Below are positions 1-64,000 of a stretch of 64,000 nt of DNA, piece by piece. The stretch comes from Thiotrichales bacterium 19S9-11 (GTDB lineage Bacteria > Pseudomonadota > Gammaproteobacteria > Francisellales > Francisellaceae): contig JAKJJT010000001.1 of the NCBI GenBank assembly GCA_021713395.1, forward strand, positions 372,001 to 436,000. Reading direction: 5' to 3'. Every line of letters starts with the position of its first letter. Positions within the stretch are counted from its first letter, which is position 1. The notes below the pieces were generated by a model. It did not search any database. It had not been told where the DNA came from and saw only the letters and a program-made list of their open reading frames with translations. A program made the translations under genes and the position numbers.

Positions 1-2056
1 GGTCAAGTGCAACCATTTGCTCAAAACTCACCTGGTCAGTTTCTGGGTTGAAACCACTGAGATTAGCCAGTAAAAAGCGTGCAGTATTACGGATGCGTCG
101 ATAGGTATCTGATGTGCGCTTTAGTATTTCCTTAGAAATGGTCATTTCGCTGTGATAATCAACAGATGCAACCCATAAGCGTAGAATGTCAGCACCAAGT
201 TCTTTAACAATATCTTGTGGAGAAATAACATTGCCCAAGGATTTTGACATCTTGCGTCCATCTTTATCAACAGTAAATCCGTGTGTAATAACTTCGTTGT
301 AAGGTGCTTTGCCTTCTCTAGCGATTGCAGATAGCATTGAGGTTTGAAACCAGCCTCGATGTTGGTCAGAACCTTCTAAATATAGATCAGCAGGGAAGCT
401 TAGTTCAGGTCGTTTTTCTAATACACAAAAATTAGAACTGCCAGAGTCAAACCAAACGTCTAAAGTGTCTGATACGCGTTCATATTGATTAATATCATCT
501 CCAATAAACTCACGATCAGAGCTATTAAACCAGGCTTCAATACCTGATTGGCTAACTTTTTTAGCAACAAGTTCAAAAATTTGATCTGTATTTGGATGTA
601 ACTTACCAGTTTCTTTATGTATGAATAATGTAATAGGTGTATTCCAAGTACGTTGACGTGAAATACACCAGTCTGGGCGAGTTTCAATCATATTTAAAAA
701 ACGTTTTTCACCACTTTTAGGTAACCAGTTAACAGACTGTGCAGCATTTAATGTTTGTGTTCGTAGTTTTTCATTATCCATGCTAATAAACCACTGAGGT
801 GTAGCTCTAAAAATAACAGGTGATTTATGACGCCAGCAATGTGGATAGCTATGCATAAAGGTATCTGTGTAAAGCAGTGTGCTTTTTTCAGCTAAAATAT
901 TAATAATATGCTGGTTGGCTTTAAAAACAAATTGGCCTTCAAAAAGCTCAGTACCTTGGATGTAACAACCATTACCGTTAACAGGGTTTTCCAGTGGCAG
1001 TTGGTATTTTTTTCCAATTGCAAAGTCATCTACACCATGTGCTGGTGCTGTATGGACTAAACCAGTACCAGACTCTGTGCTAACATGGTGGCCCTCAAGC
1101 ATAGGAACCACTTTGTCATATAATGGGTGTTTAACAGATAACCCCTCAAAGTTTGAACCTTTGAAACGTTTAATTATTTTAGTTTGATCAATACCAACTC
1201 GATCAAGAACAGATTGCATTAAAGCTTCAGCGATAATAATCGCTTCATTCGATTCAGTTAATTCAAGAATGACATAGTCAATATCCAAACCATAAGCAAT
1301 GCCTTGGTTTGCAGGTAATGTCCAAGGCGTTGTTGTCCAAATGACAACAGAAGTTTCTTTTGGTAGCTTTTCAAGTGATAGTTTATCTTTCCACTGTGTA
1401 TAGTCTGATAGATAGAATTTAACATCAATCGATGGTGACTCTTTATCTTTATACTCGATTTCAGCCTCTGATAAAGAGCTGCGGCAGTCAAAGCACCAGT
1501 GAACAGGCTTAAAGCCTTTTGTTAAATGACCGTTTTTAACAATTTTAGCTAAATTTCTAATAGTATCAGCTTCATACTGATAATCCATTGTAAGATAAGG
1601 GTTGTCCCAGTCACCAAGAATTCCCAATCGGATGAAGTCATTTTTTTGTCTTTCAACTTGCTTTAAGGCAAATTTTCGACATTCTTTTCTAAATGTATTT
1701 GCATCTACTTTTATGCCTGGCTTACCAAGCTTTTTTTCAATCTGAACTTCGATAGGCAAACCATGGCAGTCCCAACCTGGAATATAAGGACTATCAAAGC
1801 CATCCAGTCGCTTTGATTTTAAAATAATATCTTTAAGGATTTTGTTTACAGCATGACCAACATGAATATCACCATTAGCATAAGGAGGGCCATCATGAAG
1901 GATAAATTGTTTGCGTCCTTTTGTGTGCTGAGTAATATTTTGATACAGATTAGTTTGTTGCCATTTTTTTAATCGTTTAGGCTCTTGTTGTGCTAAATTA
2001 CCACGCATTGCAAATGATGTGTTTGGTAAATTAAGCGTCTCTTTATAGTCGGTCAT
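1..2056 (-). CDS. ileS: Isoleucyl-tRNA synthetase, 3' part outside window
   Basis: Class I aminoacyl-tRNA synthetase that charges tRNA-Ile in the cytosol. The frame runs from ATG at 2056 to the window edge, giving about 685 residues. The HIGH-type signature reads IHVGH at about residues 64-68, preceded by [15 protein letters not shown] lies at residues 602-606, the same spacing as in E. coli IleS (about 938 residues), so the zinc-binding C-terminal part of about 250 residues lies outside. The N-terminus ([20 protein letters not shown]) is typical of the family. ribF ends 29 bases upstream on the same strand, the classical ribF-ileS pair. No frameshift was seen. Confidence 0.97.
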
Positions 2057-2085
2057 TTGTGTAATTGCCTCTTTCGTATTTCTAC

Positions 2086-3015
2086 TTATTGGGTATTATG
2101 AGAACCTAGCCATTGTTCAGCTTTATTAATATCTTCTTTAATTTGTGCTTTTAATGCTTCTAGATTAGGAAATTTTACTTCATTTCGAAGCCAATGTAAA
2201 AATTCAACTTTAATTAACTTTCTATAAACCGTTTGGTTAAAGTTAAACACATGGACTTCAAGCAGACGCTTCATCCCTTTTACAGTTGGGCGAGTACCAA
2301 CATTGGCAACACCATAGTAGTTTTGGTTGTCCAAGTAAGCTTTAACAACATAAACGCCAGCAACAACCATTGGTTGTTTTAATGCAATATTCATTGTTGA
2401 AAAGCCAAGCGTTCGGCCATTTTTATCTCCATGAATAATTCTTCCAGAAATATAATATGGATACCCAAGGTATTGCTGTGCTATTCTAAAATTACCTTTT
2501 GAAATTAACGTTCTGATTTTTGAACTACTAATTCTTTCATTTTGGTATATAAAGCTAGGAATTTTATCGACGGTATAGCTATATTGTTTTGCAAGTGATT
2601 TAAGCAATGTTATATCACCTTGTTGGTTTTGACCAAATTTGAAATCATCACCAATTAAAATATGTTTCATATTTAGTCCATTAACAAGAATTTTTGTTAT
2701 AAATGACTCAGCAGTTACGTTTTGCAGTTTTTGGTTAAATTGAAGGCATAAAACATAATCAATTCCAAGAGATTTTAAATGACCTATTCGATCACGAAAG
2801 GGACTAAGACGTTTTGGTGCGCTTTCATTTAAGAAAAATTCTTTTGGTAAAGGCTCAAATGTAACAACTACAGTTTTCAAATGTTCTTTTTTTGCAGTTT
2901 GTTTTAGTTGCTTAAAAATTAGTTGATGACCTTTATGAACACCATCAAAAGCACCAATGGTGATAGCGCTAGGTGCTTGATAGTTAATAAGGTCTGCTTC
3001 CCTTAAAATGTGCAT
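2086..3015 (-). CDS. ribF: Bifunctional riboflavin kinase/FAD synthetase
   Basis: Makes FMN from riboflavin and then FAD from FMN in the cytosol. The protein has 309 residues, normal for the family. The N-terminal FAD synthetase (nucleotidyltransferase) domain shows [11 protein letters not shown] near residues 22-32 and the SSSKIR motif near residue 165. The C-terminal flavokinase domain begins near residue 185 with [19 protein letters not shown] and includes [10 protein letters not shown]. The start at 3015 gives [10 protein letters not shown]. The gene is followed by ileS after 29 bases and is divergent from grxB, so both probably have promoters in 3016-3157. Confidence 0.97.
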
Positions 3016-3157
3016 CGTGTTATGTTACTTGTTTTAATGTATTACTATAAATGTTAGCTATTATTACTAAGTTTGAGCTTTGCTTCAATCATTAGTTGTT
3101 AATAAGTTTCATGTATCAGTTATTTTTGCATGGAATATTTTTTTAAAAAGGAACATT

Positions 3158-3862
3158 ATGCAATTATATCATTATGAACATTGCCCTTACTGTATTAGGG
3201 TTAGGGTGGTTTTAGGTGTCAAAAATATATTAATGGACTTAATAAATTTGCCTTATGATGATAAAGAGACACCAATAAACTTAACAAGTAGAAAGACATT
3301 GCCAATTTTGGTTTTAGATGATGGTAAGGCAATCGATGAAAGTTTAGATATTTGTCAGTATTTAGACTTTATTGATGATCATCCTATTATAGAAAGTCAA
3401 AAAGCAAGTAAAGAAGTTAAGGAAAAAGTTAATACGCTTAATGATAAAATAAAGCCACTGGTTTACCCAAGAGCCTATTTGCATCCATTGAACCAATATG
3501 ACTTTCCTACGCAGTCTGCAGTTAATTATTTTAGATTACCTAAAGAAGAAAAAATGGGAATTAATTTTAGTGAAGCACTGATTCATTCTCAAGCATACCT
3601 TAAAGAGGTATTAGAAATATTAAGTAACTTAGAAGCTTATTTTGAAGGGCGAATTAATGATTTTGATAAAAAAGGTATTCTAATGAGTATCAGTTATGAT
3701 GATGTTATCTTTTTCCCTGTGTTGCGATTGCTTACGCTTGCATCTGATGTGCTAGTTATGCCAGAAGGCATATCTTACTATGTAAATCAATTAGCTTTAG
3801 CATCAAAGGTAGACTTATATCAGATAGTTAATTATGGTGTAGGGGTAGACTTAACAAGCTGA
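3158..3862 (+). CDS. grxB: Glutaredoxin 2-like protein
   Basis: Glutathione-dependent thiol-disulfide oxidoreductase of the Grx2 type, a thioredoxin-fold domain followed by an all-helical GST-like domain. The reading frame is open from 3080, but the preferred start is the ATG at 3158: AAAAAGGA precedes it at a suitable distance and the protein then begins MQLYHYEHCPYCIRVR as in E. coli GrxB. The active-site CPYC is at residues 9-12. The TLPILVLDDGKAIDESLDICQYLD segment around residues 45-70 carries the cis-Pro and glutathione-binding region. The 234 residues slightly exceed the 215 of E. coli. pckA follows after about 95 bases with its own promoter. Confidence 0.9.
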   Translation: MQLYHYEHCPYCIRVRVVLGVKNILMDLINLPYDDKETPINLTSRKTLPILVLDDGKAIDESLDICQYLDFIDDHPIIESQKASKEVKEKVNTLNDKIKPLVYPRAYLHPLNQYDFPTQSAVNYFRLPKEEKMGINFSEALIHSQAYLKEVLEILSNLEAYFEGRINDFDKKGILMSISYDDVIFFPVLRLLTLASDVLVMPEGISYYVNQLALASKVDLYQIVNYGVGVDLTS

Positions 3863-3882
3863 GAATAAAAAGGTAAATACAG

Positions 3883-3911
3883 TTACCATTATCTAGGCAA
3901 TACGCTATGAT
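3883..3911 (+). promoter_or_regulatory. Predicted sigma-70 promoter of pckA
   Basis: TTACCA at 3883-3888 and TATGAT at 3906-3911 are separated by 17 bases. They match the consensus at 4 and 5 of 6 positions. The pair lies just after grxB and 46 bases before the pckA start, leaving a leader of about 40 bases with an AAAGGAG ribosome binding site. Read by eye only. Confidence 0.5.
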
Positions 3912-3957
3912 GGTTAAGTTTAGAAAAAGAATTAATTTCATAAAGGAGTAAAGAGAA

Positions 3958-5580
3958 ATGACAGAATCGACCATGTTGGCGGTTAACTTATCGAGTGTTG
4001 GCATTTCAAATCCAAAAGACATTTATTACAACCCATCATATCAACAGTTATTTGAAGATGAGACTCACCATAGTCAAGTAGGTTATGCTAAAGGTACAAT
4101 AACTGAGCTAGGTGCAGTTAGTGTTGATACGGGAAGATTTACTGGTCGATCTCCAAAAGATAAGTATATCGTTGAGACTGAAGAGTCACTTGGACATGTT
4201 TGGTGGAGTGATGATGGTTCTGATAATAAGAAGATGTCAAAAGAGACATGGGATCATTTGAAATCCTTAGTAAATAATCAATTAGAAAATAAAAAGCTTT
4301 ACGTTATTGATGGATTTTGTGGTGCAAATCCTCAAAGTCGACTTTCTGTTCGTTTAGTGACTGAAATTGCCTGGATGGCTCATTTTTTCAAAAATATGTT
4401 TATTCGACCGACTGAAAGTGAGCTGGAGTCTTTTAAGCCAGATTGGACAATTTTAAATGCTTGTAAAACGCATTGTGATGATTATGAAAAATGGGGATTA
4501 CGGTCAGAGGTTTTTGTCAGTTTCAATTTAAATGAACGAATGACTTTAATTGGTGGTACTTGGTATGGCGGTGAAATCAAAAAAGGTATATTTTCAATTA
4601 TGAATTACTTTTTGCCACTTCAAGGTATTGGTTCTTTTCATTGTTCAGCTAATGTCGGTCAAAAAGGCGATAGCGCACTTTTTTTTGGTTTATCAGGCAC
4701 GGGTAAAACAACATTATCAACTGATCCTAATCGACAGCTCATTGGTGATGATGAGCATGGTTGGGATGATGATGGTATTTTTAATTTAGAAGGCGGTTGT
4801 TATGCTAAGACAATCAATTTATCTAAAGAAGATGAACCAGATATTTATCATGCCATTCGACGCAATGCGTTACTAGAGAACGTTGTTGTTGATGAAAGTG
4901 GTAAAATTGATTTTAGCTCAAATAAAAAGACAGAGAATACTCGTGTTTCATACCCAATTGATCATATTGAAAATATTGTTAAACCAATTTCAAAAGCCTC
5001 TCATCCAAGTATCATTATCTTTTTAACTTGTGATGCTTATGGTGTTCTGCCGCCAGTTGCACGTTTGACAAAAGAGCAGGCAATGTATCAGTTTTTATCA
5101 GGGTACACTGCTAAAATAGCAGGCACAGAGCTGGGCATAAAAGAGCCTACAGCTGCCTTCTCAGCTTGTTTTGGTCAGCCGTTTCTATTGTTGCACCCAA
5201 CGAAATATGCAGAAATTTTAGGTCAAAAAATGCAACAACATCAAGCAAAAGCTTATTTAGTTAATACTGGTTGGACAGGTGGTGGTTATGGTAAAGGTAG
5301 TCGTATTTCAATTAAAGAGACACGTGCAATTATTAATGCCATTTTAGAAGGTATTGGTGAGAATGCAAAATGGTATGTTGATGGTCACTTTGGTTTTGAA
5401 GTACCAACACAACTAAATGATGTTGATAGTAGCATACTAAACCCAAGAAATACCTGGACCGATAAAGAAGCCTATGATGAAACTTATCAAATGTTAATTG
5501 AAAAGTTTATTGTTAACTTTAAACGTTTTCATCAGACTGAAGCAGGTCGTAGTTTAGAAGCTTATGGACCAAAGCTATAA
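3958..5580 (+). CDS. pckA: Phosphoenolpyruvate carboxykinase (ATP)
   Basis: Converts oxaloacetate and ATP to phosphoenolpyruvate, CO2 and ADP, the entry step of gluconeogenesis. The 540 residues equal the E. coli enzyme in length. The substrate-site [11 protein letters not shown] is near residue 60. The kinase-1a P-loop [11 protein letters not shown] is near residues 243-253, and the metal-binding kinase-2 segment [11 protein letters not shown] follows. [14 protein letters not shown] lies near residue 440. The start at 3958 follows AAAGGAGTAAAGAGAA. The gene appears monocistronic: it has its own promoter and 161 bases follow before maf. GlpX at 55.4 kb supplies another gluconeogenic step. Confidence 0.98.
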
Positions 5581-5705
5581 TTTAGAGACTCAATTAGGCT
5601 TCACTTAAAGGGGGAGATTAGAGTGAAGTTTATCTATAAGTATTTTTTAGTATTTATTCGATTCGCATCAAAGGCCTTAATCGATATAATACATATTGAT
5701 AAAAA

Positions 5706-5735
5706 TTAAATTAAATTAAATTAAATTAAGTTAAG
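5706..5735 (+). repeat. Pentanucleotide tandem repeat before maf
   Basis: Four perfect TTAAA units (5706-5725) are followed by two TTAAG units (5726-5735). The tract ends 6 bases before the maf ATG at 5742. No other Shine-Dalgarno-like sequence precedes maf, so the last AAG or TTAAG unit may be the ribosome contact. A change in unit number would alter promoter or leader spacing. Confidence 0.9.
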
Positions 5736-5741
5736 AATAAT

Positions 5742-6320
5742 ATGCTTTATCTGGCTTCGCAGTCACCTAGACGTTTTGAGTTGCTGAAACAACTAAACTT
5801 AGATTTTAGACAGTTTAGTGTTGATGTTGATGAAACACCCCGAAAGGAAGAATTACCGAAAGAATATGTAAAAAGGATTATCCAGTTAAAAAGTAACAAT
5901 GCTAAAGCACATGTTTCTAAAGATGACATTGTTTTGGTTGCAGATACGACAGTTGTTTGTGATGAAGTGATCATGGGTAAGCCGAAAAACTATGAAGATG
6001 CTAAAAGCATGCTATTACGCTTATCTGGGAAAACACATGAAGTTTTTAGTGGCGTAGGCATTGTGTGTAATGATTATTTCGAAGAAGCATTAACAATAAG
6101 CCAGGTTACTTTTCGAGCTATTTCAGAATCTGAAATAAAAGCATATTGGCAGCTAAAAGAGCCTTATGATAAGGCTGGCGCATATGCAATTCAGGGTGTT
6201 GGTAGTATTTTTATTAAGTCAATTTATGGTAGTTATTCAGCTATTATGGGGTTAGATTTGTATCAGGTTGCAAAGCTTTTAGATAAGTTTGGATTTAATG
6301 TATTAGGCCATTTGGAGTAA
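5742..6320 (+). CDS. maf: Maf-family nucleoside triphosphate pyrophosphatase (YhdE type)
   Basis: House-cleaning enzyme that hydrolyses nucleoside triphosphates to monophosphates; the YhdE subgroup prefers dTTP, UTP and modified pyrimidine nucleotides. The 192 residues fit the family. The nucleotide-binding LASQSPRRFELL is at residues 4-15, the catalytic VADTTVV near residues 66-72, and EPYDKAGAYAIQG near residues 141-153. The start at 5742 is the first ATG after the TTAAA repeat and gives the expected MLYLASQSPRR N-terminus. rng begins 4 bases after the stop, so the genes are co-transcribed. The maf-rng-yhdP order is also found in E. coli (yhdE-rng-yhdP). Confidence 0.95.
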   Translation: MLYLASQSPRRFELLKQLNLDFRQFSVDVDETPRKEELPKEYVKRIIQLKSNNAKAHVSKDDIVLVADTTVVCDEVIMGKPKNYEDAKSMLLRLSGKTHEVFSGVGIVCNDYFEEALTISQVTFRAISESEIKAYWQLKEPYDKAGAYAIQGVGSIFIKSIYGSYSAIMGLDLYQVAKLLDKFGFNVLGHLE

Positions 6321-6324
6321 ATTA

Positions 6325-7812
6325 ATGGATCTTGAAATTCGTTCAGAAATATTAATGAATGTAGCGCCTTATGAAACACGAGTGGCAATTATTGAAAATG
6401 GGGTGTTTCAAGAGGTTCATATTGAAAGGGAAAATCAGCGAGGTTTGGTTGGAAATATTTACAAAGGGAGAATTACGCGAGTCTTGCCAGGGATGCAAGC
6501 GGCATTTGTTGATATAGGTCTTGAGCGTTCAGGTTTTTTGCATGTATCAGATGTTATGCCATTTTGCTCTGATGAGAGTGATTTGATCGATTTAAATAGC
6601 AGTGAAGCAGATGTAAGAAACTGGCTTAGAGATGGGCAAGAGATTTTAGTCCAAGTAATGAAAGACCCACTTGGGACTAAAGGTGCTAGGTTAACTTCTC
6701 ATTTATCTTTAGCTTCAAGATTTTTAGTATACATGCCAGATTTAGATCACATTGGTATTTCTTTACGCATTGAAGATGAGCTTCAACGAGAACGTTTACA
6801 AGAAGTGATGAAAGAAGCGCTACAGAGTGAATCACCTTCTGGGTTTATTGTCAGAACAGCGGCAGAGGGTGAGCAAGGGGATGACTTATGTCGTGATATA
6901 ACATTTTTGCAGAGATTATGGCAAGATGTCTTAGATATGGCTGAAACAGTGACAACGCCAGGCTTAGTTTATGAAGATTTGCCATTGGATATTAGAACAC
7001 TAAGAGACTATGTAAATGATAAAGTTGATACCATTCGTGTTGATAATTTAGATACATTCTCTCAGTTGTGCCACTTTGCAGATAAGTTTGTGCCGGGTGT
7101 GAGAGAACGTTTAAGCTACTATGCGGGGGAAGATCCTATTTTTGAGATGTATGGCGTTGAAGATGAGCTATCAAAAGCGTTAGATCGTCGCGTTGTATTA
7201 AAATCAGGAGGCTATTTGATTATTGATCAGACAGAAGCAATGACCACCATTGATGTTAATACCGGTGGTTATGTTGGCATGGTTAATTTAGAAGAAACCA
7301 TTTTTAAAACAAATTTAGAGGCAGCAAGAGCAATTGGTCGACAATTGCGCTTAAGAAATTTAGGTGGGATTATCATACTAGACTTTATTGATATGACAGA
7401 CCAAGAACATAAAGATAAAGTACTAGAAGCTTTAGAAGTAGCGTTAGCAAGAGACTATGCAAAAACAAAATTTACTCATTTAAGTGAGTTAGGTTTAGTT
7501 GAAATGACTCGAAAACGGACGCAAGAGTCACTGGCACAGTATCTGTGTGAGCCCTGTCCTATGTGCCAGTCACGCGGTAGTATTAAGACAATACAGACAG
7601 TATGTTATGAAATATTTAGAGAAGTTCAGCGAGAAGCAAGAGCTTATGCAGCAGATGGATTTTTAGTTGTTGCATCGCCTTTGGTTGTTGATTTGTTAAT
7701 GAATGATGAGTCAACAGGGCTAGCTGAGTTAGAGTTAAGGCTTACAAAACCAATTAAATTACAAGCAGAAACAAGTTACCCTCAAGAGCAATATGATATA
7801 GTCTTACTATAG
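6325..7812 (+). CDS. rng: Ribonuclease G
   Basis: Endoribonuclease that matures the 5' end of 16S rRNA and decays some mRNAs. The 495 residues match RNase G (489 in E. coli) rather than the much longer RNase E. The S1 RNA-binding segment (GLVGNIYKGRITRVLPGMQAAF) is near residues 38-60. The catalytic metal-binding aspartates lie in TTIDVNTGGYVG and ILDFIDM near residues 305-350. The zinc-link CEPCPMC is near residue 412 and the protein stops at about the RNase G C-terminus. The start follows GGAGTAA, only 4 bases after maf; yhdP follows after 29 bases. Confidence 0.97.
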   Translation: MDLEIRSEILMNVAPYETRVAIIENGVFQEVHIERENQRGLVGNIYKGRITRVLPGMQAAFVDIGLERSGFLHVSDVMPFCSDESDLIDLNSSEADVRNWLRDGQEILVQVMKDPLGTKGARLTSHLSLASRFLVYMPDLDHIGISLRIEDELQRERLQEVMKEALQSESPSGFIVRTAAEGEQGDDLCRDITFLQRLWQDVLDMAETVTTPGLVYEDLPLDIRTLRDYVNDKVDTIRVDNLDTFSQLCHFADKFVPGVRERLSYYAGEDPIFEMYGVEDELSKALDRRVVLKSGGYLIIDQTEAMTTIDVNTGGYVGMVNLEETIFKTNLEAARAIGRQLRLRNLGGIIILDFIDMTDQEHKDKVLEALEVALARDYAKTKFTHLSELGLVEMTRKRTQESLAQYLCEPCPMCQSRGSIKTIQTVCYEIFREVQREARAYAADGFLVVASPLVVDLLMNDESTGLAELELRLTKPIKLQAETSYPQEQYDIVLL

Positions 7813-7841
7813 TGAAGAAGTACTTTAAGTAAGGTTAGCTA

Positions 7842-10800
7842 TTGATTAAACAGCGAGGGCGCATAACGTTTTTGATTTTATCATTAGTGCTAACTATAAC
7901 ACTTATGCTTTTAGTTATAACTTCACTATTAACTTGGGGTTTGATCCGTTATGATAAAGAGTTATCGAATTATTTATCAGAAAAATTAGATACAGAAATC
8001 AAGTTAGATTTAACAGATGTTTCTTGGGATGGCATTAATCCAGTATTTAAGTTTAAAACAATTGATGTTAGTTTAGGTTCATCTGAATTTTCAAGCCGTT
8101 TAAATGGTTTAAGTGTTAAAATTAGCCCTTGGCAATCATTAACATCATGGAAAATTGCATCAAGTCAAGTCACTGTTGATTATTTAGAAGTTAACTTAAA
8201 AGTAAAACCATCATTGCCCGATAAAAAAAACGCACACTTAAGTACCATTCCTATTTCAACTAATATAATTGCTGCTATAGAGGAAGCTGACTATCATCTA
8301 GGCATACTTTTAGACTATCTTGAGGATGTTAAACCAGAATTAAAAATTAGCCATTTAAAGCTTAACCTATATGGTGCTAATAATAAGCAAATAGCATTGA
8401 TGGGCACAGCCGCTATAGCAAAGCTTACGAAAGAGAGTTATCGACTTAAGGCTGATTTAATAACAGCTTTAAAAAAGAGTCATCTATTGTTAAATGTAGA
8501 CATATCTCGCATTAATCATTTAGCTCGAGTTGATGGATATTTCCAGGTCAAAATTAAAGATTTAAATAAAGCAGTTCAATTTTTAAATTTGGATATGTTA
8601 GCAATTTATGGGCGCCAAGTTATTACTGATGGTTATATTCATTTTCAACCGCATCAACAATCACACTTAGATGCCAGAGTTTATGCGAACGATTTAGTTA
8701 TTAAGAATCATAATCTTAATACACAATTAAACTTAAATCAGGCCTCAGTGCGTTTAGGGCTTAATTATAATAAAGATGGAGAGCTAAGCTTAAATATTAA
8801 ACCAGATAAGTTAGTGATTAATAATAAGGAGCCTCTGTTAAAGCAGATTTTCATTCACTATCAACCAAGTATAGACTTAAGTTGGAAAGTAAAACTTAAA
8901 CAATTACAGTTGCATGTGCTAGTTGATATCCAAAAAATATTACCAAATAATTTAATTCCTTATTCTGTGAGGACTTATGTCAGCCCAGAGAAGCTAAATG
9001 GTGTAGTAAATATGTTAGAGATTAAATATGGTGGCTTAACTGGTTTAAAACCACTATTTTCTCTTACAGCTAAGTTTTTAGATATCAATTACTTAAATGA
9101 CAAGCATGGCATTAATTTGGAGAATGCTAGTGGAAGTTTGATAATGAATAGCGCAAATGGGAGTTTAGATATTAATGCCAATTCGTTGCAAGTTAAACAG
9201 TCTTTTTTAGGGATGAAAAACTTGCCTAAAGCAAGTGTAAAAATTAGAGGAGAGTGGCGCTTTAATCATGACTTACTATCACTTAATGTAAAATCACTAT
9301 TACTAAAGGGACAATGGTTTAGCTTAACAACACAAGGCGATATTTTTTGGAATATTAATAACCCTTTGCCTAGCGTAAATCTTATATCTGAGCTTAAAGC
9401 AAATCAGATAAAGCAACCGCAAGTTCGTAGCTTTCTACCCAAAGAGGTTATCATTCCTAAACTATATGACTGGTTATATTATAGCATTGATGGTGCCGAT
9501 TCAGTTAAAGCAAAATTAGTTTTAAAAGGAAATTTAGAAAAGTTCCCTTTTGAAGATGAATCAGGCATCTTTGATCTTAAAGCAACAGCATTTAATGCGC
9601 GTTTATCACCTTGGTATGACTGGCCGATGATTAAGGTGGCAAAGGGGAGTTTAGCATTTAAAAATGAAATGTTTAAGGTCAGTGCTTTACAAGCTAAAAC
9701 AAGAAATGTGGACATACTACCATCAACATTAATGATAAAAGATATTCGTCCTAAGGTCGTATCAGATATGTTGGTAAAAATAAATATGAAATCAGATGCA
9801 CAAGCAGCAAAAGACTATATACAAAATTCTCCCGTAGTTAATGAAACAGCCGATTGGTTCAAATTAATGAATTATAATGGAGATATAATATCTCAAGTTA
9901 CGTTAAAATTGCCATTAGGAAATCAAGACCCAATGACAGTTGATGGTTATGTTAAGCTTCTTAATGGTTTACTAGAGTTTAAGTTTTTACCTTTTTGGAC
10001 AATATACGGATATCATACACAAGGTGAAGTTTGGTTTAATGAAAAGAAAACGACAGGTTTATCTTTGGATGGGTGGTTAGGCTTAAACGCGCCATTTAGT
10101 TTTAAATTTAATTATATTACTGATGATCAATTTACTATTGATGCTGATACAACTATTTCTAGCAAAATATATATGCCTAAAAAAATTCAATCAAAGATTA
10201 AAGGGCAGAGTAAAATTCATTTAGTAGCATCAGGTAATAAAAATAGTGGTAAGGTTAAAATATTTTCAGACTTAAAGGGCGTTTCTTTTAACTTTCCAGA
10301 ACCTCTGGTTAAGTTAAACAAGGAATTTGGTCAACCACTAACGCTAAACGCAAACTGGCTGATAAATAAAGATAAAATCAGTTTATTTAAATTTAATACG
10401 TCACTTAAAGATCAATTTGATATAAGCTCTAACTTAGGAGTGGATCCGAAATTTTTAAGCTTATCTGGTAATATAAAGGCAATTAATTTAGATCAGTGGT
10501 TTAATTTATTAAATGTAAATAATGATGCATTTGACCAGTTTTTTGTAGATAGACTTTTAACGGTACCAGTAGATCAAAAACAAAGCTTGGAATTTATATT
10601 TATTAAGTCTATTCCATATGCATCAAGTCAGCTGTTAACTTGGTTAATTAAAGAATATACTCCAAAGATTAATATATCATTTGATCAGGTATCTTTTCTT
10701 TCACAAGGGTTTAATAAATTAAACATTAGCACGATATCAAAAGATAACCGTTGGTTATTAGATTTAAGTTCACCTAATCAAATTGATGCTTCACTTGAAG

Positions 10801-11714
10801 TCATACTTAATAAGATATCACCATGGAAGTTAAACGTTGGTTTGTTGAGTTTAAGAAAGTTTGACCTTAATCATAGCTTAAGTAACTTTAGTGATAATAT
10901 AGTTGGAGTTCCTTTCTGGTTGCCTTCAGCTGTAATATCCATTAAGCAGTTGATGTATCAGTCCAAACTTTTGATCAATGAAGCTAAAATAACGATTGAC
11001 CATAAAGATCATCAAATAAAAATACCAACATACTATATAAAAGGGCCTGACATCTTCGTTTTGGGTAATGCAAACTGGAATGAAAATAATAATAAAGTAG
11101 AATTAAATGGTAGTGCAACATCTGATAGTTGGGGGCGCTTTTTTGCAAGTCTTGAACTATATAATATGGTTGATCAAGGTCAAGGGTTGTTTTCATATCA
11201 GTTAAGTTGGTTCGGAGGCTTAACTCCCCAGCCAAATACATTAGATGGACAGTTTATGTTTGGTATTTCTATTGGTAGTTTTCCAAGTATAAAGCCTGGA
11301 GTTGCTAAGCTTGTCGGAGTATTTAGTTTAGAAGCAATGATTGATCGTATTGGCTCAGGCATTAATGATCTAGATAGTAAAGGGCTTTATTTTAATCAAA
11401 TTTATGGTAATTATGAAATTAAAAGAGGTATTGCAAAGGCGACAAAACCAGTGATAGTTGATTCACCATCATTTGATCTGAAAGTCTCAGGTAAAATTGA
11501 CTTTTCTCAAAAACTTATTGACCAAACAATTACAATACAACCACATTTATCAGGGACAATGGCCATGGCTGCAGGTCTGATAGGTGGGCCTGTTGCAGGG
11601 TTAGCGACTTATATTGTTGATAAATTAGCAATGGCATCTATTTTGAAAAATCAAGGAATTGCAAAGGTTAGAGTTTCTGGTGCTTGGGATGGGCCTGAGG
11701 TGGAAATTAACTAA
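7842..11714 (+). CDS. yhdP: YhdP-family (AsmA/TamB-like) envelope protein
   Basis: Very large AsmA-like protein of 1290 residues. In enterobacteria YhdP, TamB and YdbH act together in phospholipid transport between inner and outer membranes. One N-terminal membrane segment at about residues 10-33 anchors it. The rest is a long repetitive beta-rich periplasmic domain ending in the conserved LIDQTITIQPHLSG and AGLIGGPVAGLATYIVDKL region typical of DUF3971/AsmA C-termini. The start is a TTG at 7842, preceded by AAGTAAGG; no ATG lies nearby in frame. The gene closes the maf-rng-yhdP operon. The next gene has its own promoter. Confidence 0.92.
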   Translation: MIKQRGRITFLILSLVLTITLMLLVITSLLTWGLIRYDKELSNYLSEKLDTEIKLDLTDVSWDGINPVFKFKTIDVSLGSSEFSSRLNGLSVKISPWQSLTSWKIASSQVTVDYLEVNLKVKPSLPDKKNAHLSTIPISTNIIAAIEEADYHLGILLDYLEDVKPELKISHLKLNLYGANNKQIALMGTAAIAKLTKESYRLKADLITALKKSHLLLNVDISRINHLARVDGYFQVKIKDLNKAVQFLNLDMLAIYGRQVITDGYIHFQPHQQSHLDARVYANDLVIKNHNLNTQLNLNQASVRLGLNYNKDGELSLNIKPDKLVINNKEPLLKQIFIHYQPSIDLSWKVKLKQLQLHVLVDIQKILPNNLIPYSVRTYVSPEKLNGVVNMLEIKYGGLTGLKPLFSLTAKFLDINYLNDKHGINLENASGSLIMNSANGSLDINANSLQVKQSFLGMKNLPKASVKIRGEWRFNHDLLSLNVKSLLLKGQWFSLTTQGDIFWNINNPLPSVNLISELKANQIKQPQVRSFLPKEVIIPKLYDWLYYSIDGADSVKAKLVLKGNLEKFPFEDESGIFDLKATAFNARLSPWYDWPMIKVAKGSLAFKNEMFKVSALQAKTRNVDILPSTLMIKDIRPKVVSDMLVKINMKSDAQAAKDYIQNSPVVNETADWFKLMNYNGDIISQVTLKLPLGNQDPMTVDGYVKLLNGLLEFKFLPFWTIYGYHTQGEVWFNEKKTTGLSLDGWLGLNAPFSFKFNYITDDQFTIDADTTISSKIYMPKKIQSKIKGQSKIHLVASGNKNSGKVKIFSDLKGVSFNFPEPLVKLNKEFGQPLTLNANWLINKDKISLFKFNTSLKDQFDISSNLGVDPKFLSLSGNIKAINLDQWFNLLNVNNDAFDQFFVDRLLTVPVDQKQSLEFIFIKSIPYASSQLLTWLIKEYTPKINISFDQVSFLSQGFNKLNISTISKDNRWLLDLSSPNQIDASLEVILNKISPWKLNVGLLSLRKFDLNHSLSNFSDNIVGVPFWLPSAVISIKQLMYQSKLLINEAKITIDHKDHQIKIPTYYIKGPDIFVLGNANWNENNNKVELNGSATSDSWGRFFASLELYNMVDQGQGLFSYQLSWFGGLTPQPNTLDGQFMFGISIGSFPSIKPGVAKLVGVFSLEAMIDRIGSGINDLDSKGLYFNQIYGNYEIKRGIAKATKPVIVDSPSFDLKVSGKIDFSQKLIDQTITIQPHLSGTMAMAAGLIGGPVAGLATYIVDKLAMASILKNQGIAKVRVSGAWDGPEVEIN

Positions 11715-11744
11715 TATATTATTTCTTTAAATATTAGTTATATA

Positions 11745-11778
11745 TTGTAATATTTTTGTAATATTATTAGGATAAAAT
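11745..11778 (+). promoter_or_regulatory. Candidate PhoB box plus -10 of the phosphonate operon
   Basis: Two identical TTGTAAT heptamers at 11745-11751 and 11756-11762 are separated by 4 bases, the geometry of a PhoB box (heptamer repeats with an 11-base period, consensus CTGTCAT). TAAAAT at 11773-11778 begins exactly 10 bases after the box, where PhoB-dependent promoters place the -10. An alternative sigma-70 reading is TTGTAA at 11756 and TATACT at 11778 with a 16-base spacer. The surrounding region is very AT-rich, so chance matches are possible. The downstream gene content (PhnY/PhnZ-like) makes phosphate control plausible. Confidence 0.5.
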
Positions 11779-11832
11779 ATACTCATTTGTTGATGGATAT
11801 ACGTTTATACTTTCAATAATTGGGAAGAAAGA

Positions 11833-13164
11833 ATGGACTCTAGCGCAACTAAAATATCAGAACAATCTTTAGTTAGACTTGTGTGGGTCGTTGGTTCACT
11901 TGGCCTATTTGTTGATGGCTATATGCTTTATATTAGTTCAATTGCATTACCATTTATTCATCAAGAGTTTAAGCTAAGTGATCTAGAGCTAGGTTTAATT
12001 CAGTCAGCGGCTCCCATTGGTGCTGCGATTGGTGCAATTATTATTGGTAGACTATCAGATAAAGTTGGTCGTAAATCAATGCTTATTTTTAACTTAATGT
12101 TTTTTGTGGGTATTGCAATTTTATCAGCACTAGCTTGGGATATTATCTCACTTATTGTGTTTCGATTTTTAGTTGGTATTGGTGTTGGTATGGATTATCC
12201 AATTTGTGCTGCTTATATGGCAGAAATGACACCTAAGAACAAATCAGGCCAGTATATGGCAAAAGCAATGTTTATTAATTGCCTAGCATCACCTGTTGGT
12301 GTTTTAGTTGCGTGGGGAATATTTAGTATTTATCCGGAGATTGACGTCTGGCGATGGATGTTTTTATCTTGTGCTATACCTGCGATTATAGCATTAACTT
12401 TAAGGTCTCGTTTGCCTGAAAGTTTTATGTGGAAAGCGCATCAGAAACTATTGAGAAAACGCGGGAATATAAATGATGTTAAACATTATCGCACTTTGTT
12501 TAGCAAAAAATATCTGTTTGCGACCATAGGTTTTTGTGGAGTTTGGTTCTTAATGGATATTGCTTATTATGGTATAGGCCTATTTACACCACTAATACTT
12601 AAATCGTTACATGTGGGAATTGATGGCAATTTCTTAACATCAGCCTCTGATGTAATTAAAAGCACGTTATATGTCAATATCTTTGTTATGTTGGGTGCAT
12701 TTGTATCAATTTGGGCAATCCAAAAAATAGATAACACTCAATTACAAAAAATGGGGTTGTTATTGTCATTTGTTGGGCTTTTGATGCTTGCTTTTAGTTT
12801 TACAGAAAGCAAGTCACTAAATTTAAGCTTAGTTTTTACTGGATTTATTATATTTAACTTTTTTATTAACCTAGGTCCAGGCATTACAACTTATTCTTTG
12901 CCAGCTCAATTTTATCCAACAGAAATTAGAGCAACAGGGCATGGCCTTGCTGCAGGTATTGCAAAAATTGGTGCGTTTTTAGGTGCAATGTTTTTACCTT
13001 TATTAGCACGCACAATAGGTATTTATATGGCAGTTGGTATGACAGCAGTGGCGCTTTTGGTAGCTTATGTATTGTGTGGGCTTATTCCTAGAAACTATTC
13101 TATTATAGAGACAGAAAGTAAAGATGATTTGATAACGGGAGAAAGGGATGCACTACCAACTTAA
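11833..13164 (+). CDS. MFS transporter, candidate phosphonate/phosphate-type carrier
   Basis: Inner-membrane secondary transporter of 443 residues with about 12 hydrophobic segments. The MFS loop signature GRLSDKVGRKS lies near residues 74-84. GVGMDYPICAAYMAE near residues 119-133 resembles the GxGxGxDYP stretch of phosphate:H+ symporters and sugar-porter-like MFS, which led me to suggest a phosphate-ester or phosphonate substrate. The start at 11833 follows GGGAAGAAAG. The last 17 bases overlap the next gene (PhnY-like), so the two are translationally linked. The substrate is inferred from context and not proven. Confidence 0.75.
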   Translation: MDSSATKISEQSLVRLVWVVGSLGLFVDGYMLYISSIALPFIHQEFKLSDLELGLIQSAAPIGAAIGAIIIGRLSDKVGRKSMLIFNLMFFVGIAILSALAWDIISLIVFRFLVGIGVGMDYPICAAYMAEMTPKNKSGQYMAKAMFINCLASPVGVLVAWGIFSIYPEIDVWRWMFLSCAIPAIIALTLRSRLPESFMWKAHQKLLRKRGNINDVKHYRTLFSKKYLFATIGFCGVWFLMDIAYYGIGLFTPLILKSLHVGIDGNFLTSASDVIKSTLYVNIFVMLGAFVSIWAIQKIDNTQLQKMGLLLSFVGLLMLAFSFTESKSLNLSLVFTGFIIFNFFINLGPGITTYSLPAQFYPTEIRATGHGLAAGIAKIGAFLGAMFLPLLARTIGIYMAVGMTAVALLVAYVLCGLIPRNYSIIETESKDDLITGERDALPT

Positions 13165-13960
13165 TCAAGAGCAATTAAAATTTTGGGAAGCTAATGGTTT
13201 TATTAAAATTACAGATTTTTTGACTGAAAGTCAGAAAAAAAACTTAAAACAATGGAGCCAAGAAGTTGAAAGTTTGCCGGAAATACCAGGTAAGTGGATG
13301 AAGTATTTTGAAACAAATAACCAAGGAGAAAGAGTACTTTGTCGAGTTGAAAATTTTATTGACTACCACCTAAACTTTAAGTTGCTTGCAAATAGTAAAA
13401 AAGCAATTGATTTACTTTCACAATTAATGGGTGAAAAAGCTGTTTTATTTAAAGAAAAAATTAATTGTAAGTCCCCAGGAAGTAATGGTTTTGCGCCACA
13501 CCAAGATGCACCTGCATTTATAAGTTTTGGACAAACTTACCATATCACAATGATGTTAGCAATTGATGATGCGACTATTGAAAATGGTTGTTTAGAGTTA
13601 ATCGAAAAACATCCATTTTATAAGCATACATTGCCACAGAATACAGATGGATCAATTACAGAAGATTATACGAGTCAATTTCAGTGGCAACCAGTTGAGT
13701 GTTCTTCTGGTGATGTTATATTATTTGATTCTTATATTCCGCATTACTCAAAATCTAATCAAAGTAACCAATCAAGAAGGGCAGCTTTTATCACTTATAG
13801 TAAGCTCTCTGAAGGTGAGTCAAAACGAGAAGCCTATTTTAAGGATAAAAGAGAGAAGTTTCCACCTGATTGTGAAAGAGATCCAGACAAAGACTATAGT
13901 GAAGGCGCAATGGTTTATAATGTTGCAAATCCAATTAAGATTAAGGCAGATGCTAACTAG
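13148..13960 (+). CDS. phnY: PhyH-family Fe(II)/2-oxoglutarate dioxygenase, PhnY/TmpA-like
   Basis: Predicted to hydroxylate the carbon next to phosphorus of a 2-aminoethylphosphonate or its N-trimethyl form, making the substrate of the HD oxygenase encoded next. The 270 residues fit PhnY/TmpA. The iron triad is visible as H118-x-D120 (HQDAPAF) and H199 (IPHYSKS); R210 or R211 in SRRAAF would hold 2-oxoglutarate. CRVENFIDYH at residues 65-74 resembles the substrate-side segment of this subfamily. The start overlaps the MFS gene by 17 bases, with GGGAGAAAGG before ATG at 13148. The choice between 2-AEP and TMAEP cannot be made by eye. The symbol is assigned by family and operon context. Confidence 0.72.
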   Translation: MHYQLNQEQLKFWEANGFIKITDFLTESQKKNLKQWSQEVESLPEIPGKWMKYFETNNQGERVLCRVENFIDYHLNFKLLANSKKAIDLLSQLMGEKAVLFKEKINCKSPGSNGFAPHQDAPAFISFGQTYHITMMLAIDDATIENGCLELIEKHPFYKHTLPQNTDGSITEDYTSQFQWQPVECSSGDVILFDSYIPHYSKSNQSNQSRRAAFITYSKLSEGESKREAYFKDKREKFPPDCERDPDKDYSEGAMVYNVANPIKIKADAN

Positions 13961-13978
13961 CATCAGAAGGTGTGGCAA

Positions 13979-14938
13979 ATGGACGATCAAGTAAAAAAAC
14001 AAATTAATAAAGCAAAGCAAGCACTCCTTCATAATTCACAATCTGATTATATTGGAGAAGCTATATCTCAATTAGAGCATGTTATTGAGTGTGGCCACTT
14101 TGCTAAAGAGTCTAACCACTCTGATGAAGTGATTGTTGCATCTTTATTTCATGATATTGGTCATTATGCTGAAAATCTTCCAAGACCTAAAATGGGCAAT
14201 TTAGGCGTTTTACATCATGAGTGGGTGGGTGGTAAAATTTTAAGAGAATTAGGTTTTAATAGAAAAGTCTGTAGTCTGGTTCGTTATCATGTCGAAGCTA
14301 AACGTTATTTATCAGGTAAAAAAAACCGGTATTATGCAAACCTCTCAGATGCAAGTAAAGGCACCTTGAGCTTCCAGGGAGGTCCAATGTCAATTGATGA
14401 GATTAAAAGTTTTGAAAATCACCCTTGGTTTAGAGAAATTATTCAAGTTAGAGTTAATGATGAAAAAAGCAAACTTCAGGACTTTTACTTGCCAAGCATT
14501 GATAGTTTTGATGAGCATTTAATTAACTGCTTAGATTCTAGTTTATTAGAATTAAAATCTAGAACAGATTTTTATATTATGGGTATCGAGGATTATACAA
14601 ACTTTAATTATCAAGTATTAGAAAAGAAGTTATCCAGTGTAATTAATGCTAATGATATTGATATTATTTTAATATCAAGTGAAGCTTTTAAGTATATTGA
14701 CTGTAGTAATAAAGTTTATCATGGACTTCAAGAGGTTACCTATATTGAGCCATTGTTAGATACTGAAATTAATTACTATGATACGTTAATCATAGATGGG
14801 CTTATTACCAACGCATTAAATTCAATGCTTTCATCATATGTATTTATTACGGATCAACGAAATGGCATATATTTAAATCAGTATTTATTAGATAAAAAAA
14901 TAAATAATTTACACATTGAATTATTAATACTTCAATAA
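13979..14938 (+). CDS. phnZ: PhnZ-like HD-domain diiron oxygenase with extra C-terminal domain
   Basis: Mixed-valent diiron HD oxygenase predicted to cleave a 1-hydroxy-2-aminoethylphosphonate to phosphate plus glycine (or betaine). The start is the ATG at 13979 after AGAAGG; a GTG at 13970 overlaps that ribosome site and is less likely. In the resulting 319 residues the positions match those I recall for PhnZ: H34, H58-D59, H80, H104 and D161 as metal ligands, Y24 and E27 as the gate (DYIGE), and H62, K108, S126, Q133 and R158 around the phosphonate. Residues from about 166 to 319 form an additional domain I do not recognise; PhnZ proteins normally end near residue 190. The gene lies 18 bases after the dioxygenase gene. 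Confidence 0.8.
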   Translation: MDDQVKKQINKAKQALLHNSQSDYIGEAISQLEHVIECGHFAKESNHSDEVIVASLFHDIGHYAENLPRPKMGNLGVLHHEWVGGKILRELGFNRKVCSLVRYHVEAKRYLSGKKNRYYANLSDASKGTLSFQGGPMSIDEIKSFENHPWFREIIQVRVNDEKSKLQDFYLPSIDSFDEHLINCLDSSLLELKSRTDFYIMGIEDYTNFNYQVLEKKLSSVINANDIDIILISSEAFKYIDCSNKVYHGLQEVTYIEPLLDTEINYYDTLIIDGLITNALNSMLSSYVFITDQRNGIYLNQYLLDKKINNLHIELLILQ

Positions 14939-15023
14939 GCTTTCTATATTTGGCTTTATTGCTTGCTCAACTAATTTTAGAAATTTACAATAGCAGAAAA
15001 ATAAAATTAAGTAAGGCTAAAGA

Positions 15024-15854
15024 GTGAACCTTAATCTATCTGAATTGGGCAAAAAATCAACGTATAAAACAAGATATGATAAATCATTGTTATTTTCAAT
15101 TCCAAGGCAAGTAAAGCGAGATGAGATTAATATCAAAAATGCAAATGGTCTATTTTTTGGCTATGATATTTGGACTGCCTTTGAGGTTTCTTGGTTAAAC
15201 TTAAAAGGAAAGCCAGTTGTTAAAATTATAAAGTTTATTTTTGACTCAAATAGTAAGAATATTGTTGAATCAAAAAGTTTCAAGTTGTATTTGAATTCAT
15301 TGAATCAGACTCAGTTTGATTATGATCAAGAGGTAGTAAGTTTACTTGAAGATGATTTAAGAGAGCTAGTTGAGGGAGATGTTACAGTGAATATGTACTC
15401 ACTTGATGAGTATAAAGATGAAATCGTTAACCACTTTGATGCAAAGTCAATAGATCATATAGATTGTCAAATTACAGACTATCAAACGAATCCGTCATTA
15501 TTAAAGGTAAAGAATAATGATATAGAAGTTACAGAATCTTTGACTAGTCATCTACTAAAGTCAAACTGTTTAGTCACAGGTCAGCCAGACTGGGGCAGTA
15601 TATTAATTCAATATACAGGAAATAAAATATCGCAGGAATCACTACTTAAGTATTTGGTAAGTTTCCGTAATCATGATGAGTTTCATGAGCAATGTGTTGA
15701 ACGAATTTTTAAGGATATTAGTGATTATTGCCAACCTAAACAACTATTAGTCTATGCTAGATATACTCGACGTGGTGGATTAGACATTAACCCGCTAAGA
15801 AGTAACGTTGCTATTGATGAAAAACTTAAATCACTTCGCCTTAATCGACAGTAA
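15024..15854 (+). CDS. queF: NADPH-dependent 7-cyano-7-deazaguanine (preQ0) reductase
   Basis: Reduces preQ0 to preQ1 in queuosine tRNA modification. The 276 residues and two-lobed organisation match the long QueF type (E. coli 282). The catalytic cysteine is in SNCLVTGQPDWGS near residues 181-193. The FRNHDEFHEQCVERI stretch near residue 215 and the GGLDINP end are characteristic. The start is GTG at 15024, with TAAGGCTAAAGA before it, giving MNLNLSELGKKSTY. It lies 85 bases after the phnZ-like gene with no clear terminator between, so read-through is possible. A preQ precursor transporter gene (yhhQ) lies 2 kb downstream. Confidence 0.96.
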   Translation: MNLNLSELGKKSTYKTRYDKSLLFSIPRQVKRDEINIKNANGLFFGYDIWTAFEVSWLNLKGKPVVKIIKFIFDSNSKNIVESKSFKLYLNSLNQTQFDYDQEVVSLLEDDLRELVEGDVTVNMYSLDEYKDEIVNHFDAKSIDHIDCQITDYQTNPSLLKVKNNDIEVTESLTSHLLKSNCLVTGQPDWGSILIQYTGNKISQESLLKYLVSFRNHDEFHEQCVERIFKDISDYCQPKQLLVYARYTRRGGLDINPLRSNVAIDEKLKSLRLNRQ

Positions 15855-15911
15855 TCCCCTAAACTTGATTTTTAGTAATAAAATAGATTAATTATTCTAT
15901 TAGCTAAAACA

Positions 15912-15940
15912 TTGTCAAGTCTTTAAGATTCAGATATCCT
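15912..15940 (+). promoter_or_regulatory. Predicted sigma-70 promoter of aspS operon
   Basis: TTGTCA at 15912-15917 and TATCCT at 15935-15940 are 17 bases apart, matching 5 and 4 of 6 consensus positions. The pair lies in the 169-base gap between queF and aspS and leaves a leader of about 75 bases. Confidence 0.4.
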
Positions 15941-16023
15941 TTTAACGTTTTATGATAATAAAGTAAATCGTTTTGCAAATATGAGATAAATAGTAGAGAT
16001 AGTCTTTTGGGAGTGGTAGTTTC

Positions 16024-17850
16024 ATGCGCACACAATATTGTGGAGAAGTCACAGAACAGTTTTTAGAGCAATCAGTAGAAATTTGTGGTTGGGTACATCG
16101 TCGACGTGACCACGGTGGCGTTATATTTTTAGATATTCGTGATCGTAGTGGTTTAGTGCAACTTGTGTTTGAGCCTGAAAATAAAGTATTATTTAATCAA
16201 GCAGATCATCTTAGAAATGAATATGTCATTAAAGCAACTGGTAATGTAAGACTTCGCCCTGACGGACAAGATAATCCTAATCTTATAACTGGAAAAATAG
16301 AGATTGTTGGTGAATCTTTAGAAGTTTTAAACACAGCAGATACCTTGCCATTTCAAATTGATGAACATCAAAAAGTTGGTGAAGAAGTTCGGCTGAAGCA
16401 CCGTTACATTGATTTGCGCCGCCCTGAAATGCAGCAGCGTTTTTTTAAACGAGCTAAGATTACACGTTTTATTCGAGAATTTTTAGATCATCATAGATTT
16501 ACAGATATTGAAACGCCAGTTCTAACAAAAGCGACGCCAGAAGGGGCTAGAGACTATCTTGTGCCATCAAGAACACACAAAGGTGAATTTTTTGCACTTC
16601 CTCAATCACCACAGTTATTTAAGCAATTATTAATGGTCTCAGGCTTTGATCGTTATTATCAAATTGTAAAATGTTTTAGAGATGAAGATTTACGTGCGGA
16701 TAGACAGCCTGAGTTTACCCAAATTGATATTGAAACTTCATTTTTAGATGAAAATCAGTTAATGGCTTTAATGGAGCAAATGATTCAAGGACTATTTAAA
16801 GATATTTTAGATGTGGACTTAGAAGTGCCATTTAAACGTATAAGCTACCAAGAGGCAATGAGTCGTTATGGCTCCGACAAACCAGATCTTCGAATTCCAC
16901 TAGAGTTAGTTGATATTGATGATATTGTAAAAGATGTTGAATTTAAAGTTTTTTCAGGGCCAGCAAATGACAAAAATAGTCGTGTTGCAGCACTAAAAGT
17001 ACCACAGGGGTCAGTGAGTTTAACACGTAAGACTATTGATGGTTATACTAATTTTGTAAAAATTTATGGTGCTAAGGGTTTAGCCTATATTAAAGTTAAT
17101 GATATTTCACAAGGCAGAGAAGGTTTACAGTCACCAATTATTAAAAACCTATCAGATAATGCACTTGAAGAGATGAAAAAACGTTTAACGCTTGAAAATG
17201 GTGATTTGGTATTTTTTGGGGCAGATTCTAATAAAGTTGTTGCTGATGCAATGGGTGCGTTACGAGTTAAAATTGCACAAGATTTATTGCTTTACACACA
17301 TGTATGGGCGCCGTTATGGGTTGTTGATTTTCCAATGTTTGAAGAGGCAGATAACCGTTTATATGCTTGCCACCATCCATTTACCGCACCAAAGATTGAA
17401 AGTATTGAAAAACTATCTGAAAGTAAGCCTTTGGATTTGCTTTCGCGTGCTTATGATATAGTGATTAATGGCTATGAAGTTGGTGGTGGGTCAATTCGTA
17501 TTCATAATCAAGATATGCAAAGCGAAGTATTTAAGTTATTAGGCATTTCAGAGGAAGAGGCAAAAGAGAAGTTTAGTTTTCTACTAGAAGCTTTACGTTA
17601 TGGTGCGCCTCCGCACGGCGGCATTGCTTTTGGTTTAGATCGTATTGTAATGCTTATGACAGGCACAGATAATATTAGAGATGTGATTGCATTTCCAAAG
17701 ACACAAACAGCGAGTTGTTTAATGACAGAAGCGCCAAATATAGCTTCTAAAGAGCAGCTATTAGAGTTAGGGATTTTAGTGACTAAAAAAGAGGCTAAAT
17801 TAGATTCAAAAGAAAATACCTCAGGAAAAGTAGAGAGTGAAAAAGTTTGA
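16024..17850 (+). CDS. aspS: Aspartyl-tRNA synthetase
   Basis: Class IIb aminoacyl-tRNA synthetase for tRNA-Asp. The N-terminal anticodon-binding OB fold (residues 1-105) starts [12 protein letters not shown] and includes [20 protein letters not shown]. The catalytic core shows motif 2 ([20 protein letters not shown]) near residue 215. The bacterial GAD insertion lies around residues 290-420. Motif 3 ([13 protein letters not shown]) is near residue 530. The 608 residues exceed E. coli (590) by a short Lys/Glu/Ser-rich tail. The start at 16024 follows GGGAGTGG. yhhQ begins 24 bases after the stop. Confidence 0.98.
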
Positions 17851-17873
17851 ATTAAAATCTAATTGATGAAACT

Positions 17874-18605
17874 ATGATGTTAAAGAGCAATGATGAAGTA
17901 TACAAGCCAAAAATATTAAGCTTTTTAATGCTTTTTTATGTTGTTGTTTTATTATTGGCTAATTGGTTTGATGTGCGCTTGGTTTCATTGGGCTTTGGTT
18001 TAAGTACAGATGCAGGTACTTTGATTTTTCCTTTAACTTTTTTACTATCAGATTTAATTACAGAAGTTTATGGTTATAAAAACACACGTCGTGCTATTTG
18101 GCTTGGCTTTCTATTTAATTTAATTTTTATTTTATATGGACAGCTTATTACGCACTTACCGTCACCAGATAATGCACCTTTTAATCAGTTATTTGATCAG
18201 TTGTTTGAATTTAATATTTTAATTATTATTGCATCATTTGTTAGCTACCTTATTGCAGAGCCTTTAAATGCCCTATTTTTAGCAAAACTTAAAGTGCGTT
18301 ATCATGGTCGCTTTATGGCATTACGTTTTGTTTTATCTACTATGGTTGCAAGTATTGTTGATACGGCTATTTTTTCGGTTGTTGCCTTTTCAGGCTTTAT
18401 GTCAGCAAAGGAACTCTTCTTATTTATTGTGACAATGTGGGGCATTAAAGTTATTATTGAAATGATTGGTTTGCCATTATCTGTATTTTTGGCTTATCGG
18501 TTAAAGTCATATGAAGGCATGGATATTTATGATACAAAAACAAATTTTAATTTATTCAAATTAAATACAAACTATCAAGCAAGCGATAACTATTTTAGAC
18601 AGTAA
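17874..18605 (+). CDS. yhhQ: Queuosine precursor transporter (YhhQ/DUF165 family)
   Basis: Inner-membrane protein of 243 residues with about six membrane segments, in the family whose E. coli member takes up preQ0/preQ1. The diagnostic stretch FLLSDLITEVYGYKNTRRAIWLG is near residues 56-78. There is an in-frame MM start at 17874; a strong ribosome site is not seen, and coupling to aspS 24 bases upstream may help. With queF at 15 kb it suggests that the cell combines uptake of queuosine precursors with its own preQ0 reduction. A cysteine-synthase-family gene follows after 14 bases. Confidence 0.93.
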   Translation: MMLKSNDEVYKPKILSFLMLFYVVVLLLANWFDVRLVSLGFGLSTDAGTLIFPLTFLLSDLITEVYGYKNTRRAIWLGFLFNLIFILYGQLITHLPSPDNAPFNQLFDQLFEFNILIIIASFVSYLIAEPLNALFLAKLKVRYHGRFMALRFVLSTMVASIVDTAIFSVVAFSGFMSAKELFLFIVTMWGIKVIIEMIGLPLSVFLAYRLKSYEGMDIYDTKTNFNLFKLNTNYQASDNYFRQ

Positions 18606-18619
18606 TGGAGTATTGAGAA

Positions 18620-19675
18620 ATGTTGGAGAAACTTCAGAACCTTAAAGGGCTTTTTTTTAATACGCCCATGGTTATTCTTGATGTCTTGATAAATGGGCAT
18701 AAGAGGCAGATTTTTGCAAAATATGAAGCTTTAAGCTTTAGTGGCTCAATTAAAGATCGTATGGCTTACTATTTATTTGAAAAAGGATATCAGTCTGGAG
18801 AGCTAAAGCCTAACCAACCAATTATAGAAGCAACTAGCGGTAATACGGGAATTGCTTTATCTTTATTGGGTCGTGCATTAGGCCATCCTGTTTACATTGT
18901 TATGCCAGATTGGCTATCGAAAGAACGTTATCAGTTAATGAAGTTAGCAAATGCAACGGTTATTAAAGTGTCAGATAAGGAAAAAGGTTTCGTTGAGGCA
19001 ATGCATATTGCAAGATCAATTGCAGATGAAAAAGGTTATTACTATCCTGATCAGTTTAGTAATGATGTTAATACACTTGCACATAAAGAAACGACAGCAT
19101 ATGAAATTGATATATCAATGAACCAATTAGGGTATAAAGTTGATCGATTTGTTGCTGCTTATGGTAGTGGTGGTACATTAATGGGCATCCATAAGTACTA
19201 TCAAGGAAACCATCAATATATAACGATACACCCATTAGAAATAGACAGTGCACCCATTTTATCAAGCAATGGTGAAGTGGTGAATGATCACCAAATTCAA
19301 GGCTATAATGGAGAGTTTATTAGTAAGATAATGCACTTAGATGAGCTTGGCTCCATTATCAGTATTAATGAAAAAGAAGCGCTTAGTGCAGCATGCCAAT
19401 TAAATCAGTTAGGTTTATCAGTTGGTTTTTCAAGTGGCGCAAATATTGTAGGTGCTATTGAGTTATTAAAAAAATACCCAGATGATATAATCGTTACAAC
19501 ATTAGCTGATTCAGCCTTAAAATATTTATCTAGTAATTTGTATCAAGAGTTGGTATTGGATCAAATGATATCAAATGAATATCGTCTTCTAGGCTTTTCA
19601 TCTTTTAAAGTAAATGAATCACTACAAATAATGCCGCATAGCAATGTTCAATTTTTTGAAAACACGCTACAATGA
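18620..19675 (+). CDS. PLP-dependent cysteine synthase family protein
   Basis: Fold-type II PLP enzyme of 351 residues, most like O-acetylserine sulfhydrylase (CysK/CysM) or cystathionine beta-synthase. The Schiff-base lysine is K45 in SFSGSIKDRM. The substrate loop EATSGNTGIA lies near residues 71-80 and the cofactor phosphate loop GSGGT near residue 180. It is longer than CysM (303) by a C-terminal extension of about 45 residues beginning near LSSNLYQELV. A run of eight T (GLFF codons near residue 11) sits close to the start. The start follows TGGAGTATTGAGAA. Whether it makes cysteine or another beta-substituted alanine cannot be told here. Confidence 0.8.
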   Translation: MLEKLQNLKGLFFNTPMVILDVLINGHKRQIFAKYEALSFSGSIKDRMAYYLFEKGYQSGELKPNQPIIEATSGNTGIALSLLGRALGHPVYIVMPDWLSKERYQLMKLANATVIKVSDKEKGFVEAMHIARSIADEKGYYYPDQFSNDVNTLAHKETTAYEIDISMNQLGYKVDRFVAAYGSGGTLMGIHKYYQGNHQYITIHPLEIDSAPILSSNGEVVNDHQIQGYNGEFISKIMHLDELGSIISINEKEALSAACQLNQLGLSVGFSSGANIVGAIELLKKYPDDIIVTTLADSALKYLSSNLYQELVLDQMISNEYRLLGFSSFKVNESLQIMPHSNVQFFENTLQ

Positions 19676-19705
19676 GTTCAATAAAATAGCTAAGGGTAGA
19701 TAATT

Positions 19706-20029
19706 ATGAAACCAAACTTAAGCCAGCTGATGCAGCAAGCACAGAAAATGCAAGATGAAATGAAAAAAATGCAAGAAAAAATTCAGCAGATGGAGATTGT
19801 TGGACAAGCAGGTGCAGGGCTTGCTAAGGTTATATTAAATGGAAAATATGAATGTAAGAAAGTTGATTTAGATGATGGATTATTAAAAGAAGAAAAAGAA
19901 ATTATTGAAGACTTAGTGGCAGCAGCTTTTAATGATGCAGTTAAAAAAGTTGAAACAGAAACACAACGAAAGATGTCTGAAGTTACTGGTGGCTTAGGTT
20001 TGCCGCCTGATTTTAAAATGCCACTTTAG
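19706..20029 (+). CDS. ybaB: YbaB/EbfC family nucleoid-associated protein
   Basis: Small DNA-binding protein of 107 residues forming tweezer-like dimers. It is almost always encoded just before recR, as here (11-base gap). The N-terminus is a long Met/Gln/Lys-rich helix (MQQAQKMQDEMKKMQEKI), followed by the conserved VKVILNGK-like strand (LAKVILNGKYECKKV) and GGLGLPPDFKMP at the end. GGGTAGA precedes the ATG at 19706. No dnaX is next to it, unlike in E. coli. Confidence 0.97.
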   Translation: MKPNLSQLMQQAQKMQDEMKKMQEKIQQMEIVGQAGAGLAKVILNGKYECKKVDLDDGLLKEEKEIIEDLVAAAFNDAVKKVETETQRKMSEVTGGLGLPPDFKMPL

Positions 20030-20040
20030 AGATTAATTCT

Positions 20041-20640
20041 ATGAAACAACTACCTAAAGCTTTATTGGAATTAATAGAAGCTTTATGCATACTGCCAGGG
20101 ATTGGGCAAAAATCAGCAACTAGGATGGCTATTTTTTTACTGGATAAAAACCGTCAAGGGGCGGAGAGTATTACAAAAGCATTACAAAATGCGCTAAGCG
20201 ATATTGATCAGTGTCAGCAATGTTTTTCTTTAGCGGATCAACCGCTTTGTCCAATTTGTTCTGATAAAGATAGAGATCAAGCAAAACTATGTGTGGTTGA
20301 GTCCCCTCTTGATTTAATTGCTATTGAAAATACAAATGTTTTTAATGGACGTTATTTTGTTTTAAATGGACGTATTTCACCACTTGATGGTGTTGGTGCA
20401 AAAGAGCTTAAAATTGATCATTTAATCGAGATGATTAATCAATATGAAATTAATGAATTGATTCTAGCAGTAAGTCCAACTGTTGAAGGTGAGGCAACAG
20501 CACACTATATTAATGATGTATTGGCACATAAAAATTTAAAAATTTCTCGCCTAGGCTATGGCGTGCCTTTTGGTGGTGAGCTTGAGTACTTAGATCAACA
20601 AACTTTATTCCATGCTTTTAATGCACGCCTTAGCTGTTAG
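20041..20640 (+). CDS. recR: Recombination mediator RecR
   Basis: Works with RecO/RecF to load RecA on gapped DNA. The 199 residues are standard. The N-terminal helix-hairpin-helix (LCILPGIGQKSATRMA) is near residues 15-31. The four-cysteine zinc site (CQQCFSLADQPLCPIC) is near residues 58-73. The Toprim segment (LCVVESPLDLIAIE) starts near residue 82 and LGYGVPFGGELEYLD lies near the C-terminus. The last 11 bases overlap the end of the convergent MFS gene, so the two transcripts share their 3' ends. Confidence 0.97.
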   Translation: MKQLPKALLELIEALCILPGIGQKSATRMAIFLLDKNRQGAESITKALQNALSDIDQCQQCFSLADQPLCPICSDKDRDQAKLCVVESPLDLIAIENTNVFNGRYFVLNGRISPLDGVGAKELKIDHLIEMINQYEINELILAVSPTVEGEATAHYINDVLAHKNLKISRLGYGVPFGGELEYLDQQTLFHAFNARLSC

Positions 20641-21856
20641 TATGATTAAATCGGATAAAAAAGCATAAGATACCAAGTATGAGAATATAAAGAGCTGGAA
20701 AAAGATAATAATCTAAATCAATGACAAAGTAAGTTGCTAAGATTGGAGCGCTGCTACCTATAATTGCAGCTGATAGACTCCACATCAATGATGTAACTGT
20801 ACAGCGAATAGGAGCTGGTAACAAGTCATACATCAATTTAAACACGATAGCAGATAGGATACTATTGCCTAAAACATAGAGCATAAAGCCAAATATAATG
20901 CCATTTGAAGATTGATATTTTGCACTTAAAAATAGGCTTAGGCTTGTGATGCAGATAACCATAACTGCAAAACGAAAGAGATTTTTTTCATTTACTTTTT
21001 CAGCTAAAAGTGCAAAAACTGGAATAAATAATGTTACTAAACCTTGAACAATCATAATCGTTGTCATTGCTTTTGTTGATGTGTAGTAGGCCGTATTTTG
21101 TAATAAGTTAATAAAAAAGAAATTACATAAATAAATATAAACACTCATAAAACTTGCAATAACAGCAATTTTATAAAGGGAAGTTTTATTTTCTTTAATT
21201 AATTGCCAGAATGAATTTGATTGTTGTTTTTCTATTTCATTAATGTAGTTGATAAAAATAGGAGACTCAGAGAGTTTATAACGTAAGTGCATTAAGATAA
21301 AAGTAATAATACCAATACAGATATAAAGATAGCGCCAGCTATTTTCAGTATGAATTAAATCAACTAAAAGTGCACATAAGCCACCTAAAAACATACCACA
21401 AGATGATGCCATGCCAATGATACTACCTGCTAATATTTTTTTTCTTGGGGTATGCTCCATTAGAAAAATGGCGGCATTATTAAATTCACCTGATATCGCA
21501 AAACTTTGAATTAACCGAAATCCGAGTAATAATATAGGCGCTAAAATGCCAATTGATTGGTAACTGGGTATTAGGCCGATACAGATAGTTGATAATCCTA
21601 AAAAAAATGCACTATATAATAAAGGTGATTTTCTGCCTTTAAAGTCAGAGTATAAACCAAAGCACAGCGCACCTAAGGGGCGAGCTAAATAAGAAATTAG
21701 GAAAATCCCAAATGTAATAATTAAAGTTGTACTGCCTAAATTTTTTGGTAGTAAGCTTTGACTAATTTGATAACTTAAATAAAGATACAGACTATATTCA
21801 AGCCATTCAATTAAGACAATACTTGCAGTAATTAAGGTTGTTTGTATTGGTTTCAT
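20630..21856 (-). CDS. MFS transporter, metabolite:H+ symporter (ProP-like) type
   Basis: Inner-membrane carrier of 408 residues with about 12 membrane segments. EWLEYSLYLYLSYQIS at the N-terminus and ARPLGALCFGLYSDFKGRKSPLL near residues 59-81 place it with metabolite:H+ symporters (ProP/KgtP-like). The substrate is unknown; proline, betaine or dicarboxylates are typical. The first acidic/aromatic motif is WLEY rather than the usual WYDF. The gene stands alone, converging on recR with an 11-base overlap. A related carrier lies at 61.5 kb. Confidence 0.85.
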   Translation of the reverse strand: MKPIQTTLITASIVLIEWLEYSLYLYLSYQISQSLLPKNLGSTTLIITFGIFLISYLARPLGALCFGLYSDFKGRKSPLLYSAFFLGLSTICIGLIPSYQSIGILAPILLLGFRLIQSFAISGEFNNAAIFLMEHTPRKKILAGSIIGMASSCGMFLGGLCALLVDLIHTENSWRYLYICIGIITFILMHLRYKLSESPIFINYINEIEKQQSNSFWQLIKENKTSLYKIAVIASFMSVYIYLCNFFFINLLQNTAYYTSTKAMTTIMIVQGLVTLFIPVFALLAEKVNEKNLFRFAVMVICITSLSLFLSAKYQSSNGIIFGFMLYVLGNSILSAIVFKLMYDLLPAPIRCTVTSLMWSLSAAIIGSSAPILATYFVIDLDYYLFPALYILILGILCFFIRFNHTNS

Positions 21857-21957
21857 TAGGAAAGTAATTATTCAAGATTTAATAAAAATTGGAGTATAAG
21901 ATAAAATCATAGTTGGAGCAATAGCCACTGTGAGTAAGTATATTTAAGAGAAAGTTT

Positions 21958-22299
21958 TTAAGATGCAATCTCTAAGAATAAAGCAAAGCATAATACAGCG
22001 CCACCAGCAATAATACTTGCCTTATAAAGCCAATTAAGACTGATAGATTTCGTATCAGCTAAATCAACTTGATACTCTGGAAATAAAGGTGGTTCATTAA
22101 AAAGTCCACTATCAAAACCTTCTTGCCAGTATTGATAGGCTTTTGATGTTTCAGGATATGGGTTCTTGATTTCAGGTGATAGTTCGTTATCTGCAAACTG
22201 TTGGCTAGAAGCATACCCTTCCATCCAGCAAACTTCAAGTTGAGGTACTTGAGCTCTAGCAATTAGCTTTAAGTGGTGTTGCATTTGTAGCTGAATCAT
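21958..22299 (-). CDS. Small membrane-anchored protein with RMF/CrpP-like motif
   Basis: A 113-residue protein of unknown function. Residues 24-68 hold CWMEGYAS, NPYP (46-49) and YQYWQEGFDSG (55-65), the Gly-Tyr ... Asn-Pro-Tyr ... Trp-x-x-Gly pattern seen in ribosome modulation factor and CrpP-like proteins. Residues 89-111 form one hydrophobic helix, so the motif would face the cytoplasm or periplasm at a membrane. The ATG at 22299 has GAGGA about 9 bases upstream, which supports this start over Met6. It stands alone between two MFS genes. Similarity to RMF is read by eye and is limited to the motif. Confidence 0.65.
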   Translation of the reverse strand: MIQLQMQHHLKLIARAQVPQLEVCWMEGYASSQQFADNELSPEIKNPYPETSKAYQYWQEGFDSGLFNEPPLFPEYQVDLADTKSISLNWLYKASIIAGGAVLCFALFLEIAS

Positions 22300-22478
22300 A
22301 ATTCTATCCTCACGGTTAAAAATAGTAATTATTAATACCTACTTTTATCTATTATTTCATTATGTGAATTAATTGCCAAGATGCAAAAGTCGCTAAATGA
22401 ATACAGCATAAGTCATTTAAAATATAAGAAAATATCTTATTTCTATTTGAGACTTTAACTATTTGTGATAAAAAATAT

Positions 22479-23768
22479 TTAGATTTTTTCTTGATTTAAG
22501 TGTTGGGCATAAGTTTCTGGAATAAAGAAAAGTAAGATTAAGGCAATAATCAGTGCAGCAGGTAATGAGCTGATTGCATAGATAAAATCACCTAGTGAGT
22601 AAGCGCTAATGGTAGAGTGCTGGATCGGGGAAGCATATTGGATTAAAAATCCAATTAATGGTTGGAAAAAAGCACCAATTAAAACAATTAACATATTAAT
22701 CCAACTCATTAGAATCCCACTTAGCTTAGCAGAGTGAATGTCAGTGGCAATAGCAAAGCAAATAAGCATGCTTGAAACAAAAAAGCCAAATAAAAAATAG
22801 ATGAGTTCTAATAGCCATAACTGATTTGGTATTTGTAAAATGATTAAAATAAAGCAAATAAAAGTTCCTACTGTTCCCATATACATAGGAGTTTTTCGTC
22901 TTGATAATAAACCTGAGAGGATGCCATTTAATGGCCCACCAACTGCAATTCCAATAAATATAAATTCATTAACTTGAGAGCTAAATTGGCTTAGATGAGG
23001 ATAGGCTTTATCTAAAAAAGGCACAGACCAAAGCTCGGCAAATGAAATAACAGAAGCAACCATTAAACCGGCATATAGGCCTAATAACCAAGTAGATGGT
23101 ATTTTACCCATATTTAAAACCATTGAGACACTATTTTTAGTTGAATCAAGGCGAGCGCTACTATGATTTGGTGGTCGATTTCGGATAACTAAATAGATCA
23201 TAATACTTAGAATGATACCAATAATGCCAGAGGCAATAAGAGATTTCTGCCAACCGTAGCTTTGCATTAAATAAGTTAAAGGTTCACTCCCTATAATTGC
23301 GCCTAAAACACCGAGCGTATTGGTTAGGCCAACAATAAAAGGAAAGACTTCAGTAGAAAACCAAAGCCTTGCAAGTTTTAACGTGCCAATAAATGCAAAA
23401 GCAGAACCAATACCAACAATGATTCTACCAAGAGCTAGAACCCAAACTTCTTCAGTTGTGGCAAAAATAATAACACCAATTGATAGTACAAGGCAGGCAA
23501 GGGATAAACACAGCCTTGCCCCATAGCGATCGATTAGTGTGCCAACTGGTAATTGTGCAATCGCATAGGCATAAAAATAAAGGGCCATAATGCTGCCAAG
23601 TTCTGCAGGGGGAATTTGGAAGTGATTGCTTAAATCAGTGCTAATAACAGCAGGAGAAACTCGCTGAAAAAACTCAAGCCCATAAAAAAGAGCAGCAACA
23701 AACCAAGTGATTGATGCAAGAAAAACGATTCGTAGCGAGTTGCGTTTAAGTTGATTAATCTGTTCCAT
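22479..23768 (-). CDS. MFS transporter, Pht/intraphagosomal amino-acid type
   Basis: Inner-membrane carrier with about 12 membrane segments; 429 residues from the ATG at 23768. The frame is open to a TTG at 23801, but that TTG has no ribosome site and looks less likely. FYGLEFFQRVSPAVISTDL near residues 25-45 and LPVGTLIDRYGARL near residues 72-85 resemble the Pht family of Legionella and its Francisella relatives, which import amino acids or nucleosides inside phagosomes. The exact substrate is unknown. The gene is monocistronic; an AT-only inverted repeat (ATAAGA/TCTTAT, 22428-22444) follows its stop and could be a weak terminator. Confidence 0.82.
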   Translation of the reverse strand: MEQINQLKRNSLRIVFLASITWFVAALFYGLEFFQRVSPAVISTDLSNHFQIPPAELGSIMALYFYAYAIAQLPVGTLIDRYGARLCLSLACLVLSIGVIIFATTEEVWVLALGRIIVGIGSAFAFIGTLKLARLWFSTEVFPFIVGLTNTLGVLGAIIGSEPLTYLMQSYGWQKSLIASGIIGIILSIMIYLVIRNRPPNHSSARLDSTKNSVSMVLNMGKIPSTWLLGLYAGLMVASVISFAELWSVPFLDKAYPHLSQFSSQVNEFIFIGIAVGGPLNGILSGLLSRRKTPMYMGTVGTFICFILIILQIPNQLWLLELIYFLFGFFVSSMLICFAIATDIHSAKLSGILMSWINMLIVLIGAFFQPLIGFLIQYASPIQHSTISAYSLGDFIYAISSLPAALIIALILLFFIPETYAQHLNQEKI

Positions 23769-24011
23769 GAAATACTTTACGCTTATAGTGATATTGGTCA
23801 AGCTAGTCTAACAGGATACATTCAAAAAATCATGTTGAAAATCACAAAAAATTAACAATTTGCAAATTTTATTTCAATAAAGATAAAAATAGTTGATCCT
23901 AATGTAAATAGTTAACAAACTAGCTTATTTAGGTATTTTATATCTTGATGATATGGTTAGTTATGCTTTATGATGTCTCGGTAGTATGGTTATATAGTTA
24001 AATTTAAGTCA

Positions 24012-24476
24012 ATGCAGCGACATCTTTATAAGATTTGTTCTATTTTAATTAGTTGTTTAATTATTTTTTCACCGAATGCTTTATTTGCTCAAAAGAGTAA
24101 TAAGGCAATTCATACTGTGATGTCACCATCTAGAATTGTTGTATTAGATAAAAGTATTTTGGAAGATCTAATGTTATTAGATATAAAGCCAATTGCTTAT
24201 GTTGGTGTAATGCCACACTTTTTGCAAAGTCGCTTAGCTGGCGTGACTAACTTTGATCTTATTGATAATCAGGTATTGCATGATATATCTAATTTAGAGC
24301 CTGACTTGATCATTGGTAATAATAAGATGCCTAAAAGTTTAATGACACAGTTAGAGAAAATTGCACCAACAATGCAATTGTCAGCAACAGAACAGATAGA
24401 AAACATAAAGATATTAGGTATTATGGTTCAAAAAGAAGCAAAAGCAAAAGCAATTATTAAAGGCTTGAGGCAATAA
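24012..24476 (+). CDS. Half-length periplasmic binding protein (FecB/BtuF-like N-lobe)
   Basis: A 154-residue secreted protein with a signal peptide (about residues 1-26, ending NALFA). It is followed by an N-terminal lobe of a helical-backbone metal or siderophore binding protein: PSRIVVLDKSILEDLMLLDIKPIAYVG and NLEPDLIIGN are characteristic. Full-length members have about 300 residues; here the frame ends in the connecting helix (MVQKEAKAKAIIKGLRQ) and the second lobe is absent, because bamE begins 7 bases later on the other strand. It could be a decayed gene or a functional short form. fur lies 0.5 kb away. Confidence 0.65.
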   Translation: MQRHLYKICSILISCLIIFSPNALFAQKSNKAIHTVMSPSRIVVLDKSILEDLMLLDIKPIAYVGVMPHFLQSRLAGVTNFDLIDNQVLHDISNLEPDLIIGNNKMPKSLMTQLEKIAPTMQLSATEQIENIKILGIMVQKEAKAKAIIKGLRQ

Positions 24477-24483
24477 TTAGTTC

Positions 24484-24855
24484 TTATTTTTTATTATTTG
24501 TATCATCAGTTTTTTTTGCATGTTCTATTATTTTAGGCGGTGGATAATCGCCAGAAATTTTAGCTAATTTATTATCTTTAAAGCTTACAATTAACTTTTT
24601 TTCTTCCATGCTAGTGTTGTAATACTGTATGGTGTAAACATAATGCCAAGTATTTTTATGGAAAGGGTCAATGACATCAGGAGAACCTAAGATAAACTGT
24701 ACTTGGTCTTGTGTCATGTTTGGCTTTAGCTTTTGTATGTCATTAGCAGTAATAATTTTTCCTTGCTGAACAGGAGGCGTATAAGGTGTTAGAAGTGAGC
24801 AGCTTGTTAAGCTTAATGTTATCAGTAAGGGAGCTAACGTTTTTTTTATGATCAT
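24484..24855 (-). CDS. bamE: Outer membrane protein assembly factor BamE
   Basis: Lipoprotein of the BAM complex that inserts beta-barrel proteins into the outer membrane. The 123 residues begin with a lipoprotein signal (lipobox SLTSC, Cys near residue 19). The SmpA/OmlA domain follows, with IQKLKPNMTQDQVQFILGSPDVIDPF at about residues 41-66 and HYVYTIQYY near residue 72. The gene is divergent from fur, the arrangement known for omlA-fur in pseudomonads. The C-terminal 20 residues are Lys/Asp/Asn-rich. The stop is 7 bases from the end of the convergent half-length binding-protein gene. Confidence 0.94.
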   Translation of the reverse strand: MIIKKTLAPLLITLSLTSCSLLTPYTPPVQQGKIITANDIQKLKPNMTQDQVQFILGSPDVIDPFHKNTWHYVYTIQYYNTSMEEKKLIVSFKDNKLAKISGDYPPPKIIEHAKKTDDTNNKK

Positions 24856-24961
24856 TGTATAATGTACACTAATTTGATTGAGTTAAAGTTATTTCATAAT
24901 AATCGAATCAAGCGCATGAGACAACAACCTTAAACAAAGATGGAATAAAAGAGAGTTTTAT

Positions 24962-25393
24962 ATGTCAAAGGATAAAGAGTTAAAGGCTGCTGGTTTAAGA
25001 GTAACGCAGCCAAGAGTAAAAATTTTACAGCTGCTGGAAGCATCCAAAGGAGACTGTCACTTTTCTGCTGAAGACATTCATCATCAGCTTCAAACACAAG
25101 GAGAGCAGGTTGCGCTTGCAACCGTTTATCGAGTTTTGAGTCAGTTTGAGTCAGTGGGTTTGGTGAGTCGCTTAAATTTAGGTGATGATCAAGCAGTTTA
25201 TGAATTAGTATCTGATTGTCATCATGATCATATGGTTTGTGTTGTGTGTCGTAAAGTAGAAGAGTTTTATGACGAAGTTATTGAGCAGCGTCAGAAAAAA
25301 ATAGCACTTAGTGGTGGGAATCAGTTAGTTGATCACAGTCTTTGTCTCTACGTTGTTTGTTCTCAATGCCAACAAAAAAAGCTAAATAAATGA
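24962..25393 (+). CDS. fur: Ferric uptake regulator Fur
   Basis: Iron-responsive transcription repressor, 143 residues. The winged-helix domain includes LRVTQPRVKILQLLE near residues 12-26 and VALATVYRVLSQFESVGLV near residues 50-68. The metal site region HHHDHMVCVVCRKVEEF (with H-x-H and C-x-x-C) is near residues 83-100, and a second C-x-x-C (CSQCQQ) is near the C-terminus. The start at 24962 lies in a 106-base gap shared with divergent bamE. It probably controls the LbtU-like porin at 28 kb among others, but no convincing Fur box was seen in the window. Confidence 0.96.
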   Translation: MSKDKELKAAGLRVTQPRVKILQLLEASKGDCHFSAEDIHHQLQTQGEQVALATVYRVLSQFESVGLVSRLNLGDDQAVYELVSDCHHDHMVCVVCRKVEEFYDEVIEQRQKKIALSGGNQLVDHSLCLYVVCSQCQQKKLNK

Positions 25394-25397
25394 ATTT

Positions 25398-25994
25398 TTA
25401 AAAACTCTCTGAGCCAAATAACTTTTGGTCAATAATATCACACAATATATGTATGATAATGGTATGACACTCATGGATTTGTGAAGACTTTTTATGGGGT
25501 ACTGTAATTTGAACGTCACCTTCTGTTAGTGCATGTTCTATTTCTAGGCCATTATTACCATTTAGTACAATAACTTTTGAGCCTTTTTCATGAGCAACCT
25601 GGATTGCATCTAAAATATTTTCAGAATCCTTATCTGTGATAACAGCAACTAAAACATCTAGCTCTGAGGCTAAAGCATAAATTTGTTTTGAGAAAATATC
25701 TCGATAGTTATAACCGTTACCAATTGCAGTTAGTGTCGCAACATTAGATGTCAGCGCAATAGAAGGTAGTGAGGGGCGCTCCATTTCATAGCGATTGAGA
25801 AGCTTTGCGGTTAAGTGCTGAGCGCTAACGGCAGATCCATCATTACCACAAGTGAGAATCTTTCCACCATTTAAAAGTGTTTGAACAAGAAGCTCTCCTG
25901 CTTTAGCAACGGGTTCGCTTAAGGTATCTGCAGAAGCAATCAGTGTTTGAATGCTGTTTGAAAAATGTTCTTTTACGCGCTCACCTAAAAGCAT
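25398..25994 (-). CDS. diaA: SIS-domain protein, DiaA/GmhA-like
   Basis: A 198-residue protein with one sugar-isomerase (SIS) domain. ILTCGNDGSAVSAQHLTAKLLNR near residues 41-63 and RPSLPSIALTSNVATLTAIGNGYNY near residues 68-92 match the phosphoheptose isomerase / DiaA group. DiaA binds DnaA to promote initiation; GmhA makes the heptose precursor of LPS. The usual GNGGSA loop reads GNDGSA. The C-terminal IHECHTIIIHILCDIIDQKLF is shared by both groups, so I prefer DiaA on length and the absence of heptose genes nearby, without certainty. It converges with fur, 4 bases apart. Confidence 0.7.
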   Translation of the reverse strand: MLLGERVKEHFSNSIQTLIASADTLSEPVAKAGELLVQTLLNGGKILTCGNDGSAVSAQHLTAKLLNRYEMERPSLPSIALTSNVATLTAIGNGYNYRDIFSKQIYALASELDVLVAVITDKDSENILDAIQVAHEKGSKVIVLNGNNGLEIEHALTEGDVQITVPHKKSSQIHECHTIIIHILCDIIDQKLFGSESF

Positions 25995-26075
25995 AATTTA
26001 CCCTTCGCTTATTGATAATTAACTAAACTTTCGGTACTCTGCCATAATATGCATTAAAGGTCAAACGAGGAACAT

Positions 26076-26888
26076 ATGAAGTTGCTAAATGAGCCAAGCT
26101 TTAGTGAGGTTATTCGGAGAGCTTGGGAGTTATATCGACAAAATTTAAAGCAGTTGTTTGTTGTAGCATTAATTTTTTCAGTTTTATATCAGTTATTTAT
26201 TATGTTTATGCGGCAATCAGGACTGGTTAACTTAGTTTATCAAGTGATTCAGTCTAATGCAGAAGGAAAAATGCTAACAGAAGAAGTATCAGTTCAAACC
26301 ACCGCATCAATGCACTTAGTCGTTGCAATTGGTATTTTCTTTTATCTAGTGGTATTGCCATTTGCAACTGCATTATTTCAAAATATTGTTGATGTTAGTT
26401 GGCAGGAAAAAAGTCAGAGCATAACAGAGCATGTTAAGTTTATATTAAGTAAAATGGTTATAATTGTCATCGCAACGGTTATGGTTTATATATTGTTGTT
26501 AATTGCTGTTATGGTCTCTAGTATCGTTATGGGGCTTCTAGCTTTAGTAGTTTATGCTTTATTTATCGTTTATATTCCTCTAATTTTATATGATCAAAAA
26601 AAAGCGCTGTCTTCATTGCAGGAAAGTCTAAAGCTTACGATATTAGCTTTTGGTCGTAGCTTGGCAATCGCAGTACTTTGCTACTTTCTTTTGAATGTTC
26701 CATCTGTTGTTGAGTGGTTAGTTCAAAAATCAATGGGGTTAGATAGCTCACTTGTTTTTGGCATAGATGAGGTTATTACCATATTTGTAACAGCTTTTAT
26801 TTGGCCTTTGGTTGCAATTTTAAAGTTAGCGCTTTATTACTCACTAAAAGCAAAACAATATAACTTAAAAGTCAAAAAAGGAATATGA
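26076..26888 (+). CDS. Predicted polytopic membrane protein, YciC/UPF0259-like
   Basis: A 270-residue inner-membrane protein with about six hydrophobic segments (residues 26-45, 80-103, 128-152, 153-172, 190-210, 230-255). The N-terminus PSFSEVIRRAWELYRQNLKQLF and the internal YIPLILYDQKKALSSLQESLKL resemble the UPF0259/YciC and DUF975-like group of unknown function. GAGGAACATATG supports the start at 26076. It is divergent from the SIS gene and alone in its transcript. No enzymatic motif was seen. Confidence 0.65.
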   Translation: MKLLNEPSFSEVIRRAWELYRQNLKQLFVVALIFSVLYQLFIMFMRQSGLVNLVYQVIQSNAEGKMLTEEVSVQTTASMHLVVAIGIFFYLVVLPFATALFQNIVDVSWQEKSQSITEHVKFILSKMVIIVIATVMVYILLLIAVMVSSIVMGLLALVVYALFIVYIPLILYDQKKALSSLQESLKLTILAFGRSLAIAVLCYFLLNVPSVVEWLVQKSMGLDSSLVFGIDEVITIFVTAFIWPLVAILKLALYYSLKAKQYNLKVKKGI

Positions 26889-27029
26889 AGCTAAGCAAAG
26901 TTACAAAAACAAGCAAGAATAATCAATATTTATTTATATATTGTAATTAATATATTTTATTGTTTGATATATTGAGGGTGTTTCTCATTTAAACTTATAT
27001 TTTTAAGCAAATAATTTGTAGCAATTTTA

Positions 27030-27056
27030 TTGACAATTGAAAAGTGCTGGTAGAAA
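27030..27056 (+). promoter_or_regulatory. Candidate promoter of peroxiredoxin gene
   Basis: A perfect TTGACA at 27030-27035 is followed after 15 bases by TAGAAA at 27051-27056, preceded by TGG (an extended -10). The short spacer lowers confidence. It lies in the 243-base gap before the peroxiredoxin gene; the upstream part of the gap is nearly pure A+T and holds no visible gene. Confidence 0.4.
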
Positions 27057-27073
27057 CTAAGACCCAGAGATTC

Positions 27074-27095
27074 AGCCTACAAATTTTAGTAGGCT
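27074..27095 (+). other. Hairpin in peroxiredoxin mRNA leader
   Basis: AGCCTAC (27074-27080) and GTAGGCT (27089-27095) are perfectly complementary around an 8-base loop. No T-run follows, so it is not a terminator. It lies in the leader 36 bases before the start codon and may stabilise the message or bind a regulator. Confidence 0.5.
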
Positions 27096-27131
27096 TGATA
27101 GTTAAAATGAAACTATTTTAAGGAGATGAAA

Positions 27132-27737
27132 ATGGCTGTTTTAGTTGGGCGTCAGGCACCAGATTTTACAGCGCCAGCAGTCACTGGTAATGGTGAAATT
27201 GTTGAAACATTGAACTTTAATCAAGCACGTGGTGGTAAGCTTGCAATTATTGTGTTTTATCCACTAGATTTTACGTTTGTTTGTCCATCAGAACTAATTG
27301 CTTTAGATCGACGTGTTGACCAATTAAAATCATTAGGTGTTGAGGTTTTTGCGGTGTCTATTGATTCACACTTTACACATAATGCGTGGAGAAATACGCC
27401 GATAAATCAAGGTGGTATTGGTGAGGTGAAGTATACAATGGTTGCAGATATTGATCATAGTATTGTTAAAGCATATGGTGTTGAACACCCTCAAGTAGGT
27501 GTTGCTTTTCGTGGTTCGTTTTTAATAGATCAGGATGGTATTGTTAGACATCAGGTGATTAATGATCTACCATTAGGCAGAAACATGGATGAGCTAGTTA
27601 GAATGGTTGAAGCACTTCAATTTCACCAAGAACATGGCGAAGTTTGTCCAGCAGGATGGAATAAAGGTGATAAAGGAATGACCGCATCACCAGAAGGCGT
27701 TGCAAGCTACTTGAAAAGCAATGCTGAAGAGCTTTAA
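27132..27737 (+). CDS. Typical 2-Cys peroxiredoxin (AhpC/Prx1 family)
   Basis: Thiol peroxidase removing hydrogen peroxide and organic peroxides in the cytosol. From the ATG at 27132 the protein has 201 residues. The upstream in-frame ATG at 27126 directly abuts the AGGAG ribosome site and is therefore unlikely. The peroxidatic cysteine is C51 in DFTFVCPSE; the resolving cysteine is in GEVCPAGWNKGDKGM near residue 172, the Prx1/AhpC1-like arrangement. The C-terminal SYLKSNAEEL extends past it. The gene stands alone with its own promoter; no ahpF or trxB gene is nearby, so the reductant is unknown. Confidence 0.95.
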   Translation: MAVLVGRQAPDFTAPAVTGNGEIVETLNFNQARGGKLAIIVFYPLDFTFVCPSELIALDRRVDQLKSLGVEVFAVSIDSHFTHNAWRNTPINQGGIGEVKYTMVADIDHSIVKAYGVEHPQVGVAFRGSFLIDQDGIVRHQVINDLPLGRNMDELVRMVEALQFHQEHGEVCPAGWNKGDKGMTASPEGVASYLKSNAEEL

Positions 27738-27926
27738 TTTAAGTTTAAATTTTAATTATTTTAATTCTGTTTTATCGTAATAAAATAGAGCGTTTAAAAC
27801 AAAGGATTTGGTGACAAAAACGTTAATATCACAAAAAAATAACTAATTAATGTAATTCAGCTTGCATTTTATAAAGTTATTAACTAAGTTAGGTGGTGTT
27901 AATGCGGCAAAAACGTCAATTTTCGC

Positions 27927-27955
27927 TTGAAATTGAAATATCTGACGCATAGAAT
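27927..27955 (+). promoter_or_regulatory. Predicted sigma-70 promoter of LbtU-like porin gene
   Basis: TTGAAA at 27927-27932 and TAGAAT at 27950-27955 with a 17-base spacer match 5 of 6 consensus positions each. This is one of the best promoters in the window. It leaves a leader of about 55 bases before the GTG start at 28017. No clear Fur box overlaps it. Confidence 0.6.
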
Positions 27956-28016
27956 CAGTTATCAAATCAAAAGAAGACTTTTGGTTAACTTTAAATAAAA
28001 AATGAGGAGAAAGGAC

Positions 28017-29426
28017 GTGAGAGTAAAAACAATTGTTACTGCGTTGACTGCCGGTATGATTGTTTCAGGATCAGCAATGGCAGCATCATCTGATGTGGAT
28101 GCAAAAATTGCGAACCTACAACAACAACTTCAGCAACTTCAAGCACAAGTGAATGGTAATTCTGGTTCTATGAAGTCAGGGAATGGAATGAGTGGAGTGT
28201 CTTTTGTAAAATATGATGCAAATTACTCTCAAAAAATGTTAAACAACCAAGACTCAGGCATTGACCGTGAATTAGATATATTGAAAGCACGTCAAAGTGG
28301 CCAGTTAACATCAAACTCAATCTATCTTGGTGGTAAAGGCGAGGTTCAGGCAGTTTATCGTCGTATGGGTTCTGTTGGTGCAGGTAATTCAAATGCAACA
28401 GGTAATGCTGAACTTAAGACAAGTAATACAACTTCAATTAATCTTCCTTATGCGAATGTTATCTTTACATCAACAATTGGTGATTGGATTAGTGGTTATG
28501 CAAATCTATCTGTAACAAACCCGGTAACGCATGATGTCGTACTTCCAGATGCCTACTTTGTTTTAGGTAATCTAGATAAAAGCCCACTTTATATGTGGGG
28601 TGGTGAGAAGACTGTCGACTTTGGTGGCTATGATATGGTTAATACTTATATCCCAACGCTATCTCGTGCGGCATTCTTAGCGCAAGCAGGCCAAGTTGGT
28701 TTTGGTTTCCATAAAATGGGCTTAACAACAACGATTACATTAATGAATGGTTCTGGCTTAAGCGACACTAATACATCAAACCAAGGCAGCACAAGCGCAA
28801 TCAGTAACTTTGCTGCAAATGTTAAATTTGAGCAAACAACAGATGGTAACTTCACTTATCATATGGGTGCAGGCTACATTAATGGTACAGGCTTCCATGG
28901 TGATTTAAATAGTGATCGTGTTGGTGCTTGGACTACGTTTGGTGGTATTGATGTTGCTGGCTTAAAAGTCATGTTTGACTACACTATGACAACTGCTTCA
29001 GTCCGTGGTATTAATACATCTGCGGATGTAACTTCTGGTGCGGTTACAGGTGGTGTTAGTGGACTTGATCCAAGAACTGCTTCAACATTAACAAATGGTA
29101 CTAGCTTATATAGCTTGCCATGGATTCTTGGTTATACTGGCCAAATGACAAGTGCATTTGACTCAGGTAAAGTTGTACAATCTTGGGCAGTTAATACATC
29201 TTATAGCATGCCTATGATGGGTCATGATACCACTTTCTTTGGTAGCTATAGCCAGTTGTATCAAGATGGCGATAACAATATGTATCAGTTTACAGTTGGT
29301 GCTCGCACAAATGTTATTGATACATTATGGGTGGGATTAAACTATAACGTTGCTAGTGGTAAGCTTAATGCTAAATCTCTACAAACGTCTAACATCATCA
29401 TGGGAGATGCAACTGTATACTTCTAA
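28017..29426 (+). CDS. LbtU-like outer membrane siderophore porin
   Basis: Beta-barrel outer membrane protein of about 469 residues. The preferred start is GTG at 28017, because GAGGAGAAAGG directly precedes it; the ATG at 28002 lies upstream of that ribosome site. The signal peptide ends SGSAMA near residue 22. A Gln-rich coiled-coil segment (KIANLQQQLQQLQAQVNG) follows, then a large aromatic/glycine-rich barrel ending in VYF, a typical barrel C-terminus. This plan matches LbtU-type siderophore porins of Legionella and related Francisella proteins. The ligand is unknown. It is monocistronic with a strong promoter and terminator, as expected for an abundant protein. Confidence 0.75.
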   Translation: MRVKTIVTALTAGMIVSGSAMAASSDVDAKIANLQQQLQQLQAQVNGNSGSMKSGNGMSGVSFVKYDANYSQKMLNNQDSGIDRELDILKARQSGQLTSNSIYLGGKGEVQAVYRRMGSVGAGNSNATGNAELKTSNTTSINLPYANVIFTSTIGDWISGYANLSVTNPVTHDVVLPDAYFVLGNLDKSPLYMWGGEKTVDFGGYDMVNTYIPTLSRAAFLAQAGQVGFGFHKMGLTTTITLMNGSGLSDTNTSNQGSTSAISNFAANVKFEQTTDGNFTYHMGAGYINGTGFHGDLNSDRVGAWTTFGGIDVAGLKVMFDYTMTTASVRGINTSADVTSGAVTGGVSGLDPRTASTLTNGTSLYSLPWILGYTGQMTSAFDSGKVVQSWAVNTSYSMPMMGHDTTFFGSYSQLYQDGDNNMYQFTVGARTNVIDTLWVGLNYNVASGKLNAKSLQTSNIIMGDATVYF

Positions 29427-29472
29427 TTTTATTAGAGATACAGATAGCATTAAACCTGTTATTTCATATATC

Positions 29473-29505
29473 AAAAGCCACTACCAAAGTGGCTTTTTTA
29501 TTTTT
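29473..29505 (+). terminator. Rho-independent terminator after LbtU-like gene
   Basis: AAAAGCCAC (29473-29481) pairs with GTGGCTTTT (29489-29497) around TACCAAA, followed by a T-rich tail. It is the clearest terminator in the window and lies 47 bases after the porin stop codon. Confidence 0.9.
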
Positions 29506-29567
29506 AACTCATCCTTAAATTCATGTATACTGCTTTTAAAAATATAAAACAATACATGAGTAGCTTT

Positions 29568-30383
29568 ATGGATTATTATCAATTTGCACTAGATGAAATT
29601 CAACATATAATAGGCACATTTAAGCCTAAAATTGGTATTATATTAGGCTCCGGCTTAGGACCTTTTGCCAATCAAATAGATGTTGTGGCAAAAATTCCTT
29701 ATCAATCATTAGATGGTTTTTTTGTCTCTAGTGTTGAAGGTCATGCGGGGGAATATATTATTGGTTATTATCAGGGTATTGAAGTTATTTGTATGAATGG
29801 GCGTGTTCATTTATATGAAGGTGCAAAGTTTCAGGAAGTTGCCTTGCCTGTAAGAGTAATGCATGGCTTGGGTATAAAGCATTTGATTGTAACAGGTGCA
29901 GCAGGCTCTCTAAATCCTGATTATAAACCAGGTGATGTCATTATGATAAAGGATCATATTAATCTACAGCCGGGTAATCCACTAGTTGGAGCAAATGATG
30001 AACGCTTTGGCCCGCGTTTTGTACCAATGGAAGAAGCGTATGATAAAAAAACGAGAGATCTATTTAAAAAAATTGCAAAAGAAGATGGTTATGTGCTGCC
30101 AGAAGGTGTTTATCTAGCAGTGCTAGGACCTTCATTTGAAACGCCAGCAGAAATACGCGCATTTAGACTTTTAGGGGCAGATGTTGTTGCGATGTCAGTT
30201 GTTCCGGAGGTTATTGTTGCGCGTCATTGTGGGCTTAAAGTTTCAGGTTTTGCTGCTGTCACTAATATGGCTTCAGGTATAACAGATGAACCAATTATTC
30301 ATGAAGATGTTTTAGTCTATGGCAATAAAGCAAGTCATCGACTAGTTAAGTTAGTTGGCAAAGGAATAAAAAGCTTAGCTTAA
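29568..30383 (+). CDS. punA: Purine nucleoside phosphorylase (PunA/XapA type)
   Basis: Phosphorolyses purine nucleosides to base and ribose 1-phosphate in nucleotide salvage. IGIILGSGLGPFA near residues 20-32, GHAGEYIIGYYQG near residue 56, GRVHLYEG near residue 77, and GPSFETPAEIRAFRLLGADVVAMSVVPEVIVARHCG near residues 185-220 are diagnostic of the trimeric PNP family. The frame is open from 29523, but a TATACT -10-like element at 29525-29530 lies on that ATG. I therefore prefer the ATG at 29568 (271 residues, close to the usual 270-280); 29556 is an alternative. No strong ribosome site is seen for any of them. Confidence 0.93.
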   Translation: MDYYQFALDEIQHIIGTFKPKIGIILGSGLGPFANQIDVVAKIPYQSLDGFFVSSVEGHAGEYIIGYYQGIEVICMNGRVHLYEGAKFQEVALPVRVMHGLGIKHLIVTGAAGSLNPDYKPGDVIMIKDHINLQPGNPLVGANDERFGPRFVPMEEAYDKKTRDLFKKIAKEDGYVLPEGVYLAVLGPSFETPAEIRAFRLLGADVVAMSVVPEVIVARHCGLKVSGFAAVTNMASGITDEPIIHEDVLVYGNKASHRLVKLVGKGIKSLA

Positions 30384-30437
30384 TTGAAGTATTAACGCTA
30401 AAAATAGAGTAAATGAATAAAGAGGATTATGGTTTAT

Positions 30438-31166
30438 ATGGAAGTGCGGCAAATATTTTTAGATACAGAAACCAGTGGTTTTGAGTTTAAAGATGGGCAT
30501 CGTATTATTGAGTTTGGTGCAGTTGAAGCAATTGATCGAAAATTAACGGGTAAAACATTACACTTTTATTTTAAGCCTGATATTGAAATAGAGTCAGGAG
30601 CATTTGAGGTTCATGGTATTTCAAATGAGCGTCTTGAAAATGAACCTTTATTTGAAGAAAAAGTCAGTGAAATTATGACGTTTCTAACGGATGCTGAAAT
30701 TATTATTCATAATGCAGGTTTTGATGTTCCTTTTATTAATTATGAGCTTGGTCGGTTATCTGAAAATCACTGGGGTAAGCTTGATGAGTATTGCCAGATA
30801 ACAGATAGCTTATATTTAGCAAGGCGAAAATATCCAGGTCAAAGAAACTCGCTAGATGCTTTATGCAAGCGCTTTATGATTGATAACTCTGAGCGATCAT
30901 TACATGGCGCATTATTAGATGCAGAATTATTGGCAAAAGTTTATTTTGCTATGACTGGAGGTCAGACCAAGCTTGCATTAAATGAAGATAATAAGATAAA
31001 AGAAAATCAAGATGAAAATATTAATAAATCATATAAAAACTTAAATTTAAAAGTACTTGATATATCAGATGAAGCATCGCAAAAGCATCAAAAATATCTT
31101 GAATTACTAAATAAAAAATCAAAACAGCAAAATTTATGGCACCAGCTTGAAAATAATCAGGAATGA
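30438..31166 (+). CDS. dnaQ: DNA polymerase III epsilon subunit (3'-5' proofreading)
   Basis: Proofreading exonuclease of the replicative polymerase. Three exonuclease motifs are visible: Exo I FLDTETSGFEFKDGHRIIEFGAVE near residues 6-30, Exo II IIHNAGFDVPFINYEL near residues 91-106, and Exo III HGALLDAELLAKVYF near residues 155-170. The Lys/Asn-rich C-terminal part (about residues 180-242) is the polymerase-binding tail. The frame is open from an ATG at 30429, only 2 bases after AGAGGA; the ATG at 30438 gives the family N-terminus MEVRQIFLDTET. The stop overlaps an ATG in the ATGA at 31163. Confidence 0.95.
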   Translation: MEVRQIFLDTETSGFEFKDGHRIIEFGAVEAIDRKLTGKTLHFYFKPDIEIESGAFEVHGISNERLENEPLFEEKVSEIMTFLTDAEIIIHNAGFDVPFINYELGRLSENHWGKLDEYCQITDSLYLARRKYPGQRNSLDALCKRFMIDNSERSLHGALLDAELLAKVYFAMTGGQTKLALNEDNKIKENQDENINKSYKNLNLKVLDISDEASQKHQKYLELLNKKSKQQNLWHQLENNQE

Positions 31167-31198
31167 TTGTAGCTAAGTTAAGGATAGGGAGATTCAAA

Positions 31199-31618
31199 GT
31201 GCAAGGTTTAAGTATTACACAGCTAGTAATGGGACAGAAAGCATCATTTAGTAAAACAGTTTCAGAAGCAGATATTTATATGTTTGCAGGAGTTAGTGGT
31301 GATTTTAATCCAGCGCATATTAATCAAGAAGCAGCAGAGGCAAGTCGTTTTAAACAACGAATTGCCCATGGCGTCTTAACGGCAAGTTTTATTTCAACTG
31401 TTATTGGTATGCATTTACCTGGGCCTGGTAGTATTTATTTAGAGCAGTCACTGAAATTTAAAGCGCCTGTTTTTATTGGTGATACAATTAAAGCGACAGT
31501 TGAAGTCATAGAGCTTATATTAGAAAAAAACAAAGTATGTTTAAAAACGATTTGTATAAATCAAAAAGGGATAGTTGTATTAGAAGGAGAAGCATTGGTG
31601 ATGCCTCCTAAAGTTTAA
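31199..31618 (+). CDS. MaoC/PhaJ-like (R)-specific enoyl-CoA hydratase
   Basis: Hotdog-fold hydratase acting on trans-2-enoyl-CoA. The catalytic signature is clear in FAGVSGDFNPAHIN (Asp/His pair) and RIAHGVLTASFISTVIG. The upstream in-frame ATG at 31163 lies inside the dnaQ stop. The preferred start is GTG at 31199, with AGGGAG 6 bases before it, giving MQGLSITQLVMGQ and about 139 residues, the normal length of PhaJ (about 135). It may supply 3-hydroxyacyl-CoA from beta-oxidation or take part in fatty-acid metabolism. No polyhydroxyalkanoate synthase gene is visible in the window. Co-transcribed with dnaQ. Confidence 0.88.
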   Translation: MQGLSITQLVMGQKASFSKTVSEADIYMFAGVSGDFNPAHINQEAAEASRFKQRIAHGVLTASFISTVIGMHLPGPGSIYLEQSLKFKAPVFIGDTIKATVEVIELILEKNKVCLKTICINQKGIVVLEGEALVMPPKV

Positions 31619-31726
31619 ATTGCATTGTTATTTTTTCTTATGATGTTTGGTGATTTATACAGGTATCTAAGGCCATTTTCTGTTAAAATATGATCATTGC
31701 TGATTTTGTAAGTATGCTTGTCCTAA

Positions 31727-34180
<2,454 letters not shown>

Positions 34181-34210
34181 TAACGTTTATTTGTTGAATT
34201 AAGAAATAAG

Positions 34211-34969
34211 ATGCCCGCTGATTTAAGTGTTATTTTAATTGTAAAAAATGAGCAGCGAGATATTAAGCGCTGCCTTGAATCTGTTCAGTGGGCAGATGAA
34301 ATCATTATTGTTGATTCAGGAAGTACAGATCAGACATTATCTATTGCAAAAAATTATACTAATAAAATTTTTCTTCATGATTGGCAAGGTTATGGAAGAC
34401 AAAAGCAATATGCATTGTCAAAAGCAACAAAGTCTTGGGTGTTATCACTTGATGCGGATGAGGTAGTAACAGAAGCATTAAAAAATGAGATTTTAGGTTT
34501 ATTCCATAATTTTGAAGAACAAGATCATGACGCCTTTCAAATTCCATTTCAATCATATTTTTTAGACCAACCCGTTAAGCATGGTGACTGGAAAGGTGAA
34601 AAACACATTCGGCTATTTAAGAGACAAAAAGGTTCTTTTGATCAAGCTGAGCTTCATGAAAATCTTATTATTCAAGGAAAGATAGGTAAGCTTAAGGGTA
34701 GAATAGATCATTACTCTTACGCTAACTTAGAAGATGTGCTTGATAAATTAAGCCGCTATGCTATTGCAGGTGCTAAGGCTAGATATAACCAAGGTAAAAA
34801 GTCTTCATTTTTTTATGCATGGTTTAAGTCAAAGTGGGCATTTTTTCGAAGCTATGTTATTAAGCTTGGCTTTTTAGATGGTAAGATTGGCTTTATATTA
34901 GCTTATTATATTGCTGATTATACATTCTATCGTTATGTCAAGTTAATAGAAATGAATAAAGTGCGCTAA
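34211..34969 (+). CDS. waaE: Glycosyltransferase family 2 (WaaE/KdtX-like)
   Basis: Cytoplasmic GT2 enzyme of 252 residues. VILIVKNEQRDIKRCLESVQWADEIIIVDSGSTD at residues 7-40 and LSLDADEVV near residue 76 (the DxD metal site) are typical of the WaaE/LgtF group, which add a beta-linked glucose to heptose of the LPS core. QVPFQSYFLDQ-like and HGDWKGEKHIRLFKR segments near residues 110-140 are also usual for this group. The gene follows gyrB by 30 bases; a polysaccharide deacetylase gene follows after 32. The acceptor sugar is inferred from family only. Confidence 0.88.
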   Translation: MPADLSVILIVKNEQRDIKRCLESVQWADEIIIVDSGSTDQTLSIAKNYTNKIFLHDWQGYGRQKQYALSKATKSWVLSLDADEVVTEALKNEILGLFHNFEEQDHDAFQIPFQSYFLDQPVKHGDWKGEKHIRLFKRQKGSFDQAELHENLIIQGKIGKLKGRIDHYSYANLEDVLDKLSRYAIAGAKARYNQGKKSSFFYAWFKSKWAFFRSYVIKLGFLDGKIGFILAYYIADYTFYRYVKLIEMNKVR

Positions 34970-35001
34970 TTATTTAACGATTAAAAGGTGTTTACGATTT
35001 T

Positions 35002-35733
35002 ATGCTCCTGGTATTGATGTTTCATAAAGTCACAGAGCCGTCAGACTGTTTGGCACAGTTCGAGACTTTTTTGCTTTATTTAAAATCAAAATATTCATTT
35101 GTATTGCCAGGAGACAAATTACCATTTCATCAGCTATCTATATGTTTAACTTTTGATGATGCATACGCAGATTTTTATTTTAAGGTTTACCCGCTATTAA
35201 AAAAGCATAAAATTCCAGCAATTGTTGCAGTGCCAACGGCTTATATTATTGACTCAACTAACTGCTCCTCTGATAAGCGTATGGATATTATACAATCACA
35301 AGCAATGCAAGGTGATAATTATTTAAATGCACCATTTTGTACTTGGGAAGAGTTAAGAGAAATTTCTCAAAGTCCCTGGGTTAAAATAGCCTCTCACCAT
35401 CATAGTCATATGAGTGTCAAAGATCCAAACTTTGACCTATCTAAAGAAATGATAAATTCAAAAAAAATACTTGAAAAAAAGCTTGAAACTCCTATTGATA
35501 CATTAGTTTATCCATATGGTCATTACTTAAAACAGACACATCAAAAAGCATGCGATATTTATCGCTATATTATGCGTATTAGCTATGCTAGTAATTTTAG
35601 CTGGGGTGGGAAGAATCAATTAATTTATAGAGTTAATGCAGACCCATTTTGGATTCAAAATAAAATAATTAGTTTAGGTGATCAGTTTAAATGGTTCTTA
35701 AAGTTTTGTAATAATAGATTAAGAGGCAGATAG
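35002..35733 (+). CDS. Polysaccharide deacetylase (CE4/NodB-like)
   Basis: Predicted metal-dependent N-deacetylase of 243 residues acting on a surface glycan. The NodB motif 1 reads LTFDDAYADFY near residues 49-59; motif 2 is SHHHSHMS near residues 132-139, replacing the common H-S-x-x-H; the YPYGHY stretch near residue 172 is motif 3. No signal peptide is evident (MLLVLMFHKVTEP), so it may act in the cytosol on a lipid-linked sugar. Between two glycosyltransferase genes it most likely modifies LPS core or a related glycan. The start at 35002 is preceded by AAGGTG. A hairpin terminator follows. Confidence 0.85.
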   Translation: MLLVLMFHKVTEPSDCLAQFETFLLYLKSKYSFVLPGDKLPFHQLSICLTFDDAYADFYFKVYPLLKKHKIPAIVAVPTAYIIDSTNCSSDKRMDIIQSQAMQGDNYLNAPFCTWEELREISQSPWVKIASHHHSHMSVKDPNFDLSKEMINSKKILEKKLETPIDTLVYPYGHYLKQTHQKACDIYRYIMRISYASNFSWGGKNQLIYRVNADPFWIQNKIISLGDQFKWFLKFCNNRLRGR

Positions 35734-35735
35734 TA

Positions 35736-35773
35736 CCTTAGCTTTATTGTCTAAGGGAAGTTTCTTTTTTTTT
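35736..35773 (+). terminator. Probable terminator after deacetylase gene
   Basis: CCTTAG (35736-35741) pairs with CTAAGG (35751-35756) around a 9-base loop, and a T-rich tract starts 4 bases later. The stem is short. The T-tract also encodes the Lys-rich C-terminus of the convergent glycosyltransferase on the minus strand. Confidence 0.5.
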
Positions 35774-36853
35774 AAGTAAGTGATAATAAATATCTAAAAT
35801 TTGTTTAACCATCGCTTGCTTTGAGAAGTGCTCAAGTACGTAGCCTCGAGCTTTAGTCTGATATATTTTTTGTTTCTCAGGGTGATCAATTAAATCTTTT
35901 AGCGTTAAAACCCAGTCATCTACTTTGCCGTTTTCAAGTAGAATAAAGTTATCATTATGATATAAGTCAGTAATACTGCCAACATCGGTTGCAAGTACAA
36001 CTTTTTCCATCAAAAGCGCTTGCATAACAGACTGAGATACACCTTCTTTACCATCAGAGCATGACATAACAAAGTCAAAAGCAGGTAGGACTGTTTCAGG
36101 GTTTTTAACATAACCTAGCATTGTTACTCGATCAGAGAGTTCATTTTCAATGATTTGTTTTTCTGTGCCTTTTTTATTTGGACCGTCACCAGCAAGTACT
36201 ACTTTAATATTATAGCCAAGATCAACAAGTTTTTTAGCACACTCTAGTAGGCGATCATGGCGTTTCCAGCCACGTAAAACAGCCACCATGCCGATAACAA
36301 TATCATCATCTTTTAAGCCAAGTTGCTCTCGTTGTGCTTTTCTGTCAAAATAACTCGGGTTGAAGCGGTCAGGGTCAATGCCTGTAGGAATTGATTTTAT
36401 TTTATCTGGATTGACCTTTGTATGAAGAATCATATTCTTTCTAACAGACTCACCAGTTGTAATTACATAGTCTGCAATTCGGTTCATAATGGATGTTTTT
36501 TTATTTATAACTGATAGATGTCGGGTGCGAATAAATTTAGCACCAGCAAGTTTTGCTGCAATGCCACCAACAAGAGTATCCTTGCTGCTATGTGTATTAA
36601 CAATATCTATTTTTTGATCTTTAATTAATGTTCTAAGGCCAAGTAATGTTTTAAGATCATAGTTTCCTGTAAATGGGAAATTAAATGTCGGTATATTATT
36701 TGCCCTAGCGTGATGATTAATATTAGAGTGCGAAGTACAAGCAATCATAACATTGATACCAGCTTCACGCATAGCAAGCATCTCATTTAATATTCGGATT
36801 TCTTGGCCTCCCCAGCCGTCAGCCCATTCCGTATGTAAAACATGGATATCCAT
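35744..36853 (-). CDS. Glycosyltransferase family 4
   Basis: GT-B fold glycosyltransferase of 369 residues. The N-terminal domain begins MDIHVLHTEWADGWGGQEIRILNEM with the Gly-Gly nucleotide/acceptor loop. The C-terminal domain shows VAVLRGWKRHDRLLECAKKL near residue 193, VVLAGDGPNKK near residue 219, and the retaining-type motif SDGKEGVSQSVMQALLM near residues 265-281, where GT4 enzymes usually carry E-x7-E (here E then Q-A). Probably transfers a hexose or heptose to LPS core or another surface glycan. It converges with the deacetylase gene 10 bases away and is itself alone on the minus strand. Confidence 0.88.
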   Translation of the reverse strand: MDIHVLHTEWADGWGGQEIRILNEMLAMREAGINVMIACTSHSNINHHARANNIPTFNFPFTGNYDLKTLLGLRTLIKDQKIDIVNTHSSKDTLVGGIAAKLAGAKFIRTRHLSVINKKTSIMNRIADYVITTGESVRKNMILHTKVNPDKIKSIPTGIDPDRFNPSYFDRKAQREQLGLKDDDIVIGMVAVLRGWKRHDRLLECAKKLVDLGYNIKVVLAGDGPNKKGTEKQIIENELSDRVTMLGYVKNPETVLPAFDFVMSCSDGKEGVSQSVMQALLMEKVVLATDVGSITDLYHNDNFILLENGKVDDWVLTLKDLIDHPEKQKIYQTKARGYVLEHFSKQAMVKQILDIYYHLLKKKETSLRQ

Positions 36854-36935
36854 ATATTTAAATCCTAAGCACTCAGTTTAAATTTTCAATGCTAATACTA
36901 ACAGGAGTCATATTTCCTGTAAATCATCTATAGGC

Positions 36936-37418
36936 CTAGGGGGAATTTTTAAATTGACCATGTTTAGCTAAAAACTTGGTTAAAGCATCTTTGAGTTTTT
37001 TCTTTTTTGTTTTTTTGCACACATCACTTAACTTATCTGATGCATCAATTGAAATATGATCTGGTATATCAATTTGTTTTTTAGGCAATAATTTTTCTTT
37101 TTTTTCCATTGGTTCAAAGAAAAGTTTAATGTTAATAGATAGTAAATCACAAAACTCACGTTGCTGTCTTAGTTGTTTTAGAATTTCACTGCGTTGCATA
37201 TGAAATCTAGCGATAATGCTTTGACTTTCTGTGCCTAATAAAAGGTTTGAGTTTTCATAGCTTAAAACTTTTATGTGTTCAAATAGAGGAATTTTAAGTT
37301 GATTTAGCTGATCTTGAGCATGGTTTATTTTTTTTGATTTTTGAGCTAACCTGCTTAAAAAATTTTCTCTTTTTATCAGATTATTTAATGTGTTAAGGTT
37401 TGTTTTTTTAAATTTCAT
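36936..37418 (-). CDS. dciA: DUF721/DciA-family protein, putative helicase loader
   Basis: A 160-residue protein with a KH-like DUF721 domain at about residues 30-105 (LNQLKIPLFEHIKVLSYENSNLLLG then SQSIIARFHMQRSEILKQL). The C-terminal half is Lys-rich and probably disordered. DciA loads the DnaB helicase in bacteria without DnaC or DnaI. The gene is divergent from secA with a 107-base gap, a placement common in gammaproteobacteria that lack secM. No dnaC appears in the window, but only the full genome could exclude one. Confidence 0.8.
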   Translation of the reverse strand: MKFKKTNLNTLNNLIKRENFLSRLAQKSKKINHAQDQLNQLKIPLFEHIKVLSYENSNLLLGTESQSIIARFHMQRSEILKQLRQQREFCDLLSINIKLFFEPMEKKEKLLPKKQIDIPDHISIDASDKLSDVCKKTKKKKLKDALTKFLAKHGQFKNSP

Positions 37419-37525
37419 AGGTAAAAGATCATTTAGTTATGCTTCAACTTAGATTATACTTGAGGCTATTTGAAATTAGTATACGAAATTGTATATGTTA
37501 GAACATTAATAGGGTAAGTTAAATT

Positions 37526-40291
37526 ATGTTAACCAAAGCGCTACTAACTAAGGTTATTGGCAGTCGAAACGATCGTATCATCAAGCGACTTAAAAAGAAA
37601 GTTCAAAAAATAAATGAGTTAGAGCTAGAGTTTGAAAAGCTTTCTGATGAACAGTTACAAGACAAAACCAATAAATTTAAAGCGCAGGTAGCTCAAGGAA
37701 CAAAACTAGATGATATTCTAGTTGAGGCCTTTGCAGTTGTTAGAGAAGCATCTAAGCGTATTTTAGAAATGCGGCATTATGATGTCCAATTAATTGGTGG
37801 CATGGTTTTACATATGGGTAAGATTGCTGAGATGCGTACAGGTGAAGGTAAGACATTAGTCGCAACATTAGCAGTTTACTTGAATGCTCTGACATCTAAA
37901 GGTGTTCATGTTGTTACGGTGAATGATTACTTAGCTTCTCGTGATGCTGAGTTGATGGGTAAATTATATCGTTTTTTAGGCCTAACAACAGGTGTCATTG
38001 TCTCAGGACTTACAACAGAGGAAAAAAAAGAAGCTTATGCTTGTGATGTAACTTATGGAACGAATAATGAGTTTGGTTTTGACTATCTAAGAGATAATAT
38101 GGCCTTTTCAGTTGACGATAAGGTACAACGTAGTCGAAATTTTGTTGTCATTGATGAAGTTGACTCTATATTAATTGACGAAGCAAGGACACCGTTAATT
38201 ATTTCAGGTGCTGCAGAGGATTCTTCAGAGTTTTATTTATTATTTAATCGACTGGTGCAAAAGTTAGAGCCTTCAGTAGAAGAAGATGGCCAAGATGGCG
38301 ATTATGCGTTAGATGAAAAGTCAAAGCAGGCACACTTAACTGAAAAGGGACATGCAAAAATAGAACAATGGTTAATAGAGGAAGGCATATTACAAGAAGG
38401 GGAAAACCTTTATAGCCCACAACATGTAACAAAGATGTATTATTTAAATGCAGCTTTAAGAGCCAATACATTATATCAGCAAAATGTAGATTATATGATT
38501 GTTAAAAATGAGGTTGTTATTGTTGATGAACATACGGGGCGTGCAATGCCTGGTCGACGTTGGTCGGATGGTTTGCATCAGGCAATGGAAGCAAAAGAAG
38601 GTGTGAAAATTCAAGCTGAGAATCAAACATTAGCTTCCATTACATTTCAAAACTTCTTTAGGCTATATGATAAAATTTCAGGTATGACAGGTACAGCAGA
38701 TACCGAAGCAGCAGAGTTCCATGAAATTTATAGTTTGGAAGTTATTGTTATACCAACGCATAAACCGCCAAGAAGGGATGACCGTAATGATTTAATTTAT
38801 GCATCTCAAAAGGACAAATTTGAAGCAATTATTAAAGATATTCAAAAACGCACGGCAAAAGGACAGCCCATATTAGTTGGTACAGCATCAATAGAAACAT
38901 CTGAAATCTTATCAACAATGATGCGCAAGAAGAAAATAGCGCATAATGTATTAAATGCAAAACAGCATGAAAGAGAAGCAAAAATTATTGCACAAGCAGG
39001 CCAGCCAGGCAATGTTACAATTGCAACTAATATGGCAGGGCGAGGAACTGATATTATTTTAGGTGGTAATTGGCAAGAAGAAATTAATGAGTTAGAGGAA
39101 CCAATGGAGTTAGATGTAGCTCGCATTAAAGAAGCATGGAAAGAGAGACATCAAGCGGTTATTGATGCTGGCGGGTTATGTATTATAGGTTCTGAGCGTC
39201 ATGATTCAAGACGAATTGATAATCAGTTAAGAGGACGTTCGGGCAGACAAGGTGACCCAGGAGAAAGTGTTTTTTATTTGTCATTGGATGATCATGTGTT
39301 ACGAATTTTTATGCCACCTAGAATGATTTCAATGATAAAGGGTATGATGAAAAATCAAGGGGAAGCAATCGATGGCAAAATGATTACAAAAGCGATTGCA
39401 AAAGCACAAGCTAAGGTTGAAGCTTACCACTTTGATATGCGTAAAAATGTTTTAGAGTACGATAATGTGGCAAATGAGCAGCGCAAAGTTATTTATGGTC
39501 AGCGAGATATTTTATTATCTTCAGAAGATGTGACAGGCGTTCTAAAAAATATGCGGCATGATGTTGCAGAAAATGTTTTTCATAGTTATATACCAAAAGA
39601 GAGTATTGAAGAGCAGTGGGATGTAAAAGGACTTCAGCAAGCATTTGAAAGTGACTTTGGGCTAAAGCTTAATATCAAGCAGTGGCTTGAAGAGGATGAG
39701 AGCTTGCATGAAGAAACTTTAAAAGACAAAATCACCAAGACATTGATGGGCACTTATGACGAAAAAATTGCTAAACTAGATAAAGCGGCTGTTCATCAAT
39801 TTGAAAAAGTTGTGTTGTTACAAAGCTTAGATAATCATTGGCGCGAGCACTTAAGCAGTTTAGATCACTTAAGAAATAGTATTCATTTGCGAGGCTATGC
39901 TCAAAAAGATCCAAAACAAGAGTATAAACGTGAAAGCTTTGAGCTATTTTCAAGTATGTTAGATAATTTCAAATATGATGTTGTTTCAACATTGACAAAA
40001 ATTCATTTTGAGCACCCAGAAGAAGAGGTAAGTCAAGTTGAAGATCAATGGCGTCACTCGGTTGATAACCTGGAATTTAACCATGACGAAGTACAGTCAA
40101 TAGATGAAAAAGTTAAGTCTGCTACTAATGAACAGATGCCACCTCCAGTAGCAGAACCCCAGCAACAATCGCAAGCACCTCAAGAGCAGCAGCAACCTTT
40201 TGTGCGACAAGAACGTAAAATTAGCCGTAACGAATTATGTCCTTGTGGATCAGGCAAAAAATATAAGCACTGTCATGGGGCCTTACAGTGA
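37526..40291 (+). CDS. secA: Preprotein translocase ATPase SecA
   Basis: ATPase motor of Sec secretion, 921 residues (901 in E. coli). Walker A reads [13 protein letters not shown] near residues 102-114 and Walker [18 protein letters not shown] near residues 207-223. [14 protein letters not shown] near residue 500 and [25 protein letters not shown] near residue 560 form the second nucleotide-binding fold. The C-terminal zinc finger [14 protein letters not shown] binds SecB and lipids; a Gln/Pro-rich linker of about 40 residues precedes it. AGGGTAAG precedes the start. It converges on priA with only 3 bases between stops. Confidence 0.99.
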
Positions 40292-40294
40292 AAG

Positions 40295-42484
40295 TTACAT
40301 CATATCTGATGGATCAATATCAAGATTAAAGCGGATATTGTAATCTTTTTGCTGATTGATTAGATGTTCAATTTGATAAAGCGTTTGTTGCATTAAGACA
40401 CGGTTAGGTGCTTGAACCAATAACATCATGCGGTAGCGTTCTTGTTGCTTGTAGCGAATTGCTGGGAAAGGGCCAATAATAAGCTGTTCATTTTGACAGT
40501 AATGTTGTGCTTTGTCTTTTATGTTTTGAATAGCCCTCTCCAGTTTTATTTGGTCCTTTGATTCTGCCTTAATTAGGCTTAATATACTATAGGGTGGCCA
40601 ATGAGCAAGTTTTCGGTCTTTTTTTAATTGTTCTGAAAAAGCAGTGTAACCTTGATTTAAAAGGGTCGTAATTAACGGGTGATCTGGTGTGTGTGTTTGT
40701 AAGTAAACCTCACCTTTTTTTGTCTCTCTGCCTGCTCGTCCAGCAACTTGTGTAATTAATTGTGCAGTTCTCTCCAGTGCTCTAAAATCATGACTATAAA
40801 GGCCTGAATCAATATTAATAATGCCAACTAATGTCACATTTGGGAAATGATGCCCCTTAGCAAGCATTTGCGTACCAATAATAATTTGTGCTTGATTCTC
40901 ATTGATTTGTTTAAATGATTCATTGAGTTTTGCTTGTGTGGTTGTAGAGTTACGATCAATTCTAATAACGTTATAATTTGGGAAGATATTTGATAAATAC
41001 TCTTCAACTTGTTCAGTGCCTTCACCAAGTAAAGCAATATCTTCAGATTGACACTCAGTGCAATGAGTTACGATTGATTTCTTAGTTTCACAGAAATGAC
41101 AGACTAAGCGCTGAGGGTTTATATGATAAGTATAAGGTGCATCACATTTTAGGCATTTTACAATATGTCCGCAAGTGCGACATAAAAGTGTTGGAGCATA
41201 ACCACGCCGATTTAAAAATAATAGAACTTGATTACCTTTTTCCAGGTGGGTTGATATCTTATCAATCAGTGGTTGAGAGACTCCTGAATGAACTGCATTA
41301 TGACGCATGTCAATAATATAAGGTGTAACTTTTTCAGCATTACCCGCTCTTGAGGTAAGTGTTAATTTTGAATATTTTTTTAAATCAACGTTATGTAATG
41401 ACTCTAAGGAAGGCGTTGCACTACCAAGAATAACAGGGATGTTAAGAGATTTAGCCATTAGTATTGCAGTGTCTCTAGCGTGATATCTTAGTTGATTTTG
41501 CTGTTTATATGATGGGTCATGTTCTTCATCAATAAAAATAGCACCAAGTGTTTGAAATGGTAGAAATATACTAGATCGAGTACCAATAATAATTTTGGCA
41601 TCATTTTGTCGAGTTAGGTGCCATGATTTGAGACGCTCAGTGTCACTTAAATGAGAGTGAAAGGTAATAACGGGAATGCCGAATCGAGACTCAATGCGTG
41701 TAACAAGTTGTTGTGTTAGGCCAATTTCAGGGACAAGTAATAAGGCTTGCTTATTTTCTTTAATTAACTTTTGGATAATTTGAATATAAATTTCTGTTTT
41801 TCCGCTACCTGTAACACCTTCAAGTAGAAACACATGATGTTGATTAAATTTGTTTTGTATTTGAGTAATTGCTGTTTGTTGTTCTTCATTTAATGTGTAG
41901 TCAGGTTTACTAGTTATAATTTCTCTATTTGGGAATCCAACCTTTTGTGGTATTTGATATGATAGCGCAAGTCCTTTTTCTTTTAACTTATTTAACGTAC
42001 TGGTATCAATCTTAAGCTCTTTAAGTGCCTGTTGTGATAAACCATTTGCTGATTTTTTTAGAAGATTATAGGCTTTTAATTGTTTATGAGCATTTGAAGA
42101 AATTAAGTTATTTTCTTGTTTAGATATTAATCGCCAATAAGTTATCTTTTTATATAATAAATCACCTTTTAGAATAAGATTTGGTAGCATGCTTTGAAGT
42201 ACATCATAATAGCTAGCATGATAATAACGAGCAAGCCACGTTAGTAGCTTAATTTGACTCTCACCTAAAATTATTTGTGAATCGATAACGCTAATTATTG
42301 GTTTGAGTTGTTTAAAGCTAAATTTACTTTTCTCTTTTAGATTAATAACGAAACCAATTGCTTTTCTATTTCTTAGTGGAACGATAATGCGAGTGCCAAT
42401 TGAGATATTTAAGGTGCTAGGGACTAGATAGTCCAACCCTTCCTTAAAGGGGCCATTTACAACAACTTCAGCAATATGTGTCAT
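40295..42484 (-). CDS. priA: Primosomal protein N' (PriA helicase)
   Basis: 3'-5' helicase that restarts stalled replication forks, 729 residues (732 in E. coli). The N-terminal DNA-binding domain starts MTHIAEVVVNGPFKEGLDYLVP. Walker A GVTGSGKTEIY lies near residues 220-230 and Walker B FIDEEHDPSYKQ near residue 320. The zinc-binding insertion holds CRTCGHIVKCLKC and CHFCETKKSIVTHCTEC near residues 440-482. GTQMLAKGHHFPNVTLV and QVAGRAGR near residues 540-605 complete the helicase core. It converges with secA; a POT transporter gene ends 102 bases upstream on the same strand. Confidence 0.98.
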   Translation of the reverse strand: MTHIAEVVVNGPFKEGLDYLVPSTLNISIGTRIIVPLRNRKAIGFVINLKEKSKFSFKQLKPIISVIDSQIILGESQIKLLTWLARYYHASYYDVLQSMLPNLILKGDLLYKKITYWRLISKQENNLISSNAHKQLKAYNLLKKSANGLSQQALKELKIDTSTLNKLKEKGLALSYQIPQKVGFPNREIITSKPDYTLNEEQQTAITQIQNKFNQHHVFLLEGVTGSGKTEIYIQIIQKLIKENKQALLLVPEIGLTQQLVTRIESRFGIPVITFHSHLSDTERLKSWHLTRQNDAKIIIGTRSSIFLPFQTLGAIFIDEEHDPSYKQQNQLRYHARDTAILMAKSLNIPVILGSATPSLESLHNVDLKKYSKLTLTSRAGNAEKVTPYIIDMRHNAVHSGVSQPLIDKISTHLEKGNQVLLFLNRRGYAPTLLCRTCGHIVKCLKCDAPYTYHINPQRLVCHFCETKKSIVTHCTECQSEDIALLGEGTEQVEEYLSNIFPNYNVIRIDRNSTTTQAKLNESFKQINENQAQIIIGTQMLAKGHHFPNVTLVGIINIDSGLYSHDFRALERTAQLITQVAGRAGRETKKGEVYLQTHTPDHPLITTLLNQGYTAFSEQLKKDRKLAHWPPYSILSLIKAESKDQIKLERAIQNIKDKAQHYCQNEQLIIGPFPAIRYKQQERYRMMLLVQAPNRVLMQQTLYQIEHLINQQKDYNIRFNLDIDPSDMM

Positions 42485-42586
42485 AAGAAGAGTTCATTTA
42501 GATGCAGTTTTTTAGAGTATACTGTTGGAAGTTATTTGTGGCCAGTAAACTTTTTAGGAATTGATATTAGCTATATTTAGTATCAT

Positions 42587-44089
42587 TTAATTAGTTGCTG
42601 GCTCAGCTTGAAATATTCTTTGTGAAACTTGCTGCTGCTCAATCTCAGGGTTAGTATAACGATTTAGAATCGGTCTAATTGCCCACATGATCATTGCAAT
42701 AATAGCAGTTGCTAAGCCAATCTCACCAAATGCATTGCTATAGACGCTCATACTTTCAATAGGTGTTAGAATATCATCGCCAACAGGTTGAGTCATATTG
42801 CCAACCCAGGCACCAATTGGGCCTGCTAGCATTGAAGTTAAAAACCAAATACCCATGACAAAACCACTCATTGCAGCGGGGCATAGTTCTGCTACCATTG
42901 CAAGGCCAAGTGCTGAGACAAGTAATTCACCTGTTGATTGTAACCAGTAAGATAAAACCAACCACCAAGGAGAAGCAAAACCATCAGTTGCTGTAAACTG
43001 AGGGATATACAATACTAGAAAGGCAAGCGCACAGAGTGTCATGCCAAAGCAAAATTTTGTTGCATGCGTGCCAGGTGTTTTACGATAGAAAAAGGCTAAG
43101 ACAGGCGCCATAAGTACAATAACCAAAGGATTTAATAGTTGAAACTCAGCAGCTGGAATTTCCCATGAGCCTAACGTGCGATCAACATTATGTGCAGCAA
43201 AGAAGTTAAGGCTTGTTGGCATTTGCTGATAAAGTGTAAAAAAGACAATTGCCTGTAGCATTAGAACAAGCGCAATAATCATGCGGTTTCGAGTATCCTT
43301 TGGTTGCTGAAAGGCAACATATAAAAAGTAAATAAAGCATAATCCACTAATGATGAATGTTGCAGCAGTTATGACAGTGGTATACTCAAGTATATTTCCA
43401 ATAATAATTGTTGCAATAATAGCGCCAGAAATAACAATGAAGGTGCGTATGATGCTAAATGGTCTTTTGCCTGCAGTTGTTGATAGACTTTTCATTTTTG
43501 GTAAAAAGATACAAAAATTAATTAAACCAAGTAATAAGCCGAAGGTACATACCCAAAATGCATAATGCCAGCCAAATTTTTGCGCAATAATAGGGGTAAT
43601 AGACATTGATAGTAAGCTTCCAACATTAACAGCAACATAATACATAGTCATTGCTGCATCAAGTTGGGGGTTACCTTGGCCATAAATTTTAGAAATTAAT
43701 GATGAAGGGTTTGCTTTAAAGAGTGCATTACCAACAATGACACCAGCTAAAGCAAAAAATATGGTCTCTTTTGTTGCAAGTGCCATTGCGGCATAAGAAA
43801 ACATTAGAAAAATAGCACCAATAATGATGCTTCGTTTTGCACCTAGAAAACGATCACCAATTAAGCCGCCAATCCATACAAATCCATAGCAGAAGGCAGA
43901 AAAAGAGCCAAAAATATAAAAGCTTTCTTGTGAGGAATAGCCAAGACTATGAACAAAATATAATGCAATGATTGCTTGCATGCCATAAAAGCCAAACCGT
44001 TCCCATAATTCAATGGCCCATGCAACCCAAAATGGTAATGGGTAATAGCGTTGATTTGGATTAGCTTCGGTGTTCATATGATAACTCAT
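42587..44089 (-). CDS. Proton-dependent oligopeptide transporter (POT/PTR family)
   Basis: Inner-membrane di/tripeptide:H+ symporter of 500 residues with about 14 membrane segments. The E-x-x-E-R proton-coupling motif is seen in IELWERFGFYGMQAIIALYF near residues 26-45, and GGLIGDRFLGAKRSI near residues 74-88 is the family loop. SWLQSTGEL-like SYWLQSTGELLVSALGLAMV near residue 385 is also typical. AAGGAAGGA upstream supports the ATG at 44089 rather than the in-frame ATG 12 bases on. Peptide uptake fits the other amino-acid-type carriers here. The closest E. coli relatives are DtpA/DtpB. Confidence 0.93.
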   Translation of the reverse strand: MSYHMNTEANPNQRYYPLPFWVAWAIELWERFGFYGMQAIIALYFVHSLGYSSQESFYIFGSFSAFCYGFVWIGGLIGDRFLGAKRSIIIGAIFLMFSYAAMALATKETIFFALAGVIVGNALFKANPSSLISKIYGQGNPQLDAAMTMYYVAVNVGSLLSMSITPIIAQKFGWHYAFWVCTFGLLLGLINFCIFLPKMKSLSTTAGKRPFSIIRTFIVISGAIIATIIIGNILEYTTVITAATFIISGLCFIYFLYVAFQQPKDTRNRMIIALVLMLQAIVFFTLYQQMPTSLNFFAAHNVDRTLGSWEIPAAEFQLLNPLVIVLMAPVLAFFYRKTPGTHATKFCFGMTLCALAFLVLYIPQFTATDGFASPWWLVLSYWLQSTGELLVSALGLAMVAELCPAAMSGFVMGIWFLTSMLAGPIGAWVGNMTQPVGDDILTPIESMSVYSNAFGEIGLATAIIAMIMWAIRPILNRYTNPEIEQQQVSQRIFQAEPATN

Positions 44090-44190
44090 AGAATCCTTCC
44101 TTAACTTTTAAAGTTGAATTAAATTTAAAAATAACCTATCCAGTTTTATCGAGTTTTGCTGTATTTGGCAATTGTTATTTTAAGGATTGG

Positions 44191-45648
44191 CTATTTTTTA
44201 CTGCGCGTGTATTTTTTATCTGGGTTACGCTTTGTTTTATAACTTGTTTTTTTATTTGCTTGTTTATTGGTGGATCGGTCAAATCTTGATCGATCTCTTT
44301 TCTTTTTCTTATCTCTATTATCTTCACATTTAATCTCGGTGATTTCATCAATTGGGCCATTTAGCTTGTACAATAAAGCACATGCTAGCTCTTTCATGTC
44401 ACAGCCTGTTTCAGTTTGGATTAATTGAGCAACTTTGTCGTATTGGTTTAATATTTTATCATCGCTTAAAAGCTGACTGACGGATTCAACGAGGCGACGG
44501 TTACGTGAAGATTTAATATCACTAACAGAAGGAGGGCTAATTTTTTTAATCGGCTTTTTCGTTACACGCTCAATAATACGCAATAAGTGAAACTCTCTTG
44601 GCGTAACAAATAAAAGCGCTTTACCACTTCTGCCTGCGCGTCCCGTTCTACCAATACGATGCGTATATGACTCTGTGTCATATGGGATATCATAGTTAAT
44701 AACATGGCTAATACGCTCTATATCAATTCCCCTTGCAGCAACATCAGTTGCAACAATGATATCTAAAGAGCCATCACGCATACGTTGAATGGTTTTCTCT
44801 CTTAAAGCCTGATTCATGTCACCATTTAATGCGGTTGCTTGATAACCTCGAGCCTGAAGCTTTTCAGCAATTTCTAGGGAAGATGTTTTTGTTCTTGCAA
44901 AGATGATTGCACCATTAATAGGTTCAACTTCAAGGATGCGAGTCAATAGATCCATTTTTTGGTGACTTTGAATACGAATAAAACTTTGCTCAATTAGATC
45001 AATTGAGTTTTCTTTCGGTTTGATATAAATCTCTTGTGGGTCTTTTAAATGTTTTTTTGCAATTGTTTTAATACTTTTTGGCATTGTCGCAGAAAAAAGT
45101 GCAGTTTGATGAGGGTTATCTATTTGATCAATAATCCATTCAACGTCATCAATAAATCCCATTTTCAGCATTTCATCTGCTTCATCTAATATGAGTGTTT
45201 TTATACTATCTGTTGAAATTTTGCCACGCTTCATATGATCAATTAAACGTCCAGGAGTTGCAACAATAACATGAACGCCTCGTTTGAGTAGTTTTAATTG
45301 AGAAGTAAAGTCAACGCCACCATAAATAGCGGTGACATGAAAGTCTTTCATTTTTTGAGCATAGCGTTGGAATGCTTCAGCAACTTGAATAGCAAGCTCG
45401 CGCGTAGGAGTAACAATAATTGCTTGGGTTGTATTCGTTGTTGTATTGATTTGAGATAAAATAGGTAGTGCAAATGCTGCAGTTTTTCCTGTCCCTGTTT
45501 GTGCCTGGGCAAGTAGATCCTCTCCGTTTAATAAGACGGGAATACTTGCTTGTTGTATTGGCGTTGGAACCTCATAGCCTAAACTTTCTAATGGTTGATG
45601 TAGGAAAGGGGCAAGATTTAATTCATTAAATGTTATTGTTGAGTTCAT
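44191..45648 (-). CDS. deaD: DEAD-box ATP-dependent RNA helicase
   Basis: RNA helicase of 485 residues acting in ribosome assembly, RNA decay or cold adaptation. Helicase motifs in order: Q-motif around PTPIQQASIPVLL (27-39), AQTGTGKTAAFALP (48-61), PTREL (83-87), TPGRL, DEAD (near 156), SAT, FARTKTSS, VATDVAARGID and HRIGRTGRAGR (near 338). A basic Lys/Arg/Asn-rich tail (from about 430) replaces the long RNA-binding domain of E. coli DeaD (629). The call is therefore DeaD/CsdA-like by core only; RhlE is an alternative. Preceded by a 327-base non-coding stretch. Confidence 0.93.
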   Translation of the reverse strand: MNSTITFNELNLAPFLHQPLESLGYEVPTPIQQASIPVLLNGEDLLAQAQTGTGKTAAFALPILSQINTTTNTTQAIIVTPTRELAIQVAEAFQRYAQKMKDFHVTAIYGGVDFTSQLKLLKRGVHVIVATPGRLIDHMKRGKISTDSIKTLILDEADEMLKMGFIDDVEWIIDQIDNPHQTALFSATMPKSIKTIAKKHLKDPQEIYIKPKENSIDLIEQSFIRIQSHQKMDLLTRILEVEPINGAIIFARTKTSSLEIAEKLQARGYQATALNGDMNQALREKTIQRMRDGSLDIIVATDVAARGIDIERISHVINYDIPYDTESYTHRIGRTGRAGRSGKALLFVTPREFHLLRIIERVTKKPIKKISPPSVSDIKSSRNRRLVESVSQLLSDDKILNQYDKVAQLIQTETGCDMKELACALLYKLNGPIDEITEIKCEDNRDKKKKRDRSRFDRSTNKQANKKTSYKTKRNPDKKYTRSKK

Positions 45649-45975
45649 CAGTATCTTCTTGTTTTTTTAATAAAATGTTTTTGATTCATGGAGTTATTAA
45701 AGAGTTCGCTAGATAAATAGTTTATTCTATATGAATCGTTTGTTTTAGCATTATATCAGTATATTAATTTTTTTAAATAAAAAAATAAAAATCCATCATT
45801 GTTGCAGATTTTAAACTATATGATTTATCTAATAAATTTCACTAACAAATGATAAATAAGTATTTGAAAAACATTAAGATAGTAAAAAATATTTATGGGG
45901 TGTCTTTTTGACAATTTATCAAGATGATGATAAAAAAGAGTTTACATGTTTGTTAATATTAATAAGGAATAATTA
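45649..45975. other. Non-coding gap between deaD-like and DUF6356 genes
   Basis: This is the only stretch over 300 bases without a gene. It is extremely AT-rich (poly-A and poly-T runs around 45760-45800). It must hold the promoter and possibly a long leader of the minus-strand helicase gene, as is common for cold-inducible helicase genes, and the promoter of the plus-strand DUF6356 gene (45908-45936). I found no tRNA, no convincing terminator and no coding potential. Confidence 0.7.
45908..45936 (+). promoter_or_regulatory. Predicted promoter of DUF6356 gene
   Basis: A perfect TTGACA at 45908-45913 is followed after 17 bases by TAAAAA at 45931-45936 (4 of 6). It lies 40 bases before the ATG at 45976, which is preceded by AAGGA. 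Confidence 0.5.
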
Positions 45976-46224
45976 ATGCTAAACCCTTTTACGGACCATC
46001 CACATAGTGTAGGTGAAAGTTATTTTGCTCATATGAAAAATGCTTTGATGTTTGGCGTTATTCTTTTAATAGCAGGCTTTTTTTGTATTATTCATGCGAT
46101 TTTACCTTTTATGTTTAAAAATACAACAACTAACTGTGTTGCAAAGCTTGTCGATAAAATAAATAAAGGTAAGCGTGGAGAAATGTTTAGCGATAAGTTA
46201 AAGCGTTGTGCTGAAAAGATTTAA
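45976..46224 (+). CDS. DUF6356 family small membrane protein
   Basis: An 82-residue protein of unknown function. The N-terminus MLNPFTDHPHSVGESYFAHM is the family signature. A single long hydrophobic segment (about residues 26-51, FGVILLIAGFFCIIHAILPF) follows, then a Lys-rich C-terminus (KINKGKRGEMFSDKLKRC), probably cytoplasmic. The ATG has AAGGA 8 bases upstream and a TTGACA promoter. Its stop is 2 bases from the end of the convergent mnmA gene. I have no functional assignment. Confidence 0.85.
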   Translation: MLNPFTDHPHSVGESYFAHMKNALMFGVILLIAGFFCIIHAILPFMFKNTTTNCVAKLVDKINKGKRGEMFSDKLKRCAEKI

Positions 46225-46226
46225 GC

Positions 46227-47312
46227 TTATTTCTGTTTATTAATAATTACGCCGCCACCAAGGCAAACGTCATCGTTATATAGAACAACAGATTGGCCTT
46301 CAGTGATTGCACGTTGTGGTTCGGTAAATGATATTTCAACGATACCTGAGTCTAGTACGCTAACTTGGCACAGTTGATCTCTTTGTCGATAGCGAATTTT
46401 AGCTTTGGCATTAAAATTTGATTTTGGTGGTTTACCTGAAATCCAGTTAAATTGGTTAGCTGTTAGTGTGCTTGCAAATAAAAGCGGATGATTACTGCCC
46501 TGAACGGCAATTAATACATTTCGCTCTAAGTCTTTTTCTGCTGAAAACCAAGGTGCTTCAGGTCGATTTTTAACGCCACCAATACCTAAGCCTTGACGTT
46601 GGCCAATTGTATAGTACATAAGACCGTCGTGTTTACCGATAATATTGCCAAATTCATCTTCAATATTTCCAGGTTGTGCTGGTAAGTATTGATTTAAGAA
46701 GTCTTTAAATTTGCGCTCACCAATAAAACAAATACCAGTTGAATCTTTCTTATTGTGAGTGATTAGTCCATTCTCTTCCGCAATTTGGCGCACCTTTGGC
46801 TTTTCTATTTCACCAATAGGGAAAAGGGCCGGTTCTAATTGCGCTTGATTAAGTGCACATAAAAAGTAACTTTGATCCTTATTTGGATCTAAGCCTTTAA
46901 GTAAGCGGTATTTGCCATTATGGTAATCTTTTCTAACATAATGACCTGTGGCAATAAAATCACCACCTAATACTTTAGCGTAATCTAGGAAAGCTTTAAA
47001 TTTAATTTCTTTGTTACATAAAATATCAGGGTTTGGTGTTCTACCTGCTTTATATTCTTTTAAAAAGTATTCAAAAACATAATCCCAATATTCACTTGCA
47101 AAATTTATCTTTTTAAATGGAATTCCTAGTTTTTGACAAATAGCTTCGGCATCAGCGATATCTTCTGAAGCACTACAGAATTCATCATTATCATCTTCTT
47201 CCCAATTTTTCATAAAGACAGCGGTTACATCGTAACCTGCTTCTAGTAACTTAACGGCAGAGACAGAAGAATCAACCCCACCAGATAAGCCTAATATAAC
47301 TTTTTTACTCAT
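46227..47312 (-). CDS. mnmA: tRNA-specific 2-thiouridylase MnmA
   Basis: Transfers sulfur to U34 of tRNA-Lys, Glu and Gln using the sulfur relay. The 361 residues fit (E. coli 368). The ATP-pyrophosphatase loop [10 protein letters not shown] is at residues 8-17. The first catalytic cysteine is in [13 protein letters not shown] near residue 100, the second in [13 protein letters not shown] near residue 196. RTPNPD and [10 protein letters not shown] are also conserved. The start at 47312 gives [12 protein letters not shown]. It is divergent from the P-loop gene at 47413, 100 bases apart, and converges with the DUF6356 gene. Confidence 0.98.
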
Positions 47313-47412
47313 GATATTTAAAATATTTTTTGTTAATGGAATATAAGTATTATTATTTAATCGCCTTAGATTGTATCATAGTTTTTATTATTTTTTCTAT
47401 TAGATTTAAAGG

Positions 47413-47976
47413 ATGATCATGCGTATTGCTGTATCTGGAACTCACTTCATGGGTAAGACAACATTGATAGACGATTTTATTCATAAATATCCGGATTATA
47501 TATTTGATGAAGAACCATACTATCAGTTAATTGAAGAAGAGGATGTTGATACTTCAGTGGGCTTAAGTTTTGATCAAGCATTGGCACAACTTCAATTTAG
47601 CATTGAACAGCTTGATACAAGAGAAGAAGAGAATATTATTTTTGATCGTTGCCCAGTTGATTTTATTGCTTATGCAATGTGTGCACTAAAGCATGATGGT
47701 ATTGATATAGAAGAAACTGAAATAAGTGATTTATTTGAAGAGATTAGAGAAAGTTTAGCAACGCTAGACTTAATATTTTTTATACCAATGACAAATGAGC
47801 ACCAAATAGAATACACAGAGGAAAACCCAGAATATCGAGAAGCAATTGATTATTATTTCAAACAAATCTATCGAGATGATCAATATCATTTATTTCCTAA
47901 TTATAATCAACCAAAAATCATTGAAATCTATGGTTCTCAAGTAGAAAGAATGAGAAAAATAGAAAGTTTGATTTGA
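47413..47976 (+). CDS. P-loop NTPase of the AAA_28/NadR-like kinase type
   Basis: A 187-residue cytosolic protein. The Walker A loop is SGTHFMGKTTL near residues 9-19 (G-x4-G-K-T). IIFDRCPVDFIAYAM near residues 75-89 resembles the Walker B and D-R-x-x-x-D lid region of nucleoside and nicotinamide riboside kinases. It may be a small-molecule kinase; substrate unknown. The protein is very acidic (EEPYYQLIEEEDVD). The start at 47413 or the Met two codons on are both possible, with AAAGGATGATC before. It stands alone; the following 122 bases hold no gene that I recognise. Confidence 0.65.
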   Translation: MIMRIAVSGTHFMGKTTLIDDFIHKYPDYIFDEEPYYQLIEEEDVDTSVGLSFDQALAQLQFSIEQLDTREEENIIFDRCPVDFIAYAMCALKHDGIDIEETEISDLFEEIRESLATLDLIFFIPMTNEHQIEYTEENPEYREAIDYYFKQIYRDDQYHLFPNYNQPKIIEIYGSQVERMRKIESLI

Positions 47977-48098
47977 GTGTTATTTGAATAGAAAATATCG
48001 ACTAAAACAAAGTTTTCTTTGAAGTGGACGCGACTAATTCAGAATAGACTATGTATTGGACGGAAACTCTTTTAAGTATTAGATAATAGCGTTAGGTT

Positions 48099-48563
48099 CT
48101 ATAATTCTATCTGCATCACAGTAACCGGTTGATTCAAGTACTGGTCTTTACTGATTATTTGCCAACCTAGAGATTCATAGTATTGATGAATGGTTTGATC
48201 TAGCGTAAATAAATACAAGGTATTAAATCCTAAACTTTTTGCTTTATGTTTGGTTGCATCAATTAATTTTTTAGCAATACCCTGATTTCGATAGTTAGGA
48301 TCAATAACTAAGTCGCCTAACCAAGGTGTTAGGTCTTCTCTGATACCATCATAGTATTGTAGTGAGCATGAGCCAATATACTCATTATTACAAATGGCAA
48401 TATGAGCTAGTGGAATGGAGTCATTTAACCACTCATGAAACCAAAACTCTATTTTACTCATTGGTGTATCAGGAAAGTATAATTTACCTAAAGACTCATG
48501 CCATATTTTGGCAAGCTTTGGAATACTTTCAGGGTGGTTTTTTAATAAATCAATCGTAATCAT
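48099..48563 (-). CDS. GNAT family N-acetyltransferase
   Basis: A 154-residue acetyl-CoA-dependent acetyltransferase of unknown substrate. The acetyl-CoA loop is seen in LVIDPNYRNQGIAKKLIDATKHKA near residues 80-104 (R/Q-x-x-G-x-A), and the C-terminal LYLFTLDQTIHQYYESLGWQII is typical. The frame is open to 48605, but that would overlap the VOC gene. The ATG at 48563 leaves a 4-base gap and gives MITIDLLKNHPES. It is co-transcribed with the VOC gene and probably under the TetR regulator beyond it. Confidence 0.85.
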   Translation of the reverse strand: MITIDLLKNHPESIPKLAKIWHESLGKLYFPDTPMSKIEFWFHEWLNDSIPLAHIAICNNEYIGSCSLQYYDGIREDLTPWLGDLVIDPNYRNQGIAKKLIDATKHKAKSLGFNTLYLFTLDQTIHQYYESLGWQIISKDQYLNQPVTVMQIEL

Positions 48564-48567
48564 TTTA

Positions 48568-48936
48568 TCACTTATCAAATGGGCAAACTCGAATAATATG
48601 ACCATCAGGGTCTTTTACTAAAAAAGTTCGGCCAAAAACTTCTGTTGAAGGTTTTTGTATAATATCAATACTAATATCGTTTTGCCATTGTTCAAATAAT
48701 TGATCAACATCATGGCTTGATGGTAGCATAATTCCAATTTCAGAAAAGCGTTGGATTGACTTTTCAGGTTTATCGCCTCCAGACCATAATGCGAATAGGG
48801 CCTCTCCACTAGCAGAAAAAGTGACATATCTTGGACTAGAAAAACTAGGTTCAGTATTAAATAGTTTTTTATAAAATGTGGTTGATTGTTCAATGTCAGA
48901 GACATAGACTAATTGCAGGTTAGGAATGATTTTCAT
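48568..48936 (-). CDS. VOC family (glyoxalase/bleomycin-resistance type) protein
   Basis: A 122-residue metal-dependent fold with two beta-alpha-beta-beta-beta units: MKIIPNLQLVYVSDIEQSTTFYKKLF at the start, and TEVFGRTFLVKDPDGHIIRVCPF at the end. Members are glyoxalases, dioxygenases, or antibiotic-binding/thiol-transfer resistance proteins. The function here is unknown, but pairing with a GNAT gene and a divergent TetR gene suggests a response to a small toxic molecule. It is first in the VOC-GNAT operon. The promoter overlaps an operator-like repeat. Confidence 0.88.
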   Translation of the reverse strand: MKIIPNLQLVYVSDIEQSTTFYKKLFNTEPSFSSPRYVTFSASGEALFALWSGGDKPEKSIQRFSEIGIMLPSSHDVDQLFEQWQNDISIDIIQKPSTEVFGRTFLVKDPDGHIIRVCPFDK

Positions 48937-48974
48937 GATTTAGCCTTTGGTTTTATTGTTATTTATGATTTAAA

Positions 48975-48988
48975 TATAGTAAGCTATA
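48975..48988. promoter_or_regulatory. Operator-like inverted repeat 1 (TetR-type)
   Basis: TATAG-TAAG-CTATA, a perfect 5-4-5 inverted repeat. It covers a -10-like TACTAT (minus strand, 48981-48976) that is 17 bases from TTGACA (minus strand, 49004-48999), so a protein bound here would block transcription of the VOC-GNAT genes. Confidence 0.5.
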
Positions 48989-49004
48989 GTTAAATAAATG
49001 TCAA
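48976..49004 (-). promoter_or_regulatory. Predicted promoter of VOC-GNAT operon
   Basis: On the minus strand TTGACA (49004-48999) and TACTAT (48981-48976) are 17 bases apart, 6 and 4 of 6 consensus matches. It lies 40 bases before the VOC start at 48936 and its -10 is inside inverted repeat 1. Confidence 0.5.
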
Positions 49005-49010
49005 ATTAGA

Positions 49011-49024
49011 TGTAGTGAACTATA
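49011..49024. promoter_or_regulatory. Operator-like inverted repeat 2 (TetR-type)
   Basis: TGTAG-TGAA-CTATA repeats the first site with one mismatch in a stem base, 36 bases downstream, and ends 6 bases before the tetR start codon. Both copies continue with (G)TTAAAT, so the similarity extends beyond the palindrome. It would allow autorepression. Confidence 0.5.
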
Positions 49025-49030
49025 TTAAAT

Positions 49031-49651
49031 ATGAGCGTAACTCAAAAAAGAGCATATAATTCAGAAAGTAGAAAAGAAAAAGCCCAACAATCTAGAATAA
49101 AAATTTTAGATAAAGCTCGATTGTTATTTATAAAAAAAGGCTTTGAACAAGTAAAAATTAACGATATAGCTAAGGCATCTGAAGTCTCTGATCAGACAAT
49201 TTATGCTTTATTTAAATCAAAGATTGGTATTTTGCGTGCTATTATGGATGAATGCTTCCCCCAATTAGAACATAGTCTATTAGTAGAAGCATCTAAAAAT
49301 GAAAAAGATCCTAAAAAACGTTTGGCTATCTCTGCAAAAATTGCACGGCGTATTTATGAGGCTGAACAAAGTCAAATGGCTTTATTTCAAGGAGCTAGTA
49401 TTTTATCTCCAGAATTTAAGCAACTTGAAACTGAGCGTGAAAAGAGAAGACATGAGCGCTTATCTGAAACAATAGGTGAACTGTATACTGCAAAGGTATT
49501 AGATAAAAATTTAACACAGAGAAAAGCACTTGATATTTTTTGGGCATTAACAGGAAGAGATCTTTATCGTTTATTTGTCATTGAGCAAAAATGGTTACCT
49601 GATGATTATGAAAAATGGTTAGCTAAGATGCTTATAAAAGCATTATTATAA
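49031..49651 (+). CDS. TetR/AcrR family transcriptional regulator
   Basis: A 206-residue repressor. The N-terminal helix-turn-helix is at about residues 22-66: RIKILDKARLLFIKKGFEQVKINDIAKASEVSDQTIYALFKSK-like, with S-x-x-T-I-Y in the recognition helix. The C-terminal ligand domain is divergent, as usual. It is divergent from the VOC-GNAT pair; two inverted repeats lie between. Its last 6 bases overlap the end of the convergent FadH-like gene. The ligand is unknown. No strong ribosome site precedes the ATG at 49031. Confidence 0.92.
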   Translation: MSVTQKRAYNSESRKEKAQQSRIKILDKARLLFIKKGFEQVKINDIAKASEVSDQTIYALFKSKIGILRAIMDECFPQLEHSLLVEASKNEKDPKKRLAISAKIARRIYEAEQSQMALFQGASILSPEFKQLETEREKRRHERLSETIGELYTAKVLDKNLTQRKALDIFWALTGRDLYRLFVIEQKWLPDDYEKWLAKMLIKALL

Positions 49652-51664
49652 ACTAATTGCCAATCGTACTGCTTGATCAATTACACGTTTAGCATCCAAT
49701 TCATTTGCAAGTTCTGCGCCACCGATAATATGCGCGCTAACTTTATCTTTAAGTTCGTCATAAAGCTCATTTACAGATAATTGTCCAGTACATAGAATAA
49801 TCGTATCAACATCTAAGCATTGATCTTTTTCATCAATATGAATATGAAGGCCTTGATCATCAATTTTTTTATAGGTAACACCTGAATATAGCTTGATGCC
49901 TTTATTTTTTAGATTCATACGATGAATCCAACCAGTGGTTTTACCTAAACGCTTTCCAATACGTTCTTTTTTTCTCTGTAATAGGTGAAGTTCATAAGGA
50001 GAAGGGCTTATTTGAGGTGTCATGAGTCCACCTCGATGATTGGCATTAATATCAATGCCCCATTCTTTATAAAAGGCTGAGAGGTGATCTTTGCTATCAA
50101 CATGGTTATAACTCAAATAATCAGCAACATCAACACCAATACCACCAGCACCCATAATGGCAACTTTTTTACCTGGTACTTTTTGCTTAGTTAAAATCTC
50201 CATATAAGTTGCAACTTTTGGGTGACTAACACCTTCTAATTGAGGTATGCGAGGTTTAACGCCACTAGCAATAATAATCTCATCAAAATTACCATCTAAT
50301 AGCATACTAGAAGTAACAGCTGTATTTGTTTTTAAATTAATATTAAATCTTTCAATTTGGGTACTAAAGTAACGTAGGGTTTCTTTAAACTCTACTTTTG
50401 CTGGAATTTCACTTGCTAAGTTAAACTGCCCACCAATGCTATTATTTTTTTCAAAAAGTGTTATCTTATGACCGCGTTCAGCTGCTGTAATGGCAAAAGC
50501 GCAACCAGCAGGACCTGCACCAACAACTGCGATATTTTTAGGGTTATCTGCTTTTTCAACTTTTAATTCAGTTTCATGACAAGCTAGAGGGTTAACTAAG
50601 CAAGAAGCTTCTTTTTTAGCAAAAACATGATCAAGACAGGCTTGATTACAGCCAATACAAGTATTAATTGTCTCTTTTTTATGATTGATCGCTTTATTAA
50701 CAAACTGAGCATCAGCTAAAAAAGGTCGTGCCATAGAAATTAAGTCACAGTGTTCTTCTTTTAAAACATACTCAATGACATCAGGGTCATTGATGCGATT
50801 TGTTGCAACTAAAGGGGTTGAAACATAAGGTTTTAGCTTTTTAGTAATCGGTGTAAATGCAGCACGTGGTACCATTGTTGCAATGGTTGGAATTCTTGCT
50901 TCATGCCAGCCAATGCCCGTATTAATAATCGTTACACCATTTGCTTCAAGTGTTTTGGCAAGTTCAACGACTTCTTCCCAACTGGAACCATTTTCAACTA
51001 AATCAAGCATGGATAAGCGAAACATAATAATAAAATTATTACCACAAGTAGCACGAATTGCTTTTATAATTTCAACAGCAATACGCATACGATGATTAAA
51101 GTTACCTCCAAATTGATCATCTCTTTGATTGGTTCTACTGACTAAAAATTGATTAATTAAATAACCTTCTGAACCCATCACTTCAACGCCATCATAACCT
51201 GCCTGTTGGGCAAGATAAGCACTACGTGCAAATTGTTTGATAATACGATTAATACCAAAACGTGTTAGTGCTCTTGGCGTAAAAGGAGAAATGGGTGCTT
51301 TAATTTTTGAAGGTGCAACAATTAAAGGATGGTAACCATAACGTCCTGCATGAAGAATCTGTAGTAGTATTTTACTACCATGCTCGTGAACACAATCAGT
51401 AATCACTTGATGCTTTTTAGCTTCCTTTTTAGTTGTTAGTTTAGCACCAAAAGGGATTAACCAGCCACGCCTGGAAGGTGAGATACCACCAGTTACAATA
51501 AGTCCAACACCACCTTTAGCTCGTTCTTCATAAAATTTGGCCAGTCGGTAAAGTGATTTATCTTCTTCTAATCCAGTATGCATTGAGCCCATAATGATAC
51601 GATTTTTAAGTTGGGTAAATCCAAGATCAAGCGGTTGATTTAAGTAAGTTGTCTCTACTGTCAT
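49646..51664 (-). CDS. fadH: FadH-like 2,4-dienoyl-CoA reductase
   Basis: Flavin and iron-sulfur enzyme of 672 residues (E. coli FadH 672) that reduces 2,4-dienoyl-CoA during unsaturated fatty-acid oxidation. The N-terminal old-yellow-enzyme TIM barrel covers residues 1-340 (LHAGRYGYHP, GYDGVEVMGSEGYLINQFL, RTNQRDDQFGG). The [4Fe-4S] cysteines are in CIGCNQAC and the later ASCLVNP near residues 336-360. The FAD/NAD domains follow (AVVGAGPAGCAFAITAAERG near 377, MGAGGIGVDVADYL near 513). NADH:flavin oxidoreductases with other substrates share this plan. Converges with tetR; 61 bases upstream lies the anmK stop. Confidence 0.92.
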   Translation of the reverse strand: MTVETTYLNQPLDLGFTQLKNRIIMGSMHTGLEEDKSLYRLAKFYEERAKGGVGLIVTGGISPSRRGWLIPFGAKLTTKKEAKKHQVITDCVHEHGSKILLQILHAGRYGYHPLIVAPSKIKAPISPFTPRALTRFGINRIIKQFARSAYLAQQAGYDGVEVMGSEGYLINQFLVSRTNQRDDQFGGNFNHRMRIAVEIIKAIRATCGNNFIIMFRLSMLDLVENGSSWEEVVELAKTLEANGVTIINTGIGWHEARIPTIATMVPRAAFTPITKKLKPYVSTPLVATNRINDPDVIEYVLKEEHCDLISMARPFLADAQFVNKAINHKKETINTCIGCNQACLDHVFAKKEASCLVNPLACHETELKVEKADNPKNIAVVGAGPAGCAFAITAAERGHKITLFEKNNSIGGQFNLASEIPAKVEFKETLRYFSTQIERFNINLKTNTAVTSSMLLDGNFDEIIIASGVKPRIPQLEGVSHPKVATYMEILTKQKVPGKKVAIMGAGGIGVDVADYLSYNHVDSKDHLSAFYKEWGIDINANHRGGLMTPQISPSPYELHLLQRKKERIGKRLGKTTGWIHRMNLKNKGIKLYSGVTYKKIDDQGLHIHIDEKDQCLDVDTIILCTGQLSVNELYDELKDKVSAHIIGGAELANELDAKRVIDQAVRLAISL

Positions 51665-51724
51665 TTAAGCTATATCTGAATGTTTCAGTCCATTGATTGT
51701 ATATAAGCGTACATTTTACCTGAG

Positions 51725-52840
51725 TTACTTGGGAAGATAAATCACGCCTAAGCTTAATTGTTCGCTAGCGCCCGTCACGCTTGGAATATTTGATGGAGAG
51801 TGTTCTAATCGCATTTTTGCAAGCCATGCAATTAAAGCGGCTTCAACCCATTGAGGTTCGATGCCTAATTGTGAGGTTGAATCTACTTTGATTGGGCTAA
51901 GTTGGGCTTTAATACGCTCAATAAGATAAAGGTTAAGACTGCCGCCACCACAGAGATAAATTTCTTGTGTATTAGGCTGATAGGCTTCGATTGCTTTTTT
52001 AATGGTAATTGCTGTTAACTCGACTAATGTTGCTTGAACATCTTCAGCTTTATTTAGATCGTTTAATTGGTATTTATTTAGGTATTGATTTAACCAGTTT
52101 AAATTAAAATATTCTCTACCAGTGCTTTTAGGTGCACTGCGTTTAAAGTATTCGTCATTAAGCATTTCATTTAATAATGGCTTAATGATTGTACCGCTTT
52201 GTGCCCATTGGCCATCGATATCATAAGCATCGGTGTTATGATGTTGTTGATACCATAAGTCAAGTAATGTATTGCTTGGGCCAGTATCAAAGCCAATAAT
52301 GTCATTATTTGATGTATTTAAGCAAGTTACATTTGAAATGCCACCTAAGTTTACAATGGCACGTATTATATTATTGTCACTAAAAAGCGCTTGATGTAAG
52401 GCAGGTGCTAAAGGCGCACCTTGACCACCATAGGCAATGTCTAATCCTCTAAAATCACCAATAGTTGTAATTTGAGTTTGTTGTGCAACTTGATGCATAT
52501 CACCTAGCTGCCAAGTAAATGGATAAGCATCATCTGGTTTATGATAAATCGTTTGACCATGACAACCGATGGCAATAATATCTTTTGGGCTAAGACTTGC
52601 CTGATTGATTAATTGATTAGCAAGATAGGCATAAAGTTGGCCAAGTTGAGCGCTTAAAGAGCCAATTTCTTTTAGTGTGCCTTGTTGTTTAATAATTAAT
52701 TCTGATAATTGTTTGTATAGTTTATCAGGAAATGAAATGGACCCCACATGAATAAGCTCAGGCTTTTCATTTAAAGATAAAATAACCCCATCAACCCCAT
52801 CAAGGCTTGTCCCACTCATTAAGCCAAGATAGTAATTCAT
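51725..52840 (-). CDS. anmK: Anhydro-N-acetylmuramic acid kinase
   Basis: Recycles peptidoglycan by turning 1,6-anhydro-MurNAc into MurNAc 6-phosphate. The 371 residues match (E. coli 369). The N-terminal phosphate loop LGLMSGTSLDGVDGVIL is at residues 4-21; IGCHGQTIYHKP near residue 91 and GFDTGPSNTLLD near residue 180 are diagnostic. YLCGGGSLN near residue 295 and PQWVEAALIAWLA near residue 330 complete the fold. The start overlaps the stop of the preceding small membrane-protein gene by 4 bases (ATGA), so they are translationally coupled. Confidence 0.97.
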   Translation of the reverse strand: MNYYLGLMSGTSLDGVDGVILSLNEKPELIHVGSISFPDKLYKQLSELIIKQQGTLKEIGSLSAQLGQLYAYLANQLINQASLSPKDIIAIGCHGQTIYHKPDDAYPFTWQLGDMHQVAQQTQITTIGDFRGLDIAYGGQGAPLAPALHQALFSDNNIIRAIVNLGGISNVTCLNTSNNDIIGFDTGPSNTLLDLWYQQHHNTDAYDIDGQWAQSGTIIKPLLNEMLNDEYFKRSAPKSTGREYFNLNWLNQYLNKYQLNDLNKAEDVQATLVELTAITIKKAIEAYQPNTQEIYLCGGGSLNLYLIERIKAQLSPIKVDSTSQLGIEPQWVEAALIAWLAKMRLEHSPSNIPSVTGASEQLSLGVIYLPK

Positions 52841-53202
52841 AAAATACCTAAGTCTTTGGCTAGTTTGTGGTTTTTAAATGTGCTAAAGCATAAAAAGAAA
52901 ATCATATAAGCCATATAAAGATACATTGCAAAGACAGAAACGCTTAAAAAAACTGGTATTTGAGTTTCTTTTTGAGCCAGTGTGCTTTCAGGGACATAGT
53001 GACTTGCTATATAGTTTAAGGCAATTAAGGCAAATAAAAAAATCAAGGTTAAAAATGCGTATTGTTTCGCACTCTTAATTCGTTTGTACTTCCATTCTAA
53101 CACCGCTTCAGTACTTGCATTTGGGTAGCGCTCTGGTCGAACGTTTAGTGCTAATACCCAAGCAATCAGTGTAATAAGGGCATAAATAAATAAAAAATAC
53201 AT
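52837..53202 (-). CDS. Small predicted inner-membrane protein
   Basis: A 121-residue protein with three probable membrane segments (residues 1-19, 47-65, 83-106). Between the first two lies a polar loop (VRPERYPNASTEAVLEWKYKRIKS). I do not recognise the family. The open frame begins with a TTG at 53205; the adjacent ATG at 53202 is preferred. It lies 4 bases after the DsbG-like gene and overlaps anmK by 4 bases, so the three form one operon. No catalytic motif was seen. Confidence 0.7.
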   Translation of the reverse strand: MYFLFIYALITLIAWVLALNVRPERYPNASTEAVLEWKYKRIKSAKQYAFLTLIFLFALIALNYIASHYVPESTLAQKETQIPVFLSVSVFAMYLYMAYMIFFLCFSTFKNHKLAKDLGIL

Positions 53203-53206
53203 CAAT

Positions 53207-54028
53207 TTATTCCCAGTGATTGCTTAAGTTATTAATTAAATTTTTTAGGTTTTGTTGTGGCATGCCTTGATCCATTTTAACTAAGCCATTTGTCGTTTTA
53301 TAAAGAATAATTGGCGTAACATACATTTTATTTTCCATCATAAACTGCATGTTTTTATCTAAGTTTGCTTTCGCTTTTGCTGAAGGTTCTGCTTGTGCTT
53401 TAATGCCACCTTCTTCGGTTTCTTCATTAAACTGTTGTTCATTATTTTCAAGTGCTTTAAGTGGATGACTATTATCAAATATGGCCATTACTTTTGCAGC
53501 ACTATCTGGCTTAACAGCACCGATTAATATCCAACGAATGGCTAAGTTTCCACTTTGAACTTCAGGTAGAAGTGACTGGTATAGTTTATGGCAAAAGTGA
53601 CAATTAGGATCTGCAATAACATAGGCTTTATGCGGAGCATTGGCATTTCCTTGCTCCAGGTAATGTGTATCTTTTGCCTCTTTAAAAGCCTTTACTGCAG
53701 TTTTTGGTTGGATATATTGTTCATAATCAATACGTTGCTGATTAACGCCTTCAGCATTATAATAAGCACCACTAAATAAAAAGCTACCATCTTTAGCGAC
53801 ATATAAAATACCTTCTTGGCCGCCAGTTGATTGAATTACAAAGCCATAAAGTGTTGGGTTTGCATCAAAGCTTCTAATAATTTTTGCTTGGCCGTAAGTT
53901 ACTTTATCAACGAGTTGCTCTGCTTTTTTAGGATTAGCCGTCTCTGAAGAAAAGCACCCACTAATAGCCGCTGTAATACCTAAGACTAAGCCAATAGTGA
54001 TTGATTTTTTGATTGATCTGATTTTCAT
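53207..54028 (-). CDS. DsbG/DsbC-like thiol-disulfide lipoprotein
   Basis: A 273-residue thioredoxin-fold protein of the disulfide isomerase group. Residues 1-25 are a lipoprotein signal with lipobox AISGC (C25). Residues 26-110 form the dimerisation-like beta domain (YGFVIQSTGGQEGILYVAKDGSFLFSG). The active site is CHFC at residues 143-146 in IADPNCHFCHKLYQ, and the cis-Pro is in MYVTPIILYKT. DsbG usually has CPYC and is soluble; lipid anchoring and CHFC are the odd points. The Glu/Ala-rich insert (ETEEGGIKAQAEPSAKAKA) lengthens the helical lid. First gene in a three-gene operon. Confidence 0.82.
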   Translation of the reverse strand: MKIRSIKKSITIGLVLGITAAISGCFSSETANPKKAEQLVDKVTYGQAKIIRSFDANPTLYGFVIQSTGGQEGILYVAKDGSFLFSGAYYNAEGVNQQRIDYEQYIQPKTAVKAFKEAKDTHYLEQGNANAPHKAYVIADPNCHFCHKLYQSLLPEVQSGNLAIRWILIGAVKPDSAAKVMAIFDNSHPLKALENNEQQFNEETEEGGIKAQAEPSAKAKANLDKNMQFMMENKMYVTPIILYKTTNGLVKMDQGMPQQNLKNLINNLSNHWE

Positions 54029-54136
54029 ATATGATCTCTATTTAAGTAAACGTTTCTTATACGATTTTAAGCATAGCTTAACATTTGAAAGAGATTCAAG
54101 CAAAATGAATCTAGCAGAAGAATAATAACCAATGTG

Positions 54137-55327
54137 TTAACTTGTCAATTGGCTTAATGTTTTAATACTATCATCATGCTTAATTGGTAGAATAATAAAG
54201 TTAAGATAACTTTGAGTGATTTCATTTTGGCTATTTGGATTAAAGATAGCTTCTAGTAAGTAGTGTAACCTTAAACCTGAAAAGTATGCTTGCTGGTTAA
54301 AGTCTTCAGCGTAAGTTTGTCTGAAAATTTGAGAGTTAAAGAGAATGGTTAAGTAGCGGCTATTCTCATCAGTTTTATATGTAATCACATCGGTATTTGT
54401 AACTAAAATATCACAAGCAAGTTTACTTGTCTCTAAAGCCCAATTGGTAATACTAGGTGCTTGCGTATCTTGAAAAATACCGACTTGAGATGCAAGATCT
54501 GTTAGATAGTTCAAGTAGCTTACTTGATAGTCTTGCCATAACTCATAACCATGTGGACTATATTTAGTATTCATATTTTCTTGTAGTTGGTTATATTGAC
54601 CAATCATGCCATCAAAATAGGCATGTAGATTAGAAAATGATAATACTTGGGTATCAAAGTAGGGATTTTCACCAATGATTTGCTGATAGGTTGGTTTTTT
54701 ATTTTCTTCAAAGATAACATAGTTTCCACCATAACTACTATGATCATTGAAAGTAAGGTTAAATACATGTAAAGGCTGTCCAAGATCACCCATCAAATGA
54801 ATCAAAAAACGTAATGCAGTTGATTTTTCATTGATTGAAGTAGTATTAGAAACCAAAGTATTAATAGAACTTTTAATGCCATTAATTAAATTTAGTGGTA
54901 CTTTATCTGTTACTTCATTCAAGTACTCTTTTGTCAGATGATTTTGGCAGTAGTTGGCTTCGCCCTGATGTGTAACATCTATATCAGGGTCAACGAAGTG
55001 TAAGTCAGAATAACGATATTTAAGAGACTTATCTTGCCAGTAATAGTTTTTAATATCATCAGGCCAGGTTGCAGCTGCTTGAATATAGTTAAACTCTTGA
55101 TACAAATTATCAATACTCGGTTCTGGTTGTTGATAACGATCACTTAAGATAGGGACACTTGGTTTTGTATTAAGCAATTGATTAATTTGTAATTGGCTTT
55201 TCTCACTTAAATTATTTTGAGCAATTTCTGCAATAAGCTGATGTCCTGTTGCCCAAAAAGAAAAAGCAGCTTGGCTTGCCAGTAGCGTAAACGCAATGAT
55301 TTTTGTGAAATACTTTATTATATACAT
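54137..55327 (-). CDS. Secreted S1/P1-type nuclease
   Basis: Predicted zinc-dependent single-strand nuclease/phosphatase of 396 residues. The signal peptide ends near SQAAFSF and the mature chain starts at or beside the Trp of WATGHQLIAEIAQ, whose N-terminus ligates zinc in P1 nuclease. Further ligand motifs: ATWPDDIK (near 86), YSDLHFVD (near 105), LIHLMGDLGQPLHVF (near 171-185) and SSYGGNYVIF (near 193). The family is about 270-300 residues, so there are about 90 extra residues near the C-terminus. It could degrade host or environmental nucleic acids to nucleosides for PunA. No neighbour is co-transcribed. Confidence 0.88.
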   Translation of the reverse strand: MYIIKYFTKIIAFTLLASQAAFSFWATGHQLIAEIAQNNLSEKSQLQINQLLNTKPSVPILSDRYQQPEPSIDNLYQEFNYIQAAATWPDDIKNYYWQDKSLKYRYSDLHFVDPDIDVTHQGEANYCQNHLTKEYLNEVTDKVPLNLINGIKSSINTLVSNTTSINEKSTALRFLIHLMGDLGQPLHVFNLTFNDHSSYGGNYVIFEENKKPTYQQIIGENPYFDTQVLSFSNLHAYFDGMIGQYNQLQENMNTKYSPHGYELWQDYQVSYLNYLTDLASQVGIFQDTQAPSITNWALETSKLACDILVTNTDVITYKTDENSRYLTILFNSQIFRQTYAEDFNQQAYFSGLRLHYLLEAIFNPNSQNEITQSYLNFIILPIKHDDSIKTLSQLTS

Positions 55328-55419
55328 AGATCAACTCCAACGCCTTTAAATAGTAGATTTATCTGTCAATTGTAAGTCAAATAATATGAAATAGCGCTGG
55401 TGTTATAGATAAGAAAAAG

Positions 55420-56397
55420 TTAATTATCTAAATACTCAAATCCATGTTTAAAGTTAAAATTATGTTCAGCTTCTATGTGTCTTACTGTACCTGTTTTTGA
55501 ACGCATAACAATACTGTGTGTTTTTGCAGTTTTGCCATCACGACGCACACCATCAAGTAAGTGTCCATCTGTAACACCTGTTGCCGCAAATAAAACATCA
55601 CCACCAGCGAGCTCATGTAAGCCATACTTTTGATTTAGATCAGTAATGCCCCATTGATGTGCACGCCCAATTTCTTGCTCATTTCTAAATAACAGTCGTC
55701 CTTGCATTTGTCCGCCAAGGCAACGAAGTGCAGCAGCACCTAGGACACCTTCAGGTGCACCGCCTGTTCCCATATAAATATCAATGCCACTATCAGTTTG
55801 TGCTGTTGCAATAACAGCTGAGACATCGCCATCATCAATTAAAACAATTCGAGCACCCGTTGTGCGTACTTTTTGAATAAGTTCCTCATGACGAGGGCGA
55901 TCTAAAATACAAACAACTAATGCTTCAACTGGTACACCTTTATATTGAGCTAGACGTTTAAGATTTTCTTCCGGAGAGTAGTCAAGATCAACAAGATCAC
56001 TGGGTGTATCTTTACCACCAACAGCAATTTTATCCATATAAACATCAGGAGCATTTAAGAAGCCACCTTTTTCAGCCATGGCAATAACAGCCAGTGCATT
56101 TGGTCTGCCAGTTGCTGTGATTGTTGTACCTTCTAGGGGGTCAAGCGCAATATCTAGTTGCGGGCCAGTATTATTAGTACCAACTTTTTCACCAATATAG
56201 AGCATAGGAGCTTCATCTCGTTCACCCTCTCCAATAACAACAGTGCCATCAATTGATAAGCCATTAAGTGCGCGGCGCATGGCATCAACAGCAGCTTGGT
56301 CAGCTGCTTTTTCATCGCCTTTTCCCATTAAACGCCAAGCAGAAAGTGCAGCTGCTTCAGTGACACGAACAGATTCAAGTGCAAGGTTGCGATCCAT
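55420..56397 (-). CDS. glpX: Class II fructose-1,6-bisphosphatase
   Basis: Dephosphorylates fructose 1,6-bisphosphate in gluconeogenesis. The 325 residues fit (E. coli GlpX 336). The Li+-sensitive phosphatase signature is seen as VVIGEGERDEAPMLYIGE near residues 55-72 and DIALDPLEGTTITATGRPNALAV near residues 82-104. GTGGAPEGVLGAAALRCLGGQMQGRL lies near residues 210-235, and the C-terminus has VTDGHLLDGVRRDG. It is alone in its transcript. Together with PckA it covers both ends of gluconeogenesis. Confidence 0.97.
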   Translation of the reverse strand: MDRNLALESVRVTEAAALSAWRLMGKGDEKAADQAAVDAMRRALNGLSIDGTVVIGEGERDEAPMLYIGEKVGTNNTGPQLDIALDPLEGTTITATGRPNALAVIAMAEKGGFLNAPDVYMDKIAVGGKDTPSDLVDLDYSPEENLKRLAQYKGVPVEALVVCILDRPRHEELIQKVRTTGARIVLIDDGDVSAVIATAQTDSGIDIYMGTGGAPEGVLGAAALRCLGGQMQGRLLFRNEQEIGRAHQWGITDLNQKYGLHELAGGDVLFAATGVTDGHLLDGVRRDGKTAKTHSIVMRSKTGTVRHIEAEHNFNFKHGFEYLDN

Positions 56398-56544
56398 AAG
56401 CTTAATAACTCCTAGGGTTAGATTGAAAGTATCAATAAATGAGAAATATTGTAGCGGATTGATACGCCATACTCAAAGGAAAAGTCATTAGCAAGTGAGA
56501 TGGACTTTTATTTGTGGGTTTGTGCTATTTAGTAATAATAAACG

Positions 56545-58608
56545 CTAACTCTGTTTAAACTTCAAGCCGCTACCTAACCAACGCTGAATCAGGCTTGGGA
56601 TAATATTAGGTTGTTTTTCTAAAATAGCATCAGTTAACTCGGTGACTAGGCTTAGGTGCTTTTGATCTCTAATAATATCAGCAATTTTAAAGTTAATATT
56701 ACCGGTTTGTTTGGTACCTAAAAGTTCACCCGGGCCTCTTAGCATTAAGTCTTTTTCAGCAATATAAAACCCATCAGTTGATTCTCTAATCACATTTAGG
56801 CGCATTTTTGCTGTTTCACTTAAGTCAGGGTGATAAAGTAAAATACATGTACCTTTTAAGCTACCCCTACCAATACGACCTCTTAATTGGTGTAATTGAG
56901 ACAGGCCAAGGCGTTCAGGGTTTTCAATTACCATAACTGAGGCATTGGGTACATCGACGCCAACCTCTATGACAGTTGTTGCAACCAGTAGCTGTATTTC
57001 TCCATCTTTAAACTGTTGCATAATATTAAGCTTTTCTTTTGGTTTTAGTTTGCCATGAATTAGTTCAATATTAATGCCTTTAAATGCGTTTTGTAGTATT
57101 TGTAGTAAATTTTGAGCATCTTCAAGTTCACTTAGAGCTTCAGATTCTTCAATTAAAGGACATACCCAATAAGCTTGTAATCCCTTTTTAAACTCATGTT
57201 TTAACTTTTTTATTAACTCATCTCTTTTTGCATTGGAAAAAGCAACCGTTTGAATTGGCTGTCTGCCTTTAGGTAGCTCATCAATTATAGAGACTTCTAA
57301 GTCGCCATAGATTGTCATTGTTAATGTTCTTGGAATTGGTGTTGCACTCATGATCAATTGATGTGGTTTATATTTGTCAATAACACCTTTATTTAATAGG
57401 TCATAGCGCTGCTTAACACCAAAGCGATGCTGTTCATCAATAATAATAAGTCCTAACTGTTTAAATAAAATATCATCTTGAAAGACTGCATGCGTTCCAA
57501 TAAGAATATCAATCGTTCCATCTTTTAATTTATCAACTAGTTTTTGCCTTTGTTTGACTGTCGTTTTGCTTGTAATTAAAGCAATATCAATGCCCATTGG
57601 CTTAAACCATTGCTTAAATGTTTTCTCATGTTGTTCAGCTAGAATTTCAGTTGGTGCCATAATTGCAACTTGGAGCTTTGATTTTACCAGCATTGTACAT
57701 GCAGCAGCAGCAACTAAAGTTTTTCCTGAGCCAACATCTCCTTGGATTAACCTTGCCATTGGGTGAGACAAACTTAAGTCTTTTTTAATATCATTAATCA
57801 CACGAATTTGTGCATTTGTTGGTTTAAAAGGAATTTGATTAAAGAGCTTTTTTAGAAGTGTCTTATCAGTGCATTGATAAGCATATGCGTCATTATGGCT
57901 ATCTTTTAGAAGGCGAACACTAAGTCTGTGTGCAATTAATTCTTCAATAATTAAACGTTGTTGTAATTTGTATTGAAATGCTTTTAAACGCTGAATGTCG
58001 GTATCTTTAGGTGGACTATGAATAAAGTTAAGTGATTCATATAGATCAGAAAATCCATGTTGTTGAGATAACCATTTGGGTAATAGGTCATCTAAATGAT
58101 TGCTATTTTCTTTTAGTACTATTTGAATATACTTAGCAATCGTTTGTGAGCTAATACCTTCAGTTACAGGATAAATTGGCGTTAGCTGATTAGGTAGTGA
58201 GTGATGTTTTTTTGTGCTTAAAACCTGATATTCTGGATGAATCATTTGCCAGAATCCATTTTGATATTTTGCTTGTCCAAATACACGAACACGTGTGCCT
58301 TCTTTAAGTTGTGCTACTTGATTGGGATAAAAATGGAAAAAAACAAGCGCTAAAGGTAATTGGCTTTGATCTTGAATAAAAACTTTAAGCATTCGCTTTC
58401 GAGCTCGAATTACTTGAGCCTGAATGACGGTGCCTTCAACTTGCGATTTTTGGTCATAATGAAGCGCTTTGATTAAGCTTAATTTTGTGCGATCTTGATA
58501 GTCTCGAGGCAAATAAAATACTAAATCATCAAGTGTTTGAATGCCAAGTTTTTGAAATTTTCTTAGCATGTGTGTGCCAATACCTTTGATTTGATCTAGT
58601 GTATTCAT
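56545..58608 (-). CDS. recG: ATP-dependent DNA helicase RecG
   Basis: Branch-migrating helicase of 687 residues (693 in E. coli) that regresses forks and processes Holliday junctions. The N-terminal wedge/OB domain is about residues 1-190 (DDLVFYLPRDYQDRT, VRVFGQAKYQNGFWQMIHPEY). Walker A is RLIQGDVGSGKTLVAAAA near residues 281-298, then DEQHRFG near residue 395, SATPIPRTL near residue 421, VATTVIEVGVDVPNASVM near residue 541 and QLRGRIGRG near residue 576. The AsmA-family gene lies 25 bases upstream on the same strand, so they are probably co-transcribed. Confidence 0.98.
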   Translation of the reverse strand: MNTLDQIKGIGTHMLRKFQKLGIQTLDDLVFYLPRDYQDRTKLSLIKALHYDQKSQVEGTVIQAQVIRARKRMLKVFIQDQSQLPLALVFFHFYPNQVAQLKEGTRVRVFGQAKYQNGFWQMIHPEYQVLSTKKHHSLPNQLTPIYPVTEGISSQTIAKYIQIVLKENSNHLDDLLPKWLSQQHGFSDLYESLNFIHSPPKDTDIQRLKAFQYKLQQRLIIEELIAHRLSVRLLKDSHNDAYAYQCTDKTLLKKLFNQIPFKPTNAQIRVINDIKKDLSLSHPMARLIQGDVGSGKTLVAAAACTMLVKSKLQVAIMAPTEILAEQHEKTFKQWFKPMGIDIALITSKTTVKQRQKLVDKLKDGTIDILIGTHAVFQDDILFKQLGLIIIDEQHRFGVKQRYDLLNKGVIDKYKPHQLIMSATPIPRTLTMTIYGDLEVSIIDELPKGRQPIQTVAFSNAKRDELIKKLKHEFKKGLQAYWVCPLIEESEALSELEDAQNLLQILQNAFKGINIELIHGKLKPKEKLNIMQQFKDGEIQLLVATTVIEVGVDVPNASVMVIENPERLGLSQLHQLRGRIGRGSLKGTCILLYHPDLSETAKMRLNVIRESTDGFYIAEKDLMLRGPGELLGTKQTGNINFKIADIIRDQKHLSLVTELTDAILEKQPNIIPSLIQRWLGSGLKFKQS

Positions 58609-58633
58609 AGGTTACCTTATGTTGTTTATCTTT

Positions 58634-60205
58634 TTACAGGTTTTGTAAGAACTGATTAATTTTATCATTGAGTTCCTTATTATTTTTTAGTTGACCGCCT
58701 AACTCGATATGTAAGTTTTTTGTTAGAAGCGGCTCAATTTGTTTTAATAACGTATTAAATTGAATCCCCGAGCGTATTTGGCTTTGATGATTTTTCTTAA
58801 AAATAGCATAAGGGATATAAATTAATGGTTGGCCTTTATCATTTTGTCTATGCTTTGTTTGAGGGCTGTATGGGTAAGCATTAATAATATATTCAAATGC
58901 ATTTTGATCTAAATAATAATGGCCATTGCCTGTTAGGTAAAAATTGTCACCTTGAAGTGAAATTTCTGTTGTATTAATCGTTTCTTTTTCAAGTTTATTG
59001 GTAATGTTGATATTTTGAACCTCAGTTGTTAAACCATTATTTGAGTTAATTTGCCCTTGGTTTGATAATAAAGGTTTCATTTGATGATTAATTTTAACTA
59101 AGGATGATTGAAATTTAGACCATGAGTGAATGGATTGTATTAACTCATCCATATCCTTTGCAATTTGGTTTAAATTAATACCTTTAAGTATGCCCTTTGG
59201 TGAGCTAATTATATTTGAACCATAGATATAGTATTGATCATTTGACGCTTTACTAATATCAAATTTCCCATGGCTATGTAGTAGGCTTAAGCTAAATAGA
59301 GTGCCTTTTAAATCTATATAGTCACTGATAATAAAAGGTTTAAGGTCAATTGAGTAGTCAATTGTTATTTTTTGCTCTAGTGTTATACCAAGATTACCAT
59401 TAACTTGGCTTTTTCCAAGATTACCCTTGATTTGATTAAGTGATATGTCTTTAGGGCTGCCTTTAATATTGAAGGTAAGCTTATCAATGCTAGTAGCATT
59501 ATTATTTGTAAATTTAGGTAGTTGGTAATTAAATAACTTTGTTAATTCATTAAGGCTCTCACCTTTCATTGAAATATGCCCGTAGTAACTTGACTGATCA
59601 ATAAGGTATTTACTATTAATTAAGTCAATATCAAATTGATTATTAATAATAAGTTCAACTTTTTGGCTTGTTAGAATGCTAGGTGTTATTTTAATACGAT
59701 AGCTATGAAAGCGAATTATGTTATCTAGCTTATTTTTTAGTTTCAGTTCTCCTTTTATATTATCTAGCATAATTTCATTTTGATAAATATTGACAGTTGT
59801 TTGAAGTGCTAAGGATATAGGTGTATCTTTAACGATGGCTTTAGGAATATCAATTTTTGTAATAGGAATAACTTGTTGCTTAGAAGTATCAAAGTAGTAA
59901 CTTACCATAGACCAAGGGTTAATTTGAATTTCAGCTGATTGCCATGATGCAAGTACATCTGTTTGGTTAGAATCATTTAATAGTGAGGATTTTCCAATAT
60001 CAATGCTGATATTCTTCCCATTAAAATGCCAACTGATACCACCATGAATGGATAGTGTTTTTCCAGTTGATCTTTTAACCATTTGTTCAATTTCTTTTTT
60101 ATATTGATTTAAATCAAGACTAAACCAAAGAATTGACATGCCAATTAGTAAGAGAATAATGAGTGTTAATAAAATATAAATAAACCAGCGAATTAGCCGT
60201 TTCAA
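58634..60205 (-). CDS. AsmA-family envelope protein
   Basis: A 523-residue protein with one N-terminal membrane segment (residues 7-30, FIYILLTLIILLLIGMSILW). LDLNQYKKEIEQMVKRSTGKTLSIHGGISW follows at residues 31-60, the AsmA N-terminal signature. The remainder is a periplasmic, Asn/Ser/Ile-rich beta structure with the AsmA C-terminal KGINLNQIAKDMDELIQ near residue 345. AsmA proteins influence outer membrane assembly and lipid homeostasis; this one is shorter than E. coli AsmA (617). It is first in the transcript with recG and divergent from lptM. Confidence 0.88.
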   Translation of the reverse strand: MKRLIRWFIYILLTLIILLLIGMSILWFSLDLNQYKKEIEQMVKRSTGKTLSIHGGISWHFNGKNISIDIGKSSLLNDSNQTDVLASWQSAEIQINPWSMVSYYFDTSKQQVIPITKIDIPKAIVKDTPISLALQTTVNIYQNEIMLDNIKGELKLKNKLDNIIRFHSYRIKITPSILTSQKVELIINNQFDIDLINSKYLIDQSSYYGHISMKGESLNELTKLFNYQLPKFTNNNATSIDKLTFNIKGSPKDISLNQIKGNLGKSQVNGNLGITLEQKITIDYSIDLKPFIISDYIDLKGTLFSLSLLHSHGKFDISKASNDQYYIYGSNIISSPKGILKGINLNQIAKDMDELIQSIHSWSKFQSSLVKINHQMKPLLSNQGQINSNNGLTTEVQNINITNKLEKETINTTEISLQGDNFYLTGNGHYYLDQNAFEYIINAYPYSPQTKHRQNDKGQPLIYIPYAIFKKNHQSQIRSGIQFNTLLKQIEPLLTKNLHIELGGQLKNNKELNDKINQFLQNL

Positions 60206-60263
60206 TAGAACTCTCCTTATATAAGATTATTGAAGAATCTTAATATTTCTTTTTAAAGCTTGG

Positions 60264-60292
60264 TTGAATAGACAAGTCCATTTCGTTAGAAT
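60264..60292 (+). promoter_or_regulatory. Predicted promoter of lptM-OMP-MFS genes
   Basis: TTGAAT at 60264-60269 and TAGAAT at 60287-60292 are 17 bases apart (4 and 5 of 6). It is 43 bases before the lptM start. The related pair TTGAAA/TAGAAT precedes the LbtU-like porin, so this form of promoter recurs for outer-membrane proteins here. Confidence 0.5.
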
Positions 60293-60335
60293 GCTTTCAA
60301 TCGGTTTTATATTATAAACAATTTGAATGGGAAAT

Positions 60336-60500
60336 ATGAGTCAGTTTTTTAAATTTATTTGCTTAAGCGTAATTTCAATTCATCTTACTGCTTGTGGACA
60401 GATAGGGCCTTTGTATTTACCAAAAGATAAAAAAACACCTCAAGATGTGGAGCAACAAAAAAAACCTTCAATAACAAACTCTGAGGCATCAGAAAAATAA
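60336..60500 (+). CDS. lptM: LptM/YifL-like small lipoprotein
   Basis: A 54-residue lipoprotein too short for usual ORF filters. The signal MSQFFKFICLSVISIHLTAC ends in the lipobox LTAC (Cys20), followed by GQIGPLYLPKDKK, the LptM signature (C-G-x-x-G-P-L-Y-x-P). In E. coli LptM binds the LptD/BamA assembly intermediate and promotes oxidative maturation of LptD. The C-terminal 30 residues are polar and Lys/Gln-rich. It usually precedes lysA/dapF; here an outer-membrane protein gene follows after 30 bases. A GGGAAAT precedes the ATG. Confidence 0.85.
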   Translation: MSQFFKFICLSVISIHLTACGQIGPLYLPKDKKTPQDVEQQKKPSITNSEASEK

Positions 60501-60530
60501 TAATAGATTGAATAAAAGGAGTTATTCATC

Positions 60531-61493
60531 ATGCGGGTTGTTCATAAAGTGAGATTTTTAGTTGTAGGGTTAGTCATTGTCTTTGGTTATATAACACCGA
60601 TAAGTTTAGCAGCAAGTAATGTTAGTGCCCAAGAAGCTAAAAATTTAGCCATCAAGTATCAAGCACTTGCTAAGTACTATGAAGACTTAGCAAAAAGTTT
60701 AACAGATTCATCTGGTGGTCAGATAGATAAGGAAGAAGAAAAGGTTTCTGAAACAACAATGAAGAAGCAGGCAGGCGGTAGTCAAACATTAGATGAGATT
60801 GCGAAAAAGCAAGCAGCAAGTCCATTTAGTGGTACTAATGCCTCTCTAGGAGCCCAGTATAATACAGGAAATACAGCCCAGAGAAATATTGCAGCAGCGA
60901 TGAATTTAAATTATAAACAGTCAAAAAAAGTATTACATACCTTAACTGCAAATTATCAGAATGCATTTGATTATGATACAGAGGAAACAACGACAAATAA
61001 GTTCTTTGCTAGTGCGCAGAGTGAATACAACTTCAACCAGTATAATGGTCTTTATGCTAACCTTCAGTATTTAAATGACCAGAAAAGTGGTTATGTTTAT
61101 CAAATTAATGAAAACGTTGGTTATAGACGTAGGCTATATCAACGTAATGGCATGTCATTTGATTTATTCTTTGGTCCTGGTATGCAGCAAACAAGAGAAA
61201 CACAAGATACAGGTGGTGGCTTTTCTAATGAGCCTTCAGTGCAAGTAAAAACACAATATAAATGGAAGCTTAATGATAAGAGCAATTATAACCAAATTTT
61301 GCAGTGGATTAAAACGCCAAGGCATTATACAGTTGGTTTAACCATGGCATTAACAACCTCAATCTATAACAGTTTTGGTTTGCAACCATCTTTTACGCTA
61401 AGCTATGACTCAAACCCCCCAACGAAAAGTAATGGGTCACAATTGAAAAAAGTAGACACAACAACACAATTATCATTAGTATATAATTTCTAA
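60531..61493 (+). CDS. DUF481-type outer membrane beta-barrel protein
   Basis: A 320-residue protein: signal peptide (about residues 1-28, ending ISLAA), a polar coiled-coil-like N-terminal segment (NVSAQEAKNLAIKYQALAKYYEDLAKSL) to about residue 95, then a beta-barrel with alternating aromatic strands (SLGAQYNTGNTAQRNIAAAMNLNYKQ) that matches the salt-induced/DUF481 (YdiY) outer membrane family and ends VYNF, a barrel C-terminal Phe. AAAAGGAG supports the start at 60531. Its TAA shares a base with the ATG of the MFS gene (TAATG), so translation is coupled. The substrate is unknown. Confidence 0.78.
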   Translation: MRVVHKVRFLVVGLVIVFGYITPISLAASNVSAQEAKNLAIKYQALAKYYEDLAKSLTDSSGGQIDKEEEKVSETTMKKQAGGSQTLDEIAKKQAASPFSGTNASLGAQYNTGNTAQRNIAAAMNLNYKQSKKVLHTLTANYQNAFDYDTEETTTNKFFASAQSEYNFNQYNGLYANLQYLNDQKSGYVYQINENVGYRRRLYQRNGMSFDLFFGPGMQQTRETQDTGGGFSNEPSVQVKTQYKWKLNDKSNYNQILQWIKTPRHYTVGLTMALTTSIYNSFGLQPSFTLSYDSNPPTKSNGSQLKKVDTTTQLSLVYNF

Positions 61494-62719
61494 TGAAGGA
61501 AAAAAAGTTAACTAACTTCTTTAAGTTATCCTTTGGTAATATCATTGAGTGGTATGATTTTTCACTATATATCTATTTTGCTAATAGTATTACTGTTAGT
61601 TTTTTTCCGTCAGAAGATCACCATACCGGTATGCTATTAACCTTTTTTACATTCTTCTTAGGGTTTGTTGCAAGACCATTAGGTGGTTTTTTAATGGGCG
61701 TGATTGCTGATCGTTTAAGCCAAACATTTGCTGTTAATCTTTGTGTGATATTAATGGGCGTGACAACTTTCTTAATCGCATTTGTACCAACCTATGAGCA
61801 AATTGGCATTTATGCGCCAGTTGTTTTGGTTTTATTTCGTATTCTTCAAGGCATATCAGTTGGCGGGCAGTTTCCAGGGTTAATCAGCTTATCAGTTGAT
61901 GATTATAGTAAACATAAAGCATTTGCAATTAGTTTAGTTTTTAGTATTTCAAGCTTGGGTTTTTTATTAGCATCTGCTGTGAGTTATTTGATGAGCTTGT
62001 GGATGCCAGATGTAAATAATCAGTTTTCTTGGCGAATTGCATTTGCTTCAAGTGCAATTCTATTTTTAATTTATCTTGGATTAAATTATCGGTTGATAAA
62101 AGAGCCAATAAAAAGAAATTATCAAAGAAATGATCGACAGCTAGTAGTTTCTTTATTATTGCAATGGCGCTTGATTTTAGCTGTTATTTGTTTAACGACA
62201 ATGGCAGCATCACTTTATTTTTTAGTTTTTACTTACCTTGTGAGTTATCAAATTGATTATTTATTAATAAAGCCTCAACGTGCTTATTTTATTAATACTT
62301 TAACTCTAGTGTTAGCCTGTATTGGTTATCCTGTTTTTGGATTTTTAGCTGATCGTTTTGGTTATTTAAAGCAGTTTTTATTAGCGCTTATTTTATTATT
62401 AATTTTTATTATACCATTGATGTGGTTGATTCAGACAAAGGCGAGTTTATTGATTTTTTTAGCATTAAGTATTTTTACTTTATTAATGACGATGATGCAG
62501 GGGGCTGTTTCGCCTTTGTTTGCAGCTGTTTTTGATCAACAATGGCGAACAACTGGTTGTGCTTTATCTTATAGTATTGGTAATACAATTGCAGGACTTG
62601 CACCTTTTATTGCCGAAACTTTAGCATTTTATGACCCTAGTTATGGTGTTAGTTTATTTATGCTTTTATTATTATTAATTGGAAGTGTAGGCATGCTAAT
62701 TATTTTTTATAAAAACTAA
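61493..62719 (+). CDS. MFS transporter, ProP-like metabolite:H+ symporter type
   Basis: Inner-membrane carrier of 408 residues with about 12 membrane segments. GNIIEWYDFSLYIYFANSI at residues 15-33 and VARPLGGFLMGVIADRLSQ near residues 59-77 are signatures of the ProP/metabolite:H+ symporter group. Its start overlaps the stop of the outer-membrane protein gene by one base (TAATG), which suggests that the pair moves one substrate across both membranes. The loop after segment 2 lacks the usual G-R-[KR] (ADRLSQTF). Convergent comF overlaps its last 4 bases. Confidence 0.85.
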   Translation: MKEKKLTNFFKLSFGNIIEWYDFSLYIYFANSITVSFFPSEDHHTGMLLTFFTFFLGFVARPLGGFLMGVIADRLSQTFAVNLCVILMGVTTFLIAFVPTYEQIGIYAPVVLVLFRILQGISVGGQFPGLISLSVDDYSKHKAFAISLVFSISSLGFLLASAVSYLMSLWMPDVNNQFSWRIAFASSAILFLIYLGLNYRLIKEPIKRNYQRNDRQLVVSLLLQWRLILAVICLTTMAASLYFLVFTYLVSYQIDYLLIKPQRAYFINTLTLVLACIGYPVFGFLADRFGYLKQFLLALILLLIFIIPLMWLIQTKASLLIFLALSIFTLLMTMMQGAVSPLFAAVFDQQWRTTGCALSYSIGNTIAGLAPFIAETLAFYDPSYGVSLFMLLLLLIGSVGMLIIFYKN

Positions 62720-63441
62720 TAAATTCTTCTGGCGAAAGTGATTGTATAAATTTCTCTTACCCCTGTTAACTGGAGGGTATGACAGAAAGATTTAAGTGTG
62801 CTACCAGTTGTAAAGATATCATCAACGACAAGAACAGACTCATAAGTTTTATTTGATACAATTTCAAAGGCATTAGTAACATTTGCATTTCTTTCTTTTC
62901 CTTTTAGCAATGTTTGGGGTTTGGTTTTTTTTATACGTTTAGCATAAAATGGGTCAACTGGAATATTTAACTTGCTAGATAGTGATTTTGCTAATTGCTG
63001 GCTTTGATTAAAGCCACGTTTAATATTACGCATTCGATGGATTGGAACAGGGATAATGCAGTTAAAATTAAGGCTATTTAATTCGTTATTAAGGTTTTCA
63101 GTTAGTAGCTTACAAATAATAACTTGTGCTTTAAAATTGGCTTTAAATTTAAATTGTTGGAAAATTTTTTCAATTAATCCTTGATATTGATAACTAATAA
63201 AAAGCCTATTCCAAGGTGGGGGTGATATGAGACATTGCTCACAATATGTTTTATATGTACGTTGTATTAAGCCACAACCATAGCAGCTATTTAGAGGAAA
63301 TTTTAGAGGCATAATTTCATCATAACAGTAATCACATAATAAGTTTTTAGAGTACTGACTGCAGCAGATGCAAAGCGTTTCAAAGACGAATGATTTTACT
63401 ATTGAAAAAGACTTTTTTATAATAGGACTTAAATTAGGCAT
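62716..63441 (-). CDS. comF: ComF-family amidophosphoribosyltransferase-like protein
   Basis: Cytosolic competence-related protein, 241 residues. Two C-x-x-C pairs and further cysteines (CICC, CDYC, CYGC, CEQC, residues 23-70) form the zinc region. IIPVPIHRMRNIKRGFNQSQQLAKSL lies near residues 131-156. The PRPP-binding motif reads VLVVDDIFTTGSTL near residues 203-216. ComF is needed for natural transformation in several Proteobacteria, and other work links it to DNA uptake through the inner membrane. It is divergent from the bioC-like gene with only 14 bases between starts. Confidence 0.95.
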   Translation of the reverse strand: MPNLSPIIKKSFSIVKSFVFETLCICCSQYSKNLLCDYCYDEIMPLKFPLNSCYGCGLIQRTYKTYCEQCLISPPPWNRLFISYQYQGLIEKIFQQFKFKANFKAQVIICKLLTENLNNELNSLNFNCIIPVPIHRMRNIKRGFNQSQQLAKSLSSKLNIPVDPFYAKRIKKTKPQTLLKGKERNANVTNAFEIVSNKTYESVLVVDDIFTTGSTLKSFCHTLQLTGVREIYTITFARRIY

Positions 63442-63455
63442 GGGTTTATCTATTA

Positions 63456-64000
63456 ATGTTTGAATTATATAAGAAAATTAATACACAAAAAGATAATAAA
63501 AATCAATTGGTGTATGATTTTATCAATGAAGTCTCATTTCGTTTACTTGATAAGCTAACGTTTGTACAAGCAAAATTTAGTAAAATATTACTGATAGGTT
63601 TTTGGTCAGATCAGGCAATTGAACAGATAAGTATTAGTTATGTTGACTCAACGATTGATTATTTTGATCAAGGTTGTTTAGAAAATAAGCATTATGACTT
63701 GATTTTATCAAATTTATATTTACATCATTTTGACCAACCAAAAAGACACTTAGAAAACTTAAAAAAATGCTTATCAGATAAGGGACAAGTTTACTTTTCA
63801 AGCATTGGCCCAATGACATTTAATCCATTTATTCAAGTAGAGCAAGCACCCGCTAGCTGGACTGATATGCATCATTTAGGTGATCAATTAAAGGCACTGG
63901 CATATAAAGACTCCGTATTGGATCAAGAACAAATTATTTATACTTATAAAACAGATGCTCAATTTAAGCTTGATTTAGTAACAATCTTTCCAGTATTAGC
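63456..64000 (+). CDS. BioC-like methyltransferase-fold protein, 3' part outside window
   Basis: About 181 residues are visible and the frame runs off the window. YDLILSNLYLHHFDQPKRHLENLKKCLSDKGQVYFSSIGP is the class I SAM-methyltransferase post-motif region (strand 4, helix, strand 5). WTDMHHLGDQLKALAYKDSVLDQE matches the DMHDLGD stretch of BioC (malonyl-ACP O-methyltransferase, biotin synthesis). However, the SAM-binding glycine motif (LDxGxGxG) is not seen: the expected place reads KILLIGFWSDQAIEQI. The fold is clear, the activity doubtful. BioC genes are often next to comF/bioH, as here. Confidence 0.7.
   Translation, partial: MFELYKKINTQKDNKNQLVYDFINEVSFRLLDKLTFVQAKFSKILLIGFWSDQAIEQISISYVDSTIDYFDQGCLENKHYDLILSNLYLHHFDQPKRHLENLKKCLSDKGQVYFSSIGPMTFNPFIQVEQAPASWTDMHHLGDQLKALAYKDSVLDQEQIIYTYKTDAQFKLDLVTIFPVL

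Follow-up and report, generated by a model that had tools for sequence, protein, structure and literature searches.

Oxidative phosphonate catabolism has mostly been discussed for marine plankton. Among the closest described systems is the PhnY*/PhnZ pair of the uncultured bacterium HF130_AEPn_1, which oxidizes 2-aminoethylphosphonate (2-AEP) and in which PhnZ is paired with a 2-oxoglutarate (2OG)-dependent hydroxylase; a census that covered 19,425 complete genomes found only 7 phnY*Z clusters (PMC8154272). The GmPhnY/GmPhnZ and Prochlorococcus PhnYZ enzymes act on methylphosphonate, and TmpA/TmpB of Leisingera act on trimethyl-AEP, with TmpA being a gamma-butyrobetaine-hydroxylase-type (BBOX) oxygenase (PMC9296572). 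PhnZ-type HD oxygenases harbor a YxxE gate at Y24/E27 (PMC8177086). In the fungal protein PhoF, a PhnY–PhnZ fusion of two oxygenases, the PhnZ-type domain lies within a bigger protein. An MFS carrier has also been linked to phosphonate catabolism, namely AepP of Pseudomonas putida BIRD-1, a 2-AEP permease of the PgtP/GlpT-type family (PMC8316502).

The window, the whole 64-kb stretch of DNA that was analyzed, is from a Francisella relative and contains a three-gene operon of open reading frames on its plus strand, encoding an MFS carrier, a PhyH-family oxygenase, and an HD oxygenase. Pfam matches agree with this order as given in the initial annotation (MFS_1, E=3e-38; PhyH, E=1e-25; HD, E=1e-7), and the 17-base overlap of the first two genes (13148-13164) and the 18-base gap before the third (13961-13978) have the lengths that it had stated. 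The features of the locus are as follows:

11745-11762, plus strand: predicted Pho box, probable PhoB binding site, TTGTAAT-ATTT-TTGTAAT
11773-11778, plus strand: -10-like hexamer TAAAAT, 10 bp downstream of the Pho box
11833-13164, plus strand: MFS carrier, probable phosphonate importer, 443 aa (open reading frame; Pfam MFS_1, E=3e-38)
13148-13960, plus strand: PhyH-family Fe(II)/2OG oxygenase, PhnY*-type hydroxylase, 270 aa (Pfam PhyH, 1.2e-25)
13979-14938, plus strand: PhnZ-type HD-domain diiron oxygenase with an extra C-terminal domain, 319 aa (phmmer, trees, AF2/Foldseek)
13979-14536, plus strand: PhnZ catalytic core, residues 1-186 (Foldseek to 4n71)
14543-14935, plus strand: C-terminal alpha/beta domain, residues 189-319 (low-confidence models)

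The length of the HD protein is counted from the ATG at 13979; a GTG start at 13970 would add 3 residues. From the sequence, the operon likely serves, under Pho control, to take up 2-AEP and oxidize it through the PhnY*/PhnZ-type route, or to do so with (R)-HAEP as the direct substrate, releasing phosphate and glycine. This reading is a variant of an already known pathway, in which the identity of the aminophosphonate is one that we infer. The locus has in common with the HF130_AEPn_1 system its active-site residues, clade, and core fold, as well as the pairing with a 2OG-dependent hydroxylase, but it differs in having a dedicated MFS carrier, a Pho box, and an HD protein that, at 46% core identity, harbors an additional C-terminal domain of ~130 aa.

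The HD protein retains the complete PhnZ active site. The ligand positions H34, H58, D59, H80, H104, and D161, which the initial annotation had matched, are all present at PhnZ numbering, as are Y24 and E27 of the gate, both of which are invariant among 26 homologues. In PhnZ, E27 touches the substrate amine. Residues H62, K108, S126, T129, Q133, and R158 are also identical to those of PhnZ, and between positions 22 and 177 the two proteins share 71 of 156 positions. A phmmer search with the HD protein finds PhnZ at 1.2e-41, and the core of its AF2 model superimposes in Foldseek on substrate-bound PhnZ (4n71) with a TMt of 0.93 and an rmsd of 1.7 Å; by both sequence and fold, the strong PDB matches are PhnZ and TmpB only. 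In three trees, which hold no rows for MIOX, hydrolases, or characterized PhnZ1 and in which PhnZ is a long branch, the HD protein joins crystallized PhnZ with support values of 100/97, 100/100, and 100/99. Clustering with phosphohydrolases or MIOX, the outcome that the initial annotation had named as contrary to its proposal, was not seen: neither is among the strong PDB matches by sequence or fold. The score of 160 bits against TIGR03276, the general NCBIfam model of phosphonate HD oxygenases, lies under the cut-off of 214.6 and indicates that the HD protein is divergent. No relative of it was found in viral contigs.

The initial annotation had left the choice between 2-AEP and trimethyl-AEP, the latter of which a TmpA/TmpB pathway would convert to glycine betaine and phosphate. 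The YxxE gate is common to the window protein and the Leisingera HD oxygenase, and the HD protein scores 138 bits on the TmpB model NF049941, under its 300-bit cut-off. However, the AU test rejects a tree that unites TmpB with the HD clade (p = 0.0005), and, unlike the BBOX-type TmpA, the window hydroxylase is a PhyH-family enzyme with no match to the TmpA model in NCBIfam. The PhyH family and the rejected TmpB union disfavor the trimethyl-AEP option, which we consider highly improbable; the remainder of the proposal, a PhnZ-type HD protein, a PhnY-type 2OG oxygenase, and a carrier, is supported, with 2-AEP as the probable substrate.

The PhyH protein retains the H118-x-D120, H199 triad and the 2OG arginine, R210, all invariant in 8 aligned sequences. 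Its top NCBIfam model is methylphosphonate hydroxylase NF052437 (PhnY1; Gimesia) at 208 bits, which would fit the PhnY1/PhnZ1 type of pathway known from Gimesia and Prochlorococcus, which releases formate and phosphate with the same kinds of enzymes and similar chemistry; Gimesia PhnZ also cleaves (R)-HAEP (PMC10574752). The 208 bits are, however, far under the cut-off of 500, and, as no PhnY* model is among the NCBIfam matches, this top match may mirror the models on offer. Moreover, the HD protein groups with PhnZ and is set apart from PhnZ1-like rows such as Dietzia, scoring 110 bits on the PhnZ1 model, also far under its cut-off, compared with 202 bits for the Dietzia HD protein. E27 is kept as well, but the Dietzia protein likewise has glutamate at this position. 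These comparisons did not include PhnY* (ACU83549) or experimentally tested PhnZ1, and on the resulting indirect assessment of the PhnY* side and of the methylphosphonate option we judge a methylphosphonate pathway unlikely. Alphaproteobacterial PhyH relatives of ~40% identity have no HD gene within ~1.5 kb on either side and are probably other PhyH enzymes.

The nearest NCBIfam model to the MFS carrier is the aromatic-acid:H+ symporter family, at a score below cut-off, and we know of no aromatic-acid symporter that carries phosphonates. Orthologues about 46-67% identical to it are encoded upstream of phyH in the loci of Facilibium, G027 (a Francisella-like genome), and the Legionellaceae. The window protein is an MFS carrier as AepP is, but it is nearest aromatic-acid symporters and not GlpT-related; a PgtP/GlpT-type carrier is paired with phyH and the HD gene only in the L006 locus. 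The window protein is a candidate phosphonate carrier outside the AepP type.

The HD protein is ~130 residues longer than PhnZ, a point missed in the initial annotation, and so probably consists of two domains. Like PhoF it holds a PhnZ-type domain within a bigger protein, but its partner is a different C-terminal domain in place of a second oxygenase. In the Facilibium orthologue, His_Phos_1 (E=5e-13) occupies this position; our literature search, which did not extend to subscription papers and supplements, turned up no report of PhnZ joined with "histidine phosphatase" and hence no precedent for the Facilibium fusion. The window domain is possibly an eroded histidine-phosphatase domain. Residues 189-319 contain no RHG/RHA motif and no THG, whereas Facilibium has both RHA and THG. 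The domain has no Pfam match over cut-off, including to the histidine-phosphatase family, and Pfam and NCBIfam give only sub-threshold ATP-synthase F-subunit matches. Its alignment to the Facilibium domain is no better than shuffles (hhalign probability 0.1), and its low-confidence fold finds PGAM5 at Z 6.7, listed amid unrelated folds. As neither the alignments, pairwise and by profile, nor the fold search could demonstrate descent, we keep a histidine-phosphatase origin as a hypothesis. The genome has no histidine-phosphatase match at E<=0.001, and the domain is probably non-catalytic in this protein.

The Facilibium fusion, together with a HAD-IB phosphatase gene that starts 12 bases past the HD gene in G027, hints at a phosphoester step, and the carrier family is unlike that of AepP. 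These features would accord with another aminophosphonate or with a biosynthetic or detoxifying role, the C-terminal domain then pointing to a phosphorylated or esterified phosphonate substrate. Yet no such domain is present in Legionella orthologues with a length near 220 aa or in the 187-aa protein of L006, where the enzyme pair is kept, and we regard this alternative as quite unlikely.

Phosphate-starvation control, as proposed in the initial annotation, is supported by a Pho box, PhoR, a PhoB-like regulator, and Pst. An 11-bp direct repeat, TTGTAAT-ATTT-TTGTAAT, begins at 11745, which is the start given there. With a matrix built from the pst promoter sites of seven Francisellaceae genomes, this site ranks first of 127,966 positions in the window at 19.3 bits, compared with 9.5 for the runner-up, although the idea for the pattern came in part from this same site, prior to construction of the matrix. 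The Facilibium operon promoter also bears a Pho box, TTGTAATAATACTGTAAC. The spacing to the -10 is 10 bp in eight of nine Pho-box promoters examined, where offsets of 6-16 were scored and ties resolved toward 10. The promoter has the Pho-regulon architecture of two 7-bp repeats with an 11-bp period, 10 bp upstream of the -10, a sequence that we propose as the Pho box of Francisellaceae. A bare genome-wide count of the repeat with <=2 mismatches was uninformative (55+49 sites compared with 50+46 for the reversed pattern), leaving the pst-trained matrix as the only informative search. The genome encodes PhoR (373 bits) and PstB (359 bits), both above cut-off, and a PhoB-like regulator adjoining the PhoR gene (264 bits, below the 296.2 cut-off). 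The operon would probably be switched on during phosphate shortage. The matrix found no Pho box in the operon promoters of Legionella, G027, or L006; for G027 and four Legionellaceae this is consistent with the finding that PstB was not detected above cut-off in those genomes.

In the proposed mechanism, PhoR/PhoB would activate the operon at low phosphate via the Pho box, as the shared motif suggests, and the MFS carrier, judging by gene order, would import 2-AEP or a close aminophosphonate. The PhyH enzyme, by its family, would use Fe(II), O2, and 2-oxoglutarate to hydroxylate the carbon adjoining the phosphorus, giving (R)-1-hydroxy-2-aminoethylphosphonate. The mixed-valence diiron center of the HD enzyme, gated by Y24/E27, would then split the C-P bond with O2 to yield phosphate and glycine, a step predicted from the complete PhnZ active site. 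The HD enzyme could also accept (R)-HAEP directly.

The MFS-phyH-HD order is shared by the Facilibium, G027, and Legionella loci. The initial annotation called such a pathway unusual in a possibly host-associated gammaproteobacterium. This holds within the family, where 3 of 30 genomes have the operon and two genomes of the same genus do not, but not more broadly, as it recurs in Legionellaceae and this HD clade is present in 22 of 140 Legionellales genomes. Many Legionellaceae live in protists. Within the same literature scope, no paper connecting PhnZ and phosphonate with Legionella or Francisella was found. The plasma membrane of Acanthamoeba is reported to contain 29% lipophosphonoglycan (PMC3284432), and A. 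castellanii was the organism in which the PhnZ substrate (R)-HAEP was originally discovered by isolation (PMC8154272), making protist phosphonate a testable nutrient source.

The 2-AEP-type clade recurs, then, in protist-dwelling lineages whose hosts can be phosphonate-rich, and the close copies of the operon in many Legionella genomes may reflect the mining of phosphorus from amoebae or other protists. We tentatively suggest, as a possibility that is still doubtful, that the protist-associated Legionellaceae, Aquicella, and relatives in the Francisellaceae share the operon as one dedicated to feeding on host-derived aminophosphonate, such as amoebal lipophosphonoglycan or ciliate ciliatine, and would gain phosphate and glycine while growing in the host or afterward. 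Whether intracellular bacteria mine host phosphonate becomes directly testable.

The genome of Thiotrichales bacterium 19S9-11 (2.05 Mb in 29 contigs), which shares its family with Facilibium subflavum (G007), carries in the window three consecutive genes with the following arrangement and neighbors:

7842-11714, long gene, upstream neighbor of the operon
11833-13164, + strand, MFS carrier gene, first of the three
13148-13960, + strand, PhyH-family oxygenase gene, second of the three
13979-14938, + strand, HD-domain protein gene, third of the three
queF (assigned by Pfam QueF), downstream neighbor of the operon

The 17-base MFS/phyH overlap and the 18-base phyH/HD gap claimed in the initial annotation are exact on the ORF coordinates. 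Elsewhere in the window (24012-24476), a 154-aa protein looks, by eye, like the beginning of a periplasmic binding protein of the siderophore type and is apparently truncated.

Among PDB sequences, the HD protein matched PhnZ (1.2e-41) and TmpB (2.5e-29), and no others. All PhnZ iron ligands and the Y24/E27 gate are identical in the HD protein, with PhnZ numbering unchanged, as are H62, K108, S126, T129, Q133, and R158; overall, 71 of 156 PhnZ core positions are identical. AlphaFold2 models the core with confidence, and this core matches PhnZ with bound substrate (4n71) at a TMt of 0.93 and an rmsd of 1.7 Å. Because every curated family model stays under its cut-off, we regard the protein as a divergent PhnZ. 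In three maximum-likelihood trees, it forms one clade with relatives from Francisellaceae and Legionellaceae and with the PhnZ of the crystal structure, itself a long branch (support 100/97, 100/100, and 100/99). This clade is separate from TmpB in all three trees; the later trees also place it apart from PhnZ1-like rows such as Dietzia, which stood in for characterized PhnZ1. Forcing the HD clade with TmpB was 41.7 log units worse (p-AU 0.0005).

The second gene belongs to the PhyH family (Pfam), and H118-x-D120, H199, and R210 of its product do not vary across an alignment of eight sequences, among them one from an actinobacterial phyH-HD pair. TmpA, by comparison, is a member of the gamma-butyrobetaine hydroxylase clade (PMC9296572), and because that family differs from PhyH the trimethyl-2-aminoethylphosphonate branch of the first reading is disfavored. 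Hence, of the oxidation operon originally proposed, the PhnY*/PhnZ type is retained, while the TmpA/TmpB type is set aside on both the TmpA family and the tree test. The best curated model for the PhyH protein is methylphosphonate hydroxylase, which it matches with 208 bits (cut-off 500). A review ascribes high substrate specificity to PhnY* and some tolerance to PhnZ (PMC10574752); the hydroxylase therefore probably sets the substrate, and its specificity is the weakest link of the 2-aminoethylphosphonate (2-AEP) assignment. An actinobacterial phyH-HD pair on a Dietzia plasmid (L209:3117-4507) has methylphosphonate hydroxylase as the best model of its phyH product and a good PhnZ1 score for its HD product, both under cut-off.

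The nearest model of the MFS protein is an aromatic-acid:H+ symporter (168 bits, cut-off 419). Its orthologues, with about 46-67% identity, lie upstream of phyH in Facilibium, in a Francisella-like genome (G027), and in Legionellaceae loci. In a Francisellaceae MAG (L006), the genes for both oxygenases come after a PgtP/GlpT-type carrier gene instead; the PgtP/GlpT family includes AepP, a 2-AEP permease (PMC8316502). The occurrence of the same enzyme pair beside two carrier types supports a role in uptake for these putative transporters. The phyH of the MAG (L006:4177-4980) is interrupted by an in-frame stop, reflecting either sequencing error or early decay. On a Hymenobacter plasmid (L211:1349-3525), the gene after an MFS gene encodes a phosphonate HD oxygenase, and the annotation shows no intervening phyH; genes for a Na/Pi symporter and for a TonB-linked receptor are nearby.

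Residues 189-319 of the HD protein, a C-terminal domain that the initial annotation missed, have no PhnZ counterpart. At the same place the Facilibium orthologue contains a histidine-phosphatase domain (Pfam 5e-13) with RHA, MRA, and THG motifs; this gene (L003:1444-2649) is a PhnZ-type HD oxygenase-histidine-phosphatase fusion whose catalytic motifs look intact. The extension is shorter in G027 and in a Legionellaceae genome (L110), and there is little or none in most Legionella orthologues (216-228 aa) and in the MAG (187 aa). The histidine-phosphatase catalytic residues are absent from the extra domains of the window, G027, and L110 proteins, which have in common with Facilibium a short S-[MV]-[LI]-x-x-Y segment near the second catalytic histidine. 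Alignment scores of these domains against the Facilibium domain are no higher than those of shuffles, and fold matches are weak. By position, the window domain could plausibly be an eroded phosphatase. In G027, a HAD-IB phosphatase gene (L002:784-1467) lies 12 bases 3′ of the HD gene; its best model, histidinol-phosphatase, is under cut-off, and it is possibly a separate phosphatase substituting for the fused domain.

The sequence TTGTAAT-ATTT-TTGTAAT, which starts at 11745, where the operon had been taken to begin, is arranged like a Pho box. In all seven family genomes used as pst references, 13 of 14 fixed positions are matched directly upstream of the pst genes; five of the seven sites sit 50-54 bp upstream of the called pstC start, and in two genomes (L190 and L191) the distance varies with the start codon chosen. 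With a matrix trained on these seven pst sites only, none of the 127,966 positions scored across the 64 kb outranks the window site (19.3 bits), and the runner-up scores 9.5; the search pattern, however, admitted the window's own variant, and the training genomes are related to one another. The site upstream of the Facilibium operon scores higher, at 23.0. A −10-like hexamer lies 10 bp 3′ of the box in eight of nine promoters (ties resolved toward 10). The bare repeat, searched genome-wide with mismatches, is not commoner than the reversed pattern. The phosphate-starvation control originally claimed thus has real evidence in the first-ranked box and in the source genome's PstB and PhoR (over cut-off), the latter adjoining a PhoB-like regulator (264 bits, cut-off 296), all consistent with predicted control by PhoB. 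PstB over cut-off was found in neither G027 nor the four Legionellaceae genomes tested, and none of the G027 and Legionella operon promoters inspected has the Pho box; control therefore differs among lineages.

The operon as initially annotated is sound, and its distribution is wider than supposed. The HD gene is present in 3 of 30 genomes of the family and absent from the two of the same genus, and 22 of 140 Legionellales genomes have a strong match. At all 20 Legionellales loci inspected, phyH is immediately 5′ of the HD gene, and an MFS gene was seen at nearly all within the short flanking DNA covered. The assignment to Legionella relies on grouping with L. steelei (L008). An operon remnant on Aquicella lusitana plasmid 3 (L208:4139-7689), in which the MFS start is joined to an N-terminally truncated HD gene without phyH, is flanked by inverted copies of one transposase gene, and transposase genes surround the G027 operon. 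This patchy presence and these transposase settings suggest gene transfer and loss.

Support at the sequence level covers gene order, active sites, clade, Pho box, PhoR, and Pst. In the proposed mechanism, the operon would be switched through PhoB, the MFS carrier would take up the substrate, and alpha-hydroxylation of 2-AEP followed by oxidative C-P cleavage would yield phosphate and glycine. The pathway itself is already known, and the operon represents a novel variant of it. Because Acanthamoeba castellanii was the first source of isolated (R)-1-hydroxy-2-aminoethylphosphonate and a survey of 19,425 complete genomes counted phnY*Z in only 7 of them (PMC8154272), and because lipophosphonoglycan was reported as 29% of the Acanthamoeba plasma membrane (PMC3284432), a protist as the nutrient source for the pathway is an attractive hypothesis.
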